DNA of 51,369 nt from assembly GCA_027460525.1 (NCBI GenBank), contig JAPZAS010000027.1, forward strand, positions 1-51,369, written 5' to 3'. The notes under the pieces were generated by a model. That model was not told the DNA's origin, ran no database searches, and saw only the letters and a list, made by a program, of their open reading frames with translations. This document shows, one piece after another, positions 1 to 51,369 of the stretch. Within the stretch, counting starts at the first letter, position 1; every line of letters begins with the position of its first letter. This stretch comes from Candidatus Methanoperedens sp. GTDB lineage: Archaea > Halobacteriota > Methanosarcinia > Methanosarcinales > Methanoperedenaceae. Made by a program: the position numbers and the translations under genes.

Positions 1-704
1 GCTTCGGCTGCTCTTTCAATTAGCCTCGCCACTTGGGTACACTCCCTGGCCCGTTCTTCAAAACGTAATATACAACGCTGGCAGTATAGCCCGTACTAAT
101 GCCTCGCGACATATTCCTTCGCTATACAGATCCTTTCACGCTGTATCGCTCCATCACCATCCGATTTCAGGCGCTTTGCACCTCCCTTCTTGGGGTACTT
201 TTCAGTTTTCGTTCACACTACTACTACGCTATCGGTCTCAAGACGTATTTAGTTTTGGAAATTGATGACTCCCAAATTCCCGCGAGAATTCCGACCCACG
301 GTACTCAAGACCAAGCCACAGTCCACCAGTTTACGTCTACGTGACTATCACACTCTATGGTCTGACGTTCCAGACAAGTTCAACTTCGCTGGTTTGCACT
401 GTATATGGCCTGGCTTATGACACTACATCTCCCTATCCTTTCGGTAGGGATTCGGTTTAAACTATGCCGTTTTCACTCGCCGTTACTGGCGGCATCTCTA
501 TTGATTTCTTTTCCTGCCCCTACTAAGATGTTTCAATCCGGGGCGTTCCCGATCCTTTCGGATCAGCACTTGCGCACTGAGAGGTCTCATTAGGAGATCC
601 TCGGTTCAAAACCTCCATGCGGTTCGCCGAGGCTTATCGCAACTTGGTACGTCCTTCTTCAGCGCTTGAGCCGAGCCATTCACCGGATGGTATAATTTGC
701 CAGA
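1..704 (-). rRNA. 23S ribosomal RNA, 5' part (truncated by window edge)
   Basis: The reverse strand reads as the first ~700 nt of an archaeal large-subunit rRNA. Near 640-700 it contains the conserved 5' domain with GGCTCGGCTC and GAAGGACGT, followed by the helix that reads AGTGCGCAAGTGCTGATCC. The mature 5' end is estimated near 704 by comparison with archaeal 23S starts and may be off by a few bases. The remaining ~2.2 kb lies beyond position 1. It follows 16S and tRNA-Ala on the same strand, the usual euryarchaeal order. Translated frames across it are artefacts. Confidence 0.95.
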
Positions 705-843
705 ACACGCTTCACTACATTCAGTTAGCGTCCGGGTTGCGCTTATACACGGTTTCATTTAGCATAATTTTGGTCTAAAATCGCTAATCTACCCTTCCGC
801 AGCGGCATTACACCGCTGAGTGCATTGGTAAGTCCCCGTCATG

Positions 844-863
844 CCCTGTATTTAAATACGGGG
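844..863 (-). promoter_or_regulatory. TATA-centred palindrome in the tRNA-Ala/23S spacer
   Basis: The arms CCCTGTAT and ATACGGGG flank TTAA and match at 7 of 8 positions. Its architecture (GC-rich ends, CGTAT half-sites, AT-rich core) repeats in two palindromes upstream of 16S at 2828-2847 and 2904-2927. It could be an internal promoter for 23S or a hairpin used in spacer processing. The sequence shows only the symmetry. Confidence 0.4.
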
Positions 864-878
864 AGTTTCGAGGTCTAA

Positions 879-951
879 TGGACTCGCTGGGACTCGAACC
901 CAGGGCCTCCGCCTTGCAAAGGCGGCGATCTTCCAACTGATCTACGAGCCC
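879..951 (-). tRNA. tRNA-Ala (anticodon TGC)
   Basis: The reverse strand folds into a complete 73-nt cloverleaf. The acceptor pairs GGGCTCG with CGAGTCC, the anticodon loop is TTTGCAA with TGC at 916-918, and the T loop contains TTCGAGT. No CCA is encoded. It lies in the 16S-23S spacer, where Euryarchaeota usually keep tRNA-Ala, so it should be released from the rRNA precursor by tRNA end-processing enzymes. Confidence 0.97.
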
Positions 952-988
952 TTTCTCGTGGTCTCGTATGGCCCACGAATCTTTCTCT

Positions 989-1023
989 GTTGGCTTGACA
1001 GTTTTTCGGTTTCCAATCGATAG
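989..1023 (-). other. 3' strand of the 16S processing stem (bulge-helix-bulge)
   Basis: This 35-nt stretch just downstream of mature 16S is complementary to 2629-2663 upstream of 16S. In the transcript the two strands pair over CTATCGATTGGAA, then ACCG, then AACTGTCA and GCCAAC. One 3-nt bulge lies on each strand (AAA here) on either side of the 4-bp ACCG helix. That is the canonical bulge-helix-bulge cut by archaeal splicing endonuclease to release pre-16S. Confidence 0.9.
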
Positions 1024-1055
1024 ACAATTTGTAGCACACGTTTGTGTGCTGCGTT

Positions 1056-2524
<1,469 letters not shown>

Positions 2525-2584
2525 TGTTTGATATCTCGTTGATATCTGCACACGAAGTATTGTTTAAACTATCGGAATTTTAGG

Positions 2585-2616
2585 AGGAACTATTATATAA
2601 GGTACAATAGTTCCTT
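2585..2616 (-). other. Hairpin in the 16S leader
   Basis: The arms GGAACTATT and AATAGTTCC form a near-perfect stem around an AT-rich loop, about 60 nt upstream of mature 16S and inside the arms of the bulge-helix-bulge stem. It is likely a structural element of the excised leader. No function is inferred beyond that. Confidence 0.5.
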
Positions 2617-2628
2617 GTTAATTCCTAT

Positions 2629-2663
2629 CTATCGATTGGAATTAACCGAACTGTCACGCCAAC
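2629..2663 (-). other. 5' strand of the 16S processing stem (bulge-helix-bulge)
   Basis: This is the partner of 989-1023. On the plus strand it reads CTATCGATTGGAA, TTA (the 3-nt bulge on this side, 2642-2644), ACCG (2645-2648), then AACTGTCA and GCCAAC with one mismatch between them. The 3-4-3 geometry matches the archaeal splicing endonuclease substrate. The gene for that enzyme, endA, is at 12099-13154. Confidence 0.9.
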
Positions 2664-2827
2664 GTCAGACGAGAACATCCGTTCTTGTCTCCATTTAATG
2701 TATCATGGTTGGAAGACAGCCCTTCACATTCAGGTGTTACCTATAATCCGGGCCGACGCCAAATATTTACCATGAATTAAGGCGGTGATAAAAAGTTGTT
2801 TTTAAACAACATTCCTCTGTGATTAGT

Positions 2828-2847
2828 CCTCGTATTTATATACGAGG
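2828..2847 (-). promoter_or_regulatory. TATA-containing palindrome upstream of 16S (proximal)
   Basis: The arms CCTCGTAT and ATACGAGG are a perfect 8-bp inverted repeat around TTAT. On the transcribed strand the centre reads GTATATAAATAC, a good archaeal TATA box for the rRNA operon. The symmetry around the TATA suggests either an operator overlapping the promoter or a leader hairpin. Confidence 0.5.
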
Positions 2848-2903
2848 TCTCTTTAACACATAGGAAACATCATATCTGTCTTTTACCGTATATAACACTT
2901 TCC

Positions 2904-2927
2904 CTCGTGTATGATTTTATACACGAG
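2904..2927 (-). promoter_or_regulatory. TATA-containing palindrome upstream of 16S (distal)
   Basis: The arms CTCGTGTAT and ATACACGAG form a perfect 9-bp inverted repeat with a 6-nt core. On the transcribed strand the core region reads GTATAAAATC, a TATA-like box. It shares the CTCGT outer sequence with the palindrome at 2828-2847. It may be a second rRNA promoter or operator. Confidence 0.5.
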
Positions 2928-3027
2928 TTCATCGTTTTTTATACATAATCAGAACGTTTTCTGATCTGCATATTTTGTATATATATGGGCTTGGCAGGTT
3001 AGTGCCGAGCTTCCGCCTCTACCATTC

Positions 3028-3037
3028 CATCATATAT
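3028..3037 (-). promoter_or_regulatory. Candidate TATA box, upstream rRNA promoter
   Basis: The reverse strand reads CTTATATATG, a plausible archaeal TATA element placing a start near 3003. It lies ~50 bp downstream, in the direction of transcription, of three phased repeats at 3086-3139. Between about 2670 and 3160 no gene is visible; the region is promoter and leader sequence. Confidence 0.4.
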
Positions 3038-3085
3038 AAGAGTTGCGGGCGGCCAGCGCCTGCAGCTGTACCACGGTTCCATTAC

Positions 3086-3139
3086 GCAAACTTTGTGTTT
3101 ACAATTGCAAACTTTATGCGCCTATTCGCAAACATTATG
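3086..3139 (-). repeat. Three 12-bp repeats with exact 21-bp period upstream of the rRNA promoter
   Basis: GCAAACTTTGTG (3086), GCAAACTTTATG (3107) and GCAAACATTATG (3128) start exactly 21 bp apart, two helical turns, so they face the same side of the DNA. They lie between the initiator tRNA and the candidate rRNA promoters. The arrangement suggests cooperative binding of a regulator or activator. No binding protein is identified. Confidence 0.7.
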
Positions 3140-3163
3140 GCTCCTCACAACAACAGCTATGTA

Positions 3164-3238
3164 TAGCGGGGAATGGATTCGAACCATTGATCTACGGGTT
3201 ATGAGCCCGTCGGGATATCCTGACTACCCTACCCCGCT
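3164..3238 (-). tRNA. Initiator tRNA-Met (anticodon CAT)
   Basis: This is a 75-nt cloverleaf on the reverse strand with acceptor AGCGGGG/CCCCGCT, anticodon loop CTCATAA and T loop TTCGAAT. The A1-T72 pair and three G-C pairs at the base of the anticodon stem (GGG/CCC) are initiator marks, so this is the start tRNA rather than the elongator. No CCA is encoded. It lies in the same orientation as the rRNA operon, ~640 nt upstream of 16S. Confidence 0.93.
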
Positions 3239-3343
3239 TCTGGAGTAAAAATAGCATTCTTGAATATGAATGATAAATGATAAAGACTTCGGTTACGGGT
3301 TTGGGAATAGCTCTATAATCTTTAAAATAAATACTGGGAAAAC

Positions 3344-4342
3344 ATGCTCTATGCCGTTGAAACGTCAGGGATAACGAAGCACTTCGATGATATTACTGCT
3401 GTAAATGGGGTCAGCATCGCTGTAAAACCGGGTGAATTATTCGGGCTCCTCGGTCCGAACGGGGCAGGAAAAACCACGCTCATAAACATGCTCTCCACGA
3501 TGACAGAACCCTCAGGCGGCAGCGCTTTTGTATGGGGTTTTGATGTGAAAAAACAGGAAGAGTTAGTGCGGCAGAACATCGGGATGGTATTCCAGGATAC
3601 CACACTGGATGACCGCCTCACCGGGAGGGAGAATCTCGACCTTCACGGCAGGCTCTATGGTCTTGACAGTAAAACCAGAAAAAAAAGGATAAAAGAAGTT
3701 CTTTCGCTCGTTGAACTCACGGACAGGGCAGATGCTCTCGTCAGGACATATTCAGGCGGAATGATGAGACGCCTTGAAATCGCACGCGGGCTTATGCACC
3801 ACCCAAGGGTCTTATTCCTTGACGAACCCACACTGGGGCTTGACCCGCAAACGCGAAATCATATCTGGGAATATATAAAATCCCTGAATAAAGAGGAGGG
3901 TGTGACCATCATGCTCACCACGCATTACATGGAAGAGGCTGACCACCTCTGCCACAGGATTGCGATAATCGACAATGGCGAGATTGTTGCACTCGATACA
4001 CCTGAAGCCCTGAAAAGCATGCTCGGCGGAGATGTCATCACCCTGGAAATTGAAAACCCCGATAATTTAGCCCGCCTTTGCGACCTCTATAAAAAAAATG
4101 GGTGCGCAAACATAATTTCACAGAAAAAGAACGAGGTCTTTATTACGGTAAAGGAGGGTGAGCGCCAGATTCCCCATATACTGGCTCTTGCCTCGAATGC
4201 AGGCATATCCATTCTTTCGGTCAGCCTGCGGAAACCCACACTGGATGATGTATTTCTTCATCACACGGGACGAGCCATAAGGGATAAAGAAGCAAGCGAA
4301 TTAGAACAGGTTGGATATAAGATCCGGGCACGGAGGAAATGA
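3344..4342 (+). CDS. ABC-2 type exporter, ATP-binding subunit (DrrA-like)
   Basis: This 332-residue cytoplasmic ATPase would power the permease encoded next. It has Walker A GPNGAGKT at about 37-44, a Q-loop Gln near 84, signature YSGGM at 136-140, Walker B VLFLDEP at 156-162 and the switch His near 194 (TTHYMEEAD). A C-terminal ~90-residue extension is typical of DrrA/CcmA-type subunits. A TATA-like TTTAAAATA lies ~20 bp upstream. The gene overlaps the permease start by 4 nt, indicating coupled translation. The transported substrate cannot be told from sequence; daunorubicin resistance is only the family name. Confidence 0.93.
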   Translation: MLYAVETSGITKHFDDITAVNGVSIAVKPGELFGLLGPNGAGKTTLINMLSTMTEPSGGSAFVWGFDVKKQEELVRQNIGMVFQDTTLDDRLTGRENLDLHGRLYGLDSKTRKKRIKEVLSLVELTDRADALVRTYSGGMMRRLEIARGLMHHPRVLFLDEPTLGLDPQTRNHIWEYIKSLNKEEGVTIMLTTHYMEEADHLCHRIAIIDNGEIVALDTPEALKSMLGGDVITLEIENPDNLARLCDLYKKNGCANIISQKKNEVFITVKEGERQIPHILALASNAGISILSVSLRKPTLDDVFLHHTGRAIRDKEASELEQVGYKIRARRK

Positions 4343-5106
4343 TGGTAAAAAAGGCGGTCAATACGGTCTATACCATGTGGCTGCGGGAAATGCTCCGATT
4401 CTCGCGTTCCAAATCGCGTATCATTGGCGCTCTTGCAACCCCGCTTTTTTTCCTGGTCATCCTTGGGGCAGGATTCAGTTCGTCTTTCCCGATCCGCGGA
4501 GGCGGGGCTTCTTACACAAGCTATCTTGCGCCGGGTTTAATAGGCATGGCGGTGCTTTTTTCATCACTGATGGGAGGGGTGTCAATTATATGGGACAGGG
4601 AGTTCGGCTTCCTTAAGGAAATCCTCATCGCACCTGTAAGCCGTTTCTTTGTGGCGCTGGGGAAAGCCGTTGGAGGGGTTACAACAGCCATGATTCAGGG
4701 GATATTGATTATGATTATTGCATGGTTAATAGGGGTGAAATATGTCTCGATCCCGGGCGTGCTCGCAAGTATTCTTATCATGTTTATCTCAGGCATCGGG
4801 TTTATCGGGCTCGGTATTGCGCTCGCCTCAAGAATCGATAGCCACGAGGGATATCAGATGGTAATGAGCTTCCTTACGATGCCGTTGGTTCTTCTAAGCG
4901 GGGCATTTTTTCCAATATCAAACCTTCCTGAGTGGCTCAAGGTGTTTGTGTATGCAAATCCCCTCACCTATGGGGTTGAAGCGCTTCGATATTGTTTGTT
5001 CGGTGTCTCCACTATTCGAATTGAGCTGAGTATTACAGTACTGATATTGTTTGCTCTCGCCATGATAGGTCTGGGTGGAAAGATGTTCGGGAAAATGAGG
5101 GTTTGA
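4339..5106 (+). CDS. ABC-2 type exporter, permease subunit
   Basis: This 255-residue integral membrane protein has about six hydrophobic segments and the ABC-2 pattern: an early helix (LFFLVILGAGF), a central cytoplasmic segment with WDREFGFLKEILIAPVSR, and late helices with PLVLLSGAFFPISNLP followed by ANPLTYGVEALR. That last motif is characteristic of the ABC-2 family. Its ATG overlaps the end of the ATPase gene. Its TGA is followed after 1 nt by the GTG of cofD, so all three genes are probably one transcript. Confidence 0.92.
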   Translation: MMVKKAVNTVYTMWLREMLRFSRSKSRIIGALATPLFFLVILGAGFSSSFPIRGGGASYTSYLAPGLIGMAVLFSSLMGGVSIIWDREFGFLKEILIAPVSRFFVALGKAVGGVTTAMIQGILIMIIAWLIGVKYVSIPGVLASILIMFISGIGFIGLGIALASRIDSHEGYQMVMSFLTMPLVLLSGAFFPISNLPEWLKVFVYANPLTYGVEALRYCLFGVSTIRIELSITVLILFALAMIGLGGKMFGKMRV

Positions 5107-5107
5107 T

Positions 5108-6022
5108 GTGATTGTTCTTTCTGGAGGAACGGGCTCGCCCAAGCTCATCCAGGGCCTTCGCAGATTGATCCCTGATGAGAAGATTACGGTAATAGTGAAT
5201 ACGGCAGAGGATATTATGGTATCTGGAAATCTCGTCTCGCCTGACCTGGATACGGTCTTATATCTTTTTTCGGGTGTGCTGGATGTCGAAAAGTGGTGGG
5301 GGATTAAAAATGATACCTTTCATACGTATAATACCTTAAAAAAAATCGGCATCAATGAAAAACTTATGATAGGGGATGCCGACCGCGCAACCCATGTTTT
5401 CCGCTCGGAATTAATGCGAAAAGGAGCAAGTCTGACAGCGGCAACTATGCAGCTTTCGTTAAGAGCGGGAATTAAGGCCAGAATTCTTCCGATGTGCGAT
5501 GAAAAGGTCGATACGATGATTAATACGCCAGAGGGGTTTGTGCATTTCCAGGATTTCTGGGTAGGAGCTAAAGGCGAAGCCGATGTCCTGGATGTCAGGC
5601 TAACGGGCATCGAAAAGGCAAAGCCCACGAAGGAGGTGGCAGCGGTTCTTGAGTCCGAGGACACTGTGATAATAGGGCCAAGCAACCCAATAACAAGTAT
5701 CGGGCCCATCCTGGCTTTAAAAAGAATGCGAAAAATATTAGCTCAAAAAAAAGTAATCGCGGTAAGCCCGATAATCGGGAATTCACCCGTGAGCGGACCT
5801 GCAGCGAAGCTTTTGTCTGCCTGCGGATTTCCCGTTTCCTCTAAGGGTGTTGCTGAGTGTTACACTGATATTCTCGATAGACTGGTGATTGATGATAGGG
5901 ATACTGCTGATGAAAATGACTTCGCTGTCAGAACTGTGAGATGCGATACACTTATGAATTCAGTTGAAAAAAGTGAAGCGCTTGCCGGATTCGTAATCAA
6001 GCTATTTAGGGATGTTAGGTAA
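5108..6022 (+). CDS. cofD: 2-phospho-L-lactate transferase (coenzyme F420 biosynthesis)
   Basis: CofD joins the phospholactyl (or related) group to the deazaflavin FO, giving F420-0. This 304-residue protein has the N-terminal SGGTGSPKL at 5-13, NTAED at 31-35, SPDLDTVLY, GDADRATH and the GPSNPITSIGPIL stretch, all typical of the family. The start is GTG, 1 nt after the permease stop. F420 is the electron carrier used by Mtd (13995-14822) in this window. Linkage to an ABC-2 exporter is unusual. The 3' end overlaps the convergent winged-helix gene by 21 nt. Confidence 0.95.
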   Translation: MIVLSGGTGSPKLIQGLRRLIPDEKITVIVNTAEDIMVSGNLVSPDLDTVLYLFSGVLDVEKWWGIKNDTFHTYNTLKKIGINEKLMIGDADRATHVFRSELMRKGASLTAATMQLSLRAGIKARILPMCDEKVDTMINTPEGFVHFQDFWVGAKGEADVLDVRLTGIEKAKPTKEVAAVLESEDTVIIGPSNPITSIGPILALKRMRKILAQKKVIAVSPIIGNSPVSGPAAKLLSACGFPVSSKGVAECYTDILDRLVIDDRDTADENDFAVRTVRCDTLMNSVEKSEALAGFVIKLFRDVR

Positions 6023-6310
6023 AAGCGCAAGTCCCCTGTCCGTGAGCCTGTAGGTATCGTTCTCGATCTTGATGTAATTCCCTTTTATCAAAAAATCCGT
6101 CTGGAAATTGAATATTGCATCATCCACGCCAACATCTTTCTGGAGCTCGCCCTTCTTTTTTCCAAACACTCCTATAGCCTTAATCAGCCTGCGCCGAACC
6201 TGATGTTCCAGCGCCTTGACCATGAGTTCATGGTCTGCGACCTTTGCTTCGCGCACCGAAGGACGGCGCTCAAGCATTGCCTCAAGTTCATCGTCGCTTA
6301 TTTCCGGCAT
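6002..6310 (-). CDS. Small winged-helix-like protein (hypothetical)
   Basis: This 102-residue protein ends in a pattern resembling a winged helix: KKKGELQKDVGVDDAIFNFQTDFLIKGNYIKIENDTYRLTDRGLALL, here split for reading into a helical DDAIFNFQTDFLIK and a strand-like YIKIENDTYRLT. The N-terminal ~45 residues are charged and helical. The ATG at 6310 overlaps the dodecin stop (TGATG), so the two genes are coupled; a GTG one codon earlier is possible. A DNA-binding role is inference. No exact family was recognised. Confidence 0.75.
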   Translation of the reverse strand: MPEISDDELEAMLERRPSVREAKVADHELMVKALEHQVRRRLIKAIGVFGKKKGELQKDVGVDDAIFNFQTDFLIKGNYIKIENDTYRLTDRGLALLPNIPK

Positions 6311-6528
6311 CACTCGGTACCGCTAAGGAACATCTCCACCCTGCAAAGGTAGGCTGCTATTTTATTATCCCTGATTTCTACGTCAAAGCCCTTGATCGTA
6401 GCTTTTGTAATTACGCCTTTCCTTTTGAAAATCGGAAGGTCTGAGGCTTCTTCTATCGCATTCTTCGCTGCTCTCTCCCAGCTTTCCGGGGATGAGCCCA
6501 CTGTGTCGATTATTTTAACGAATGGCAT
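6310..6528 (-). CDS. Dodecin family protein
   Basis: This ~72-residue protein carries the dodecin signature near the N-terminus (IDTVGSSPESWERAAKNAIEEAS) followed by strands ending in AYLCRVEMFLS. Dodecins form hollow dodecamers that bind and buffer flavins, or CoA in some archaea. The ATG at 6528 is preferred over an in-frame GTG nine bases earlier because GGTGA lies 5-6 nt upstream of it. It is the first gene of a two-gene unit with the winged-helix protein. Confidence 0.88.
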   Translation of the reverse strand: MPFVKIIDTVGSSPESWERAAKNAIEEASDLPIFKRKGVITKATIKGFDVEIRDNKIAAYLCRVEMFLSGTE

Positions 6529-6655
6529 TCTGGTCACCGAGGGTATGTTGGGTTGGAAGATTAATAAAGGTCTCTGAGGTTTTATGGTTTAAATATAATA
6601 TCAGAAAATATAACAATAATTATACCTAAAAAGCGTTATAGAGCAAAATAATTAA

Positions 6656-6784
6656 ATGAAATCCAAGAAAGATCAAGTGGAAATACCAGAAAATATCCCC
6701 ATCATAACCCCAGAAATGATGGAGAAAACCGCAATCGAAATCGCTAAAAGGCGCGCAGGGTTTAAAGATACGACCTCTGACTAA
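6656..6784 (+). CDS. Small ORF, 42 residues, unknown
   Basis: An ATG at 6656 opens a 42-codon frame with a charged N-terminus (MKSKKDQVEIPENI) and a helical middle (ITPEMMEKTAIEIAKRRAG). An AT-rich promoter-like stretch precedes it (ATTATACCTAAAAAGCG). It ends convergently, overlapping the stop of the next minus-strand gene by 3 nt. Composition resembles a real archaeal peptide, but no family was recognised and no strong ribosome binding site is seen. Confidence 0.4.
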   Translation: MKSKKDQVEIPENIPIITPEMMEKTAIEIAKRRAGFKDTTSD

Positions 6785-7605
6785 TCTATTCTTTTTATCG
6801 CATCCAAAGCCAGCGTTTTATAATATTCCCTCGTAATCCCGGACGAGATTACAGAAGCCTCTTTCAAAAGCTTCTCATCATGCTTCTGCGCTCCAACCGC
6901 AATCTCGGTTTCCACTATTTTTAACAATATCGCGGATTTCTCGAAAACGTCTGCAATATCATCAGCCAGTGCTATCGCCCGTGTGATGAACCCGTAACTT
7001 CTCTCATCATTCAATTTAGCAAGCTGAGCAGCGATATCACAGAAAGCAGAAATGAAATAAACAGGCTCGATGCCTTTACTTTTTTCTATCAACTCGATTG
7101 CAGTCTCAAGCAATTCAAGCGCCCTTTTTGGATTTGCGCCTGCGTGTAATTTTGCAATATTTCGAAAAGCAGAGGAACGGTATGTGTCCAGCGGAACTTT
7201 CTCTGTTAAATTCAGGGAATAAGATAATATTTTCTCATCCTTTTTATCAATACCAATTTTTGCAAACGCAACCACAAGCTCATGCAGCGCCACCGAAAGG
7301 TCAAGGCTGTTGTCTATTCTTTCTGTTATTTTGAGAGCATTCCTGGGAATTTTCTCATCTTTCCGGTTTGTTCCAATTCTTGCCATGGCACGGATAATAT
7401 CCACATAAGCCTTGGACGGGTCAATGGTAACAAGTCCTGCAGTTTTTAGGGCTTCTTCAAGATACCATGTGTCGCCTGACCGCACTGCTTCCTGAGCCAG
7501 AATCCCAACAATATTGCGGTATTTTCTTGACCGCTCCTCAGGTTCTTGAATCGCGGCAGTAGAAGTAAGCATAACCCGTATCTTATTTTTCATATCCTCT
7601 GGCAT
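6781..7605 (-). CDS. Alpha-helical repeat protein (TPR/HEAT-like), unknown role
   Basis: This 274-residue soluble protein is built of repeated helical pairs of ~35-40 residues. Recurring elements include ALKTAGLVTIDPSKAYVDIIRAMARIG, SLDLSVALHELVVAFAKIG and SSAFRNIAKLHAGAN, each with a small-residue Ala/Ile pattern and KKDEKIL linkers repeated at about 95, 130 and 250. Such solenoids usually act as protein-binding scaffolds. No catalytic motif is visible. It stands alone, with convergent and divergent neighbours. Confidence 0.75.
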   Translation of the reverse strand: MPEDMKNKIRVMLTSTAAIQEPEERSRKYRNIVGILAQEAVRSGDTWYLEEALKTAGLVTIDPSKAYVDIIRAMARIGTNRKDEKIPRNALKITERIDNSLDLSVALHELVVAFAKIGIDKKDEKILSYSLNLTEKVPLDTYRSSAFRNIAKLHAGANPKRALELLETAIELIEKSKGIEPVYFISAFCDIAAQLAKLNDERSYGFITRAIALADDIADVFEKSAILLKIVETEIAVGAQKHDEKLLKEASVISSGITREYYKTLALDAIKRID

Positions 7606-7628
7606 ATTGCAAAATAAACAGGTGTTCC

Positions 7629-7636
7629 ATATATAA
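7629..7636 (+). promoter_or_regulatory. TATA box for the thiamine-binding protein gene
   Basis: ATATATAA at this position would place transcription start near 7657-7662. This sits upstream of the ATG at 7695 and downstream of the GTG at 7641, which therefore decides the start codon of the next gene. Confidence 0.55.
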
Positions 7637-7694
7637 TTTTGTGAGCAACAGAAAGTATTTTGCCTCCAACGGCCTACTCAATATTGTGGTTAGT

Positions 7695-8003
7695 ATGAAA
7701 TCATTAATTACAGCGGAACTTGAGATTGTGGCTCTCGGAACAGGAGATACGGGTATGAGCAAACATATAGCCGATGCTGTGAAAGCAATAGATAAACTTG
7801 GTGTGAAATACCAGTTAACGCCTATGGGCACGGTACTGGAGGTTAATTCCATTGATGATGCTTTTCGTGCAGTAAAGGCAGCCCACGAAGTGCTGGTCAA
7901 AAGCGGTGTAAAAAGGGTGGTCACCCACCTGACCATCGATGACAGAAGGGACAATCCGAAAGGAATGGCAGAGAAAATAGAAGCTGTAAGGCGAAAGCTT
8001 TAG
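7695..8003 (+). CDS. MTH1187/YkoF-type thiamine-binding protein (DUF77)
   Basis: This 102-residue protein matches the small DUF77 family: LGTGDTGMSKHIADAVKAI near the N-terminus, then YQLTPMGTVLEVNSIDDAF and HLTIDDRRDNPKGM. Members are tetrameric ferredoxin-fold proteins that bind thiamine or related pyrimidines. The ATG at 7695 is chosen because it gives the family length and lies ~35 nt beyond the start predicted from the TATA at 7629. A GTG at 7641 would add 18 residues lying partly upstream of that start. It converges with the MBL gene (4-nt overlap). Confidence 0.88.
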   Translation: MKSLITAELEIVALGTGDTGMSKHIADAVKAIDKLGVKYQLTPMGTVLEVNSIDDAFRAVKAAHEVLVKSGVKRVVTHLTIDDRRDNPKGMAEKIEAVRRKL

Positions 8004-8776
8004 AACCACTTCTTGGTTTCCCGCTCATCAAAATTTACGCTCATGCTGTCGTACGCAGCGCTGACTTCTACCCCGGTTTTTTCTGAGATGTTCCTTGCCT
8101 GAAGTTCAGGGGAGGATTTCAATACCTGTAAGCCAAAATGTGTCAGTATCGCCCTTTTCGGTCTTATCTCATTGATCAACTCAGCTGCCTCGTCTATATT
8201 GAGATGGCGGATTTTCTTGTTCGTTTTCATTCTCACAACATTGATTATCAGGAAATCAACACCCTTGTAAGCCCCAGCCAGTTCAGGAAAATATTCTGTA
8301 TCCGGTATATAACCGAGGCGCCCGGAGCTGAAAGTGTAAATCGCCCCGTATGTTTCAACAGGGTGCATATTCTGGAGCGGGAACCCGATTTTGATACTCC
8401 CAAGAGTTATTTCCATACCTTTTTTTATTTCGGTTATTTCAACAAAAGGTCGTATGTATTGAAGCACCACAGGATCGGAATTCAGGCAATCGGAAGGCAC
8501 AATTAGCCTTCCTCGTGGTTGGAAACCTCCCAGCGTCATTGCTTCAACCATGACATTGACATCGTTTGAATGGTCGATATGCCTGTGGGATAATATAATT
8601 GCATCAAGGTTTCTCGGCTTGAGGTGGAGCTGGTGAACCATGACGAGCGAACCCGGTCCAGGATCCTGTAGTATATTCACGTCGTCCAGTTTAAGCCAGA
8701 AACCTCCGCTTTTGCGCAGCTGGTTGAGCACCACCATCCTTCCGCCACCCGTTCCCAGAAAAGTTACACTTGACAT
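8000..8776 (-). CDS. Metallo-beta-lactamase-fold hydrolase
   Basis: This 258-residue protein has the zinc-binding HxHxDH motif at 64-69 (SHRHIDH), an N-terminal FLGTGGGRMV strand-turn and late metal ligands in YIPDTEY and LTHFG. The fold covers tRNA 3' endonucleases, phosphodiesterases and hydrolases. This one resembles archaeal YcbX/RNase Z-like proteins but lacks a recognisable RNase Z exosite, so the substrate is unknown. Its ATG follows a TATA-like GTATAAC closely, so the mRNA may have little leader. Confidence 0.85.
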   Translation of the reverse strand: MSSVTFLGTGGGRMVVLNQLRKSGGFWLKLDDVNILQDPGPGSLVMVHQLHLKPRNLDAIILSHRHIDHSNDVNVMVEAMTLGGFQPRGRLIVPSDCLNSDPVVLQYIRPFVEITEIKKGMEITLGSIKIGFPLQNMHPVETYGAIYTFSSGRLGYIPDTEYFPELAGAYKGVDFLIINVVRMKTNKKIRHLNIDEAAELINEIRPKRAILTHFGLQVLKSSPELQARNISEKTGVEVSAAYDSMSVNFDERETKKWF

Positions 8777-8860
8777 ATATCATTAAATGTAGAAGTTATA
8801 CAAAAAAATATCTGAATTGTTCAGGATTGGATAAACGATTTAACCGATGGATTCGTGATA

Positions 8861-10771
8861 ATGGGTGTGAGAGAATTCAGAAAACTCGTTACTGTGGATG
8901 AAGCAAAGGGCATAATCCAAAGCCTTGATATCCATCCTCGTATAATTGAGGTTGAGCTTGAGAACTCTCTGGGATGCGCTCTTGCCGAGGATGCCGTTTC
9001 TGAGGTGGATGTACCTCCTTTTAACAGGGCTTCGATGGACGGCTATGCGGTTTGTGCCTCTGATACCTATGAGGCGAGAGAGGATAGACCTGTACGTCTT
9101 GGGCTTGCGGGCTCAATCCCGGCCGGGATAAATCCTGATTTTCGCATAAGGAAAGGAGAATCTGCTGAAATTGCAACAGGTGCTGTAATGCCGGAAGGTG
9201 CTGACTCTGTGGTTATGGTGGAGTACACAAGTGTTGACACAGAGCTGCATGTCAGGCGCCCTGTTTCCATCAATGAAAATGTAATGCCCGCAGGCTCGGA
9301 CATAATGGTCGGGGAGAGGGTTTTGAAAAAGGAAACACTTCTTGGCGCAAGGGAAATCGGGGTGCTGGCAGCAATCGGCAAAAAAAAGATTGGTGTTTAT
9401 GGATTGAATGCTGGAATAATCTCCACGGGCAACGAGCTTGTGGAGCCGGGCTGTGAACTCCAGGCGGGAAAAATCTACGATATTAATTCTTTTTCTCTTT
9501 TTTCGGCAGTAAAGGAGTGCGGAGGAAATCCTGTTCGTTACGGCATAGTAGGGGATAATGATAATGAGATAAAGAGCACCTTGCATGAAGCTGCGCAAGA
9601 CTGCGATATTATCCTTACTTCAGGAAGCACATCGGCAGGTTGGGGCGATATCATGTACAGGATAATAGAGGAGAATGGCACGCTTCTTGCTCATGGAATA
9701 GATATTAAACCAGGAAAGCCTGTTATAATTGGAATGCTATTCGGAAAGCCTTTTTTCGGTCTTCCGGGATATCCAACCTCCTCACTTATCATTTTCAATG
9801 AATTTGTAGCCCCGCTTATCAGGAAAATGACGGGTAAAAAAGAGGAGCGCATACAGGTAAAAGCAACATTGTCTGCGAGGATACGCCCTGAAGGACGAAC
9901 CCAGCTTCTTCCCGTTGGCATTGTGAGGGGCTTTGCTTACCCGATTGAGAAAGGTTCTGGCGCGATTACCACACTTTCAGAAGCAGACGGTTTCATGGAG
10001 ATTCCTGCAAACGTGGAGATGCTAAAATCAGGCGAAACTGTAAACGTTACGTTATTTGGAAAACCTGAAGCTGTGGATTTATTATTCGTGGGCAGCCATT
10101 GTCTGGGGCTTGATACGCTTGCCGATTTGACAGGATTGAAAATCCGTGTGATCAATGCAGGCTCTTCCGGGGGCTTGAGTGCAGTAAGAAATGGAATCGC
10201 TGATATCGCCGGGGTACATCTCCTGGACGAATCCGGGGTGTATAACATTCCATATCTTGAAAGGTTTGGAATAAATAACGCCGTCATCGTCAAAGGATAC
10301 AGGAGAGAACAGGGCTTGATTGTAAGAAAGGACAGCAAGATAACAAAATTTGAAGATATAATCAATGCAAGGATTATCAACAGGAATACAGGTTCAGGGA
10401 CAAGGGTAATTACAGACCGCAAGTTCAGGGAGGTTGCGAATAAGCGCGGCATATCATTTGAAGAACTTACAAACAGCATAAATGGCTATTATACCGAGGC
10501 AAAAACCCACAGCGCTGTAGCTGCCGCGGTTAAACTTGGAAAAGCGGATGTTGGAGTTGGAATCCGTCCTGTAGCCGAGCTGAATGGATTGAAGTTTATT
10601 AAAATTGCAGATGAAGAATATGATTTTGTCATACCTGTGAGACTTCTGGACAGCAGGGGGATAAGGGTCTTCCTTGAGGTGCTCCGCGGAAAGAAATTCA
10701 GGGAAAAACTGCCTCCAGGAATTAAGGTGTATGAGAGAACAGGGGAAATCTTGTATTCTCCGGCAGCGTAA
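8861..10771 (+). CDS. moeA: Molybdopterin molybdenumtransferase fused to a substrate-binding (LysR/PBP-like) domain
   Basis: This protein of ~636 residues has two parts. Residues 1-400 are MoeA, which inserts molybdate or tungstate into molybdopterin: FNRASMDGYAV, GAVMPEGADSVVMVEYT, ISTGNELV, SGSTSAGWGD and GLPGYPTSSL are family motifs. Residues ~405-630 form a periplasmic-binding-like domain (GSHCLGLDTLADL, AGSSGGLSAVRNGIADIAG, NRNTGSGTRVI), proposed in this family to sense oxyanion or cofactor. The ATG at 8861 is taken; a GTG two codons earlier is possible. Mo/W enzymes such as formylmethanofuran dehydrogenase would need it. Confidence 0.93.
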   Translation: MGVREFRKLVTVDEAKGIIQSLDIHPRIIEVELENSLGCALAEDAVSEVDVPPFNRASMDGYAVCASDTYEAREDRPVRLGLAGSIPAGINPDFRIRKGESAEIATGAVMPEGADSVVMVEYTSVDTELHVRRPVSINENVMPAGSDIMVGERVLKKETLLGAREIGVLAAIGKKKIGVYGLNAGIISTGNELVEPGCELQAGKIYDINSFSLFSAVKECGGNPVRYGIVGDNDNEIKSTLHEAAQDCDIILTSGSTSAGWGDIMYRIIEENGTLLAHGIDIKPGKPVIIGMLFGKPFFGLPGYPTSSLIIFNEFVAPLIRKMTGKKEERIQVKATLSARIRPEGRTQLLPVGIVRGFAYPIEKGSGAITTLSEADGFMEIPANVEMLKSGETVNVTLFGKPEAVDLLFVGSHCLGLDTLADLTGLKIRVINAGSSGGLSAVRNGIADIAGVHLLDESGVYNIPYLERFGINNAVIVKGYRREQGLIVRKDSKITKFEDIINARIINRNTGSGTRVITDRKFREVANKRGISFEELTNSINGYYTEAKTHSAVAAAVKLGKADVGVGIRPVAELNGLKFIKIADEEYDFVIPVRLLDSRGIRVFLEVLRGKKFREKLPPGIKVYERTGEILYSPAA

Positions 10772-10810
10772 ACATTATTAGTCTTCATGTTAAAAAGGAA
10801 GAAGAATTTA

Positions 10811-11794
10811 ATGGCAACCAAGAGATTTTTTATTTATTTCCTCATGATGTTGATAGCCGCTTATCCGGTATCTGCGGCAGAAGTATCCCTCAACAGGTGG
10901 GTGTTGAACGTAACGCTGCACGATGACGGAAAAGTTGAAGAGGTAATACAGGCTGAAATTGAGAATTCCGGTTCTCTTCCTCTTGATGGTTTTTCGTTTG
11001 TGGTTCCTGCATCCGGTGTCACAATTATATATGATTTTGACCATACCTCAAGTTTTACAGGGCAGGTGGTGGAACAGCAATCGGTTCCGGGTGGAACGAA
11101 GATAATAGTCAATTTCAACAGCTCGGTTGAAGCGGGAAAGAAATGGGATGGGCGCATTGGTTTTACAGCGGAGAACTGGGCTGCAAGTGTGGGTTCGAAT
11201 TATTCTATTGAAATCCCTGTTGAAGCACCGCAAGCAATTGTTGCAGGGAAAAATATCGATATCTCAGTTCCTGGTGAAGCAGAAATAAGAAGCCAGGTAT
11301 TCCTTCCAGCAGCGGTTGAAGTCACGTCTGTAACTCCAAAACCGTTTAAAATCCTGTTCCAATTCGATCACATGGTTCCAACGTGGTCGCCTGAAACCCT
11401 GCATGCCGGAGATGTAATACAAATTAAAAGCTCATTCTCAAGCGTATTGAATAAAATAGTAAAGACCGATGAAAAATGGAGGGCGTTGAAAGCGCAGATT
11501 AATACAGCAAAGGCACAGGGGATTAATGTTTCGGAAGCGGAAACCCATCTCAATAATGCCGAGGATTACAATACCAACCAGGCGCTTCAATCATTCTGGA
11601 AAAACGAAGACAAGGTTGCCCTGGAATATGTTGGATATGCAAATGATGAACTGAATCAAACAGAAAATAGCCTTTCAACACCCAAAGGAACAGAAAGCCC
11701 ACAAGAAACAGCCGGTGGCAAAAAAACCCCGGGGTTTGGAGTGGCTGGATTGATTCTTGTATTGCTGATTTATTTAGTAGTTAAAAAGAAATGA
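10811..11794 (+). CDS. Secreted protein with PGF-CTERM-like C-terminal anchor
   Basis: This protein of ~327 residues begins with a signal peptide (RFFIYFLMMLIAAYPVSAA). A beta-rich extracellular part of ~200 residues and a helical stretch (KWRALKAQINTAKAQGINVSEAETHL) follow. It ends in a Thr/Pro-rich linker, PGFG, a hydrophobic helix and KKK. This tripartite tail resembles PGF-CTERM signals, which archaeosortase cleaves to lipid-anchor proteins. The ATG at 10811 has AGGAAG upstream; an ATG at 10787 lacks a ribosome site. It lies 39 nt after moeA and may be cotranscribed, though a functional link is not evident. Confidence 0.85.
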   Translation: MATKRFFIYFLMMLIAAYPVSAAEVSLNRWVLNVTLHDDGKVEEVIQAEIENSGSLPLDGFSFVVPASGVTIIYDFDHTSSFTGQVVEQQSVPGGTKIIVNFNSSVEAGKKWDGRIGFTAENWAASVGSNYSIEIPVEAPQAIVAGKNIDISVPGEAEIRSQVFLPAAVEVTSVTPKPFKILFQFDHMVPTWSPETLHAGDVIQIKSSFSSVLNKIVKTDEKWRALKAQINTAKAQGINVSEAETHLNNAEDYNTNQALQSFWKNEDKVALEYVGYANDELNQTENSLSTPKGTESPQETAGGKKTPGFGVAGLILVLLIYLVVKKK

Positions 11795-11888
11795 TACTAA
11801 ACTCTCAAACATCATTTAGTAATGCTTAAATAATATGATGATGATGCTGAAATAAAGGGGAAAATACATTTCATGAGGTGATATAAAT

Positions 11889-12095
11889 ATGGCTAAAATA
11901 ATGCATGCACAGACGGTTCTTACAGTAGATGATATCGAAGCCCTGAAACAAAAAACAGGAGAGAGCAGTACCAAGGATGCTATTTCAAAAGCAGTTACGC
12001 ATTACCTTGAGTGCGAGTACACAGAGGTAGAAGATATGTGGGCTAAGAAACTCGAGAAAATAGTTAAGCGTAAACAGAAAGAAGAAGAGCAATAA
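11889..12095 (+). CDS. Small conserved archaeal protein (DUF5371-like)
   Basis: This 68-residue acidic/basic protein (AQTVLTVDDIEALKQKTGESSTKDAISKAVTHYLECEY) resembles a small family found in Methanosarcinales and has a ribbon-helix-helix-like pattern: a short strand then two helices. The tail is highly charged (KKLEKIVKRKQKEEEQ). A strong ribosome site GAGGTGAT lies 7 nt upstream and a TATA-like CTTAAATAA ~60 bp upstream. It stops 3 nt before the convergent endA. A DNA-binding role is only inferred. Confidence 0.78.
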   Translation: MAKIMHAQTVLTVDDIEALKQKTGESSTKDAISKAVTHYLECEYTEVEDMWAKKLEKIVKRKQKEEEQ

Positions 12096-12098
12096 TTA

Positions 12099-13154
12099 TT
12101 ACAGCCTCATTCTTCCGATAACAATAAAATCAACCTGCGATTCGACCACGCCGTACATCATTTCCTTTCTCACGCTGTTGGCAAGCCGCACCGCGCGGGA
12201 AAGCTGCTGCAACGAGAATATATGGTTGTGCTCTATGGCATGAACAAGATAATCCGAATGTGATAATCCGGACAGGGTTTCAAAGTTCTTGTAGACCCTG
12301 AAATGTGTTCCGAATTTGAATCCTGTTTTGGGAACAAGTCCGCAGTTTCTCAATTCTTCATAGACTGCATATTTTATCATGAAATCGGATTCGATTTCGG
12401 ATGCAAGTCTTGAAAACTCAGAAAAATCCAGCCTCGCATTGTTTCTTTTTTCTATACCCAGAATACCGTTGTTAAGAAGATAACACGATTCAACAAGCGA
12501 TAGCTGAAGATGTCCTTCATCCATGGGTTTGCCGAAAAATCCGCTGTCTAAAAGGGTGGATGAGGCGTCAGAATCCCATACCACAACCCTGTCTTCAAGC
12601 AGGCTTGCTGTTGCCAGCAATTTATCCAATCTTAATTTGCATGAACCTGATAGTATTGTTCTTCTCGCCTCGTAGTAAGTAATGTCGCTTTCTTCATCCA
12701 CTATCGCGAGAACCAAACGCTTCTTTAGGTTATCCACTGTTTCAAGATGCTTTTCCAGATCTGAAAACAACAGTGGGATCCTCTCCGAAGTCACAAAAAT
12801 AAAAAATTCTGCAGGAGTCTTCCCCGGATGTCCGCCGCGAGGATAAACCCTGAAACCAGTTACACCGGGCTGGACATAATAGCCCCGTTCTCTTAAATCT
12901 TTATAAACAACATAAAGCAATTCAAAATTTTTCAATATGTTTGAAGCTCTCAGGAAAAATTGTTTAAAATCAAGCTCTTCTCCCTCAGACTCGACTGTTA
13001 TTTTTCCGAGATAGATAAGATAAGCACCCTCGGTGAGGGATACTTCAAGCTTATCGTCCCTGGGGCGTCCGTAAAAACTTGTGTTATATAATTCCTCGAC
13101 CGCTCTCTTTTCAATTATTACTGCATCTCCATCCAATTTTCCGTATAAGGTCAT
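12099..13154 (-). CDS. endA: tRNA-splicing endonuclease (two-repeat, alpha2 type)
   Basis: EndA cuts both strands of bulge-helix-bulge RNA, excising tRNA introns and releasing pre-rRNA. At 351 residues this is the fused form. The N-terminal repeat is degenerate (GVTGFRVYPRGGHPG near 97). The C-terminal repeat keeps the catalytic triad: Tyr288 in THFRVY, His299 in GLSHSDYLV and Lys330 in NSVRK. Two likely substrates occur in this window: the 16S processing stem (989-1023 with 2629-2663) and the tRNA-Tyr intron (24859-24969). It follows the DUF192 gene by 3 nt on the same strand. Confidence 0.95.
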   Translation of the reverse strand: MTLYGKLDGDAVIIEKRAVEELYNTSFYGRPRDDKLEVSLTEGAYLIYLGKITVESEGEELDFKQFFLRASNILKNFELLYVVYKDLRERGYYVQPGVTGFRVYPRGGHPGKTPAEFFIFVTSERIPLLFSDLEKHLETVDNLKKRLVLAIVDEESDITYYEARRTILSGSCKLRLDKLLATASLLEDRVVVWDSDASSTLLDSGFFGKPMDEGHLQLSLVESCYLLNNGILGIEKRNNARLDFSEFSRLASEIESDFMIKYAVYEELRNCGLVPKTGFKFGTHFRVYKNFETLSGLSHSDYLVHAIEHNHIFSLQQLSRAVRLANSVRKEMMYGVVESQVDFIVIGRMRL

Positions 13155-13157
13155 ATC

Positions 13158-13514
13158 CTAAGTCTCTTCGAATTCCATTTGCCCGCCAATGGAAAGATTG
13201 TATTTTTCGATTGTACCGGCTTTCATTTCAAGGACATACTTGATGTTCTTCATGGCTTTAAATCCAATCCAGGGAGCCAAACAGGCAAGTCCCGAGATCT
13301 TTTTTTTCTCATCTAAAAAAATAACGTTGATAGGAGAAAGCACAAAGAGCATGTGGACATTAATAGAGGATGGTTTTTTTAATATAAAAATCATCGAATA
13401 ATCAGGAGGAATACTTTTACGAAACATCAAACCCAGGGTCTGCTGGAGTTTTGTTTTCGCAAATTCTACGCTCTTCGCTATCTCTTTACCATTATATTTT
13501 AATACGGGAAGCAT
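13158..13514 (-). CDS. DUF192 family protein
   Basis: This 118-residue protein matches DUF192: TLGLMFRKSIPPDYSMIFILKK, then INVIFLDEKKKI and the C-terminal KYVLEMKAGTIEKYNL, a strand-rich barrel. The family's function is unknown; members are often exported, but this copy shows no signal peptide. The ATG at 13514 is chosen because a longer in-frame start at 13637 would run into the divergent aIF1 gene. It is the first gene of a pair with endA. Confidence 0.88.
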   Translation of the reverse strand: MLPVLKYNGKEIAKSVEFAKTKLQQTLGLMFRKSIPPDYSMIFILKKPSSINVHMLFVLSPINVIFLDEKKKISGLACLAPWIGFKAMKNIKYVLEMKAGTIEKYNLSIGGQMEFEET

Positions 13515-13570
13515 CAAGTAGCTATATAACACTCCTGTGTAATATAAGAATGGAGGTATTAACCCAATAA

Positions 13571-13879
13571 ATGAGTTCAGAAATGTGTACTGTTTGTGGT
13601 TTGCCGAAAGAGCTTTGCATATGCGAAGAAGTGGCAAAAGAACAGCAGAGAATTGTTGTAAAGATAGATACGAGAAAATATAAAAAAGAAGTGACAGTAA
13701 TAGAAGGTCTTAATCCTACAGAGATTGACTTGCAGGAGTTGGCGACCTATCTAAAGTCTAAATTCGCATGCGGTGGAACGATAAAGGACAATGTGATCGA
13801 ACTTCAGGGAAACCATAAAAGCCGTATGAAGGATGTTCTTATTAAGAAGGGTTTTTTACCTGAGCAAATTAAGGTATAA
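13571..13879 (+). CDS. Translation initiation factor aIF1 (SUI1 family)
   Basis: This 102-residue factor binds the small ribosomal subunit and guards start codon selection. It has the SUI1 core ([30 protein letters not shown], then [15 protein letters not shown]). The N-terminus carries four cysteines as CTVC and CIC, a small zinc-binding element common in archaeal homologues. It is read away from DUF192-endA. A hairpin followed by seven T lies 20-60 nt after the stop. Confidence 0.94.
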
Positions 13880-13900
13880 GTCCCAGGGGATAATGTTGCC

Positions 13901-13943
13901 GGCATAAATTGCATGGATAACTTATGCTGCCGTATATTTTTTT
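13901..13943 (+). terminator. Terminator after aIF1
   Basis: GCATAA (13902-13907) pairs with TTATGC (13922-13927), extended by a wobble and a C-G pair. The sequence TATATTTTTTTAATT follows, a hairpin plus T-run on the plus strand just after the aIF1 stop. Confidence 0.55.
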
Positions 13944-13961
13944 AATTCCAGAAAATAGGAT

Positions 13962-13983
13962 CAGGAAGTGAAGTCACTTCCTG
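13962..13983 (-). terminator. Perfect 10-bp hairpin after mtd
   Basis: CAGGAAGTGA and TCACTTCCTG form a 10-bp stem with a 2-nt centre, 12 nt past the mtd stop. On the mtd strand it is followed by ATCCTATTTTCTGG, a weak T-tract. It is probably a 3' end or mRNA-stabilising hairpin. Confidence 0.55.
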
Positions 13984-13994
13984 CTGTATTTATA

Positions 13995-14822
13995 TTACTG
14001 CGGTTTTTCAAGCAGTTTTGTCTTGGTTAACAGTCTTCCGTCCTTTGCGTGCGGTTTCCGAAGTACCGAATCATTTGCCTTTTCCATCTCACGTGCCTCG
14101 TCCGCAAGCTTTGCCGCAGCGCGCATTGCCTCATGTCCCGCGGCTGCTGTGGTCGCAATCTGGTCAACCTCTTTCAATACAAAGCATGCCGGGAAATCAA
14201 TTTCCGCAACCTTGGTGGCTATGTGTAATGCTGCCAACGCCTTGGCTTTCGCATATGGATTTCCGAAACCCGCGATTTCCACGCATTTCTCAGGTTTTGC
14301 AAGAACTTTTGGCAAAGACAATGGCTTTGTGCCTGCAGCCACCTGGTCTATTACCTTATCTATCTCTGTCTGGACAAGCCTGATGGCACCGCATACGGAC
14401 AATACCTTTAATGCATCGCTATTGAAAGACGCCATCTCAACACAGTCAAGGAATTCTCTTTTTGCCCCGATTAAGGGGTCAACTGGCAAAATTATATAGC
14501 CAAAGCCTGCCTGTTCCAGTTTCTCCCTGTCCTCTTTCTTGGTTGGACCGTCCGAGACAACTATTGTGGGAGTGTCTTTATAGATATCGCGCGCTGCCGT
14601 TGGGCCCGGGGCGCTTGAATTGGGGCTTATCATGACCGCAAAATCGGGCTTCCAGTCCAAAAAGTATTTCGTATCCGAAGCCTCGTCCTTTCCCATCTTT
14701 GCCCCTGTTCCGAATACCCTGACCGCAATTCCCTCTCTCGCCGCAATCTCGTCAAGCAATAAATCTATTACCTGTGAGGTGCCGAGATTTCCAAGTTTTA
14801 TAAATCCGACTTTAACGACCAT
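13995..14822 (-). CDS. mtd: F420-dependent methylene-tetrahydromethanopterin dehydrogenase
   Basis: Mtd reversibly oxidises methylene-H4MPT to methenyl-H4MPT with F420, a central step of methanogenesis and reverse methanogenesis. The 275-residue protein shows the family's N-terminus (VVKVGFIKLGNLGTSQVIDLLLDE), VFGTGAKMG, MISPNSSAPGP, VVSDGPTKK and EIAGFGNPYAKAKALAALHIATKV. The ATG at 14822 matches family starts and has TGTGATC just upstream; a GTG three codons earlier is possible. It works with the Mtr complex (29064-33965) on the same pterin pathway. Confidence 0.97.
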   Translation of the reverse strand: MVVKVGFIKLGNLGTSQVIDLLLDEIAAREGIAVRVFGTGAKMGKDEASDTKYFLDWKPDFAVMISPNSSAPGPTAARDIYKDTPTIVVSDGPTKKEDREKLEQAGFGYIILPVDPLIGAKREFLDCVEMASFNSDALKVLSVCGAIRLVQTEIDKVIDQVAAGTKPLSLPKVLAKPEKCVEIAGFGNPYAKAKALAALHIATKVAEIDFPACFVLKEVDQIATTAAAGHEAMRAAAKLADEAREMEKANDSVLRKPHAKDGRLLTKTKLLEKPQ

Positions 14823-14936
14823 ATTGATCACAGGATGAGATTTGCTTGGTTTATTTATAAGGTTTTTGAAATTGTTCTGCTATTCTGGAAGATATATAAA
14901 AATTAATAAACCCAGCCGTGATTAAGTAAGCAAACA

Positions 14937-14963
14937 ACGAACTCATACGAACTGGTACGAACT
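14937..14963 (+). repeat. Three ACGAACT repeats with exact 10-bp period before a methyltransferase gene
   Basis: ACGAACT starts at 14937, 14947 and 14957, one helical turn apart, ending 5 nt before the ATG at 14969. The predicted start from a TATA at 14891-14901 would be near 14923, so the repeats probably lie in the mRNA leader. They occupy the place of a ribosome binding site. Confidence 0.6.
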
Positions 14964-14968
14964 CTGAT

Positions 14969-15502
14969 ATGATAAAACCAAACTCAATCCTGGAAATCAG
15001 TTGCGGTGGGCACTCAAAGCTGTACGAGACCAGAGGTAAGGAGTGGGAGATGTTCGTGGGCATTGACATCAACATGAATTTATGCAAACAGGCAAAGAAA
15101 CAGGGGCTTGTGGTGGTATGCTGCGATGCCTTCAACCTTCCATTCAAGCCAAAATCCTTTCAGGACGCGTATATCCAGTGCTTCACAGCGCTTCTTGAAA
15201 AAGACGCTTTCAGCGAGGCTTTCCAGAAAAGCCAGTACGATGATTTCTGCGAATTCATGGGTAAAGAAATAGATTATGCGTGGCAGGTGATAGACCCCTT
15301 CTACGAGCTATTGCTGGAATGCAAGCAGGTGAGCGAGCATATAATATGCCTTCCCTCATGCAATCTTGAGATGAATAAGTATCTTGTGAATGCTGTCAAG
15401 AATTTGCCCAGTGTTACCATCGATGTGGATTTTTCCGAGAAGTGGGGCAAGAAAAAAGCATGCGTGATGTATCTGGAGATTGACTGCACCATCCACGTCT
15501 AA
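14969..15502 (+). CDS. SAM-dependent methyltransferase-like protein
   Basis: This 177-residue protein has a compact class I methyltransferase start: ILEISCGGHSKLYE (SAM loop, about 7-20), FVGIDINMNLCKQAKKQG (acidic residue of strand 2) and VCCDAFNLPFKPKSFQDAYIQC. The C-terminal half is shorter than usual and rich in Cys. No substrate motif is evident. It has a clear TATA (GATATATAAAAA, 14891) but no Shine-Dalgarno; three 10-bp-phased ACGAACT repeats fill the leader. Confidence 0.75.
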   Translation: MIKPNSILEISCGGHSKLYETRGKEWEMFVGIDINMNLCKQAKKQGLVVVCCDAFNLPFKPKSFQDAYIQCFTALLEKDAFSEAFQKSQYDDFCEFMGKEIDYAWQVIDPFYELLLECKQVSEHIICLPSCNLEMNKYLVNAVKNLPSVTIDVDFSEKWGKKKACVMYLEIDCTIHV

Positions 15503-15533
15503 TTACAAACATTTTTAGCAATTAAAAATAATC

Positions 15534-15983
15534 ATGTTGCCTATGGTCAGAGTGCTTGCAACAGGTACGTTTGATATCCTCCATCCAGGCCACCTCAGGT
15601 ATCTTTCAGAAGCAAAGGCTCTGGGCGATGAACTCTATGTAATCGTGGCTCGCGACTCGATGGTGAAGCACAAGCCAAAGCCCATTGTGCCCGAAGGGCA
15701 GAGGCTTGCGATGGTTGCAGCGCTCCGTATCGTGGACAGGGCAGTGCTGGGAAGTGAAACAGATATGTTCGAGCCTCTTCGGGAGATAAAACCTGATATC
15801 ATCGCCCTTGGTAAAAACCAGTTTTTCAATGAAAAAGAGCTGGAAGCCCGGTTAAAAACACACGGCATAAATGCAAAGGTTGTAAGAATAAAGACGTTCG
15901 AGGAGTGCGAACTCTGCAGCAGCGGGGCGATTATTAAGAGAATACTCATGAGGAACAGGCTGCATGACAACAAAACAATTTAA
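15534..15983 (+). CDS. ribL: Archaeal FAD synthase (RibL)
   Basis: RibL transfers AMP (or CMP) to FMN, giving FAD, using a nucleotidyltransferase fold. This 149-residue protein has TGTFDILHPGHLRYL with HPGH at 17-20, ARDSMVKHKPKPIVPE, and late Cys residues in ECELCSSGAIIKRIL, matching archaeal FAD synthases including the paired cysteines. An ATG three codons later (15543) is also possible. It follows the methyltransferase by 31 nt on the same strand. Confidence 0.9.
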   Translation: MLPMVRVLATGTFDILHPGHLRYLSEAKALGDELYVIVARDSMVKHKPKPIVPEGQRLAMVAALRIVDRAVLGSETDMFEPLREIKPDIIALGKNQFFNEKELEARLKTHGINAKVVRIKTFEECELCSSGAIIKRILMRNRLHDNKTI

Positions 15984-16098
15984 GCGATAATCCATTTCGT
16001 CTCGCAAGTTTTTTATAGTTTTGGACTGTTGTAAAATGGTGGTGGGCTTTCTCAGGGTTATCGAGAGTTCATCATAAGTGGAGGAGAAGTGGTAAAAA

Positions 16099-17004
16099 AT
16101 GATAACTAACCATGAAGGGCATGTCCGCATAATCACGATTGGAATAACGATGCTGGGAATCTTTTTATTGGCAGGTGACGTAAGTGCAGCAACTCCTGTC
16201 AGCTCATGCGGAGTTATTTATTCGCCAGGTGAATATGTGCTCACCCGTAGCATAATTAACAGCACTGCGATTTATTGCATTAACATCATCTCAAGTAACG
16301 TAATCTTCGACGGCGCAGGATACACGATAGATGGCACAGCTACATCAGGCACCAAAGGCGTGTATGTTTACAACTCATCAAAGTCGCTTACAAATGTGAC
16401 GGTAAAAAATCTGAAAGTGACAGATTGGTATTATGGTATCTATTATGTAAACATACAAACCGGAAGCATAATCAATAATACCGCAAGCTCGAATGTCTAT
16501 GGAATCCTTCTCTCTCAATCCAGTTATAGCATCTTAAACAACAACACTGCAAGCCTGAACAACATTGGAATCATGCTTTATCAATCCAACTACAATACCT
16601 TAACCAGCAGTACTGCAATTTCAAACGATTATGGGATTGACCTGTCATCCTCCAGCTATAATATGCTTATTAGCAACAATGCCTCTAATAACCGCAACTA
16701 TGGCGTTTTCCTGTTCTCTTTTGGGTTCACTGGCAATTATAACATCATCTACAACAATTACTTCAACAACATCAACAACTCCCGTATATTAAGTATTCCG
16801 AATTCATGGAATACTACAAAGAAAGCAGGTACAAACATCGTCGGAGGCCATCATATTGGCGGAAACTTCTGGGGTAATCCGAACGGCACAGGCTTCAGCC
16901 AGACCTGCACAGATAGAAATGGAGATGGGATATGCGATTCGCCTTATACGCTTTTTAGCAACAATATCGACTATCTTCCGCTTGCATATAAATCAAAATA
17001 CTAA
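16099..17004 (+). CDS. Secreted right-handed beta-helix protein (NosD/CASH-like)
   Basis: This 301-residue protein has an N-terminal hydrophobic segment acting as signal (IITIGITMLGIFLLAGDVSAA). About 200 residues of parallel beta-helix repeats follow, with NIIS, ILLSQSSYSILNNNTAS, IMLYQSNYNTLTSSTA and IDLSSSSYNMLISNNAS recurring every ~23 residues. The C-terminus carries DRNGDGICDSPY, a calcium-loop-like sequence, then NNIDYLPLAYK. Such NosD/CASH domains occur in archaeal surface proteins. A GGAGG lies 13 nt before the ATG and a TATA near 16006. Function is unknown; likely extracellular. Confidence 0.85.
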   Translation: MITNHEGHVRIITIGITMLGIFLLAGDVSAATPVSSCGVIYSPGEYVLTRSIINSTAIYCINIISSNVIFDGAGYTIDGTATSGTKGVYVYNSSKSLTNVTVKNLKVTDWYYGIYYVNIQTGSIINNTASSNVYGILLSQSSYSILNNNTASLNNIGIMLYQSNYNTLTSSTAISNDYGIDLSSSSYNMLISNNASNNRNYGVFLFSFGFTGNYNIIYNNYFNNINNSRILSIPNSWNTTKKAGTNIVGGHHIGGNFWGNPNGTGFSQTCTDRNGDGICDSPYTLFSNNIDYLPLAYKSKY

Positions 17005-17033
17005 AGTAGTAATGCAAATGGAACAGTATTTAA

Positions 17034-18173
17034 TTATAAAACCGCTTCCATTCGCCGGAGAGCTTCCCTTATGCGCTCCTGTGAGGTTGCATACGATATC
17101 CTTATAAAATCATTTCCAGCTTCACCGAATGCTGCCCCTGGCGTGGTAGCAACGAATGCTTTATTGAGAAAAAGTTCAGCCACCTTTTCACCGCTTCCAT
17201 ACGCGCTCACATCAGCAAAGGCATAGAAAGCCCCATCCGGCATGGCACATTTTATACCGAGTTCATTCAATCCTTTGATGAGCACGTTCCTTCTTGCCCT
17301 GAATTCCGCTACCATGTCTGCAACACAGCTCTGGTCGCCCTGAAGCGCAGCCATGCCGGCATACTGCACGAACGAAGTCGCCTGGCTCACAGAGTGCGAG
17401 TGCAGCTTGAGCATCGGCTCGTAGATTGTCTTTGGCGCGCTCACATACCCGAGTCTCCATCCCGTCATGGCATATGCCTTTGAGAACCCGTTGACCGTGA
17501 TCGTCAGCTCCTCCATCCCATCAAGTGAGCCTATACTTATGTGTTCTCTGCCGTAGATGATTTTTTCATAAATCTCATCTGATAACACCGTGATATTCTT
17601 ATCAACCGCAAGGTCAGCAATCTCTTTCAGCGTGTCTCTGCCGTACACGCTGCCTGTGGGATTGCACGGGCTGTTTATAACTATGAGTTTTGTCTTTTTT
17701 GTTATGTGCCCTGCTAACCCTGCGGGTGTAAAACCATTATCCCGATTTGTAGGCACCCAAACCGGTTTTGCGCCTGCGAGTTTTATACACGGCTCGTATG
17801 AAACCCAGGCAGGGTCGAACAGGATTGCTTCATCGCCATCCTCGAGCACAGAGAGCACAACTTCAAAGATAGCCTGCTTTGCTCCCGGGGTTACTATTAT
17901 ATTGCCTGCCTGTGCAGCGATGTTATTCTCTTTTTTGAGCTTGTCTGCGATAGCCTTTCGCAGTTCAGGGATTCCTGGTGAAGGGGTGTAATGAGTATCC
18001 CCCCGGTCAAGGGACGCCTTCGCTGCATCGATGATATGCTGTGGCGTGGTAAAATCAGGTTCCCCGAGGCTGAAGCTTATTATGTCTTTGCCCTGGCTTT
18101 TCAATTCACTTGCAAGATTTGATATTCGAAGCGTCGCCGACTCTGTGATGTTTTGCAGTCGTTTTGCAGTCAT
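17034..18173 (-). CDS. Class I aminotransferase (aspartate aminotransferase-like)
   Basis: This 379-residue PLP enzyme of fold type I transfers amino groups between amino and 2-oxo acids. Diagnostic residues are LGEPDF at 37-42, TPGAKQA near 95, NPTG at 171-174, DEIY at 199-202, the PLP lysine K232 in NGFSKAYAMTGWRLGY, and R353-like RISYA near the end. It resembles archaeal AspC-type enzymes, but the substrate could also be an aromatic or branched amino acid. It stands alone, convergent with the beta-helix gene. Confidence 0.93.
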   Translation of the reverse strand: MTAKRLQNITESATLRISNLASELKSQGKDIISFSLGEPDFTTPQHIIDAAKASLDRGDTHYTPSPGIPELRKAIADKLKKENNIAAQAGNIIVTPGAKQAIFEVVLSVLEDGDEAILFDPAWVSYEPCIKLAGAKPVWVPTNRDNGFTPAGLAGHITKKTKLIVINSPCNPTGSVYGRDTLKEIADLAVDKNITVLSDEIYEKIIYGREHISIGSLDGMEELTITVNGFSKAYAMTGWRLGYVSAPKTIYEPMLKLHSHSVSQATSFVQYAGMAALQGDQSCVADMVAEFRARRNVLIKGLNELGIKCAMPDGAFYAFADVSAYGSGEKVAELFLNKAFVATTPGAAFGEAGNDFIRISYATSQERIREALRRMEAVL

Positions 18174-18223
18174 AAAGTGTAACTCACAGACGAATTTCCT
18201 TATATTTAAGCCATTCTGAAGAA

Positions 18224-18556
18224 TTAAATCACAAAGTCTTTCTCAAGCTTGAGTGAATAGAAAAATATCGCTTCACCTTCTGGTACATCCTTCCACAGGT
18301 TTTTATCCACGCAATCCTCCCCCAGTTCCTTGACAAGACCAGCGTAGGTGACAGCCGCGATTTTATCAATGTTTACAGCTATGTTCTCAAGCCTGCCATT
18401 GGTTGCATTTCGTACCCTGTACACCCCTTTATTGAAGAACTTGTTGGAGATCAGCGTGCTCTTGCCGCGCTCTTTCGCCTCATTTATTTTAAACTCATCC
18501 ATATCAAGAACGTGTCCGATTCTTTCTATGTCCAGTTTAAAAGTTGCGGAGTTCAA
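18224..18556 (-). CDS. Hypothetical protein, 110 residues
   Basis: A well-formed frame with a plausible soluble protein (FKLDIERIGHVLDMDEFKINEAKERGKSTLISN, then VYRVRNATNGRLENIAVNIDKI and a C-terminal strand FFYSLKLEKDFVI). No family was recognised. It lies 50 nt upstream of the aminotransferase on the same strand and may share its transcript. It has no membrane segment or catalytic motif. Confidence 0.65.
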   Translation of the reverse strand: MNSATFKLDIERIGHVLDMDEFKINEAKERGKSTLISNKFFNKGVYRVRNATNGRLENIAVNIDKIAAVTYAGLVKELGEDCVDKNLWKDVPEGEAIFFYSLKLEKDFVI

Positions 18557-18726
18557 TGCTATCGCTCAATGAGTATGTATTTGCGGGTATTTAATGTTTA
18601 TTTACTTGGGGAAGCTGAGATACGCATTCTGAGAAATTTAAGAAATATAATAAATATGTTAACTATAAATAATGACTGATTTATATTAAACTAATTTCAA
18701 AAGCTTTTTATACTTTTTGGGATATA

Positions 18727-18755
18727 CTCACCCAAGTTTGGTGAGCTTATAAAAA
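18727..18755 (+). promoter_or_regulatory. Inverted repeat next to a strong TATA box
   Basis: CTCACC (18727-18732) and GGTGAG (18740-18745) form an inverted repeat directly abutting CTTATAAAAA, a strong archaeal TATA. The predicted start is near 18776. A second TATA-like TTTATACTTT lies at 18706. The repeat is well placed for a factor acting at the promoter. From 18557 to 18726 I see only AT-rich sequence without a gene. Confidence 0.5.
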
Positions 18756-18775
18756 ACGTATCATTGGGAGCCATC

Positions 18776-18881
18776 AGCGGTGGATAGTGTAAAAACGTTG
18801 GTATAAGAGCCAGTGGACTTGCCTTGGAATAATGCACTGGCATAGGCGGATGTAGCCAGCTTCTGGCGCGAATATACGGAG
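18776..18881 (+). ncRNA. Candidate structured leader with alternative pairings
   Basis: Four arms occur in order: GCCAGTG (18809-18815), CACTGGC (18835-18841), GCCAG (18855-18859) and CTGGC (18863-18867). Arms 1-2 and 3-4 make two hairpins. Arms 2-3 or 1-4 could pair instead, excluding the first form. The last hairpin ends 14 nt before the ATG at 18882. This resembles an RNA switch, but no known riboswitch consensus was matched. Confidence 0.4.
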
Positions 18882-19214
18882 ATGTTAAAACTGAGCTTTA
18901 ATAACGCATTGAGGTGGTACATAAAATGGTGGTGGGCAGTAGGGATAGTGTGGTTTGTTAGTTTTTTCGTACTAGCATTTGGTGGTTTTGGTATTATTGG
19001 AAAATTTCTTAACGTTCTTCATGTAACAATATCCAGTGCAACACTCAAAAATATAATTCTTACTGTTTATTTTCCAGGGTATCTCTTCACTTTGGTTTTT
19101 AAAGGATTGGATATGGGTTATTACGCTATTTTACCTATGTTCATTTTTTTCTTAGCTCCATGTTGTATTTTGGCTATAATCTTCAAATTGATTCTATGGT
19201 GGAACGACAAATGA
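18882..19214 (+). CDS. Small membrane protein, unknown
   Basis: This 110-residue protein has about three hydrophobic helices (WAVGIVWFVSFFVLAFGGFGIIG, an amphipathic middle, then PMFIFFLAPCCILAIIFKLIL) and a Trp-rich N-terminal stretch WYIKWWW. Its stop overlaps the ATG of the large secreted protein (ATGA), so the two are translated together. The ATG sits only one base from CGGAG, an unusual ribosome-site spacing. No family was recognised. A role in exporting or anchoring its partner is speculation. Confidence 0.65.
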   Translation: MLKLSFNNALRWYIKWWWAVGIVWFVSFFVLAFGGFGIIGKFLNVLHVTISSATLKNIILTVYFPGYLFTLVFKGLDMGYYAILPMFIFFLAPCCILAIIFKLILWWNDK

Positions 19215-22200
19215 AATCATTTAATTGTACTGTTGCATTTTTGTTATGTTTAATCCTTGCTCCAACTAGTTTTGCAGAATCGGACGACAATGTAGAATTA
19301 ACATTGGATATTATTGACCACATACGCGATCCAGTTCCATATCCAGGGAATATTGAAATTGCTTTTCTTGGGAGTTCTAATGAAACAATTTTTTTGAAAG
19401 AAATCACAGTGGATTGGGGAAATAAAAACATATCAATAATCACTTTAAATAAAACTCTTACAGGAATCGGAAGCGATTACCAGAAATTGCGTAATATTAG
19501 TTCTACACGGCAGCAAAATTTAACTCCATCAGATATTTCAGCACTCAGTGCAAGGATTTCTGAAGGGGTTTACAGAGAAAAAATAATCGTAGATCCCAGT
19601 AAAATTTTTAATGACGGATTCGCGCCTGATAGGGAAAAAATAATTCATCTTGAACTTTTTTATATTTACAACAATAAAAGTAAAGCTATAAGTAAAGATA
19701 TCGTGCTAAAAATTCTGCCTGAGATTATCGAACCGCAGATTAAAGCCGATACAAGAATCTCGATATCATCAATACCCATAGCAAGTAGTAGTTATTATTA
19801 TGGGGATTTGCATGTCCATAGTGGATATAGTTCTTTGATAGGTGGCTACGATGGAGATATGCTCACACCTGATGATGCATGTTCATATGAATTACAATCG
19901 TGGTGGGGTTCAACAATTCCCGATCTCCGAGATCAGGCACAAGCTTTAGGTCTTAATTGGTTTTCTCTTACTGATCACAGTTATTGCCTTGACCCTGACA
20001 AGTTTAACAATGTGAGAGATTGGAGTCAGGGAAATTCCACTCCAGATTTCATAATAATTCCAAGCGAAGAGTTAAGTGTACAGGACATGCCGGATGACGG
20101 TTCTGATGGCGAGCCTTTCTGCAATTACCCAAATAACGATAACGTCGCCCATCTTGGCGCGCATGCTATCTCCACATTTATTCCAGGAGGCATGTGCAAC
20201 GGACAAATCAGCGCCCAGCAGGGCATAGACGAAGTAAAAAGTTTGGGCGGGTTTCCAATAATAAACCATCCTTTTGGTGGCGATTTCGGATACTGGCAGG
20301 TCGATGCTTGGGATTGGGAAGCCAATCTAAGTACAAGTGGAGAAACCGGAGTTGAGATATGGAACGGCGAATCACCAGATGAAGTCTCGATAAATTTCTG
20401 GGTGAGCAGATTGCTTCGAGGGCTTAAGACCTATGCATTCTCAGGAACAGATGAACATGGAGGGGCTTCTGATGAGGTTGTCAACGGAGTCTATGTTTCA
20501 GGTTCTTTCAACAAGGCGAACCTGATAGATGCCTTAAATAAAGGTCATGTCTTTATCTCCAACGCTCCTTTCCTTTCCCTCAAGAGCCGCACCGACCCTA
20601 ATATAATGATGGGCGACACCGTTACGGTGAATACAGGCGATGCTGTTGAATTTTCGGTTATTCTGAATCCCCAGAGCAGCGGCAGGCTCACCGTCCACAA
20701 GGGCGTGATAGGCGAAAACATAGAAGATAATGAAGCAGGCTGGCCGAAGATATATGACAATCTGGATGCTGGAGAAACCATTTTTTCAGATAAACCAGAT
20801 AAGAAGTCGTATTATCGAGCAGAATACGCAGCTACTGACGGAAGCGACCTAAGTGCTTATACTAATCCTATCTGGATAAAACCAAAAGGTCGTACAGGCG
20901 GTCCAGATTCTTTCGGCTACACGTTCAAAGACAGCAATAGCATAGGCGGCCCTGGCTATGAATGGATTGAGATTTCAGGAACTGGAGCCGAGGTTTTAAG
21001 CGACAGTGATGATGAGGTGGTAGATAATATCAACATTGGATTCTTTTTCAATTACTACGGAACAGATTACAGTCAATTAGCTATTGCTAACAATGGTCTG
21101 CTGTTCTCAAGCGGTACAACATGGCAATATGTAAATGAGCCGATCACACAATCACCCTCGGTACATGGATTTATTGCACCATTCTGGGATGATATTATAA
21201 CCTATGATGATCGAGGAGCAGGAACGATATACTATCAAACAATTGGTACAGCCTCAAACAGAATGTTCGTGGTGGAATGGTATGACAATAAGCATTATGG
21301 TAGTTCTGATTCCGGTGTCACTTTCGAGGCAATACTTTACGAGGGTTCCAATAATATAAAATTCCAGTATAAGGATGTTGACTTTGGAAATGTGTATTAT
21401 GCAGTAAGCGGAGATAATCCGCCTTATAATAACGGCGGATCAGCAACAGTCGGCATAGAAGGTCCTTCAGGAGATATTGGTTTGCAGTATTCATTCAATG
21501 AGCCGGTAATTACTCCTGGCTTGGCTATTCTCTTTAAATTTCCGCAATATGCAGGCACCAATTTATACCTCTCCAAGCAGGCGCCAGTGAGTAAAGATAA
21601 TGAAAGCACTATGTCATATACGCTGTTCTACCATAATTTCGCAGATACGATAGCTCAGAATGTTGTACTTGAAGATACCTTACCTGCTGAAGTTGGATTT
21701 ATATCAGCGTCAGATAGTGGGAGCTATGAATCCCTAACAAGGAAAGTAACGTGGAATATAGGAGGTGTAGCGCCAAGTGGTAACGGCTACAGGACTGTAA
21801 CAGTCAGAATCCCCCAGAGCATGGTAATTGGAAGCGTTATCCGGAACAATGCAAGAATAAACACTTCGAATCTTGAAGTTAGATACGATGATAATGAAGC
21901 GTATGCACTGACAAAAGTCACAGGTTCGACTCTTCCTCCAAATGTGAGTGTCGAACCAAACAACGGAGGTCTCACGCCTTCAGTTGTTTGGCACACTCCA
22001 ACCACCTTCGCATACTATAGTTCATGTGCAACAGATGTAGGGATAAATATTCACATCAGTGATGGTGGCCCTGATATAACAGGTACTTTGGTGGAAAGTT
22101 CGCCTAACAATTGGACATACACCACATCATTCGAAAGAAAAGGAGCAGCTGTCGTCACCTATATCGTCACAGGTTGCACTGTACCATCTATTTCCTTCAA

Positions 22201-23821
22201 TATTTACATCGACCCTTCAGGATACATCTATGATGCAAACTCGGGCAATAGAATTAGCGAAGCAAGTGTCTGGCTGCAGCGCCCGGATGGCGAAGGAGGA
22301 TGGGAGAATGTGTCTACAGGTCAAACTCCCCCAATAATTCAGCCTGATATAAACCCTCTAATCACAGGTGCAGATGGGCAGTATCAATGGGATGTCTTAG
22401 CAGGGTCTTATCGTGTGCATGTTGAAGCACTTGGATATTATCCAGCAGATAGCATCGTGGTGAGCGTACCACTACCAGTGGCCGATCTTCACGTTGGATT
22501 GATCCGTATGCCCGATACAAGGCCTCCTGCCAGCGTAACTAATTTGCATAATACCACCTTTGCACAGACCTATATTAACTGGAGCTGGACGAATCCTGAA
22601 GATACAGATTTTGCTGGGGTTGCGATATATCTGGATAGTGTTTTCCAGTTAAATATTTCCTCGCCAATGAATTATTACGAAGCAACTGGATTATCTCCGG
22701 ATACGCTATATGAACTCGGCACGCACACATTGGATGCTTCAGGTAATATAAATTGGACATGGGCTATTCACACTGCAAGAACAGCGCCGTTGGATATGAC
22801 GCCTCCAGCAACAATAGCTTTATTATCTGGAATCCGGGGCAATAACGGTTGGTACATTTCGGATGTCCGTGCGATTCTTACAGCAGCAGATAGTGAAGGA
22901 GGCTCAGGCGTTGATAAGACTGAATACAGCTTTGATAACACAACTTGGATTAAATATACTACCCCGTTCAACATAAGCAGCGAAGGAACAACGGCAATTT
23001 ATTACCGCTCGGTGGATAACGCTGACAATGTTGAGTCAACCAATACTCAAGTAATTAATATCGACAAGACACCGCCGGACATCAGCATCACCGATGTGAT
23101 TGATGGTGGCTTCTATAATAGCAATGTAACCCCCCGCATAGCCATTACGGATACGACCCTTAATAATAAATCAATTACTCTGAATAGTGCTCCATATATA
23201 AATGGGACTATTGTTTTTGCAGAAGGAAGCTATACGTTAGTTGCCTATGCGAACGATATTGCAGGGAACAGTGTCACGAAGATTTTGAGATTTATCATCG
23301 ACAAGACACCCCCTGAAGTAGCCATCAGGTTCGATACGGACTCAAAGGACATTAAGGTATATGATAACGAGACTGGAATCGGGGCAAACTATGTGGCAAT
23401 GCCCTCGAAGGATGGTAAGGAAGTACCAAACGAGGACAATGAGGCGGGCTGGGAGCTAAGGCAGTACACCCTCAAAGATATTGCAGACAACGCGCTTGTG
23501 GTTGTCTTGAAGCACAAGAAAAAAGGAAACGAAGCCAGAGTCGAACTTATCAGTATTCAATACAACGGCGCAGCTGCTATAACTACTACAAAATACGAGA
23601 TGCATGTAAAGTACTCTGAAGAAAAAAATTCACTCAGGGAATTGGAGCAGAAGTTTAGTGCTAAGAATCTTTTTGAGGCTGAATCGAAGTACAGTGCCAA
23701 GAAAGATGAAACAGAAATAAAGGCTAAGATTGAAGGACAAAAGGAGCAGAAAGAGTCTCTGGCAGGAATTGCAATATTGGAGATATTGACTGAGGATGGC
23801 AGTTTAAAATTCAGATATTAA
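19211..23821 (+). CDS. Giant secreted PHP-domain (CehA/McbA-like) multidomain surface protein
   Basis: This protein of 1,536 residues has a signal peptide (FNCTVAFLLCLILAPTSFA). Residues ~195-420 are a PHP metallohydrolase domain with ligands in GDLHVHSGYSS (~198), SLTDHSY (~252), INHPFGG (~350) and GTDEHGG (~414). A beta domain at ~575-775 follows (NIGFFFNYYGTDY, FIAPFWDDI), then a DUF11 repeat (~785-900), a carboxypeptidase-regulatory-like domain (~1000-1095), and two adhesin-type domains (YSFDNTTWIKYTTPF). A charged tail lacks an anchor. The ATG at 19211 overlaps the upstream stop. Hydrolysis of a phosphoester at the cell surface is inferred from the family. Confidence 0.88.
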   Translation: MKSFNCTVAFLLCLILAPTSFAESDDNVELTLDIIDHIRDPVPYPGNIEIAFLGSSNETIFLKEITVDWGNKNISIITLNKTLTGIGSDYQKLRNISSTRQQNLTPSDISALSARISEGVYREKIIVDPSKIFNDGFAPDREKIIHLELFYIYNNKSKAISKDIVLKILPEIIEPQIKADTRISISSIPIASSSYYYGDLHVHSGYSSLIGGYDGDMLTPDDACSYELQSWWGSTIPDLRDQAQALGLNWFSLTDHSYCLDPDKFNNVRDWSQGNSTPDFIIIPSEELSVQDMPDDGSDGEPFCNYPNNDNVAHLGAHAISTFIPGGMCNGQISAQQGIDEVKSLGGFPIINHPFGGDFGYWQVDAWDWEANLSTSGETGVEIWNGESPDEVSINFWVSRLLRGLKTYAFSGTDEHGGASDEVVNGVYVSGSFNKANLIDALNKGHVFISNAPFLSLKSRTDPNIMMGDTVTVNTGDAVEFSVILNPQSSGRLTVHKGVIGENIEDNEAGWPKIYDNLDAGETIFSDKPDKKSYYRAEYAATDGSDLSAYTNPIWIKPKGRTGGPDSFGYTFKDSNSIGGPGYEWIEISGTGAEVLSDSDDEVVDNINIGFFFNYYGTDYSQLAIANNGLLFSSGTTWQYVNEPITQSPSVHGFIAPFWDDIITYDDRGAGTIYYQTIGTASNRMFVVEWYDNKHYGSSDSGVTFEAILYEGSNNIKFQYKDVDFGNVYYAVSGDNPPYNNGGSATVGIEGPSGDIGLQYSFNEPVITPGLAILFKFPQYAGTNLYLSKQAPVSKDNESTMSYTLFYHNFADTIAQNVVLEDTLPAEVGFISASDSGSYESLTRKVTWNIGGVAPSGNGYRTVTVRIPQSMVIGSVIRNNARINTSNLEVRYDDNEAYALTKVTGSTLPPNVSVEPNNGGLTPSVVWHTPTTFAYYSSCATDVGINIHISDGGPDITGTLVESSPNNWTYTTSFERKGAAVVTYIVTGCTVPSISFNIYIDPSGYIYDANSGNRISEASVWLQRPDGEGGWENVSTGQTPPIIQPDINPLITGADGQYQWDVLAGSYRVHVEALGYYPADSIVVSVPLPVADLHVGLIRMPDTRPPASVTNLHNTTFAQTYINWSWTNPEDTDFAGVAIYLDSVFQLNISSPMNYYEATGLSPDTLYELGTHTLDASGNINWTWAIHTARTAPLDMTPPATIALLSGIRGNNGWYISDVRAILTAADSEGGSGVDKTEYSFDNTTWIKYTTPFNISSEGTTAIYYRSVDNADNVESTNTQVINIDKTPPDISITDVIDGGFYNSNVTPRIAITDTTLNNKSITLNSAPYINGTIVFAEGSYTLVAYANDIAGNSVTKILRFIIDKTPPEVAIRFDTDSKDIKVYDNETGIGANYVAMPSKDGKEVPNEDNEAGWELRQYTLKDIADNALVVVLKHKKKGNEARVELISIQYNGAAAITTTKYEMHVKYSEEKNSLRELEQKFSAKNLFEAESKYSAKKDETEIKAKIEGQKEQKESLAGIAILEILTEDGSLKFRY

Positions 23822-23847
23822 CTCTTCTCATTGCCACTTACGAGTTT

Positions 23848-24762
23848 TTATTTATCAGAGAGCGGTATCTCTATCTCCATCAATTCTTCTGCAATCTTGA
23901 CGTTTTCAAAAACCTCTTTTGCATCCTGCAGCAAAGGCTCTGTGCTTTCCGAATACCTTGAACTGATATGAGTTAATACCAGCTGTTTTACCTTCGCCTT
24001 TTTTGCAAGAAGAGAAGCTTCCCTAGAGGTTGAGTGTTTTGTTTCAATAGCCCAATCTTTAAGCTCCTCAGCAAGCGTGCCGTCATGGATGAGTAAATCG
24101 GCTTTATGGCTTGCTTTTTCTATGGATTCACACGGTCTGGTATCGCCGCTGTAAACGAGCTTCCGACCGGGGCGAGGCTTCCCGACAATCTGGGAAGGCA
24201 ATATCTTCCTGCCGCCTATTATAACCGGCTCACCTTTCTGGAGTTTTGAGAAAAGAGGTCCTTCAGGCACTCCAAGTTCGATTGCTTTCCTCCTGTTAAA
24301 CCTGCCTGCACGTCTTTTCTCCTCAAGAACATAACCAAGACTTGGGATACCATGATCAGTAGCGACAGACTTTATGGAATAATCCCCTTTATCAATGATG
24401 TCGCCGTCTTCCATCTCATGTGCATTTATGGCAAATCCGAGATTGTAATAGCCCAGGTCGATTAAGAGTTTTACCATCTGCTTTGTCCATTTTGGACCGT
24501 ACATATCCAGCGGTTCGGTTCTTCCATTAAAAGACATCGTCTGTACGAGTCCTGGGATTCCGAGGAAATGGTCTGCATGGAAATGAGTGATAAATATAGA
24601 ATTGACCTTCATGCCGGTTTTTGCCCGCATCATCTGCTGCTGCGTACCCTCGCCGCAGTCAAACAGCATCGTTTCTCCTTCCCTGTTGATTAATATTGCA
24701 GAAGGGTTGCGGTTTGGCGTTGGAAGGGTACCGCCTGTGCCGAGAAAAGTTACACGCAGCAT
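23848..24762 (-). CDS. rnz: Ribonuclease Z (tRNA 3' processing endonuclease)
   Basis: RNase Z cuts tRNA precursors after the discriminator base so that CCA can be added, needed here because none of the four tRNAs in the window encode CCA. The 304-residue protein has FLGTGGTLPTPNRNPSAI, the zinc motif HFHADH (H60, H62, D64, H65), PGLVQTMSF and YSGDTRP, LIHDGTLAEE and LTHISSRYS. The ATG at 24762 lies ~25 bp after a TATA-like TTATTTAAAGC, so the mRNA is nearly leaderless. It sits just downstream of tRNA-Tyr on the same strand. Confidence 0.95.
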   Translation of the reverse strand: MLRVTFLGTGGTLPTPNRNPSAILINREGETMLFDCGEGTQQQMMRAKTGMKVNSIFITHFHADHFLGIPGLVQTMSFNGRTEPLDMYGPKWTKQMVKLLIDLGYYNLGFAINAHEMEDGDIIDKGDYSIKSVATDHGIPSLGYVLEEKRRAGRFNRRKAIELGVPEGPLFSKLQKGEPVIIGGRKILPSQIVGKPRPGRKLVYSGDTRPCESIEKASHKADLLIHDGTLAEELKDWAIETKHSTSREASLLAKKAKVKQLVLTHISSRYSESTEPLLQDAKEVFENVKIAEELMEIEIPLSDK

Positions 24763-24822
24763 GAGGTGCTTATTTGCGTTTGTGCTTTAAATAACTCACT
24801 TATTGAAGAAGATGGAAAAATA

Positions 24823-25006
24823 TCCCGCCTCCCAGACTCGAACCGGGGACTTCGCGGTGCCTGCGCGTTAATGTGTGCATAAACCGAAACTTCGGTTTAC
24901 CGCGTTGGGGTATGCGAAGCATACCCCGCATTTGATAAACCTTTCTTAAAGGTTTGCACATGAACCAAACTACAGCCGCGCACTCTGACCACTGAGTTAA
25001 GGCGGG
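24823..25006 (-). tRNA. tRNA-Tyr (anticodon GTA) with a 111-nt intron
   Basis: The reverse strand holds two exons: 25006-24970 (37 nt, ending CTGTAG) and 24858-24823 (starting ACCGCG). Joined, they give a 73-nt cloverleaf with acceptor CCCGCCT/AGGCGGG, D stem ACTC/GAGT, anticodon stem CGCGG/CCGCG and T loop TTCGAGT. C1-G72 is the archaeal tyrosine identity pair. The intron lies after position 37, the standard archaeal site. No CCA is encoded. Confidence 0.93.
24859..24969 (-). other. Intron of tRNA-Tyr with three strong hairpins
   Basis: Within the 111 nt there are three perfect stems: AAACCGAA/TTCGGTTT (24881-24898), GGGGTATGC/GCATACCCC with a GAA loop (24907-24927) and AAACCTTT/AAAGGTTT (24937-24955). 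At the junctions CTGT pairs with GCAG between bulges on each strand, a relaxed bulge-helix-bulge, followed by an intron helix using ATGTG/CACAT. Cleavage by EndA (12099-13154) is expected. Confidence 0.85.
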
Positions 25007-25095
25007 ATGGGCTTTGAATAAGCACAGATATACTTAATTCTTTCTTTCGTAACGATAAATTAAAGACGACACACTTATATTAAGCTAACTCCCGA

Positions 25096-25170
25096 GGGCG
25101 CGTGGCCTAGTCAGGATAAGGCGGCAGCCTCCTAAGCTGTACACCGGGGGTTCGAATCCCTCCGCGCCCG
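25096..25170 (+). tRNA. tRNA-Arg (anticodon CCT)
   Basis: A 75-nt cloverleaf with acceptor GGGCGCG/CGCGCCC, anticodon loop CTCCTAA, T stem GGGGG/CCCTC around TTCGAAT and discriminator G. No CCA and no intron. It is read divergently from tRNA-Tyr, 89 nt away. The stretch after it, 25171-25291, holds no gene I can support. Confidence 0.95.
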
Positions 25171-25291
25171 TATAAGAATTATATAATCATAGCTCGCCCT
25201 CCACAGGTTCAGATATGCTTCCCTGCTCACCGAAAGACAATGTGAGATGAACGGAATACGACCTCTACATAACTTTTCCCTGTATGTCAGC

Positions 25292-25576
25292 TCATCTAAG
25301 TGATTCGATGAACTCGTCGATGGGTAACGCTTTGTATGTCGCTGTTTTGATGCTGCCGCGGGATAAAATTTCAACAATTGCTTTGCTGACCGTGGCTTCA
25401 TCATCCGCTTCTACGATGGTCAAAAAGTCAAAATTTCCCAGGACAGCGTACTGATCCAGCACATTTACCCCCATGTCTTTGAGCTCGGCATTAACTTCTT
25501 TCACTCTGCCGGGGTTCTTCTTGAGTGTCCTGGCACCTTCATCTGTCAGGTTTGAGATTATTATATATCTTGCCAT
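25292..25576 (-). CDS. GYD domain protein
   Basis: This 94-residue protein (RYIIISNLTDEGARTLKKNPGRVKEV, then YAVLGNFDFLTIVEADDEATVSKAI and TATYKALPIDEF) matches the small GYD family, a ferredoxin-like fold of unknown function with the YAVLGNFD variant of the GxYD motif. The ATG at 25576 is chosen over an in-frame start five codons earlier because GGAGGT lies ~10 nt upstream. Its neighbours, tRNA-Arg and larC, give no functional clue. Confidence 0.88.
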   Translation of the reverse strand: MARYIIISNLTDEGARTLKKNPGRVKEVNAELKDMGVNVLDQYAVLGNFDFLTIVEADDEATVSKAIVEILSRGSIKTATYKALPIDEFIESLR

Positions 25577-25716
25577 AGGTTTTACCTCCAATTCCCATTA
25601 TCTAATTAGGGTTTTCCTGTATTTAAAAATAAGCTTTGATTACATTTTTATCCGACTTAGTATAGGGGATTATTTTGCCATAATTTTTTTGAATTTTTAT
25701 AAGCAAACAATTTATA

Positions 25717-26964
25717 CTAATTCGAATTAACGGAGGCGCTCTTCCTTTTCTCCCGTCCTGACACCGATCTTTCTGTCTTCAATGTTCTCCGCGCCTCCTC
25801 CTCAGCAAGTCGAATAACTTCCCTTATTGGAATACCGGACTCATGGGCTATATCCTTGCAGTCCTCAAACTCAGCCGAGATGTTCAGTAGAACGCCCCGT
25901 AAATCTCTTGCAATCTTGACGGCGACTGAAAAAACCCTGTTTTTTATTGTAATGTTCACTTTTCCCATCTCTCGGTGTGCAATCAGTCTGTGTTTTATGG
26001 GGATTATCCTGACACCGAGAGAGCCTGTTTCTTCGATTATTTTTCGCGCAAGCCTGTCCGAATCCTCTGGTTTTGCGATGACCTGAACAATACTGCCGCT
26101 TCTCCCTTTTTTCATGGTAGCCGGTAATATGGCAACATCCAGCGCGCCCGCCTTAAGCAATTCCTCTATCAGATTTCCAAGTACCTGACCTGTGACGTCA
26201 TCCACGTTGGTCTCAAGCATCTCGATCCTGTCCTGGATAAGTGCTTCATCGATCTCGCCTGCGATTATCCGCAGTACATTTGGAAGAGGCAGGTCTCTGC
26301 TTCCTGCACCATAGCCTATTCGCTCAGTCTTCATCTGAGGGCATTCGCCTTTTTCGTTGACGAAATGGGCAAGGAGAGCAGCTCCGGTGGGCGTGAGCAA
26401 TTCCCCCTCGACAGGTCCCAACTGCCATGGCAGGGAATATTCCGCCAGAATCTCAAGCGCTGCAGGTGCAGGTACAGGAAATTTGCCATGGGAGAACTCA
26501 ACAAGTCCCTTGCCCACGGATATCGAAGTGCAGTAAATTCTGCAATTTTTTAAACCCAGGTCGTGAAAGGCGGCACATGCGCCAACGATGTCTGCAATCG
26601 CATCCTCCTGCCCGAGTTCATGGAAATGCAGTTTTTCAAGTGTTACGTTGTGGATCTTTGCTTCTGCTTTTCCAAGGATGTTGAAGACTGAAACCGCATC
26701 CGATTTTATATCAGAAGGAAGGTCAAGGTTTTCCACGCGCTCGATGATTTTCGAAAAAGTCAGGCTTCCTTCTTTTTTCGTTGATACGCTGGCTGAATAA
26801 CCTGAAATGCCTTTTTTTGTGGTTTTTGAAAACTCAACCTCGACATGGGAAGCAAGTTCCATGGCTTCTTTGACTTTGCCAGCGTCTGCTCCAATATCGA
26901 GGAGAGCGCCGATAATCATATCGCCAGAAGCGCCTGAGAACGGGTCGAACAGGATGGCTTTCAT
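25717..26964 (-). CDS. larC: Nickel-pincer cofactor biosynthesis protein LarC
   Basis: LarC inserts nickel into the pincer nucleotide cofactor of lactate racemase and related enzymes, as a CTP-dependent cyclometallase. The 415-residue protein has the N-terminal FDPFSGASGDMIIGALLD, LEKLHFHELGQEDAIADIVGA (metal-binding His), SVGKGLVEFSHGKFPVPAPA, LLTPTGAALL and C-terminal ETNVDDVTGQVLG. It is full length without the frameshift that splits some bacterial larC genes. larB and larE are not in the window. The target enzyme here is unknown. Confidence 0.93.
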   Translation of the reverse strand: MKAILFDPFSGASGDMIIGALLDIGADAGKVKEAMELASHVEVEFSKTTKKGISGYSASVSTKKEGSLTFSKIIERVENLDLPSDIKSDAVSVFNILGKAEAKIHNVTLEKLHFHELGQEDAIADIVGACAAFHDLGLKNCRIYCTSISVGKGLVEFSHGKFPVPAPAALEILAEYSLPWQLGPVEGELLTPTGAALLAHFVNEKGECPQMKTERIGYGAGSRDLPLPNVLRIIAGEIDEALIQDRIEMLETNVDDVTGQVLGNLIEELLKAGALDVAILPATMKKGRSGSIVQVIAKPEDSDRLARKIIEETGSLGVRIIPIKHRLIAHREMGKVNITIKNRVFSVAVKIARDLRGVLLNISAEFEDCKDIAHESGIPIREVIRLAEEEARRTLKTERSVSGREKRKSASVNSN

Positions 26965-27038
26965 CGTTCCAATCTTATATTCTTATTAGGATTTATAAAC
27001 ACTGTCTGGATTTATAGAAGCTGCATGGGGGGCTTCTA

Positions 27039-27614
27039 TTATCGCCTCACTTGTTTATTCTCAAATTCTTTAAGAGATTCTTTTGGCTGCATCATTACAA
27101 CTATCGGATACATATCAAGGTACATCTTGGGAAATTCGCTTTGCCTATATCTTTCTACAATTTTAAAACCAAGTTTTTCATAAAAACTTATTGATTCATG
27201 CTTTGAATCAACTGTAAGATACCGACATCCAATTATTTCAGACACAGATAAAGCTAATCCTATTGATGCAAGTACCAAGAATCTCCCAATGCCTTTTCTT
27301 ACAAATTTTCTATCAACCGCAAGCCTTGCGATTTTAATACTTGGATATTTCCTATAAGGATAACCCTCAATTCCATCATGTTCATCTATTGTTTGAACCT
27401 CAATGGTATCCGCAACAATTGAAAAATATCCTACGATGCTCTTTTTCCAGCAGCATAGATATGTTCTACTTATCAGGTCTTCTTGGTCTTTTAAAGAATC
27501 GTTTTTAAAGAAATCGTTTAAATCGTCATTCGTAGATTCAAAAGAAGTAAGTTCATGTTTTTTGCTTAAAACCAATATTTGAAGCTCATCACGCGGGATT
27601 TGTTCAATTCCCAT
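27039..27614 (-). CDS. GNAT acetyltransferase, probable toxin of a toxin-antitoxin pair
   Basis: This 191-residue protein has the TacT/AtaT-like layout: FESTNDDLNDFFKNDSLKDQEDLISRTYLC, YFSIVADTIEV, then the acetyl-CoA loop in KIARLAVDRKFVRKGIGRFLVL, and VDSKHESISFYEKLGFKIV. Toxins of this class acetylate charged aminoacyl-tRNA. The active-site Tyr may be in SFYEKLGF. Its ATG overlaps the preceding small gene by one base. Ordinary GNAT activity on another substrate is possible. Confidence 0.8.
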   Translation of the reverse strand: MGIEQIPRDELQILVLSKKHELTSFESTNDDLNDFFKNDSLKDQEDLISRTYLCCWKKSIVGYFSIVADTIEVQTIDEHDGIEGYPYRKYPSIKIARLAVDRKFVRKGIGRFLVLASIGLALSVSEIIGCRYLTVDSKHESISFYEKLGFKIVERYRQSEFPKMYLDMYPIVVMMQPKESLKEFENKQVRR

Positions 27615-27763
27615 TAACGTTTAAAATTGGTTTTATGGATTCGCTTGGCTTCTTTGAACATCTCTATCTGTTCTTTGGTGACTTTTGGGTTCTTTCTATC
27701 TTCCCAGAACCGCTTAGCATCGTCACCTTCTAAAACCAATCCTAACTCTACAGGTTTTGCCAT
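27614..27763 (-). CDS. Short antitoxin-like protein partnered with the GNAT
   Basis: This 49-residue protein (AKPVELGLVLEGDDAKRFWEDRKNPKVTKEQIEMFKEAKRIHKTN) starts at an ATG with GGAAAGGA 4-12 nt upstream and ends one base into the GNAT gene. The first ~20 residues have the strand-helix look of a ribbon-helix-helix; the rest is a charged helix that could block a toxin. It is shorter than usual DUF1778-type antitoxins. An operator-like palindrome lies just upstream. Confidence 0.65.
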   Translation of the reverse strand: MAKPVELGLVLEGDDAKRFWEDRKNPKVTKEQIEMFKEAKRIHKTNFKR

Positions 27764-27790
27764 GTCCTTTCCTGCCAGCTTAAGCCAGCA

Positions 27791-27812
27791 TACCATAATA
27801 GGCGTTATGGTA
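27791..27812 (-). promoter_or_regulatory. Operator-like palindrome upstream of the antitoxin-GNAT pair
   Basis: TACCATAA and TTATGGTA are a perfect 8-bp inverted repeat with a 6-nt spacer, 28 bp upstream of the antitoxin ATG and near the start expected from a TATA-like ACATTTAT at 27815-27822. Such placement is typical of toxin-antitoxin autorepression. Confidence 0.6.
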
Positions 27813-27826
27813 GGATAAATGTTATC

Positions 27827-27851
27827 ATGACATCTATGACTATGACATCTA
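27827..27851. repeat. Tandem ATGACATCTA repeats
   Basis: ATGACATCTA occurs at 27827-27836 and 27842-27851, starts 15 bp apart, upstream of the palindrome at 27791. They may be a second regulator site. The rest of the gap to 28082 is AT-rich with no gene visible. Confidence 0.4.
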
Positions 27852-28082
27852 CAAAGATATATGCCTATCTAACCATTTATTTATTCATTTTACCTTTATC
27901 TGTATTGAATTTATGGTAAACGGCTCTATTTCTACCTGCGACCTTCGATTGAACATTTCAGACATTATCATAAATCTGATAATTATAAAAAGCTCTTATA
28001 TTTAGGAAGTAATCTCATAAAACCGTAAGATAAAAATTATAAATGCTCGGATTCCTTCAGAGAACCATCATGAAAAAATAAA

Positions 28083-28994
28083 TCACAAGCATTTACGAGA
28101 TTTATAGAAGAAATACCCTATCACGCCGATTGTTATTACAGGCGACACCCACTGCGGAAATATATATCCGAAACTATCAAGCACCATTATCATCCCTAGG
28201 AAAAATATGGAATACATTGCCCCGTTTTTAAGGTAAATGTATCTCTTCACATTCTCAATATTGCTTACAGTAAGCTGCCTGACCACATAGGCACCCATCC
28301 CGTTGCCGACGAGAATCAGCGGAACCGAAAGCGTAAATGCAAAAGCTCCGACCACGCCGTCGATAGAGAACGTCGCATCTATCACCTCGAGGTAGAGGAT
28401 TTTACTCCAGTCGCTCATGGTTTCACCGCCCATGAGCTCTTTTTCATGCACCTCTGCGTTCTGTTTAAACCCATGGGTTATGAAAAAGGCTGTTGAACCA
28501 AGTACAGCCCCGAACGCCATAAACGGTTGCTGCTTTAGCGAAAACCACACAACGACCGCAAGAATAATAGAAACTATGGCGAAGAACCATGTCCCATGCT
28601 GGTGGAAAAATCTCTCGCCTCTGAGGCCGTAGTTTTTAGCCTCGATAAACAGCCAGTGGAAAAAAAGGAAAATAAGAAAAATCCCTCCTCCAACAAGCAG
28701 AAAAGGTGAAGAGGCCTCAATTATCTCCTTTATCTTCGGGTCTTCGCTGAACGTTGCTGTCAGAGCGCCAACTGCTCCAAGGGATGGATTTGTTGCCCAG
28801 ACGATTAGCCAGGGCAGCATTCCCCTGATAACAAAAACCGCAAAAAGCAACCCATAGGATAAAAACCAGCGCCTTGCCCTGAGAGACATCGTGGAAAGCA
28901 CTTCAGCATTAATCACCGCGTTATCGATGCTGCTTATGGTCTCAAAAAGAATAAGACCCGCCACTGTCAGGAGAATCGAGAATATATCAAGCAT
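28083..28994 (-). CDS. DUF475 (TerC-like) membrane protein
   Basis: This 303-residue protein has about eight membrane helices and the TerC/DUF475 acidic motifs inside helices: FETISSIDNAVINAEVL near 18-34 and YLEVIDATFSIDGVVGAFAF near 203-222. These duplicated D/E-N and D-A/D-G motifs suggest metal-ion transport or metal resistance at the membrane. It follows the mtr terminator. Its own promoter region carries a perfect inverted repeat at 29014-29033 around TATA. Confidence 0.88.
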   Translation of the reverse strand: MLDIFSILLTVAGLILFETISSIDNAVINAEVLSTMSLRARRWFLSYGLLFAVFVIRGMLPWLIVWATNPSLGAVGALTATFSEDPKIKEIIEASSPFLLVGGGIFLIFLFFHWLFIEAKNYGLRGERFFHQHGTWFFAIVSIILAVVVWFSLKQQPFMAFGAVLGSTAFFITHGFKQNAEVHEKELMGGETMSDWSKILYLEVIDATFSIDGVVGAFAFTLSVPLILVGNGMGAYVVRQLTVSNIENVKRYIYLKNGAMYSIFFLGMIMVLDSFGYIFPQWVSPVITIGVIGYFFYKSRKCL

Positions 28995-29013
28995 TTACTT
29001 GTATAAATCTACA

Positions 29014-29033
29014 ATATAGTCTATAAACTATAT
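29014..29033 (-). promoter_or_regulatory. Inverted repeat over the DUF475 promoter
   Basis: ATATAGT and ACTATAT are perfect 7-bp arms with a 6-nt spacer. On the transcribed strand the centre reads GTTTATAGAC, a TATA-like box ~25 bp before the start codon region. Binding here would block TBP, so it is a candidate operator. Confidence 0.5.
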
Positions 29034-29034
29034 G

Positions 29035-29070
29035 GAAAAAGAAGAAAGAAAATCGGTGTATCTCTACACC
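29035..29070 (-). terminator. Terminator of the mtr operon
   Basis: GGTGTA and TACACC pair around a GAGA tetraloop, with the mtrH stop codon inside the hairpin. On the mtr strand a T-rich tract (TTTTCTTTCTTCTTTTT) follows directly. Confidence 0.7.
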
Positions 29071-30014
29071 AATTTCTTTATTGGATGCACCTCAGCCAGC
29101 ACGCTCAAGCCAAGGTCTTTTGCTGTCTCAGCCAGCATGATATCCACCATTGCCACGGCTGGAAACACCTTCTTTACGTTCTCAATCGGTCCGTAGAGAA
29201 GGAAATTTGCACCCATGATCTGCGCCACGAGGTTCGTGCCAATGTCCACAGGCGGCCAGGACTCTGTCTTTGCATCAGGGTCTGTTTTCTTGTACTTCTT
29301 CATCCAGTCCCAGGCTGATGCCATGTTATGGAAGCCTCCGCCCACAGGAAGCCCGAGCCTTCCTTTAATAGCAAGAACTGATCTGATAGTAGCTCCTGCG
29401 CCTGCCCCCAGAGGCGTTGCCGCAACATCCACCAGCGGTCGTGTAATTCCAACTTCTTTTGCCACATCGAGCATGCCTTTTGTCTGTCCTGTGCCTCCTT
29501 TCTCAAGGATTTCAAGTTTGCCTTCAACGCTGGGATTTGTGGCGTTGAATGCGAGCACGATGGCAGAAGTGAGCTTGCTTTCCTTAAGCGCTTTTATCTC
29601 TTCTGCGCCTATGCTGGCATTGATAGAGTTGTGTATGGCGCGCTTTTCAACACCTATCTCTCTGGCATATCGCGCTGCCGCTGCTCTTGTAGCACCGTCT
29701 GATGAATCCACAAGGAAAGGGATATCGTCGCATATATCCACGAACCAGTTGATGTAGTTCTTAATAGCCTCAGGTGTCTCGCCCACAAGCTGGTTGAAAT
29801 ACGGAAGACCTGTAGTATCTCCCATCACCTGCTGTGTATTCCACAGTTTCTCTGCTGCCGCTTTATCGAAAACACCCTTGTCCTCATCTGAAACGATCTT
29901 ATGTTTCAGGTAGAACATCGTACTGACAAGTACCGTAGGATATTCTCCCGGCTGACCGCCGACTTTTATCTTGCCGAATTCAAACACTTCTTGTTTCTTA
30001 TCATATCTAAACAT
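29064..30014 (-). CDS. mtrH: Tetrahydromethanopterin S-methyltransferase subunit H
   Basis: MtrH is the peripheral subunit that moves the methyl group between methyl-H4MPT and the cobalamin on MtrA. The 316-residue protein is a TIM barrel: FEFGKIKVGGQPGEYPTVLVSTMFY at the start, DGATRAAAARYAREIG, NSINASIG, AFNATNPSVEGKLEILEKGG and a C-terminal ANFLLYGPIENVKKVFPAVAMVD. GAGGTG lies 5-10 nt before the ATG. It is the last gene of the operon and is not fused or truncated. Confidence 0.98.
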   Translation of the reverse strand: MFRYDKKQEVFEFGKIKVGGQPGEYPTVLVSTMFYLKHKIVSDEDKGVFDKAAAEKLWNTQQVMGDTTGLPYFNQLVGETPEAIKNYINWFVDICDDIPFLVDSSDGATRAAAARYAREIGVEKRAIHNSINASIGAEEIKALKESKLTSAIVLAFNATNPSVEGKLEILEKGGTGQTKGMLDVAKEVGITRPLVDVAATPLGAGAGATIRSVLAIKGRLGLPVGGGFHNMASAWDWMKKYKKTDPDAKTESWPPVDIGTNLVAQIMGANFLLYGPIENVKKVFPAVAMVDIMLAETAKDLGLSVLAEVHPIKKLV

Positions 30015-30037
30015 CTTAGCACCTCATTTAACATGCT

Positions 30038-30268
30038 CTAACTGAATATTCTTGGTAGCACGCGTAAAAGCAATATATACGCTATAACTACCATTAGTGC
30101 GGTGACTATTCCATACAGAATTCCAATATCTCTTCCGAGTTTTTTTCCGTATCTCTGGTGTATCTCTGAATTGGTGAACTCGATTTTTTCCTCTATCTCG
30201 TTCAGTTTCGTCAGTATCTCCTTGTAGTCCTCAGGGTCTACTATTACCGTTGGGATTTTGTCTGTCAT
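30038..30268 (-). CDS. mtrG: Tetrahydromethanopterin S-methyltransferase subunit G
   Basis: This 76-residue subunit has a soluble, coiled N-terminal half (YKEILTKLNEIEEKIEFTNSEIHQRYGKKLGRDIG) and one C-terminal membrane helix (ILYGIVTALMVVIAYILLL). It anchors the stalk of the membrane-bound Mtr complex. It has GAGGTGAT upstream of its ATG and lies 4 nt after mtrF. Confidence 0.95.
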   Translation of the reverse strand: MTDKIPTVIVDPEDYKEILTKLNEIEEKIEFTNSEIHQRYGKKLGRDIGILYGIVTALMVVIAYILLLRVLPRIFS

Positions 30269-30272
30269 TGCA

Positions 30273-30488
30273 TCACCTCAATACCGGAATCAGTACCATC
30301 AGCAATACCACAGCAAAGCCGATTATGAATCCAATAAAACCAGTGGCACCTACGCCTGACTCAAGTTTCTGGTTTCTCGCAATAAGCTGCCCACGATAGC
30401 GGATATCGTCTATAAGCGGTTCTATTTGCCCCATTGAAGGAGATACAACCGTCGGTACGCCCTTTCCATATTCGTATTCTTCTGCCAT
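30273..30488 (-). CDS. mtrF: Tetrahydromethanopterin S-methyltransferase subunit F
   Basis: This 71-residue subunit has a soluble N-terminus related to the end of MtrA ([24 protein letters not shown]) and a C-terminal membrane helix ([19 protein letters not shown]). The ATG at 30488 is chosen over an in-frame GTG three codons earlier because that GTG is part of the ribosome site GAGGTG. It lies between mtrA and mtrG in the standard order. Confidence 0.95.
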
Positions 30489-30501
30489 CTCAAACACCTC
30501 T

Positions 30502-31224
30502 TTATATTAATATTGTCAGTATTATCCCAAGGATTATGAATCCCACGACCAGACCTATCATTATGCCTTCTATTTTTCCTGCATAGATGCCGGACATCAG
30601 TTTATTCAGGTTACCGATTTCGATTGACTGGTGCTGGATTCCCTTTATCCTTGCCTGGACTGTGGCTATCTCGGCAGACATGGGTTTAATGCCGCCAACC
30701 TCTTCGGCTTCCTCCTTCTTCCCGACCTGGATGATCATGGGCTCGCCTGCAAATGCTCCGGGGTCTCTCGCTGCAAGCTCTTTTACCTTGGCAACGATGG
30801 TTCCCTCGTCCTCAGTGCCGAGCATCTCCACTACCTCAACCTGTGCCTGGAATCTCTTTACAGAATCGTCGGGCAGGTTTTCAATATAGGGTATAGCGCC
30901 TGATGCTTTAACAATGCGGTTATCCTTGACGCCGTTCTTGTGGAGCATTACTATCGCTTCGCCGGAGATATGCCCTTTGACCTCCGTACCTGTGACAAGC
31001 AGGAAGCGTATGTTGGGATTGGAAATTACATTTGCGACGATTTTTTCTATCCCGAGATTCTCTGTTTTATGCGGTCCTGTAATCGAAGCTCCGGCAGCAA
31101 GCTGCGCCGCGCCTTTGACATGCGAGCCGCATGTTGTTACAGCTACGGGATTCTCCGGGTTTCCTGCTTCATATTCTCCTCTAACAACAGGCCATCCTGC
31201 TGCAGGTTTGACTTTATTCGCCAT
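30502..31224 (-). CDS. mtrA: Tetrahydromethanopterin S-methyltransferase subunit A (corrinoid-binding)
   Basis: MtrA carries the cobalamin that accepts the methyl group before transfer to coenzyme M. The 240-residue protein keeps the corrinoid domain with the expected cobalt-ligand His near 85 ([13 protein letters not shown]), [31 protein letters not shown] upstream of it, and one C-terminal membrane anchor ([20 protein letters not shown]). AGGAGGG precedes the ATG, which overlaps the mtrB stop. Confidence 0.98.
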
Positions 31225-31535
31225 TATATCCCTCCTACCTTCAAAAGAACAAGTAACAGGAAAGATATAATGAATCCTATTATTGCACCGTAGAATGCAT
31301 TGGTGAGAATCCCGGCGTTATATGCTGCTCGCTCCCTTCCTGGGAACATGCTCAAAAGCGGCGCATTGGGCTCAAGCTGGTTCATCATGTCCGTGACGAC
31401 TTTATCAAGTTCATCAAGCTGTGTTCTCACGCCGTCGAGCGAATATTCAACCTCGTCTTCCCTCTCTTCTGCGATTACACCTGTTGCTGGATTTAAAATA
31501 AGATGCAGCTCAGGTGCCACCCGTATATGACTCAT
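31224..31535 (-). CDS. mtrB: Tetrahydromethanopterin S-methyltransferase subunit B
   Basis: This 103-residue subunit has a cytoplasmic N-terminal part (VAPELHLILNPATGVIAEEREDEVEYSLDGV) and a C-terminal membrane helix preceded by GRERAAYNAGILTNAFYGAIIGF. It belongs to the stalk with A, F and G. Its start lies 2 nt after mtrC stops and its stop overlaps the mtrA start, so translation is coupled. Confidence 0.96.
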   Translation of the reverse strand: MSHIRVAPELHLILNPATGVIAEEREDEVEYSLDGVRTQLDELDKVVTDMMNQLEPNAPLLSMFPGRERAAYNAGILTNAFYGAIIGFIISFLLLVLLKVGGI

Positions 31536-31537
31536 GT

Positions 31538-32308
31538 TTATGCCTCCGTCTTTGGTAATAAACCTGTTCCGGCAACCACCGCAGCATCTTTATAGACTTC
31601 ATCCCAGAATTTCTTGTAAAAGATGAACCACAGGATTATTCCGAGCACGATGGTAATAACTGCCGATGTTCCGAGGGTCATAAGTGCAGCTATGCCCATC
31701 AGTGTTGTGGTGATCGCACCTGTGGATACCGCAAGGTAGAGCAGTCTTTTCTGTTTTTCATCAGGTCCGAGACAGGCGTTGAACGGATGCGCCATTGCCA
31801 GTGTTCCTACCCAGATTACCGCAAGTATTACACCATTACTGAAAACCCTGGGAATAAAGTCGGCAAACACGTAATCTCCGGCTACTGAAGCGCTATAACC
31901 GAGGATGATTAAAACGCCTGCTCCTGCGATTTCAGTCATGCCGCGAATCATTATCGGAATTCTCATCTTTATTATGTTCTGGGCAATCCAGCCTATTATG
32001 AGACCGATTATCACTGCTACTATCAAGGCAAGTACAGGACCCGCAAGTATCCGAGACTTAACGACTGCAAGACTGAACATGGCAGCAATGATGCCCATTC
32101 CAAGGGCTAACTGCCCTATGGATGGCACGCCAGTCCCAAGACCATACTTGGCAACGCGCCTTACTGCATCAGCACCCCATATTACTGCGCACATTGCCCC
32201 GAGTGCTCCTGCTGTGGGGAAGTAAGGGGACAGGTATATTCCAACCAGTCCTCCGATTATTCCCAGTGCCATCAGTTTGTTTGGTGAGATTTCTTTAATC
32301 TCGCTCAT
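31538..32308 (-). CDS. mtrC: Tetrahydromethanopterin S-methyltransferase subunit C
   Basis: This 256-residue integral subunit has about seven membrane helices and sodium-pump-associated segments (GLVGIYLSPYFPTAGALGAMCAVIWGADAVRRVAKYGLGTGVPSIG, and MAHPFNACLGPDEKQKRLL). With MtrD and MtrE it forms the membrane part coupling methyl transfer to Na+ movement. It overlaps the mtrD stop by 4 nt. Confidence 0.97.
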   Translation of the reverse strand: MSEIKEISPNKLMALGIIGGLVGIYLSPYFPTAGALGAMCAVIWGADAVRRVAKYGLGTGVPSIGQLALGMGIIAAMFSLAVVKSRILAGPVLALIVAVIIGLIIGWIAQNIIKMRIPIMIRGMTEIAGAGVLIILGYSASVAGDYVFADFIPRVFSNGVILAVIWVGTLAMAHPFNACLGPDEKQKRLLYLAVSTGAITTTLMGIAALMTLGTSAVITIVLGIILWFIFYKKFWDEVYKDAAVVAGTGLLPKTEA

Positions 32309-33063
32309 GCTACCATCCCTCCTACAATCAGTACTGCCACGACTCCACTTATCAGACTCACAATGAAGCTTGAGACTGCATCCTTTGGAAGAACGCGCCT
32401 GAACTTGGGGTCGTGGAATCCTTCAATGGTGCCTGCCACGCCATAGGATGGGATAACAGAATTCACGTAGAATACGCCCATGGTGAATACACCTGCCACC
32501 GCGGCAGCGCTCAGTTTAGCCGTCTCGGGATCGGGTATTATTGCAGCCAGAGCGCCGTGGTATATTCCATAAAGTACATAGTAGATCAGTGAACCCCCTA
32601 TTCCGCCGAGTGCAGCGCCTATTAATCCGCTCACAAAGCATACTGTCGGAACTCCATGCCCCTGGGTTCCTTTGGATATATAGATATCCTGACGCGAGCC
32701 TGTGATGGGGTCGCGTTTAACCTGGGCTGAAGCAAACGGCACTCCTATGCCATATGCGTACATAATACCGCATGCAATCCCCACACTTGCCATCATTATC
32801 ATGGAACCCATTGCTCCGGCAGCCAGTACCAGAGCAACCGATGCACCGGGTTCATTGGTATACAGGTGACTTGCTGTTAACAGGCCCACAAGACCTGAAC
32901 CTGCTGCCAGTTCCACCGTCCCTGTACCGATTCCTGTAGCCTGAGCCATTGCAGCCGGTGCACCGCCCACAGGAATGAAGTGGACAGCAATACAGATGAG
33001 AGTACCGCTGATGGCTATCAGGAGAATGTTTGTAAGTGTTACCGGGTCGATTAATGAAACCAT
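32305..33063 (-). CDS. mtrD: Tetrahydromethanopterin S-methyltransferase subunit D
   Basis: This 252-residue integral subunit has about six membrane helices. Family stretches include HFIPVGGAPAAMAQATGIGTGTVELAAGSGLVGLL near 27-61, YGIGVPFASAQVKRDP and GTQGHGVPTVCFVSGLIG. It is part of the Na+-translocating core with MtrC and MtrE. The start overlaps the mtrE stop by one base (TAATG). Confidence 0.97.
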   Translation of the reverse strand: MVSLIDPVTLTNILLIAISGTLICIAVHFIPVGGAPAAMAQATGIGTGTVELAAGSGLVGLLTASHLYTNEPGASVALVLAAGAMGSMIMMASVGIACGIMYAYGIGVPFASAQVKRDPITGSRQDIYISKGTQGHGVPTVCFVSGLIGAALGGIGGSLIYYVLYGIYHGALAAIIPDPETAKLSAAAVAGVFTMGVFYVNSVIPSYGVAGTIEGFHDPKFRRVLPKDAVSSFIVSLISGVVAVLIVGGMVA

Positions 33064-33965
33064 TATGCTCTTGCCTCCTTCTCAATTTTCTCTTCTTTAT
33101 AAGGGCCGTATTGATTTTTCATCTGGACTTCCAGCAGCCTGTTCAGGATGACCATCACAACCACGATGATAAAGCCTGCAATTATCGTTTTCCATACATA
33201 TCCAAAAATTATTACAGGCCAGAGCGTGAGAAACACGGTGAGACCAAAACCAATACCGGTTGCAGGTCCTCCGAATTTTGCGCAGAACCAGACATTATCT
33301 ATACTGTTCCTGAGCCCTGACTCTCCTTTCCTCACGATGCGCCCCGAAAGCGCTGTATTCAGCCCGACGCCGAACTCACGGTTCTGGTACTGTCGCTCTC
33401 CACCATAATGCACATCACCGACTGCTGAACCAATGCATCCTACCGTTATTCCCCAAATTAGTGCCAGGAACGGAATCGGGAACGGGAATCCAAGCAGCGT
33501 AAACTGGAGATATGCTATCGCCACAATGCAGAAATTAGCAATAAAATTATGCGAGATAATAGACGGCGTCGTATACCTCAGCATGTCCATGTAGAGGGGC
33601 TGCTTGAACCTGCTCTGGCTCGCTATCCTGCCTGCATGTGCGGTTGTTGAAAAAATGCCGTAAATGATTGCTGCGACAAAAGCGCCTATTATTATCGTTG
33701 TCAGTGGATAAAACTTAGCATTTAAAAGTACCACTGTTACAACGCCGCTGGTCACTCCTGAAAAACCGTAGCTTACAGGCTCGCCTGAAATTGCCTTATT
33801 ATATATTCGATGCAAAAAACCCATTTGAGGAGCTAATTGTACCTGGGAGTTTGCATTGCTCTGGGAACCTACATCAGTTTCCAAATCCTCCATGCAACCC
33901 GCAATAGCAGCAAGCGCTCCCATAAGTGCCAATACAGCCATGCCCATGGTTATGTCTAAGACCAT
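33063..33965 (-). CDS. mtrE: Tetrahydromethanopterin S-methyltransferase subunit E
   Basis: This 300-residue integral subunit is the first gene of the operon. It has an N-terminal helix (MGMAVLALMGALAAIAGC), a loop with MEDLETDVGSQSNANSQVQLAPQMGFLHRIYNKAISGEP, and conserved PFPIPFLALIWGITVGCIGSAVGDVHYGGERQYQN, a region implicated in Na+ passage. A strong TAGGAGGA site lies 10 nt upstream. A perfect inverted repeat (33997-34020) sits between it and the promoter. Confidence 0.98.
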   Translation of the reverse strand: MVLDITMGMAVLALMGALAAIAGCMEDLETDVGSQSNANSQVQLAPQMGFLHRIYNKAISGEPVSYGFSGVTSGVVTVVLLNAKFYPLTTIIIGAFVAAIIYGIFSTTAHAGRIASQSRFKQPLYMDMLRYTTPSIISHNFIANFCIVAIAYLQFTLLGFPFPIPFLALIWGITVGCIGSAVGDVHYGGERQYQNREFGVGLNTALSGRIVRKGESGLRNSIDNVWFCAKFGGPATGIGFGLTVFLTLWPVIIFGYVWKTIIAGFIIVVVMVILNRLLEVQMKNQYGPYKEEKIEKEARA

Positions 33966-33996
33966 TTATTTTTCCTCCTATAACTGAAAATCACCA

Positions 33997-34020
33997 TTAA
34001 AACTATCTGGCTAGTTTTAA
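33997..34020 (-). promoter_or_regulatory. Perfect inverted repeat at the mtr operon start
   Basis: TTAAAACTA and TAGTTTTAA are perfect 9-bp arms with a 6-nt spacer. A TATA-like ATTTATAACG lies at 34039-34048 on the same strand, so transcription should begin near 34018, inside the upstream arm. It is either an operator at the start site or a hairpin at the very 5' end of the mtr mRNA. Confidence 0.6.
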
Positions 34021-34038
34021 CGGACTACCTTATTATAC

Positions 34039-34048
34039 GTTATAAATC
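34039..34048 (-). promoter_or_regulatory. TATA box of the mtr operon
   Basis: On the transcribed strand GATTTATAACG lies ~75 bp before the mtrE ATG and ~25 bp before the inverted repeat, in the 105-bp gap between uspA and mtrE. So mtr has its own promoter although uspA reads in the same direction. Confidence 0.5.
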
Positions 34049-34070
34049 TTTCGAATTGTCGTGCTTGTTT

Positions 34071-34949
34071 TTATAAAGTGATTTTTTTTATTTTTGCCCT
34101 CACAATAAGAACAGGTCTCTTTGTATTCTTAACCACATCAAAAGCCGTATCTCCCAACAATAATTCTTTGAACCAACCTTTGCCATGAGAGCTCATCGCT
34201 ATCAACGATGCGTCTTCATCCTCGGCTACCGAGCAAATCTCCTCTGCCGGGCTCCCCACACGGACATGCGCCTTTACCTTAAAGCCCGCACTGCTAAGTT
34301 CATCATCGAGGTCATCAAGCTTCTTCTTTGCTTCCTGAACATTAGCTTCTATTTCCTCCTCAGTTTCACCTCTGGTGACCACATGCACCAGTTCTATCTC
34401 TTCTATACTATCCAATTTTCTTAATAATGATAGTGCCTTCTCAGCAGGCTCAGAAAAATCAGTGGGATAAACCACTTTTGAGAAAATCTTATCGCAGAAC
34501 TTTTGAAGTTTTTCTCCCTCAAGGCTCTCTACTAATTTATAACGCATGAGAAGGACATCTGTCTTTGCATGGCGCAGTATATCAAGTGCGACACTTCCAA
34601 GAAGTAGACCCTTGATGAGGCTTTTCCCATGGGCATTCATAACGACTAAAGAAACTTTTTCCTCAGCTACAGTTTCTAGAATGGAATGTGAAACACCACC
34701 TTCTGTTATCACCTCTACCTTTGTTTTGACTTTTAACCCGATACTTTCAAGATGTTCTTTATGCTCCTCTAAATGAATCCTGGCATCCTCGATATGCTGT
34801 CCGTGAAGCCAGCCATGCTTTGAAGGATGCGTTGCATCAACAACATGCAAAACCACCACTTCTTTTACCCCAGGAATCTCACCAATGCATTCAAGGGTTT
34901 TCTGCGCATACTCTGAAAGATCTGTCGCAAATAACACCTTTTCAAACAT
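34071..34949 (-). CDS. Tandem universal stress protein (two UspA domains)
   Basis: This 292-residue cytoplasmic protein is two UspA domains. The first is ~1-145 (VLFATDLSEYAQKTLECI, VMNAHGKSLIKGLLLGSVALDILRHAKTDVLLMR). The second is ~160-290 (VVYPTDFSEPAEKALSLLRKL, AMSSHGKGWFKELLLGDTAFDVVKNTKRPVLIVR). Both C-terminal motifs fit the G-x2-G-x9-G(S/T) ATP-binding pattern only loosely, with Leu/Glu near the second glycine. AGGAGGA lies before the ATG. It separates the DUF1646 gene from mtr on the same strand. Confidence 0.93.
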   Translation of the reverse strand: MFEKVLFATDLSEYAQKTLECIGEIPGVKEVVVLHVVDATHPSKHGWLHGQHIEDARIHLEEHKEHLESIGLKVKTKVEVITEGGVSHSILETVAEEKVSLVVMNAHGKSLIKGLLLGSVALDILRHAKTDVLLMRYKLVESLEGEKLQKFCDKIFSKVVYPTDFSEPAEKALSLLRKLDSIEEIELVHVVTRGETEEEIEANVQEAKKKLDDLDDELSSAGFKVKAHVRVGSPAEEICSVAEDEDASLIAMSSHGKGWFKELLLGDTAFDVVKNTKRPVLIVRAKIKKITL

Positions 34950-35009
34950 AATATCCTCCTATATTTTTTTAAAATACTTCAATTTAGTGATTTTGGCTCC
35001 TGAATAAAG

Positions 35010-36107
35010 TTAAATTTTCAGTGCAAACAGAATGATAAAGTACGCAACCATTATCCCTCCTCCGAGCGGGACGCCCAGCTTCGCCCATTCCTTGCTGGTT
35101 ATACGCAGCTTGTTCGCTGCGATGATATTCGGAATGTTTCCAGGAATTAACATCCCGCCTGCAATCAGCAATCCCATAAGTGCGCTGTTAAGTTGTAATG
35201 TCGACATGCTTTTGGTAATCTCAGCTGAAGCAAGTGTGGCATTATCCAGTATGGCAGAGACGGTGTTTACCCAGTACAACATCTGGGGCACCAGGAATTT
35301 AATGTACCACTCGGTAATCGGTATAAAGCCGATTCCCAGAAAGACGAGAGCCATAACGAAAATATATACTTTGAATGCCCGAATCCCGACATCTTTTAAT
35401 GTTTCTTTTTCATCCTCAGGCGCTAGAACCTCTGCTTTTTGCTTTTTTCCAGCAAAAAACATGCTGATAATTCCAAGAGCAATTACGCCGGGAATTATGT
35501 ATTTCCCGATTCGATAGAACAGATACCAGAAATCCTCCTGTAATTTGGTTTTTATTACAATCGTGGCTAAAGGCTCACCCACCGGCGTCAGCGCTGCGCC
35601 CAGACCGATAGCAAAACAGGCAATTATTACAAGGTTTATCTTGGCTTTGCGGTTTAATTTTAAGGCGGTGATAATTTCTACGAGGAGCAGGGCGGCTATT
35701 ATGGCAGTTATGATGCTCGATAATAATCCCAATACAATAACTACCAGAAAGACAAATACCTTTAACGGGACTTTATTGAGTATCGAATCCGTAAAGACCT
35801 TAAGTTTGTCGCGACCATAATGAAAAAGCAGCCCTGCTAATAAAACAGCCAGGGTGATTTCAATTGGATCAACGATTGCTTTTTCGACCAGTCTAAAATT
35901 CCAGTTTGGTAGGATTTCACCCGGGTCGTTTGATGATACGCGTAATAATACAGTATCGAGTGTAACGGCGAAGATACCCATGGAAAAAAGAAAAGCTTCG
36001 AGATTGTGTTCAATTTTCTTGACCAAAAATGGTCCCAGCAACACCATCAGGAATATGACAAACAAACCTGCTGCGAGTATTATGTCAGGCGTCTCTGGCA
36101 ATTTCAA
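35010..36107 (-). CDS. DUF1646 membrane protein (probable transporter)
   Basis: This protein of ~365 residues has 10-11 membrane helices. It matches DUF1646, a family distantly like ion transporters: PVGEPLATIVIKTKL and LIAGGMLIPGNIPNIIAANKLRITSKEWAKLGVPLGGGIM hold conserved Pro/Gly/Asn turns seen in NhaD/ArsB-type antiporters. A TTG at 36107 is chosen as start because GGAGGG lies 5 nt upstream; another TTG nine codons earlier overlaps the previous gene. Its substrate is unknown; Na+ or H+ exchange is a guess. Confidence 0.85.
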   Translation of the reverse strand: MKLPETPDIILAAGLFVIFLMVLLGPFLVKKIEHNLEAFLFSMGIFAVTLDTVLLRVSSNDPGEILPNWNFRLVEKAIVDPIEITLAVLLAGLLFHYGRDKLKVFTDSILNKVPLKVFVFLVVIVLGLLSSIITAIIAALLLVEIITALKLNRKAKINLVIIACFAIGLGAALTPVGEPLATIVIKTKLQEDFWYLFYRIGKYIIPGVIALGIISMFFAGKKQKAEVLAPEDEKETLKDVGIRAFKVYIFVMALVFLGIGFIPITEWYIKFLVPQMLYWVNTVSAILDNATLASAEITKSMSTLQLNSALMGLLIAGGMLIPGNIPNIIAANKLRITSKEWAKLGVPLGGGIMVAYFIILFALKI

Positions 36108-36126
36108 ATAAGTCCCTCCTTTATTT

Positions 36127-36972
36127 TTATCCAAGCGGTCTGGGCTGCTTATGCTCGGGCAGCACAGGCAAATGCGCCGTGCTTATGAGAATGGGCGAAT
36201 CAACTTCCTTTGCCCGCTCTAAAAGAAGCTCTTTTCCTTTCTGCGTTATGGCAAACATGGGAACTGATGTGCCTGCCTGAAGGATTGGTTTTACTACATC
36301 TCGCACAATCCTTGAAGCGCATCCTGTGATTATATCCATTTTTCCAAGAAACTCAGCCTCCTTGCACCCTATTCCTGTGAGGTGCGCCCCTATCAGGATT
36401 AAATTGACATTATATTCTTTTTCTATCTCGCGAAGTTCCCCGGCTTCCCCAACCACGGTTACGCTGACTGCTATATTCTTATACCCGAGTTCGCATGCCG
36501 CTCTGGCACCTGCAACCTGGTCAATCCTTGCGCTTTCCTTATCAAGAACAATGCCTCCCCGTGATTCTATGCCGTCGATTACTTCCTGTATCGGCTCTGT
36601 TTCAATAAGCCCCGACATCAAAGCCCCCATGCCCTGCACCAGTTCAGGATTGCGTGTAATAACCGTGCCTGCGCCGTCGCATACCGTGACCGTGGAATCA
36701 ATCATACCGTGCCTAAGAGCGGTCATCATAATCTCGCTTGCCCCAAAATTAACAAAAACCCCGTAGTCAAACCTTCTTTCCGGGGTGAACATGCCAAGCT
36801 CGCGGATCCTGTATTCCATATTCTTTTTTGCCTCTTCTGCCGTGAGCTTTGAGACATTGGCAACTTTGTCGAACACTGGGCACCAGTCTGCAACCGGCTC
36901 CCCGACTTCAATCACTTTCCCGTCTTTCACAACCACGCGGGTTTTCCCGAAGAGTTCCATCACGTGCGGCAT
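36127..36972 (-). CDS. Methanogenesis marker protein 8 (DUF2099)
   Basis: This 281-residue protein matches methanogenesis marker 8: MELFGKTRVVVKDGKVIEVGEP, DWCPVFDK, RFDYGVFVNFGASEIMMTALRHGMIDSTVTVCDGAGTVIT, GARAACELGYKNIAVSV and LIGAHLTGIGCKEAEFLGKMDIITGCASRIVRD. It holds conserved cysteines at CPVF, VCDG, IGC and TGC. The function is unknown, but the gene occurs with methyl-coenzyme M reductase pathways. The ATG at 36972 follows the upstream TGA by one base. Confidence 0.93.
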   Translation of the reverse strand: MPHVMELFGKTRVVVKDGKVIEVGEPVADWCPVFDKVANVSKLTAEEAKKNMEYRIRELGMFTPERRFDYGVFVNFGASEIMMTALRHGMIDSTVTVCDGAGTVITRNPELVQGMGALMSGLIETEPIQEVIDGIESRGGIVLDKESARIDQVAGARAACELGYKNIAVSVTVVGEAGELREIEKEYNVNLILIGAHLTGIGCKEAEFLGKMDIITGCASRIVRDVVKPILQAGTSVPMFAITQKGKELLLERAKEVDSPILISTAHLPVLPEHKQPRPLG

Positions 36973-36973
36973 T

Positions 36974-37312
36974 TCAATCACCCACGAACTTATAAAGTTC
37001 AAGCAGTTCAGTGGCTTTTACTGTTGAGAGCCTCATGCCCACCACGTCGATGAGGGCATCAACATGCTCTTTTCTAACGCAGTGAAGGCTCTCCATCCCT
37101 TCGAAAATAAGGTTGGCAATATAGTTCAATTCATCATCTGACAGTTTCATGAGCCTTTCTCTAAAGTCTTGTGGCGACGCGCTGACATGCTGACTCACAG
37201 GTGGTAACACAGACCTGAATTCCCATCCTGCGTGCGCGCACGTCGGGTCAACAAGCTCTGGCGCAAGCTTTCTTAGAAGCATTAAGTCCCTGGAACTGAG
37301 CTTTCGTGCCAT
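36974..37312 (-). CDS. Hypothetical protein, 112 residues, coupled to marker 8
   Basis: A helical, soluble protein (KLSSRDLMLLRKLAPELVDPTCAHAGWEFRSVLPPVSQHVSASPQDFRERL, then LNYIANLIFEGMESLHCVRKEHVDALIDVV). No family was recognised. It ends one base before the marker 8 ATG, so the two are likely translated together and may act together. Its start sits ~25 bp from a near-symmetric TATA shared with mqnB, making its mRNA leaderless or nearly so. Confidence 0.72.
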   Translation of the reverse strand: MARKLSSRDLMLLRKLAPELVDPTCAHAGWEFRSVLPPVSQHVSASPQDFRERLMKLSDDELNYIANLIFEGMESLHCVRKEHVDALIDVVGMRLSTVKATELLELYKFVGD

Positions 37313-37333
37313 TGTATCAGGTTATGCCTGCAT

Positions 37334-37345
37334 GCTTATAAAAGC
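37334..37345. promoter_or_regulatory. Near-palindromic TATA box between divergent genes
   Basis: GCTTATAAAAGC reads as a good TATA on both strands. It predicts starts near 37313 leftwards (unknown-marker 8 operon, ATG at 37312) and near 37364 rightwards (mqnB, ATG at 37377). One element could therefore serve both a methanogenesis-marker operon and menaquinone genes. Confidence 0.5.
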
Positions 37346-37376
37346 TTTATTTCATCGGGCATTTATTAGACCATAT

Positions 37377-38081
37377 ATGAATATAGCCCTTATCGTGCCT
37401 ACACCCGTTGAGTCTAGGGAACTGAGGCGCGAAATCAAGCCGATGCCGCATGATGAATTAAAAATTATTTCTGATGGAGAATTGCACGGGAAATCCATTA
37501 CCTTTACCCACTGCGGTGTAGGCAAAGTCAATGCCGCCCACTCCGCAACCCTGATGCTGGAGAATTATGATATAGATTTAATGATACTGTTTGGTATCGC
37601 AGGCGTGTATAGCGCCAAAGGCGCTAAACCAGGCGATGTTGCTGTTGCCGGGAGCGAGAACTACGCCGAGGAGGGGGTATTAACAAAGGAGGGGTGGAAA
37701 CCAATGGAGGTCATAAGCCCGCTTTTGAAAAATCAAAAGGAATATTTCAATACCTTTCCGGTCGACCCGAAGCTTTCCGGGCTCGCACTAAAAGTATCAT
37801 CCGACCTGGGTTTTAAAGTAACCTCAGGCAATTTTGTAACAGTTTCCCAGGTCTCTGGAACCAGTGAGAGCGGGGAAATCCTGAAGAAGCGCTTCAACGG
37901 CGTATGCGAGAACATGGAAGGTGCTGCCGTGGCTCATATCTGTACGCTGTATGGAGTACCGATGGTTGAGATTCGAGGCATAAGCAATATAGTTGAAGAC
38001 AGGGATATTAAAAAATGGAACATACCGCTTGCTGCCTCGCATGCAAATAAGGTAGTGAGCCAACTCGTTAAAAATTTATGA
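37377..38081 (+). CDS. mqnB: Futalosine hydrolase (menaquinone biosynthesis)
   Basis: MqnB removes the base from futalosine in the alternative menaquinone pathway. The 234-residue protein belongs to the nucleoside phosphorylase-like fold: HCGVGKVNAAHSATLMLE, ILFGIAGVYSAKGAKPGDVAVAGSENYAEEGV, and VCENMEGAAVAHICTLYGVPMVEIRGISNIVEDRD, with the Glu in ENMEGAA and the Asp in VEDRD as substrate and catalytic residues. The ATG at 37377 is ~12 nt after the predicted start. It overlaps mqnD by 4 nt. Confidence 0.92.
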   Translation: MNIALIVPTPVESRELRREIKPMPHDELKIISDGELHGKSITFTHCGVGKVNAAHSATLMLENYDIDLMILFGIAGVYSAKGAKPGDVAVAGSENYAEEGVLTKEGWKPMEVISPLLKNQKEYFNTFPVDPKLSGLALKVSSDLGFKVTSGNFVTVSQVSGTSESGEILKKRFNGVCENMEGAAVAHICTLYGVPMVEIRGISNIVEDRDIKKWNIPLAASHANKVVSQLVKNL

Positions 38082-38905
38082 CAAAACTTTCCCTGGGCTA
38101 TTCACCATGCCCCAACGACACATTTATCTTCTATGCTTTAGCCCATAAAAAGCTCAGAATGGATGTGGAATTCTCTGAAATATTGAGGGATGTGGAGGGA
38201 TTGAATAAACTGGCTTTGAACAGGGAACTGGATGTCACCAAAGCCTCCTTTTATGCCTTTGGTTTTTTGAGAGAGAATTACTGCCTTCTTCATAGCGGCA
38301 GCGCGCTTGGGCGGGGATGCGGGCCTCTTGTAGTCGCTAAAAACCCCATGAGGATTTCCGAGCTTGCCAGTTCAAGGATAGCAATTCCTGGAAAGATGAC
38401 CACAGCCTATCTCCTTCTGCAGCTCTTTGCACCAGGGATAAAAAAGATAGTTGAGATGCCTTTTGAGCGCATCATGAACGCGGTCAGCCTGGGAACTGTG
38501 GATGCTGGATTGATCATCCACGAAGGCAGATTTACGTATCCAAAATATAATCTTGTGGAGCTCCTTGACCTGGGAGAGTGGTGGGAGGAGGAAACTGGCT
38601 TGCCGATACCTCTTGGCGGGATTCTTGCAAAGAGGGAATTGGGCGCGGACACGATAAAAAAAATAGATGCTCTCGTTAAAAAGAGTGTTGAATATGCGTT
38701 TCAAAATCCTGCGCTAACACGAGAGTATATCAAGAGCAATGCACAGGAGCTGGATGACGATGTAATAGAGCAGCACATCCGGCTTTATGTGAACGATTAT
38801 ACACTGGAGATTGGTGATGGTATTATCGCCATCGAAAAACTCTTGAAAACTGCAGAAGAGTTACATTTGATTCCGCATTCTGATAAACCTGTTTTCATTG
38901 CTTAA
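38078..38905 (+). CDS. mqnD: 1,4-dihydroxy-6-naphthoate synthase (menaquinone biosynthesis)
   Basis: MqnD converts cyclic dehypoxanthine futalosine to 1,4-dihydroxy-6-naphthoate. The 275-residue protein has the family start YSPCPNDTFIFYALAH, DVTKASFYAFGFLRENYCLL, GSALGRGCGPLVVA, IAIPGKMTTAYLLLQLF and AGLIIHEGRFTYP, including the catalytic-type His in IIHEGR. Overlapping start with mqnB shows coupled translation. mqnA, mqnC and mqnE are not in the window. Confidence 0.94.
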   Translation: MTKLSLGYSPCPNDTFIFYALAHKKLRMDVEFSEILRDVEGLNKLALNRELDVTKASFYAFGFLRENYCLLHSGSALGRGCGPLVVAKNPMRISELASSRIAIPGKMTTAYLLLQLFAPGIKKIVEMPFERIMNAVSLGTVDAGLIIHEGRFTYPKYNLVELLDLGEWWEEETGLPIPLGGILAKRELGADTIKKIDALVKKSVEYAFQNPALTREYIKSNAQELDDDVIEQHIRLYVNDYTLEIGDGIIAIEKLLKTAEELHLIPHSDKPVFIA

Positions 38906-39213
38906 AAGAAGCTCTTTATCATCTCGTCCCTTGACTTTTTGTTATTACTGCCATCGCTTATCTTGATTATTTTCTGGGCTTTCCTTTTCGCCGGAGGGCA
39001 GCCTGAACATTCATAGATGAAATGGATAAAACCTGTTTCCGGGTTCTCCACGGTTTTCTTATGTTCATATACCGTATTACATTCAGGGCATACGCCGACT
39101 TTAGGAACGATTTCATTGCAATGCCCGCACTTGCACACCACAACGTCTATGACTTCGTTCTTAGTGTTTATGGCAGATAATATGTACTCGTCGTTTTTCA
39201 ATTCAGGAGGCAT
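38902..39213 (-). CDS. Small zinc-ribbon-like protein
   Basis: This 103-residue protein has paired cysteine knuckles: CKCGHC near 28-33, CPEC near 42-45 and CSGC near 69-72, which suggest one or two zinc sites, with a basic C-terminal tail (PPAKRKAQKIIKISDGSNNKKSRDEM). No specific family was recognised; nucleic-acid or protein contact is likely. Its 3' end overlaps mqnD by 4 nt convergently. Confidence 0.75.
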   Translation of the reverse strand: MPPELKNDEYILSAINTKNEVIDVVVCKCGHCNEIVPKVGVCPECNTVYEHKKTVENPETGFIHFIYECSGCPPAKRKAQKIIKISDGSNNKKSRDEMIKSFF

Positions 39214-39337
39214 GTTATATTCAACTTAATAACCAAGGGTATATTAAATCTTGCGAGTTTATTACGGTAATTCCAAAATCATGCATAACAAAAGCTTTAT
39301 TCGTTTTTAAGTTATACCATATAGCGAGGTGAAATGT

Positions 39338-39499
39338 TTGACCGAACATATTCCATCCAAAATTAATTATTTAGTTGCTCTTGAAAAAGCCTGCTTACAA
39401 TGTGGCGATAAGCACCAACCGGATTGCCCCGTGGGGATGGCAAAAGCTCAAATCAAAAGCACTTGCGACGTATTAACTGAATTTTACAAACACAGATAA
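39338..39499 (+). CDS. Small cysteine-rich protein with TTG start
   Basis: A 53-codon frame opens with TTG at 39338, 5-6 nt after GAGGTGA, a good ribosome site. The protein (EKACLQCGDKHQPDCPVGMAKAQI, then KSTCDVLTEFYKHR) has four Cys and two His in a compact CxxC...C...C arrangement, likely binding metal. The ATG at 39334 is out of frame and stops at once. A TATA-like GTTATACC lies at 39311-39318. The family is unknown; it precedes purN by 40 nt. Confidence 0.6.
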   Translation: MTEHIPSKINYLVALEKACLQCGDKHQPDCPVGMAKAQIKSTCDVLTEFYKHR

Positions 39500-39539
39500 A
39501 CCAAAACCTATTATATTCCCGAAGGCGTAAGAGCCTCCC

Positions 39540-40148
39540 GTGGCGAATATAGCAGTGCTTGCTTCGGGAAGAGGTTCAAACCTTCAGGCAATCATAGACA
39601 GTATTGGAAATGGCTATTTGAAAGCGAAAATCACGGTGGTAATCAGCGACATCGGCGACGCATATGCGCTGGAGCGCGCAAGAAGGCATGGAATAGAAGC
39701 TGTTTTTATTGATCCGGAAAAATTCCCGTCAAGGGAATTATACGAAAAAGAGGTTCTGAGGGTTTTAAGAAAACATGATGCTGAGCTGGTGCTGCTCGCC
39801 GGCTACATGAGAGTTGTTGGAAGGGCACTGCTCAAAGCCTATAAAAACCGCATGCTCAACATCCATCCAGCGCTCCTCCCTACCTTTCCCGGTCTTCATG
39901 CGCAGAAGCAGGCTTTTGACCATGGCGTGAAAGTTGCTGGTTGCACGGTTCATTTTGTGGACGATACGCTGGACAATGGACCCATAATCCTGCAAAGATG
40001 CGTGGAAGTGAAGGAGAACGATACGCCAGAGACGCTTGCGGACAGGATACTCGAACAGGAGCACAAGATTTATCCCGAAGCCGTGAAATTGTTTGTCGAA
40101 AACAGGCTGCGTATAGAAGGACGTAAAGTGAAAATCATACAATCATAA
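39540..40148 (+). CDS. purN: Phosphoribosylglycinamide formyltransferase (folate-dependent)
   Basis: PurN transfers formyl from 10-formyl-tetrahydrofolate to GAR in purine synthesis. The 202-residue protein has ASGRGSNLQAI at 8-18, VISDIGDAYALERA, the catalytic Asn-His in NIHPALLPTFPG and the Asp in VHFVDDTLDNGPII. The start is GTG at 39540. No clear ribosome site is seen. Next to glyA it marks use of folate-type C1 carriers. Confidence 0.94.
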   Translation: MANIAVLASGRGSNLQAIIDSIGNGYLKAKITVVISDIGDAYALERARRHGIEAVFIDPEKFPSRELYEKEVLRVLRKHDAELVLLAGYMRVVGRALLKAYKNRMLNIHPALLPTFPGLHAQKQAFDHGVKVAGCTVHFVDDTLDNGPIILQRCVEVKENDTPETLADRILEQEHKIYPEAVKLFVENRLRIEGRKVKIIQS

Positions 40149-40163
40149 AAAAAAGGAATCATT

Positions 40164-41408
40164 ATGCCATTAAGAACCACCGACCCTGAAATTTACGAAA
40201 TAATCAGACACGAGACAGAAAGACAGAGAAATAAATTAAACCTGATAGCTTCGGAGAACTACGCAAGCCGTGCAGTGCTTGCGGCTCAGGGCTCGGTGAT
40301 GACAAATAAATATGCTGAGGGTTATCCTGGAAAGAGGTATTACGGGGGATGTGAGTTTGTTGACGAGGCTGAGAAACTTGCTATCGAGAGAGCCAAAAAG
40401 CTTTTCAAGGCAGAACATGTCAACGTTCAGCCCCACTCAGGCTCGCAGGCGAACATGGCTGTATATCTGGCGATGCTCAAGTGCGGGGACACAATTATGA
40501 GCATGGATTTATCTCACGGCGGGCATCTTTCCCACGGCAGCCCAGTGAATTTTTCGGGAAAATTGTTCAATATCGTGCCTTACGGCGTTTCAAGGGAGAC
40601 TAAAACCATAGACTACGACGCCCTTTCTGAGCTCGCTAAAAGGCATAAGCCGAAACTTATTATCTCTGGGGCAAGTGCATATCCGCGAGAACTTGATTTT
40701 AAGCGGTTTCGGGAAATTGCAGACGAGGCAGGAGCTTTTTTAATGGCTGATATAGCCCATATTGCAGGACTGGTGGTTGCGGGCATACACTCTGACCCTG
40801 TGCCGTATGCTGATTTTGTTACCTCAACCACGCACAAAACGCTCCGGGGTCCCCGTGGAGGTATGATAATGTGCAAATCAGAATATGCCAAGGAGATTGA
40901 CAAGACCGTTTTCCCGGGCATACAGGGCGGTCCTCTTATGCATGTCATAGCGGCAAAAGCTGTAGCATTCAAAGAAGCGATGAACAGGGATTTTATTGAT
41001 TACCAGAAGCAAATAGTGGCAAATGCTAAGAAGATTGCATCCGAACTTGCTTCTCTGGGGTTTGAAATGGTATCAGGCGGTACGGATAACCACCTGATGC
41101 TCGTTGACCTCACGCCTCTTGGTATCACAGGCAAGGATGCTGAGGCGAAGCTTGGCGAGGCTGGAATAATATTGAATAAGAACACCATACCTTTTGAGAC
41201 AAAAAGTCCATTCATCACAAGCGGGATCCGCATAGGTACGCCCGCTGCTACAACACGGGGAATGAAAGAGAAGCAAATGATGGTTATTGCACATGCCATC
41301 GATGAGACGCTTCGGAACATGAATGATACAGAAACAGTAAATGAGGTAAAGAAAACAATTCTTGAGCTTTGCAGGCAATTCCCGATCCCGTACGATGAGG
41401 CTTATTGA
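40164..41408 (+). CDS. glyA: Serine hydroxymethyltransferase
   Basis: GlyA interconverts serine and glycine, loading a methylene group on the pterin. The 414-residue PLP enzyme has [19 protein letters not shown] at 26-44, [27 protein letters not shown] near 89-97, DIAHIAGLV near 196, the PLP Lys225 in [13 protein letters not shown], and [10 protein letters not shown]. These are bacterial-like features; the C1 carrier is probably tetrahydrofolate given folD next door. AAAGGAA lies before the ATG, and its stop overlaps the folD start. Confidence 0.96.
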
Positions 41409-42283
41409 TGCAGCTTGAAGAGGTCACAGACCCCAGGATTATAGATGGCAGGAAAATAGCACAGGGTATAGAGGAAAAAGTCAAGAAAGAGGTTGGAAAA
41501 TTCATTCAGGAGCGCGGCATTAAACCTGCTCTTGCCACCATACTCGTGGGGGAACATCCTCCCTCAAAACTGTACGTCAAGCTCAAGCACTGGGCATGCA
41601 AGCGCGTGGGCATTCTGTCGGAAGACCACAAGTTCCCTGAGAGCACAAAACAGGATGAGATAATAAAGCTGATTGAAATCCTGAACAGGCGACCTGAGAT
41701 ACACGGGATACTTGTGCAGCTTCCACTGCCAAAGCACATCGATGAACGGGAGGTGATGATGCGCATTGCGCCAGAAAAGGACGTTGACGGCTTCAATCCC
41801 ATCAACATGGGAAAGATGCTTATCGGGTGCGAGGGTTTTGTGCCGTGCACGCCCAAGGGTATTGTGCTGGCGCTTTCTGAGTTCAATATAGACCCGCAGG
41901 GCAAGGAGGTGGTGGTGGTCGGGCACAGCAATGTGGTTGGAAAGCCTGTTGCGATAATGCTGCTCAACCGCAACGCCACAGTCAAGGTATGCCATGTGTT
42001 TACCAAAGACCTGAAAAGCCACACAAGAGAAGCTGATATTCTCATTGTTGCTACAGGCGTGCGCGGCTTGATTAAAGCCGACATGGTGAAGCAGGATGCT
42101 ATCGTGTTCGATGTAGGCATAACGTGGCAGGATGAAAAGGTTTACGGGGATGTGGATTTTGATGATGTTCTTCCCAGGGTGAAATTAATCTCGCCTGTAC
42201 CCGGGGGTGTAGGTCCCATGACGATAGCGATTCTTATGGAGCATACGCTTATGGCAGCGAAGATGCAGACCGCCTCAAAGTGA
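41408..42283 (+). CDS. folD: Methylene-tetrahydrofolate dehydrogenase / methenyl-THF cyclohydrolase
   Basis: FolD oxidises methylene- to methenyl-tetrahydrofolate with NAD(P) and hydrolyses it to 10-formyl-THF, the PurN cofactor. The 291-residue protein has the catalytic Lys in PSKLYVKLKHWACKRVGI, GILVQLPLPKHID, PEKDVDGFNPIN, VVVGHSNVVGKPVA, HTREADILIVATG and the final PGGVGPMTIAILMEHT. The start ATG shares one base with the glyA TGA. This folate route runs in parallel to H4MPT enzymes such as Mtd. Confidence 0.96.
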   Translation: MQLEEVTDPRIIDGRKIAQGIEEKVKKEVGKFIQERGIKPALATILVGEHPPSKLYVKLKHWACKRVGILSEDHKFPESTKQDEIIKLIEILNRRPEIHGILVQLPLPKHIDEREVMMRIAPEKDVDGFNPINMGKMLIGCEGFVPCTPKGIVLALSEFNIDPQGKEVVVVGHSNVVGKPVAIMLLNRNATVKVCHVFTKDLKSHTREADILIVATGVRGLIKADMVKQDAIVFDVGITWQDEKVYGDVDFDDVLPRVKLISPVPGGVGPMTIAILMEHTLMAAKMQTASK

Positions 42284-42381
42284 GGGCATGTATTTGCGCA
42301 TGTTTATTCATGGGAATTAGTTTTATGAGTGGATAATGTGTATTTAGTGATGCAGCGAAAGGCTGCAAGGAGATAACGAAC

Positions 42382-42666
42382 ATGGCAGAAACCAAGAATT
42401 TTGTTTTAAGAAGCAAGGATGGAACTGAGAGCAGTGTTTTCACAGGACGCCAGGCGCGGCAGGCTGCCCTTAAGGCGGCTAACCGCGTCGGGGGAGCAAA
42501 AAATAACCCGGTCGAGATCAGGCTTCGCGAGAGGGGAACAAAAAAGGTGCATATATTCCGGGGCTGGAAGGAGATGGTGAACGCACCCAAGAACAAGCCA
42601 GCATGGATGCCCGATAAGATCAATAAGCCGTTTGTCAAAAAGGTTGGAATTGAAAAACTGGATTAA
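42382..42666 (+). CDS. Chromosomal protein MC1
   Basis: MC1 is a monomeric DNA-bending protein that compacts chromatin in Methanosarcinales and haloarchaea. The 94-residue protein has the family layout: NFVLRSKDGTESSVFTGRQARQAALKAANR, EIRLRERGTKKVHIFRGWKEMV, and PAWMPDKINKPFVKKVGIEKL, with the DNA-contacting Trp/Pro in the C-terminal region. AAGGAGATAA lies before the ATG. Likely highly expressed; a weak AGAGC/GCTCT hairpin with AT-rich tail follows near 42724. Confidence 0.95.
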   Translation: MAETKNFVLRSKDGTESSVFTGRQARQAALKAANRVGGAKNNPVEIRLRERGTKKVHIFRGWKEMVNAPKNKPAWMPDKINKPFVKKVGIEKLD

Positions 42667-42787
42667 GTTAGAACCAGTTAATTCTTATTTTTTTAACCAA
42701 GTATTCCAATAAGTAAAAAGTAAAGAGCAATAATAATTAACGCTCTAATAAAAATTTTTAATTAAAATATTCTGTGTAAAAATATGT

Positions 42788-42970
42788 TTAATATCTTTTT
42801 GGTTTGTGATTCTGGTAGCATTCCCTGCAGTATACAGGCCTATTGCCTGAGGGTACAAAGGGTACTTCAGTTTCCTGACCACAGTCTGCACATGTTGCTT
42901 TATGCATTTCTCTTGGTGCACCGAAGCCTCTGCCTCCTCCGCGGAAGCCGCCTCTTCTTTCGTTATCCAT
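42788..42970 (-). CDS. Small RGG and CxxC-CxxC zinc-finger protein
   Basis: This 60-residue protein has a glycine-arginine N-terminus (RRGGFRGGGRGFGAPREM) like RNA-binding tails, then a zinc knuckle pair CADC and CREC separated by 17 residues. It ends NHKPKRY. The pattern fits the small archaeal CxxC-x17-CxxC family. RNA or ribosome association is inferred from composition. A larger overlapping frame on the same strand is rejected. Confidence 0.82.
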   Translation of the reverse strand: MDNERRGGFRGGGRGFGAPREMHKATCADCGQETEVPFVPSGNRPVYCRECYQNHKPKRY

Positions 42971-43171
42971 TTATATTTCTTTCCTTTATTTTTTATAACC
43001 AATTAACCTAAAAAACAGCTTTAGAGGGAAACCCTAAAAGTTGCCAAAATAAGCCAACCGATTAAATACATCAATATTGTTTACAGCATATATACCTTTT
43101 GCTTAGCTGAACGCCCAATGCAATATTTGAAAGAAAAATATATTAGTCATGAGGTTATTATTAATTTGAGA

Positions 43172-44929
43172 ATGAGAAGGTACTTGGCAGTTATAATAAT
43201 TCTGCTCTCTGCAAATCTTGCAGCGAGCTTCGCCCCCGGCGATATAGAATGGGCTTCTGGCGTGTCTGGCACACTTAATAAGGGCGGCACGCTCGTCCAC
43301 GGAGAGTATATGGTCAAGGCAGTGCAATTCCCCTCGCCAGTCCCTGGAATAAAGGACATACATGGAAATATAGTCCCAGAAACCGATGTTCCCCCGTCGG
43401 TTTTAATTGAGATCTATAAAAACGGGGTACTGCTCAATACGCAGATTCTGAGTCCGGGGAGCGAGCCTTATATCGACCCGGATTATGAGGTAAAAATAAC
43501 AGCCGCAGGTTTCCCTGCAAGTAACGCGCAGCTTTGGGTATATGAGTACTACAGCCCCTGGGCAACCGTATCCATCCAGAAAAGGGGACTGCCTAAACTT
43601 GATGTTACTGTTACAACGGATAAAAGTTCATACACCTCTTACGATGACATGACAATTACTGCAACAGCTACGGTAACAAACAGCGGTGATGCAAGAGCTG
43701 AGAATGTTGATCTCAATCTTAATATCGGCGATTTGCACATCAGGGGAGGCGACATCAGCCAGCTTCACCAGCATTATTATACGATGGAAGCCGGGGCAAG
43801 TCAGAGTTTTTCTGTCATCCTTGAAGTTCCGCAACTCCTTAATCAAAAATCATACAACTTGAGTGCGGATGCAAAGGGTCTTGATGTCAAAGACCTCGAA
43901 TACAATGCAACAAACACTTATTACATAACTGTTTCGCCCAAAGCTATGCAGGTTACTATAAGCAAGGCTGTGAAAGACCGTATCTATCTCAATGATCCTG
44001 TAAATGTAAGCATTTCTGTGGGCAACGATGGAATATATGAACTAAAAAATATCACCGTCACAGACAGCATGAATGAAAATTTTGAACTAAAATCCAACAC
44101 CCCGCTGCGATGGGTCATCCCCAACCTCAAGCCTGGGGAGGAATGGTTGGGTACGACATATTCCATCCAAGCTCTTGGAACAAGCCTTAGCGGTTTTACC
44201 ATCCCGGCTGCGAATGCAACGTTCAGGTTCAATAATATATCATACACCATCTACTCCACAACAACTACGGTAGTTGTCAACGGCCCAAAAATTGTATTGA
44301 ACAAAACTGTGGACAAGACTGTCGTAAATATAAGCGAAGATGTAACCGTAAATGTGAGTATCAATAACGTAGGGAATATAGTAGCCACAAACGCTGCAGT
44401 GAACGATTCATTACCAGATGGAGTAAGCTTTGTGAACGGCACCATATCATTTTTAAATGGCATGACATCTCTTGGCTCAACATCGTTGGATGTGAATACT
44501 CCGGTGATATTTAACTATACTATCAGGATGGATAAGGAAGGGGAAATTAAATTACCATCTGCTGTGGCAATATATACCGATATCGGGTACAGGGGAACCA
44601 CACGCTCGGTATTAAGCTCAGAGAGACCAGTAATCACCGTGATTAATCCCAGCAAAATTACATCCACTCCTACCGGGACTCCGACTGCAATCAAGACCGT
44701 GGGTCCATCCCAAACCACGCCACAGGAGACAACCACAACACCAGAGAAAACTGAGGAATCATTTACACAGAAAATAATCCGTGCGCTCAAGGAGCTATTT
44801 CATGAACCAACAGCAAATCCACAACCCAAAGGTACTCCAGAACCCACTCCTACCCCGATAACACCTGGTTTTGATTTCGTGTTTGCACTCATTGTTTTGA
44901 TTATCGCAGCGCTTTACAGGCATAAATGA
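43172..44929 (+). CDS. Secreted surface protein with DUF11-like repeats and PGF-CTERM-like anchor
   Basis: This protein of ~585 residues has a signal peptide (RRYLAVIIILLSANLAASF), an extracellular N-domain, and DUF11/CARDB-type beta domains (VTVTTDKSSYTSYDDMTITATATVTNSGDARAENV; ISKAVKDRIYLNDPVNVSISVGNDG; VNVSINNVGNIVATNAAVNDSLPDGV). A Thr/Pro-rich linker leads to PGFDFVFALIVLIIAALYRHK, a PGF-CTERM-like anchor. The ATG at 43172 gives a normal signal peptide; an ATG at 43118, near the start predicted from TATA at 43085, would add 18 residues. Its stop overlaps the DHH gene start. Confidence 0.85.
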   Translation: MRRYLAVIIILLSANLAASFAPGDIEWASGVSGTLNKGGTLVHGEYMVKAVQFPSPVPGIKDIHGNIVPETDVPPSVLIEIYKNGVLLNTQILSPGSEPYIDPDYEVKITAAGFPASNAQLWVYEYYSPWATVSIQKRGLPKLDVTVTTDKSSYTSYDDMTITATATVTNSGDARAENVDLNLNIGDLHIRGGDISQLHQHYYTMEAGASQSFSVILEVPQLLNQKSYNLSADAKGLDVKDLEYNATNTYYITVSPKAMQVTISKAVKDRIYLNDPVNVSISVGNDGIYELKNITVTDSMNENFELKSNTPLRWVIPNLKPGEEWLGTTYSIQALGTSLSGFTIPAANATFRFNNISYTIYSTTTTVVVNGPKIVLNKTVDKTVVNISEDVTVNVSINNVGNIVATNAAVNDSLPDGVSFVNGTISFLNGMTSLGSTSLDVNTPVIFNYTIRMDKEGEIKLPSAVAIYTDIGYRGTTRSVLSSERPVITVINPSKITSTPTGTPTAIKTVGPSQTTPQETTTTPEKTEESFTQKIIRALKELFHEPTANPQPKGTPEPTPTPITPGFDFVFALIVLIIAALYRHK

Positions 44930-45861
44930 GTTCAATCATTTTCACGCATGGGGACTGCGACGGTATATGTTCTGGAGCCATTGTTAAAAGCGCACTTCCA
45001 GATGCAGAGGTGTTTTTCACAAGTCCCGTGAGCCTTCTTGGCGAATTGAATAACCTCACCGGGAGCTACGACAACATTGTGATATGCGACATCGCTATTG
45101 ACGAAAAGACCAGCACGGAGCTTAAACGAAAATTAAATGAGCTTGCAGAGGTCTCAAGATTAGTTTATACGGATCATCATCCTCTGCCTGAAAGCTATAA
45201 TCATGCCTGGTTTTACCACAATACATGTTCAACCTCGGAACAGGCATATCGTATTTTTGAGAGAAAACTTAGTAAAGATACGAGGCGTGTGGCGATATAC
45301 GGCGCCATAGGCGATTTCAGCGAAAACGCAACTGTAAAGAAATGGGAACGAGACTGGGATACGAGGACACTGTATTTTTACGCCGGAGTTTTGATTCAGG
45401 GGATAACATACGCAGGCAGGGATTATGATTACAAAAGAAGTATAGTGGATGCACTTTCAGAGGATACACCCCCGCCACAAATAGATGGTCTTCTTGAGGC
45501 TGCTGTAATTGCCTCGCGAAAGGAGGAGGAGATAAGGATTCTTGTGAGGCAAAAAGTGGTGAAATTAAGAAACCTTGCCTATGTTATAGACATCAACGGG
45601 TATATGTCTAAAACCGCAATATATGCAGCCTCTTATGGAAATGCACTCGTCGGCGTATCCTGTGAGTACAGGGCGCACAAACATGCGTATGATTTGAGCC
45701 TTCGCCTCAGGAACGGTGATGTGGATTTAAATACAATACTGCGCCGCGTGGCGTTAAACCACGGCGGTACGGGAGGAGGACATCCTTTCGCCGGAGGTGC
45801 GCGCATCCCGAGGAATCAGCTGGAAGCATTTTTACATGACCTGGATGATGCATTAGAATGA
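44926..45861 (+). CDS. DHH/DHHA1 family phosphoesterase
   Basis: This 311-residue enzyme has the DHH motifs FTHGDCDGICSGAI (7-13, with a Cys between the two Asp), CDIAID, YTDHHPLP and a C-terminal DHHA1 GGTGGGHPFAGGARIP. Such enzymes cleave nano-RNA, cyclic dinucleotides or single-stranded nucleic acid using Mn2+. The ATG overlaps the stop of the secreted protein gene (ATGAG). It overlaps engB by 4 nt, so the three genes are one unit. Confidence 0.92.
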   Translation: MSSIIFTHGDCDGICSGAIVKSALPDAEVFFTSPVSLLGELNNLTGSYDNIVICDIAIDEKTSTELKRKLNELAEVSRLVYTDHHPLPESYNHAWFYHNTCSTSEQAYRIFERKLSKDTRRVAIYGAIGDFSENATVKKWERDWDTRTLYFYAGVLIQGITYAGRDYDYKRSIVDALSEDTPPPQIDGLLEAAVIASRKEEEIRILVRQKVVKLRNLAYVIDINGYMSKTAIYAASYGNALVGVSCEYRAHKHAYDLSLRLRNGDVDLNTILRRVALNHGGTGGGHPFAGGARIPRNQLEAFLHDLDDALE

Positions 45862-46433
45862 AAAACCCAAGTAAAGAGATAATATTCGTGGGGCGCTCCA
45901 ACGTAGGCAAGTCCACTCTTATCAGGGAGCTCACAGGTAAGAAGCTTAAGGTGGGCAAACGCCCAGGTGTAACTCGAAAACCACTTCGCATTCCTTACCA
46001 GAGTTTCCAGATTACTGACATGCCGGGGTTCGGGTTCATGAATGGCGTACGTAAAGAAGGCCAGGAAGCTATCAAGGACAATATCGTCCATTACATAGAG
46101 GATAACGCTTCGAATATCGTTATGGCTGTATTGGTGGTAAATGCAAGCTCTTTCGCTGAAATAGTGGACAGATGGGCTGGTAGAAATGAAATACCATTGG
46201 AGATTGAACTCTATGAGTTTCTGCATGAGTTAAACATCGATGTGATTGTGGCTGCAAACAAGATAGATAAAGTTGAAGAGCCGGATAAAACACTTGATGG
46301 AATAGCACAGCGGCTTGGCATGATGCCTCCCTGGAGGCAGTGGCTTGATAAGATAGTGCCAGTGAGCGCAAAAAAAGGAAATATCAGAGGTTTAAAAGAG
46401 CTCATCCAGGATAAACTGGAAGGGAAGCGATAG
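45858..46433 (+). CDS. engB: GTP-binding protein EngB
   Basis: EngB is a GTPase of the TrmE-Era class linked in bacteria to large-subunit ribosome assembly. The 191-residue protein has G1 GRSNVGKST at 12-20, G2 region KRPGVTRKPL, G3 DMPGFG, G4 ANKIDK near 131-136 and G5 VSAKKG. It starts inside the last codon of the DHH gene. It converges with the methyltransferase at 46439. Confidence 0.94.
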   Translation: MKNPSKEIIFVGRSNVGKSTLIRELTGKKLKVGKRPGVTRKPLRIPYQSFQITDMPGFGFMNGVRKEGQEAIKDNIVHYIEDNASNIVMAVLVVNASSFAEIVDRWAGRNEIPLEIELYEFLHELNIDVIVAANKIDKVEEPDKTLDGIAQRLGMMPPWRQWLDKIVPVSAKKGNIRGLKELIQDKLEGKR

Positions 46434-46438
46434 GTATT

Positions 46439-47239
46439 TCAATTTTTTCTTCCGGATATTATAAAAAATCCTTTTTTTCTGAGCAACCATTTCAACTGAG
46501 AAAAAAGAGCTTGAAGTTTCCCTTCGCCTGTATGCGGATGCGAGCCTATGTATGCAATGTCATTTTTATTGAACCAGTCCATTACTTCGCTAACCGAATG
46601 ATAGCTCTCGTGTGGATTGACGTATTTGTCTGCAGCATAAGCCTTCTCGTGCGTATTCTTAAGTTTTCTCCTGTATATCGATTTTTCAACAAACAACATC
46701 CGCCGCTCAATGCCATCGCCTGCATTCAGTGTTATCCACATCCTCCTTGCCCTGTGCGCAAATCTGCCATACCGATTATAAAGCCCGATAGTCACAGTAC
46801 CTCCGGGTTTACAAAGGTCGGCGAGCACACGGAAACGCTGGTAAGGGTTGCTCGTATGATGCAGCACTCCGAGGCAGAAAATATGGTCAAACCTTTTTTC
46901 TGTCTTGAATTCTGCAATATCGCACTGCCTGAACCTGACCTGCAATTTGAATTTTTCTGCAAGTTTCTTTCCTTTCCCAAGCGATGGGCTGCAAAGGTCA
47001 ATTGCGGTCACTTCGGCACCGTAATATGAGAAGTAGCACGATTTTTCTCCTGTGCCGCAGCCTGCGTCTAGCACTTCTTTTCCGCAAAGGCTTTGAGGCT
47101 CCAGTCCTGCGGTGGCAAGGATTTTTGACATGACATTGGCATGGAGTTTACCTACAAGATCGCGTTCATTGCGAATTGGAAGAGAGGGATAGGGGTATCT
47201 CTCATACAATAAATTTACAGAGCGGGCAATCTCATCCAT
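46439..47239 (-). CDS. Class I SAM-dependent methyltransferase
   Basis: This 266-residue protein has motif I EVLDAGCGTGEKSCYFSYYG at about 55-74, strand 2 VTAIDLCSPSLGKGKKLA, DIAEF, FDHIFCLGVLHHTSNPYQ and PGGTVTIGLYNRYGR, typical of a small-molecule or lipid/sugar methyltransferase. The N-terminus LLYERYPYPSLP resembles methyltransferases of cell-envelope clusters. The ATG at 47239 has AAGGAG 7 nt upstream; longer in-frame starts would run into the upstream DUF2298 gene. It is the last gene of the glycan-like operon. Confidence 0.9.
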   Translation of the reverse strand: MDEIARSVNLLYERYPYPSLPIRNERDLVGKLHANVMSKILATAGLEPQSLCGKEVLDAGCGTGEKSCYFSYYGAEVTAIDLCSPSLGKGKKLAEKFKLQVRFRQCDIAEFKTEKRFDHIFCLGVLHHTSNPYQRFRVLADLCKPGGTVTIGLYNRYGRFAHRARRMWITLNAGDGIERRMLFVEKSIYRRKLKNTHEKAYAADKYVNPHESYHSVSEVMDWFNKNDIAYIGSHPHTGEGKLQALFSQLKWLLRKKGFFIISGRKN

Positions 47240-47249
47240 GTTTTGCTCC

Positions 47250-49337
47250 TTATTGAACCTGATATATCTCCACCTCGAGGTTCTTAAAAACCAGTTTGAA
47301 TTTTTCCTTTTCCTTTTCAAAAACCGGTGTTATTTTATAGCGGTCGCGCTCGACCGGTCCTATGTATATATAAGTGATATTATACTTATCTATGATGCTT
47401 TTAATTTTTTCATAATCTGGCGAAATATAGGCTATTTCCACATCACTCCTGCGTATGTTGATTTCTGTGAGATTCATTCTCCATTGATACTCATGCCATT
47501 CCCATCCAAGAATTGTGGGCAATCCTGTAAAAGCGCTTACATATGAAGTCCATGCAGACGAATAACCCGATGCCTGAAGCACAACAGGGGTTCCGTTTTT
47601 ACTCCTGAGCCATTCAATCGCCTGATATTCATAGGGATGTTCATTCTTAATAGACCTCTCCCCATCTAACGTTGGTGCAACACTGAAGCCCCCTGACTGA
47701 CTGATGGTAACAAAAATCGGGAAAACAGAAGCCATTAATATCAAAATACATGCAACGTATACTGCTTTCTTTTTCAACATTTCATAGAATGCATAGCTTG
47801 CGGCTATACCCCACAGAATCCATATCTGGAGATATAATTTAAAAATCGTATTAAACCTGAAATATACCAGCTTGCTCATGGTATCCCGTATGTAAAACAA
47901 TTCAGCAAAAAGGCTCAATAATGCCCCTACCAGTATGAGCAGATAAATAAATTGTTTTTCAGGAACGTTCTCTTTGATCAGTCCCGAATAAGCTAAAAAC
48001 ACCAACGGAACTAATATTACGAGGAGTTGAAATTTAATGATAAACGCAAAAGGTATTAATACTGAAAGCCCTGCAAGCCATTTTAACCAATCTTTTTTAA
48101 CCAACTGAATGTTATTTATTAAATAATACGAAATCATAAAAATAAATGTCCCAAGTATCAAAAAATAGTGGATTAGCTCCGTTCTTCCTGAAGATATCAC
48201 TGCAATTTCAGAGACTTTTTGAAAACTAAGATGGTAAGGCAGATACAAGACATAACTCACAATTACAATCACTCCTGAGGTTAATATGGAATCTTTTGCC
48301 TTCTTTATTGTAAGGAATACAACTGCTAAAATGATTACAATATAAACAGGATAATCCCATGTGTTAAGCGGATAGAAAAAACCTGACATCAAGCCCAGCA
48401 TAATTGCTTGGATACACGTAATTTTCCTATCGATGAGAATATTTAAAAGCACAGCCAATATTAACAACTGAAAAGAGATAGAAATCAGGTTGGGATGCAG
48501 GTCGCCTATCAAATAAGCATAATACGGCGCCTCACTGATGCTGCCAGGAATTATATTTAAGCTAGGCCACTGGCTAAATGATGATAGGCGTGTCAAAAGA
48601 CTGCCATTTGGAACATAAAATTGGTGGTAGTAAGCCGGGAAAAAAAGAATCACGAGCAATTGCACGAATCCAGCCAGATTTCCTAAAAAAAGCACAAATG
48701 CAAATACAACCAATCCGAACTTTACTTTTTTTATCAACCCGAAGCCAAGGCCAAATGCAGCGCTCGCAGACAGCGCAAAAAAAATTGCAGAAGCGATATT
48801 GAATCCTGTTGGAAGCAAAGTACCGCTTAATTTCACCATGTCGGATATCAGCAAATACCCAAAATAATAATAATTAATAGGCATCCCCGAAAACCATGGA
48901 TCCATTGGGGGAAAAGTAGAACTCCTGAGGATTGAATTGATGAATGACGTATCCATGAATTTTTCCCCTATTTCCCAGTAATTATCCGGACTATAAGAAC
49001 GAATAATTAGAAAAATGAAAAATACTGTGACAAAAAACAATTCATTTTTAATTGCAAAAGATTTGCTTACAGTAAAACCAAATTTTCTATAAAAAACATA
49101 AGAAACCGCAGCTAACAGAAATAATGAAACAAATACTGCTGAAGTACTGTAGCCAAGACCGGAATAGGTCAAAATCCATGAGAAATATGTCAGGAAAAGA
49201 AGTCCCATAATTTTTGAGACGGCGTATCCCCGGTCTGGAAGTGCGCAGCATAAATATGCTGTGATTGGTAAAGCTATGAATCCAATAATCTCTATTACAA
49301 ATAACCATGTAATAATTTCAAAAAAGTACATATTCAT
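47250..49337 (-). CDS. DUF2298 large membrane protein (YYY-type)
   Basis: This 695-residue protein has about 14 membrane helices and the DUF2298 signature PPMDPWFSGMPINYYYFGYLLISDMVKLSG near 138-167, with GDLHPNLISISFQLL and NTWDYPVY in extracellular loops. The family is distantly like GT-C glycosyltransferases (acidic loop residues DLH and WD). A soluble tail of ~130 residues ends the protein. It overlaps the preceding membrane protein gene by 4 nt and is followed after 10 nt by a methyltransferase. A role in surface glycan assembly is inferred. Confidence 0.88.
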   Translation of the reverse strand: MNMYFFEIITWLFVIEIIGFIALPITAYLCCALPDRGYAVSKIMGLLFLTYFSWILTYSGLGYSTSAVFVSLFLLAAVSYVFYRKFGFTVSKSFAIKNELFFVTVFFIFLIIRSYSPDNYWEIGEKFMDTSFINSILRSSTFPPMDPWFSGMPINYYYFGYLLISDMVKLSGTLLPTGFNIASAIFFALSASAAFGLGFGLIKKVKFGLVVFAFVLFLGNLAGFVQLLVILFFPAYYHQFYVPNGSLLTRLSSFSQWPSLNIIPGSISEAPYYAYLIGDLHPNLISISFQLLILAVLLNILIDRKITCIQAIMLGLMSGFFYPLNTWDYPVYIVIILAVVFLTIKKAKDSILTSGVIVIVSYVLYLPYHLSFQKVSEIAVISSGRTELIHYFLILGTFIFMISYYLINNIQLVKKDWLKWLAGLSVLIPFAFIIKFQLLVILVPLVFLAYSGLIKENVPEKQFIYLLILVGALLSLFAELFYIRDTMSKLVYFRFNTIFKLYLQIWILWGIAASYAFYEMLKKKAVYVACILILMASVFPIFVTISQSGGFSVAPTLDGERSIKNEHPYEYQAIEWLRSKNGTPVVLQASGYSSAWTSYVSAFTGLPTILGWEWHEYQWRMNLTEINIRRSDVEIAYISPDYEKIKSIIDKYNITYIYIGPVERDRYKITPVFEKEKEKFKLVFKNLEVEIYQVQ

Positions 49338-50536
49338 TTCTCATATCGTAACAAATTCGATAAAGACTCCATGTATTCTTTTGACAGCTCAACACCAAGC
49401 GACTTTCTATCTTCATAGTTTTTTATAACAACTCCTGGATCGAGTTTGATAACCTGTGTAACGTCATCACTTAGAATTTCAACCGAAACCGCGCTGTTTA
49501 GTAATAATAAAATACAAATTATAATTATAAATTTCCTTTCCAGCTTTTCGTTTAAAGCAATTAAACCCCATGGGACGGCAGGAATCAAATATGCGACCTT
49601 GTATGGGAATATAAAATAAAGTAAAATAAAAATGAGTATAGTCAACCAGCAGAAATTCAGTAAATGCCCACGTTCGGAGCTATAAAAGGGTTTATTTTTA
49701 AAAGTTAATATCGCAAAAAAAATTAGCGCTGCCAGTGCTGCTATGCCGAATAATTCCATTACCATGTTATTGAGTGACAATAGCAAAGAACCAGCTGCCA
49801 TGCTAATAGACTTCCCAATCGGCGTGGTATAAAGAAAGCCGGAACCTCTGAAAAACTCAAGTTTATACCTATAGATCACTGGCAAGAACAGGAGCACTGC
49901 GGTACCGACTGCGGTAGAAATAAAAATCAAAATTTTCCTGCGATTTACTTTTTCTAAGAGACAGAGCACAACAGGAAAAATCATAAATGCCGACGTGAAC
50001 CTGGTCCCGATAGCAAATCCCATCGAGATTCCTGCTAATTGGTATTTATCTGTAAATACAAAAAAAACAGCCAGTAAAATAAACATCAGTGCCCACATAT
50101 AATCCATGGTTATGGTGCTGTTAATCCAGATTATTGGAATAAAAGCAAATGTAAGCAATAACAATGCTTTATTTTTTATTTCAAATACGTTAAGAATCTT
50201 CCCGAATAGTATCAGCGATATGAAAGAAACCACTGCCGTTGCTATATTTGTAAATACCCAGCCCCCTCCGATGAGTAACGAATTAAACATCTCAAAAAAT
50301 GGATAACCTGGAAAGCGGGAAACGGTATAAACGTGCTCGTACCGAAGCAGATATGCTGAATTTACGACAGCGAGCACATCCTGGTCTGTGGGATTTGTAA
50401 ATGCACTGAACCCAAGAGCTATAAAAGGGGCACGGGAAACCAAAAAGATTAAAGCCAGATAAACAACTGCAGGAAACCTTGTCAAATCACAATCCAAGAT
50501 ATCCTTTCTAAGGAGCATATCATGCAAATATTGCAT
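49334..50536 (-). CDS. GT-C-like polytopic membrane protein (putative glycosyltransferase)
   Basis: This 400-residue protein has about ten membrane helices and a first extracellular loop with NPTDQDVLAVVNSAYLLRYEHVYTVSRFPGYPFFEMFNSLL, including the Asp-rich and RFPGYP residues typical of GT-C/ArnT/PMT-type sugar transferases using lipid-linked donors. A soluble tail begins after SVEILSDD. The ATG at 50536 lies in a short palindrome (50521-50537); a second ATG six codons later is possible. It overlaps the DUF2298 gene and lies downstream of the S-layer gene. Confidence 0.8.
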   Translation of the reverse strand: MQYLHDMLLRKDILDCDLTRFPAVVYLALIFLVSRAPFIALGFSAFTNPTDQDVLAVVNSAYLLRYEHVYTVSRFPGYPFFEMFNSLLIGGGWVFTNIATAVVSFISLILFGKILNVFEIKNKALLLLTFAFIPIIWINSTITMDYMWALMFILLAVFFVFTDKYQLAGISMGFAIGTRFTSAFMIFPVVLCLLEKVNRRKILIFISTAVGTAVLLFLPVIYRYKLEFFRGSGFLYTTPIGKSISMAAGSLLLSLNNMVMELFGIAALAALIFFAILTFKNKPFYSSERGHLLNFCWLTILIFILLYFIFPYKVAYLIPAVPWGLIALNEKLERKFIIIICILLLLNSAVSVEILSDDVTQVIKLDPGVVIKNYEDRKSLGVELSKEYMESLSNLLRYEK

Positions 50537-50537
50537 G
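50521..50537 (-). promoter_or_regulatory. Palindrome spanning the start codon
   Basis: CATGCAA and TTGCATG are perfect 7-bp arms around ATA. The start codon of the GT-C-like gene lies in one arm. It could hide or mark the start; the short 30-nt gap to the S-layer terminator leaves little other leader sequence. Confidence 0.35.
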
Positions 50538-50555
50538 CCCTGTAATTAAACACTT

Positions 50556-50589
50556 CTAAAAAAGAAAAGGTGAAGGGATTGCTCCCTTC
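50556..50589 (-). terminator. Terminator of the S-layer gene
   Basis: GAAGGGA and TCCCTTC pair with a 4-nt loop (50572-50589), followed on the S-layer strand by ACCTTTTCTTTTTT (50556-50571). It is a clear hairpin plus T-tract 15 nt after the stop codon. Confidence 0.7.
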
Positions 50590-50603
50590 AATTATTCATT
50601 TAT

Positions 50604-51369
50604 TTATTTTCTCTGTCTCAGCACGAGGAACGCTACTGCAAGCAAGCCTGCAATTGCTAAACCTGCCTCAAAGCCAGAGGTCTTTTGAGTCGTCGTTACT
50701 GGACCTGGTGTTCCTGCTGTTGTCATTGCTGGTGTCGTCACCATTGGTGTGACTGTCGGTGTACCGGTCATATTGCCTGTTGGCGTACCCGTTGCGCTTA
50801 CTGTTGGTGTTACTGGTCCCATTCCTGTTGGTGTCGGTGTGGGTGCAATTCCTCCAATCTGGTATTGAACCACTGGGTAGAATCTCACTGTATCGCTGTC
50901 TGCTGTTCTGAAATTCATTTCGCCCATCAGGTTAACGGCGGTATCCCTGCTCAGGGTCACTGTGTTATCGGTGTTCTGCAAGATAATCGGCTCGGTAGCC
51001 TGTACCTTGAATACGCCGTAGACGTCTCCGCCCTTAAGCTCTGTGATTGAGGTATCGACTGCCCATGTGTATCTTAGCTGCACCATGTCGCTGGTCGCAC
51101 CTGCAAATACGCTGTCGATGAATGTTACGAACAGCGGTACGTCAGATTCTCCGCCGATATTCTTCTCGACGTAGGTATACATCTGACCCTGCTGGACTAC
51201 ATTATCGTCTTTCTTGACGCCGTCCTTGCTCAAGGTGAGCCAGACCTGTCTCGGGGATGCTTTGGCATCTATGGAGTTGGCTGTCAATGTCCAGCCTCCG
51301 CCGATATCCCATGTATCGCCCACTGTCATGGTCTTCTTGTCAGACGAGGAGTTTTGCTGCTCGATTATG
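50604..51369 (-). CDS. S-layer protein, Methanosarcina type (3' part; N-terminus beyond window)
   Basis: The reading frame stays open to the right edge, so an internal Met at 51329 is not the start. About 255 residues are visible. A Methanosarcina-type S-layer domain (DTWDIGGGWTLTANSIDAKASPRQVWLTLSKDG, VPLFVTFIDSVFAGATSDMVQLRYTW, LKGGDVYGVFKV, TVTLSRDTAVNLMGEMNFR) comes first. A ~75-residue Thr/Pro/Gly linker follows with repeated TPT and GTP units, then SGFEAGLAIAGLLAVAFLVLRQRK, a PGF-CTERM-like anchor. Probably the main or a major surface layer protein, glycosylated in the linker. Confidence 0.9.
   Translation of the reverse strand, partial: IIEQQNSSSDKKTMTVGDTWDIGGGWTLTANSIDAKASPRQVWLTLSKDGVKKDDNVVQQGQMYTYVEKNIGGESDVPLFVTFIDSVFAGATSDMVQLRYTWAVDTSITELKGGDVYGVFKVQATEPIILQNTDNTVTLSRDTAVNLMGEMNFRTADSDTVRFYPVVQYQIGGIAPTPTPTGMGPVTPTVSATGTPTGNMTGTPTVTPMVTTPAMTTAGTPGPVTTTQKTSGFEAGLAIAGLLAVAFLVLRQRK

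Follow-up and report, generated by a model that had tools for sequence, protein, structure and literature searches.

The mtr operon and its upstream region

The window (the whole stretch of 51,369 bases that was analysed) carries a complete mtrEDCBAFGH operon on its reverse strand, with all eight subunits (E, D, C, B, A, F, G and H) matched by Pfam and the genes extending to position 29064. Mtr is the sodium-translocating methyltransferase, central in methane metabolism (PMC12774963, excerpt). The gene upstream of mtrE reads in the same direction and matches the universal stress protein family. The features at the 5′ end of the operon, all on the reverse strand, are:

33063..33965, reverse strand: mtrE, first gene of mtrEDCBAFGH (Pfam MtrE, E 1.6e-119)
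33974..33979, reverse strand: Shine-Dalgarno sequence AGGAGG, read from the sequence and lying outside the repeat
33988..33997, reverse strand: conserved ATGGTGATTT on the 3′ side of the repeat, from alignments; also in most leaders of genus g8
33997..34020, reverse strand: inverted repeat TTAAAACTA-GCCAGA-TAGTTTTAA, read from the sequence
34000-34017, reverse strand: conserved inner core AAACTA/TAGTTT of the repeat
33994..34023, reverse strand: extended stem with 12 RNA pairs, one of them G-U
34016..34020, reverse strand: predicted start zone, from published TATA spacings (PMC11409679, PMC5378194, excerpts)
34021..34038, reverse strand: conserved TATA-to-repeat spacer GTATAATAAGGTAGTCCG, from the alignment of 29 leaders
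34039..34046, reverse strand: TATA box TTTATAAC, read from the sequence and aligned in 29 leaders
34048..34055, reverse strand: TTCGAAAG, one of two versions among the 29 leaders, which we take from its position and general background to be a BRE-like element

The two arms of the repeat (33997-34005 and 34012-34020) pair perfectly over 9 bp around a 6-nt spacer. Its outer edge lies 26 nt downstream of the start of the TATA box (34046) and its other end 31 nt from the mtrE ATG (33965), bearing out an earlier note on this DNA, which had described a perfect 9-bp repeat with a 6-nt spacer, about 25 bp after a TATA box and ending about 31 nt before the mtrE ATG. The extended stem (33994-34023) is Watson-Crick in 11 of 12 pairs and complete as RNA with the one G-U; its outer pairs are often lost in relatives and are probably untranscribed. 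Folding of 34024-33963, part of which is probably untranscribed, gave -14.1 kcal/mol (z -3.0), a value equalled in 2 of 200 shuffles.

A chance origin of the repeat upstream of mtrE is unlikely. When the intergenic stretch (105 nt) was shuffled 5000 times with dinucleotides preserved, 21 shuffles contained a perfect repeat of at least 9 bp with a spacer of 3-10 nt; in the whole window such repeats number 4, and 5 shuffles of it averaged 0.6. A search of 33800-34200 against Rfam returned 6 matches, none above the gathering score (best 21.4 bits, cut-off 48.1).

A scan flagged one terminator-like hairpin (shuffle mean 0.2). This call favours a promoter-proximal attenuator, in which such a hairpin would halt early elongation unless melted, for instance by a TRAM RNA chaperone. 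TRAM0076 is known to melt 5′UTR hairpins in Methanococcus maripaludis (PMC6705878, excerpt), and there are 3 TRAM-domain matches in the genome of the window; all 14 of 14 control genomes have TRAM matches as well, so their presence says little. The stem, however, contains only 3 GC pairs, the T-run that follows is interrupted (TGATTTT) and polymerase would have made very little RNA by the time it passes the hairpin. We consider attenuation highly unlikely.

A predicted transcription start at the edge of the repeat

In the direction of transcription the leader runs BRE-TATA-GTATAATAAGGTAGTCCG-repeat-ATGGTGATTT-Shine-Dalgarno, and the archaeal core promoter, a TATA box with an upstream purine-rich element, is kept in relatives (29 leaders). 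In Methanosarcina about 23 bp separate the TATA box from the transcription start downstream of it (PMC11409679, excerpt), and in Methanolobus psychrophilus the distance between promoter elements and start is about 19-22 nt (PMC5378194, excerpt). Applying these distances to the TATA box of the window gives a predicted mtr start of 34020-34016, either inside the left arm or on its outer edge, so that the position of the repeat would coincide with the transcription start as judged from both organisms. With the start in this range, a short hairpin may form the 5′ end of the mRNA. The energy of this hairpin at 37 °C would depend on the exact start (34020, -6.4 kcal/mol; 34018, -4.3 kcal/mol; 34017, -2.8 kcal/mol), and for an RNA starting at 34016 it is mostly lost and is not the best fold any more.

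Two further observations concern this part of the leader. By eye, TAATCC or a close variant of it, which in Methanoperedenaceae is TAGTCC, recurs at a near-fixed distance after the mtr TATA box (TATA start +18 to +22) in most leaders of four families. GGTGAT was considered as a second Shine-Dalgarno sequence and dropped, because its GG is more variable than its TGAT.

A leader block conserved within Methanoperedenaceae

mtrE was present in 29 of the 34 Methanoperedenaceae genomes searched. Alignment of the mtr upstream regions, the check suggested in the earlier note, recovered a promoter/leader block of about 55 nt in 29/29 of these genomes, with the repeat as its start-proximal part. Within the repeat, conservation is limited to an inner core of 6-7 bp, which is kept in most leaders; the full 9-bp repeat of the window is not kept across the family. 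The outcome that the note had named as refuting its reading, a lack of conservation, thus did not occur for the block, while for the repeat conservation is confined to the core. At mtr the core AAACTA-N5..8-TAGTTT is exact in 22/29 genomes, nearly so in 3 (L018 and L030 with a G-U pair, L020 with one pair lost at the loop), weakened in 2 (L025 and L026, ANME-2d being among these; 7/8 pairs are possible but do not form the best fold) and lost in 2 (L010 and L023). The distance from ACTA to TAGT is 8 in 22 of the 29 leaders and differs in 7. Some leaders with another spacing (5 to 7), among them that of the window (6), L008, L013 and L027 (5), keep their arms. A pseudoknot between the loop and downstream sequence (CCA with TGG) was dropped by eye because in several relatives one of the two sides is gone and its partner is still there.

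Several genomes stood out in the course of this comparison. G001 and G032 each carry an additional mtrE-like gene that has diverged (43% identity) and by eye has no leader block; upstream of both (L186 and L187) lies AATTATCC-TTTTTA-GGATAATT. G016, a family genome listed as 100% complete, gave no mtrE match though mcrB and mch were found, which may reflect an assembly gap or a real loss. Separately, the mcrB leaders (L084 and others in L069-L098; 27 of 30 family loci read) appeared by eye to be strongly conserved and structured, with pairings of a far-upstream GATACAA with a downstream TTGTATC and of ATAGAAC with GTTCTAT; as an RNA, the mcrB leader may be of greater interest than the hairpin at mtr.

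Leaders of other Methanosarcinales

R1, a sequence-only model built from the 29 family mtr leaders, was run against 185 genomes of the order, with the best 30 candidates scored per genome. It matched all 8 genomes of genus g8 (family f3) in shortened form (model positions 11-16 to 45-54), so that a shortened leader block occurs in an ANME-2 genus. Seven of the 8 matches lie directly upstream of mtrE and the eighth, in G051, within a tandem array at a contig end; the g8 repeat reads AAACTAGT-N4-ACTAGTTT. The array in G051 (L136, 1-194) consists of 3.3 copies (99% match) of a 58-nt unit that is the mtr leader block, and the mtrE contig of that genome ends at the ribosome-binding site. Weak R1 matches (E 0.001-0.05) were found in 10 genomes of f5; 9 of these lie away from the listed mtrE, and the tenth genome, G100, has no mtrE place listed.

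Of the 142 genomes elsewhere in the order that bear mtrE, 43 supplied leaders (15 f3, 10 f4, 18 f5, 0 f2); one more, G051, was dropped because it had no leader. A further 57 named loci, partly from the same genomes, were also read. At least 7 of 8 pairs are kept in 14/15 f3 leaders, with G-U pairs in genus g7, where the ACTA-to-TAGT spacing is 10. The f3 leaders show a mean folding z of -1.6 in the interval TATA+22..68 (n=15) and of -2.2 in TATA+28..58, where 10/15 reach p<0.05. In f4 (mean z -1.0) and f5 (-0.4) the leaders show a weak excess, and by eye other small hairpins are possible there near the matching place; a general hairpin rule for the order is therefore not established. Methanosarcina and near relatives share a 10-pair stem with 97% of cells paired (15 sequences) and no covariation, and a Methanolobus-like group (9) has a longer stem in which one pair is changed on both sides, with an unfavourable covariation term.

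A second hairpin in f3 mtr leaders (9 sequences) showed 5 double-change cells against 2.4 after shuffling (26/500 as high) and a covariation score of 0.350 against 0.304 (16/500 as high), and was unremarkable in double-change pairs (2, shuffles 1.6) and in additional pair types (13, shuffles 12.7), so that covariation support is modest and mixed. It is conceivable, and in our estimation quite unlikely, that mtr of Methanosarcinales carries an ancient module, a TAATCC-like element spaced almost constantly from the TATA box plus a start-proximal hairpin that changes its sequence between families, acting as an RNA control point. If so, the module would be common to methanogens and ANME-2 oxidisers across the order and would provide dedicated control of the sodium-translocating methyltransferase in methane formation and oxidation alike.

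Folding and covariation of the mtr leader

Leaders of mch (17 of 30 loci) and of the S-adenosylmethionine synthetase gene (26 of 30 loci) served as controls, the remaining loci having failed the start or TATA pattern. Mean identity for mtr, mch and the synthetase was, respectively, 0.87, 0.74 and 0.80 in alignment columns 9-28, and 0.81, 0.77 and 0.80 in columns 29-50. The idea that conservation of the mtr leader is uniquely strong was rejected, as both control leaders are almost equal over the matching region.

Folding gave a different picture in the interval TATA+22..68, where the mtr leaders had a mean z of -1.8 with p<0.05 in 12/29 family leaders (related sequences, and so not independent trials), against +0.3 and 0/17 for mch and -0.2 and 0/26 for the synthetase. 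The contrast is smaller in other intervals. In TATA+26..72 the mean z was -0.8 for mtr (1/29 at p<0.05), +0.5 for mch and 0.0 for the synthetase; in TATA+28..58, the interval nearest the predicted transcript, it was -1.5 for mtr (7/29), +0.1 for mch (1/17) and -0.9 for the synthetase (7/26). What distinguishes mtr is thus folding in TATA+22..68 and not conservation.

RNAalifold predicted no structure for the alignment of 29 leaders, which is gappy at the hairpin. Because this consensus fold gave no pairs, covariation was counted in a gap-free subset with spacing 8 throughout, comprising 22/29 family and 8/15 f3 leaders (30 rows, 25 distinct); it excludes the 7 family leaders whose spacing differs, and f3 leaders were tried from g8 and g6 only. 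In these 30 rows the focal hairpin scored 0.090 against 0.096 after shuffling, with 288/500 shuffles as high, and its outer pairs were often unpaired. As the inner pairs hardly vary, this test does not discriminate between an RNA stem and conserved DNA.

These results bear on a reading in which only the start region is constrained: an A-tract at the start and a T-tract after it would be kept for initiation or promoter escape, and their complementarity would be incidental. The nearly equal conservation of the mch and S-adenosylmethionine synthetase leaders, the focal hairpin without covariation and the similar proportions of significant folds in TATA+28..58 (synthetase 7/26, mtr 7/29) all speak for it. 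Such a constraint does not, however, account for the absence of a folding excess from the controls in TATA+22..68, for the 7-8 of 8 pairs in 14/15 f3 leaders or for a stem that reaches 12 pairs in the window, and we regard it as an unlikely explanation.

A search for further sites

In the 34 family genomes, the best 150 of about 280-2,700 R1 candidates per genome were scored at E<=0.01. R1 matched the same 29/34 genomes as mtrE, which is expected because the model was built from those leaders. Full-length matches occurred at mtrE only, counting G019:C203, a fragment bearing mtrE sequence; the remaining matches were a partial one (G019:C175), a weak partial one (G032:C158) and two antisense to the repeat itself at mtr. 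In the genome of the window, R1 gave no other match below E 0.08 among the best 150 of 1400 candidates. The repeat pattern was found there at no other place with up to 1 mismatch, at one with 2 and at three with 3 (control pattern, 8), and the core pattern occurred once only, leaving no second convincing site. Across the 34 genomes the bare core pattern matched 22 non-mtr places (control pattern, 158), of which 10 are a different palindrome with GGG/CCC-like ends. A regulon for the repeat is therefore not supported by the R1 and pattern searches (best 150 or best 30 candidates per genome), and neither a regulon nor an autoregulated regulator was visible in them; since only best-ranked candidates were scored, weak further sites could have been missed.

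The searches also turned up two other patterns. The different palindrome, similar to GGGAAACTA-N7-TAGTTTCCC (L220-L229), occurs in ten family genomes, three times next to a gene in which a P-loop ATPase-like motif was recognised by eye. Both genomes of genus g2 (L138 and L139) have a stretch resembling the mtr spacer and left arm, ATAATAAGGTAGATGATAAAAAACTATGC, before a gene that by eye is fumarase/aspartase-like (E 0.005 in the family search, 0.012 in the order search).

The earlier note had offered either a repressor site or a 5′ hairpin. As a DNA operator, the dyad over the start would be bound by a dimeric transcription factor that blocks or modulates mtr initiation. The dyad centre lies about 8-12 nt after the predicted start, its arms are kept as sequence and not by covariation, the upstream spacer, probably untranscribed, is strongly conserved, and the spacing is 8 in 22/29 family leaders; a regulator with a single target would, moreover, remain compatible with one genomic site. 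In Methanosaeta harundinacea, FilR1 binds the mtr promoter region in ChIP and EMSA (PMC3991700, excerpt). The note's statement that mtr regulation in methane-oxidising archaea is undescribed agrees, for Methanoperedens, with the open-licence literature, where none of the papers listed dealt with the mtr promoter, start site or transcriptional control in that genus. A putative nickel-response regulator, MA1395, has an M. maripaludis homologue coexpressed with mtr (PMC5112694, excerpt) and is a lead for this reading. On the other side, the half-site spacing is not fixed (it differs in 7/29 family leaders and is 10 in g7), and the genome of the window shows no convincing further site, visible regulon or autoregulation. 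The operator is in our view a possible explanation, though a rather doubtful one. Of the two proposals in the note, the hairpin fits somewhat better, given the spacing that differs in 7/29 and the lack of a second site.

A possible 5′ hairpin on the mtr mRNA

Taken together, the data describe a promoter/leader block that is conserved and linked to mtr and whose start-proximal part is a short repeat, itself conserved in part; the signal is genuine and modest. For its function we tentatively favour a 5′ hairpin acting at the RNA level as the likeliest reading, short of an even chance, in which we infer the start, folding in vivo and an effect on stability. A hairpin is a better fit than a rigid dimer site because the ACTA-TAGT spacing varies while the arms stay good, and the lack of a second convincing site favours RNA over a protein operator in the same way. 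The block at mtrE in 29/29 genomes, the folding excess in TATA+22..68, the pairs kept in 14/15 f3 leaders, the different possible hairpins of other families and the second f3 hairpin also speak for this reading. Against it stand the focal hairpin without covariation, the empty consensus fold, the four leaders with a lost or weakened core, the weak folds from the predicted starts and the smaller contrast with controls in other intervals.

The repeat would then be the transcribed end of the conserved mtr promoter/leader block, and a short AU-rich hairpin would open the mtr mRNA, preceded by at most a few unpaired nucleotides. A start at 34018 would give a 7-bp stem, AAAACUA/UAGUUUU, with a 6-nt loop, leaving the ribosome-binding site downstream and outside the hairpin. 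Such a closed 5′ end may slow 5′-to-3′ decay or otherwise tune the output of the operon. Were mRNA lifetime governed by this hairpin, a key energy operon would carry an archaeal 5′ stability element. The leader, compact and conserved, lends itself to mapping of the start site and to reporter assays in Methanosarcina, which is genetically tractable.

Comparison with known systems

Stabilising hairpins at the 5′ terminus are known from bacterial mRNAs, for example E. coli ompA. The mtr leader resembles these in having a stem predicted to lie within a few nucleotides of +1 and an unmasked ribosome-binding site. Unlike them, it faces archaeal decay enzymes, and its hairpin would be weak in an mRNA that begins at the predicted start. 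When growth conditions of M. acetivorans were compared, the shifts in mRNA stability were uncorrelated with RNA folding energy (PMC5112694, excerpt), which counts mildly against a general link between folding and stability, though that work is not about 5′ ends.

The FilR1 system of Methanosaeta harundinacea concerns the same operon, but the term 'inverted repeat' is absent from the main text of PMC3991700, and by eye a Methanotrichaceae leader (L310) and a Methanothrix leader (L313) are without the mtr repeat. In Methanococcus maripaludis, TRAM0076 melts 5′UTR hairpins of 9-13 bp, with expression raised strongly in two of three cases and slightly in the third (PMC6705878, excerpt). These hairpins and the mtr repeat are alike in being short and in lying in a short archaeal 5′UTR. 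Unlike the TRAM0076 targets, the mtr hairpin is AU-rich, sits at the predicted 5′ end, belongs to one operon and is partly conserved across species.
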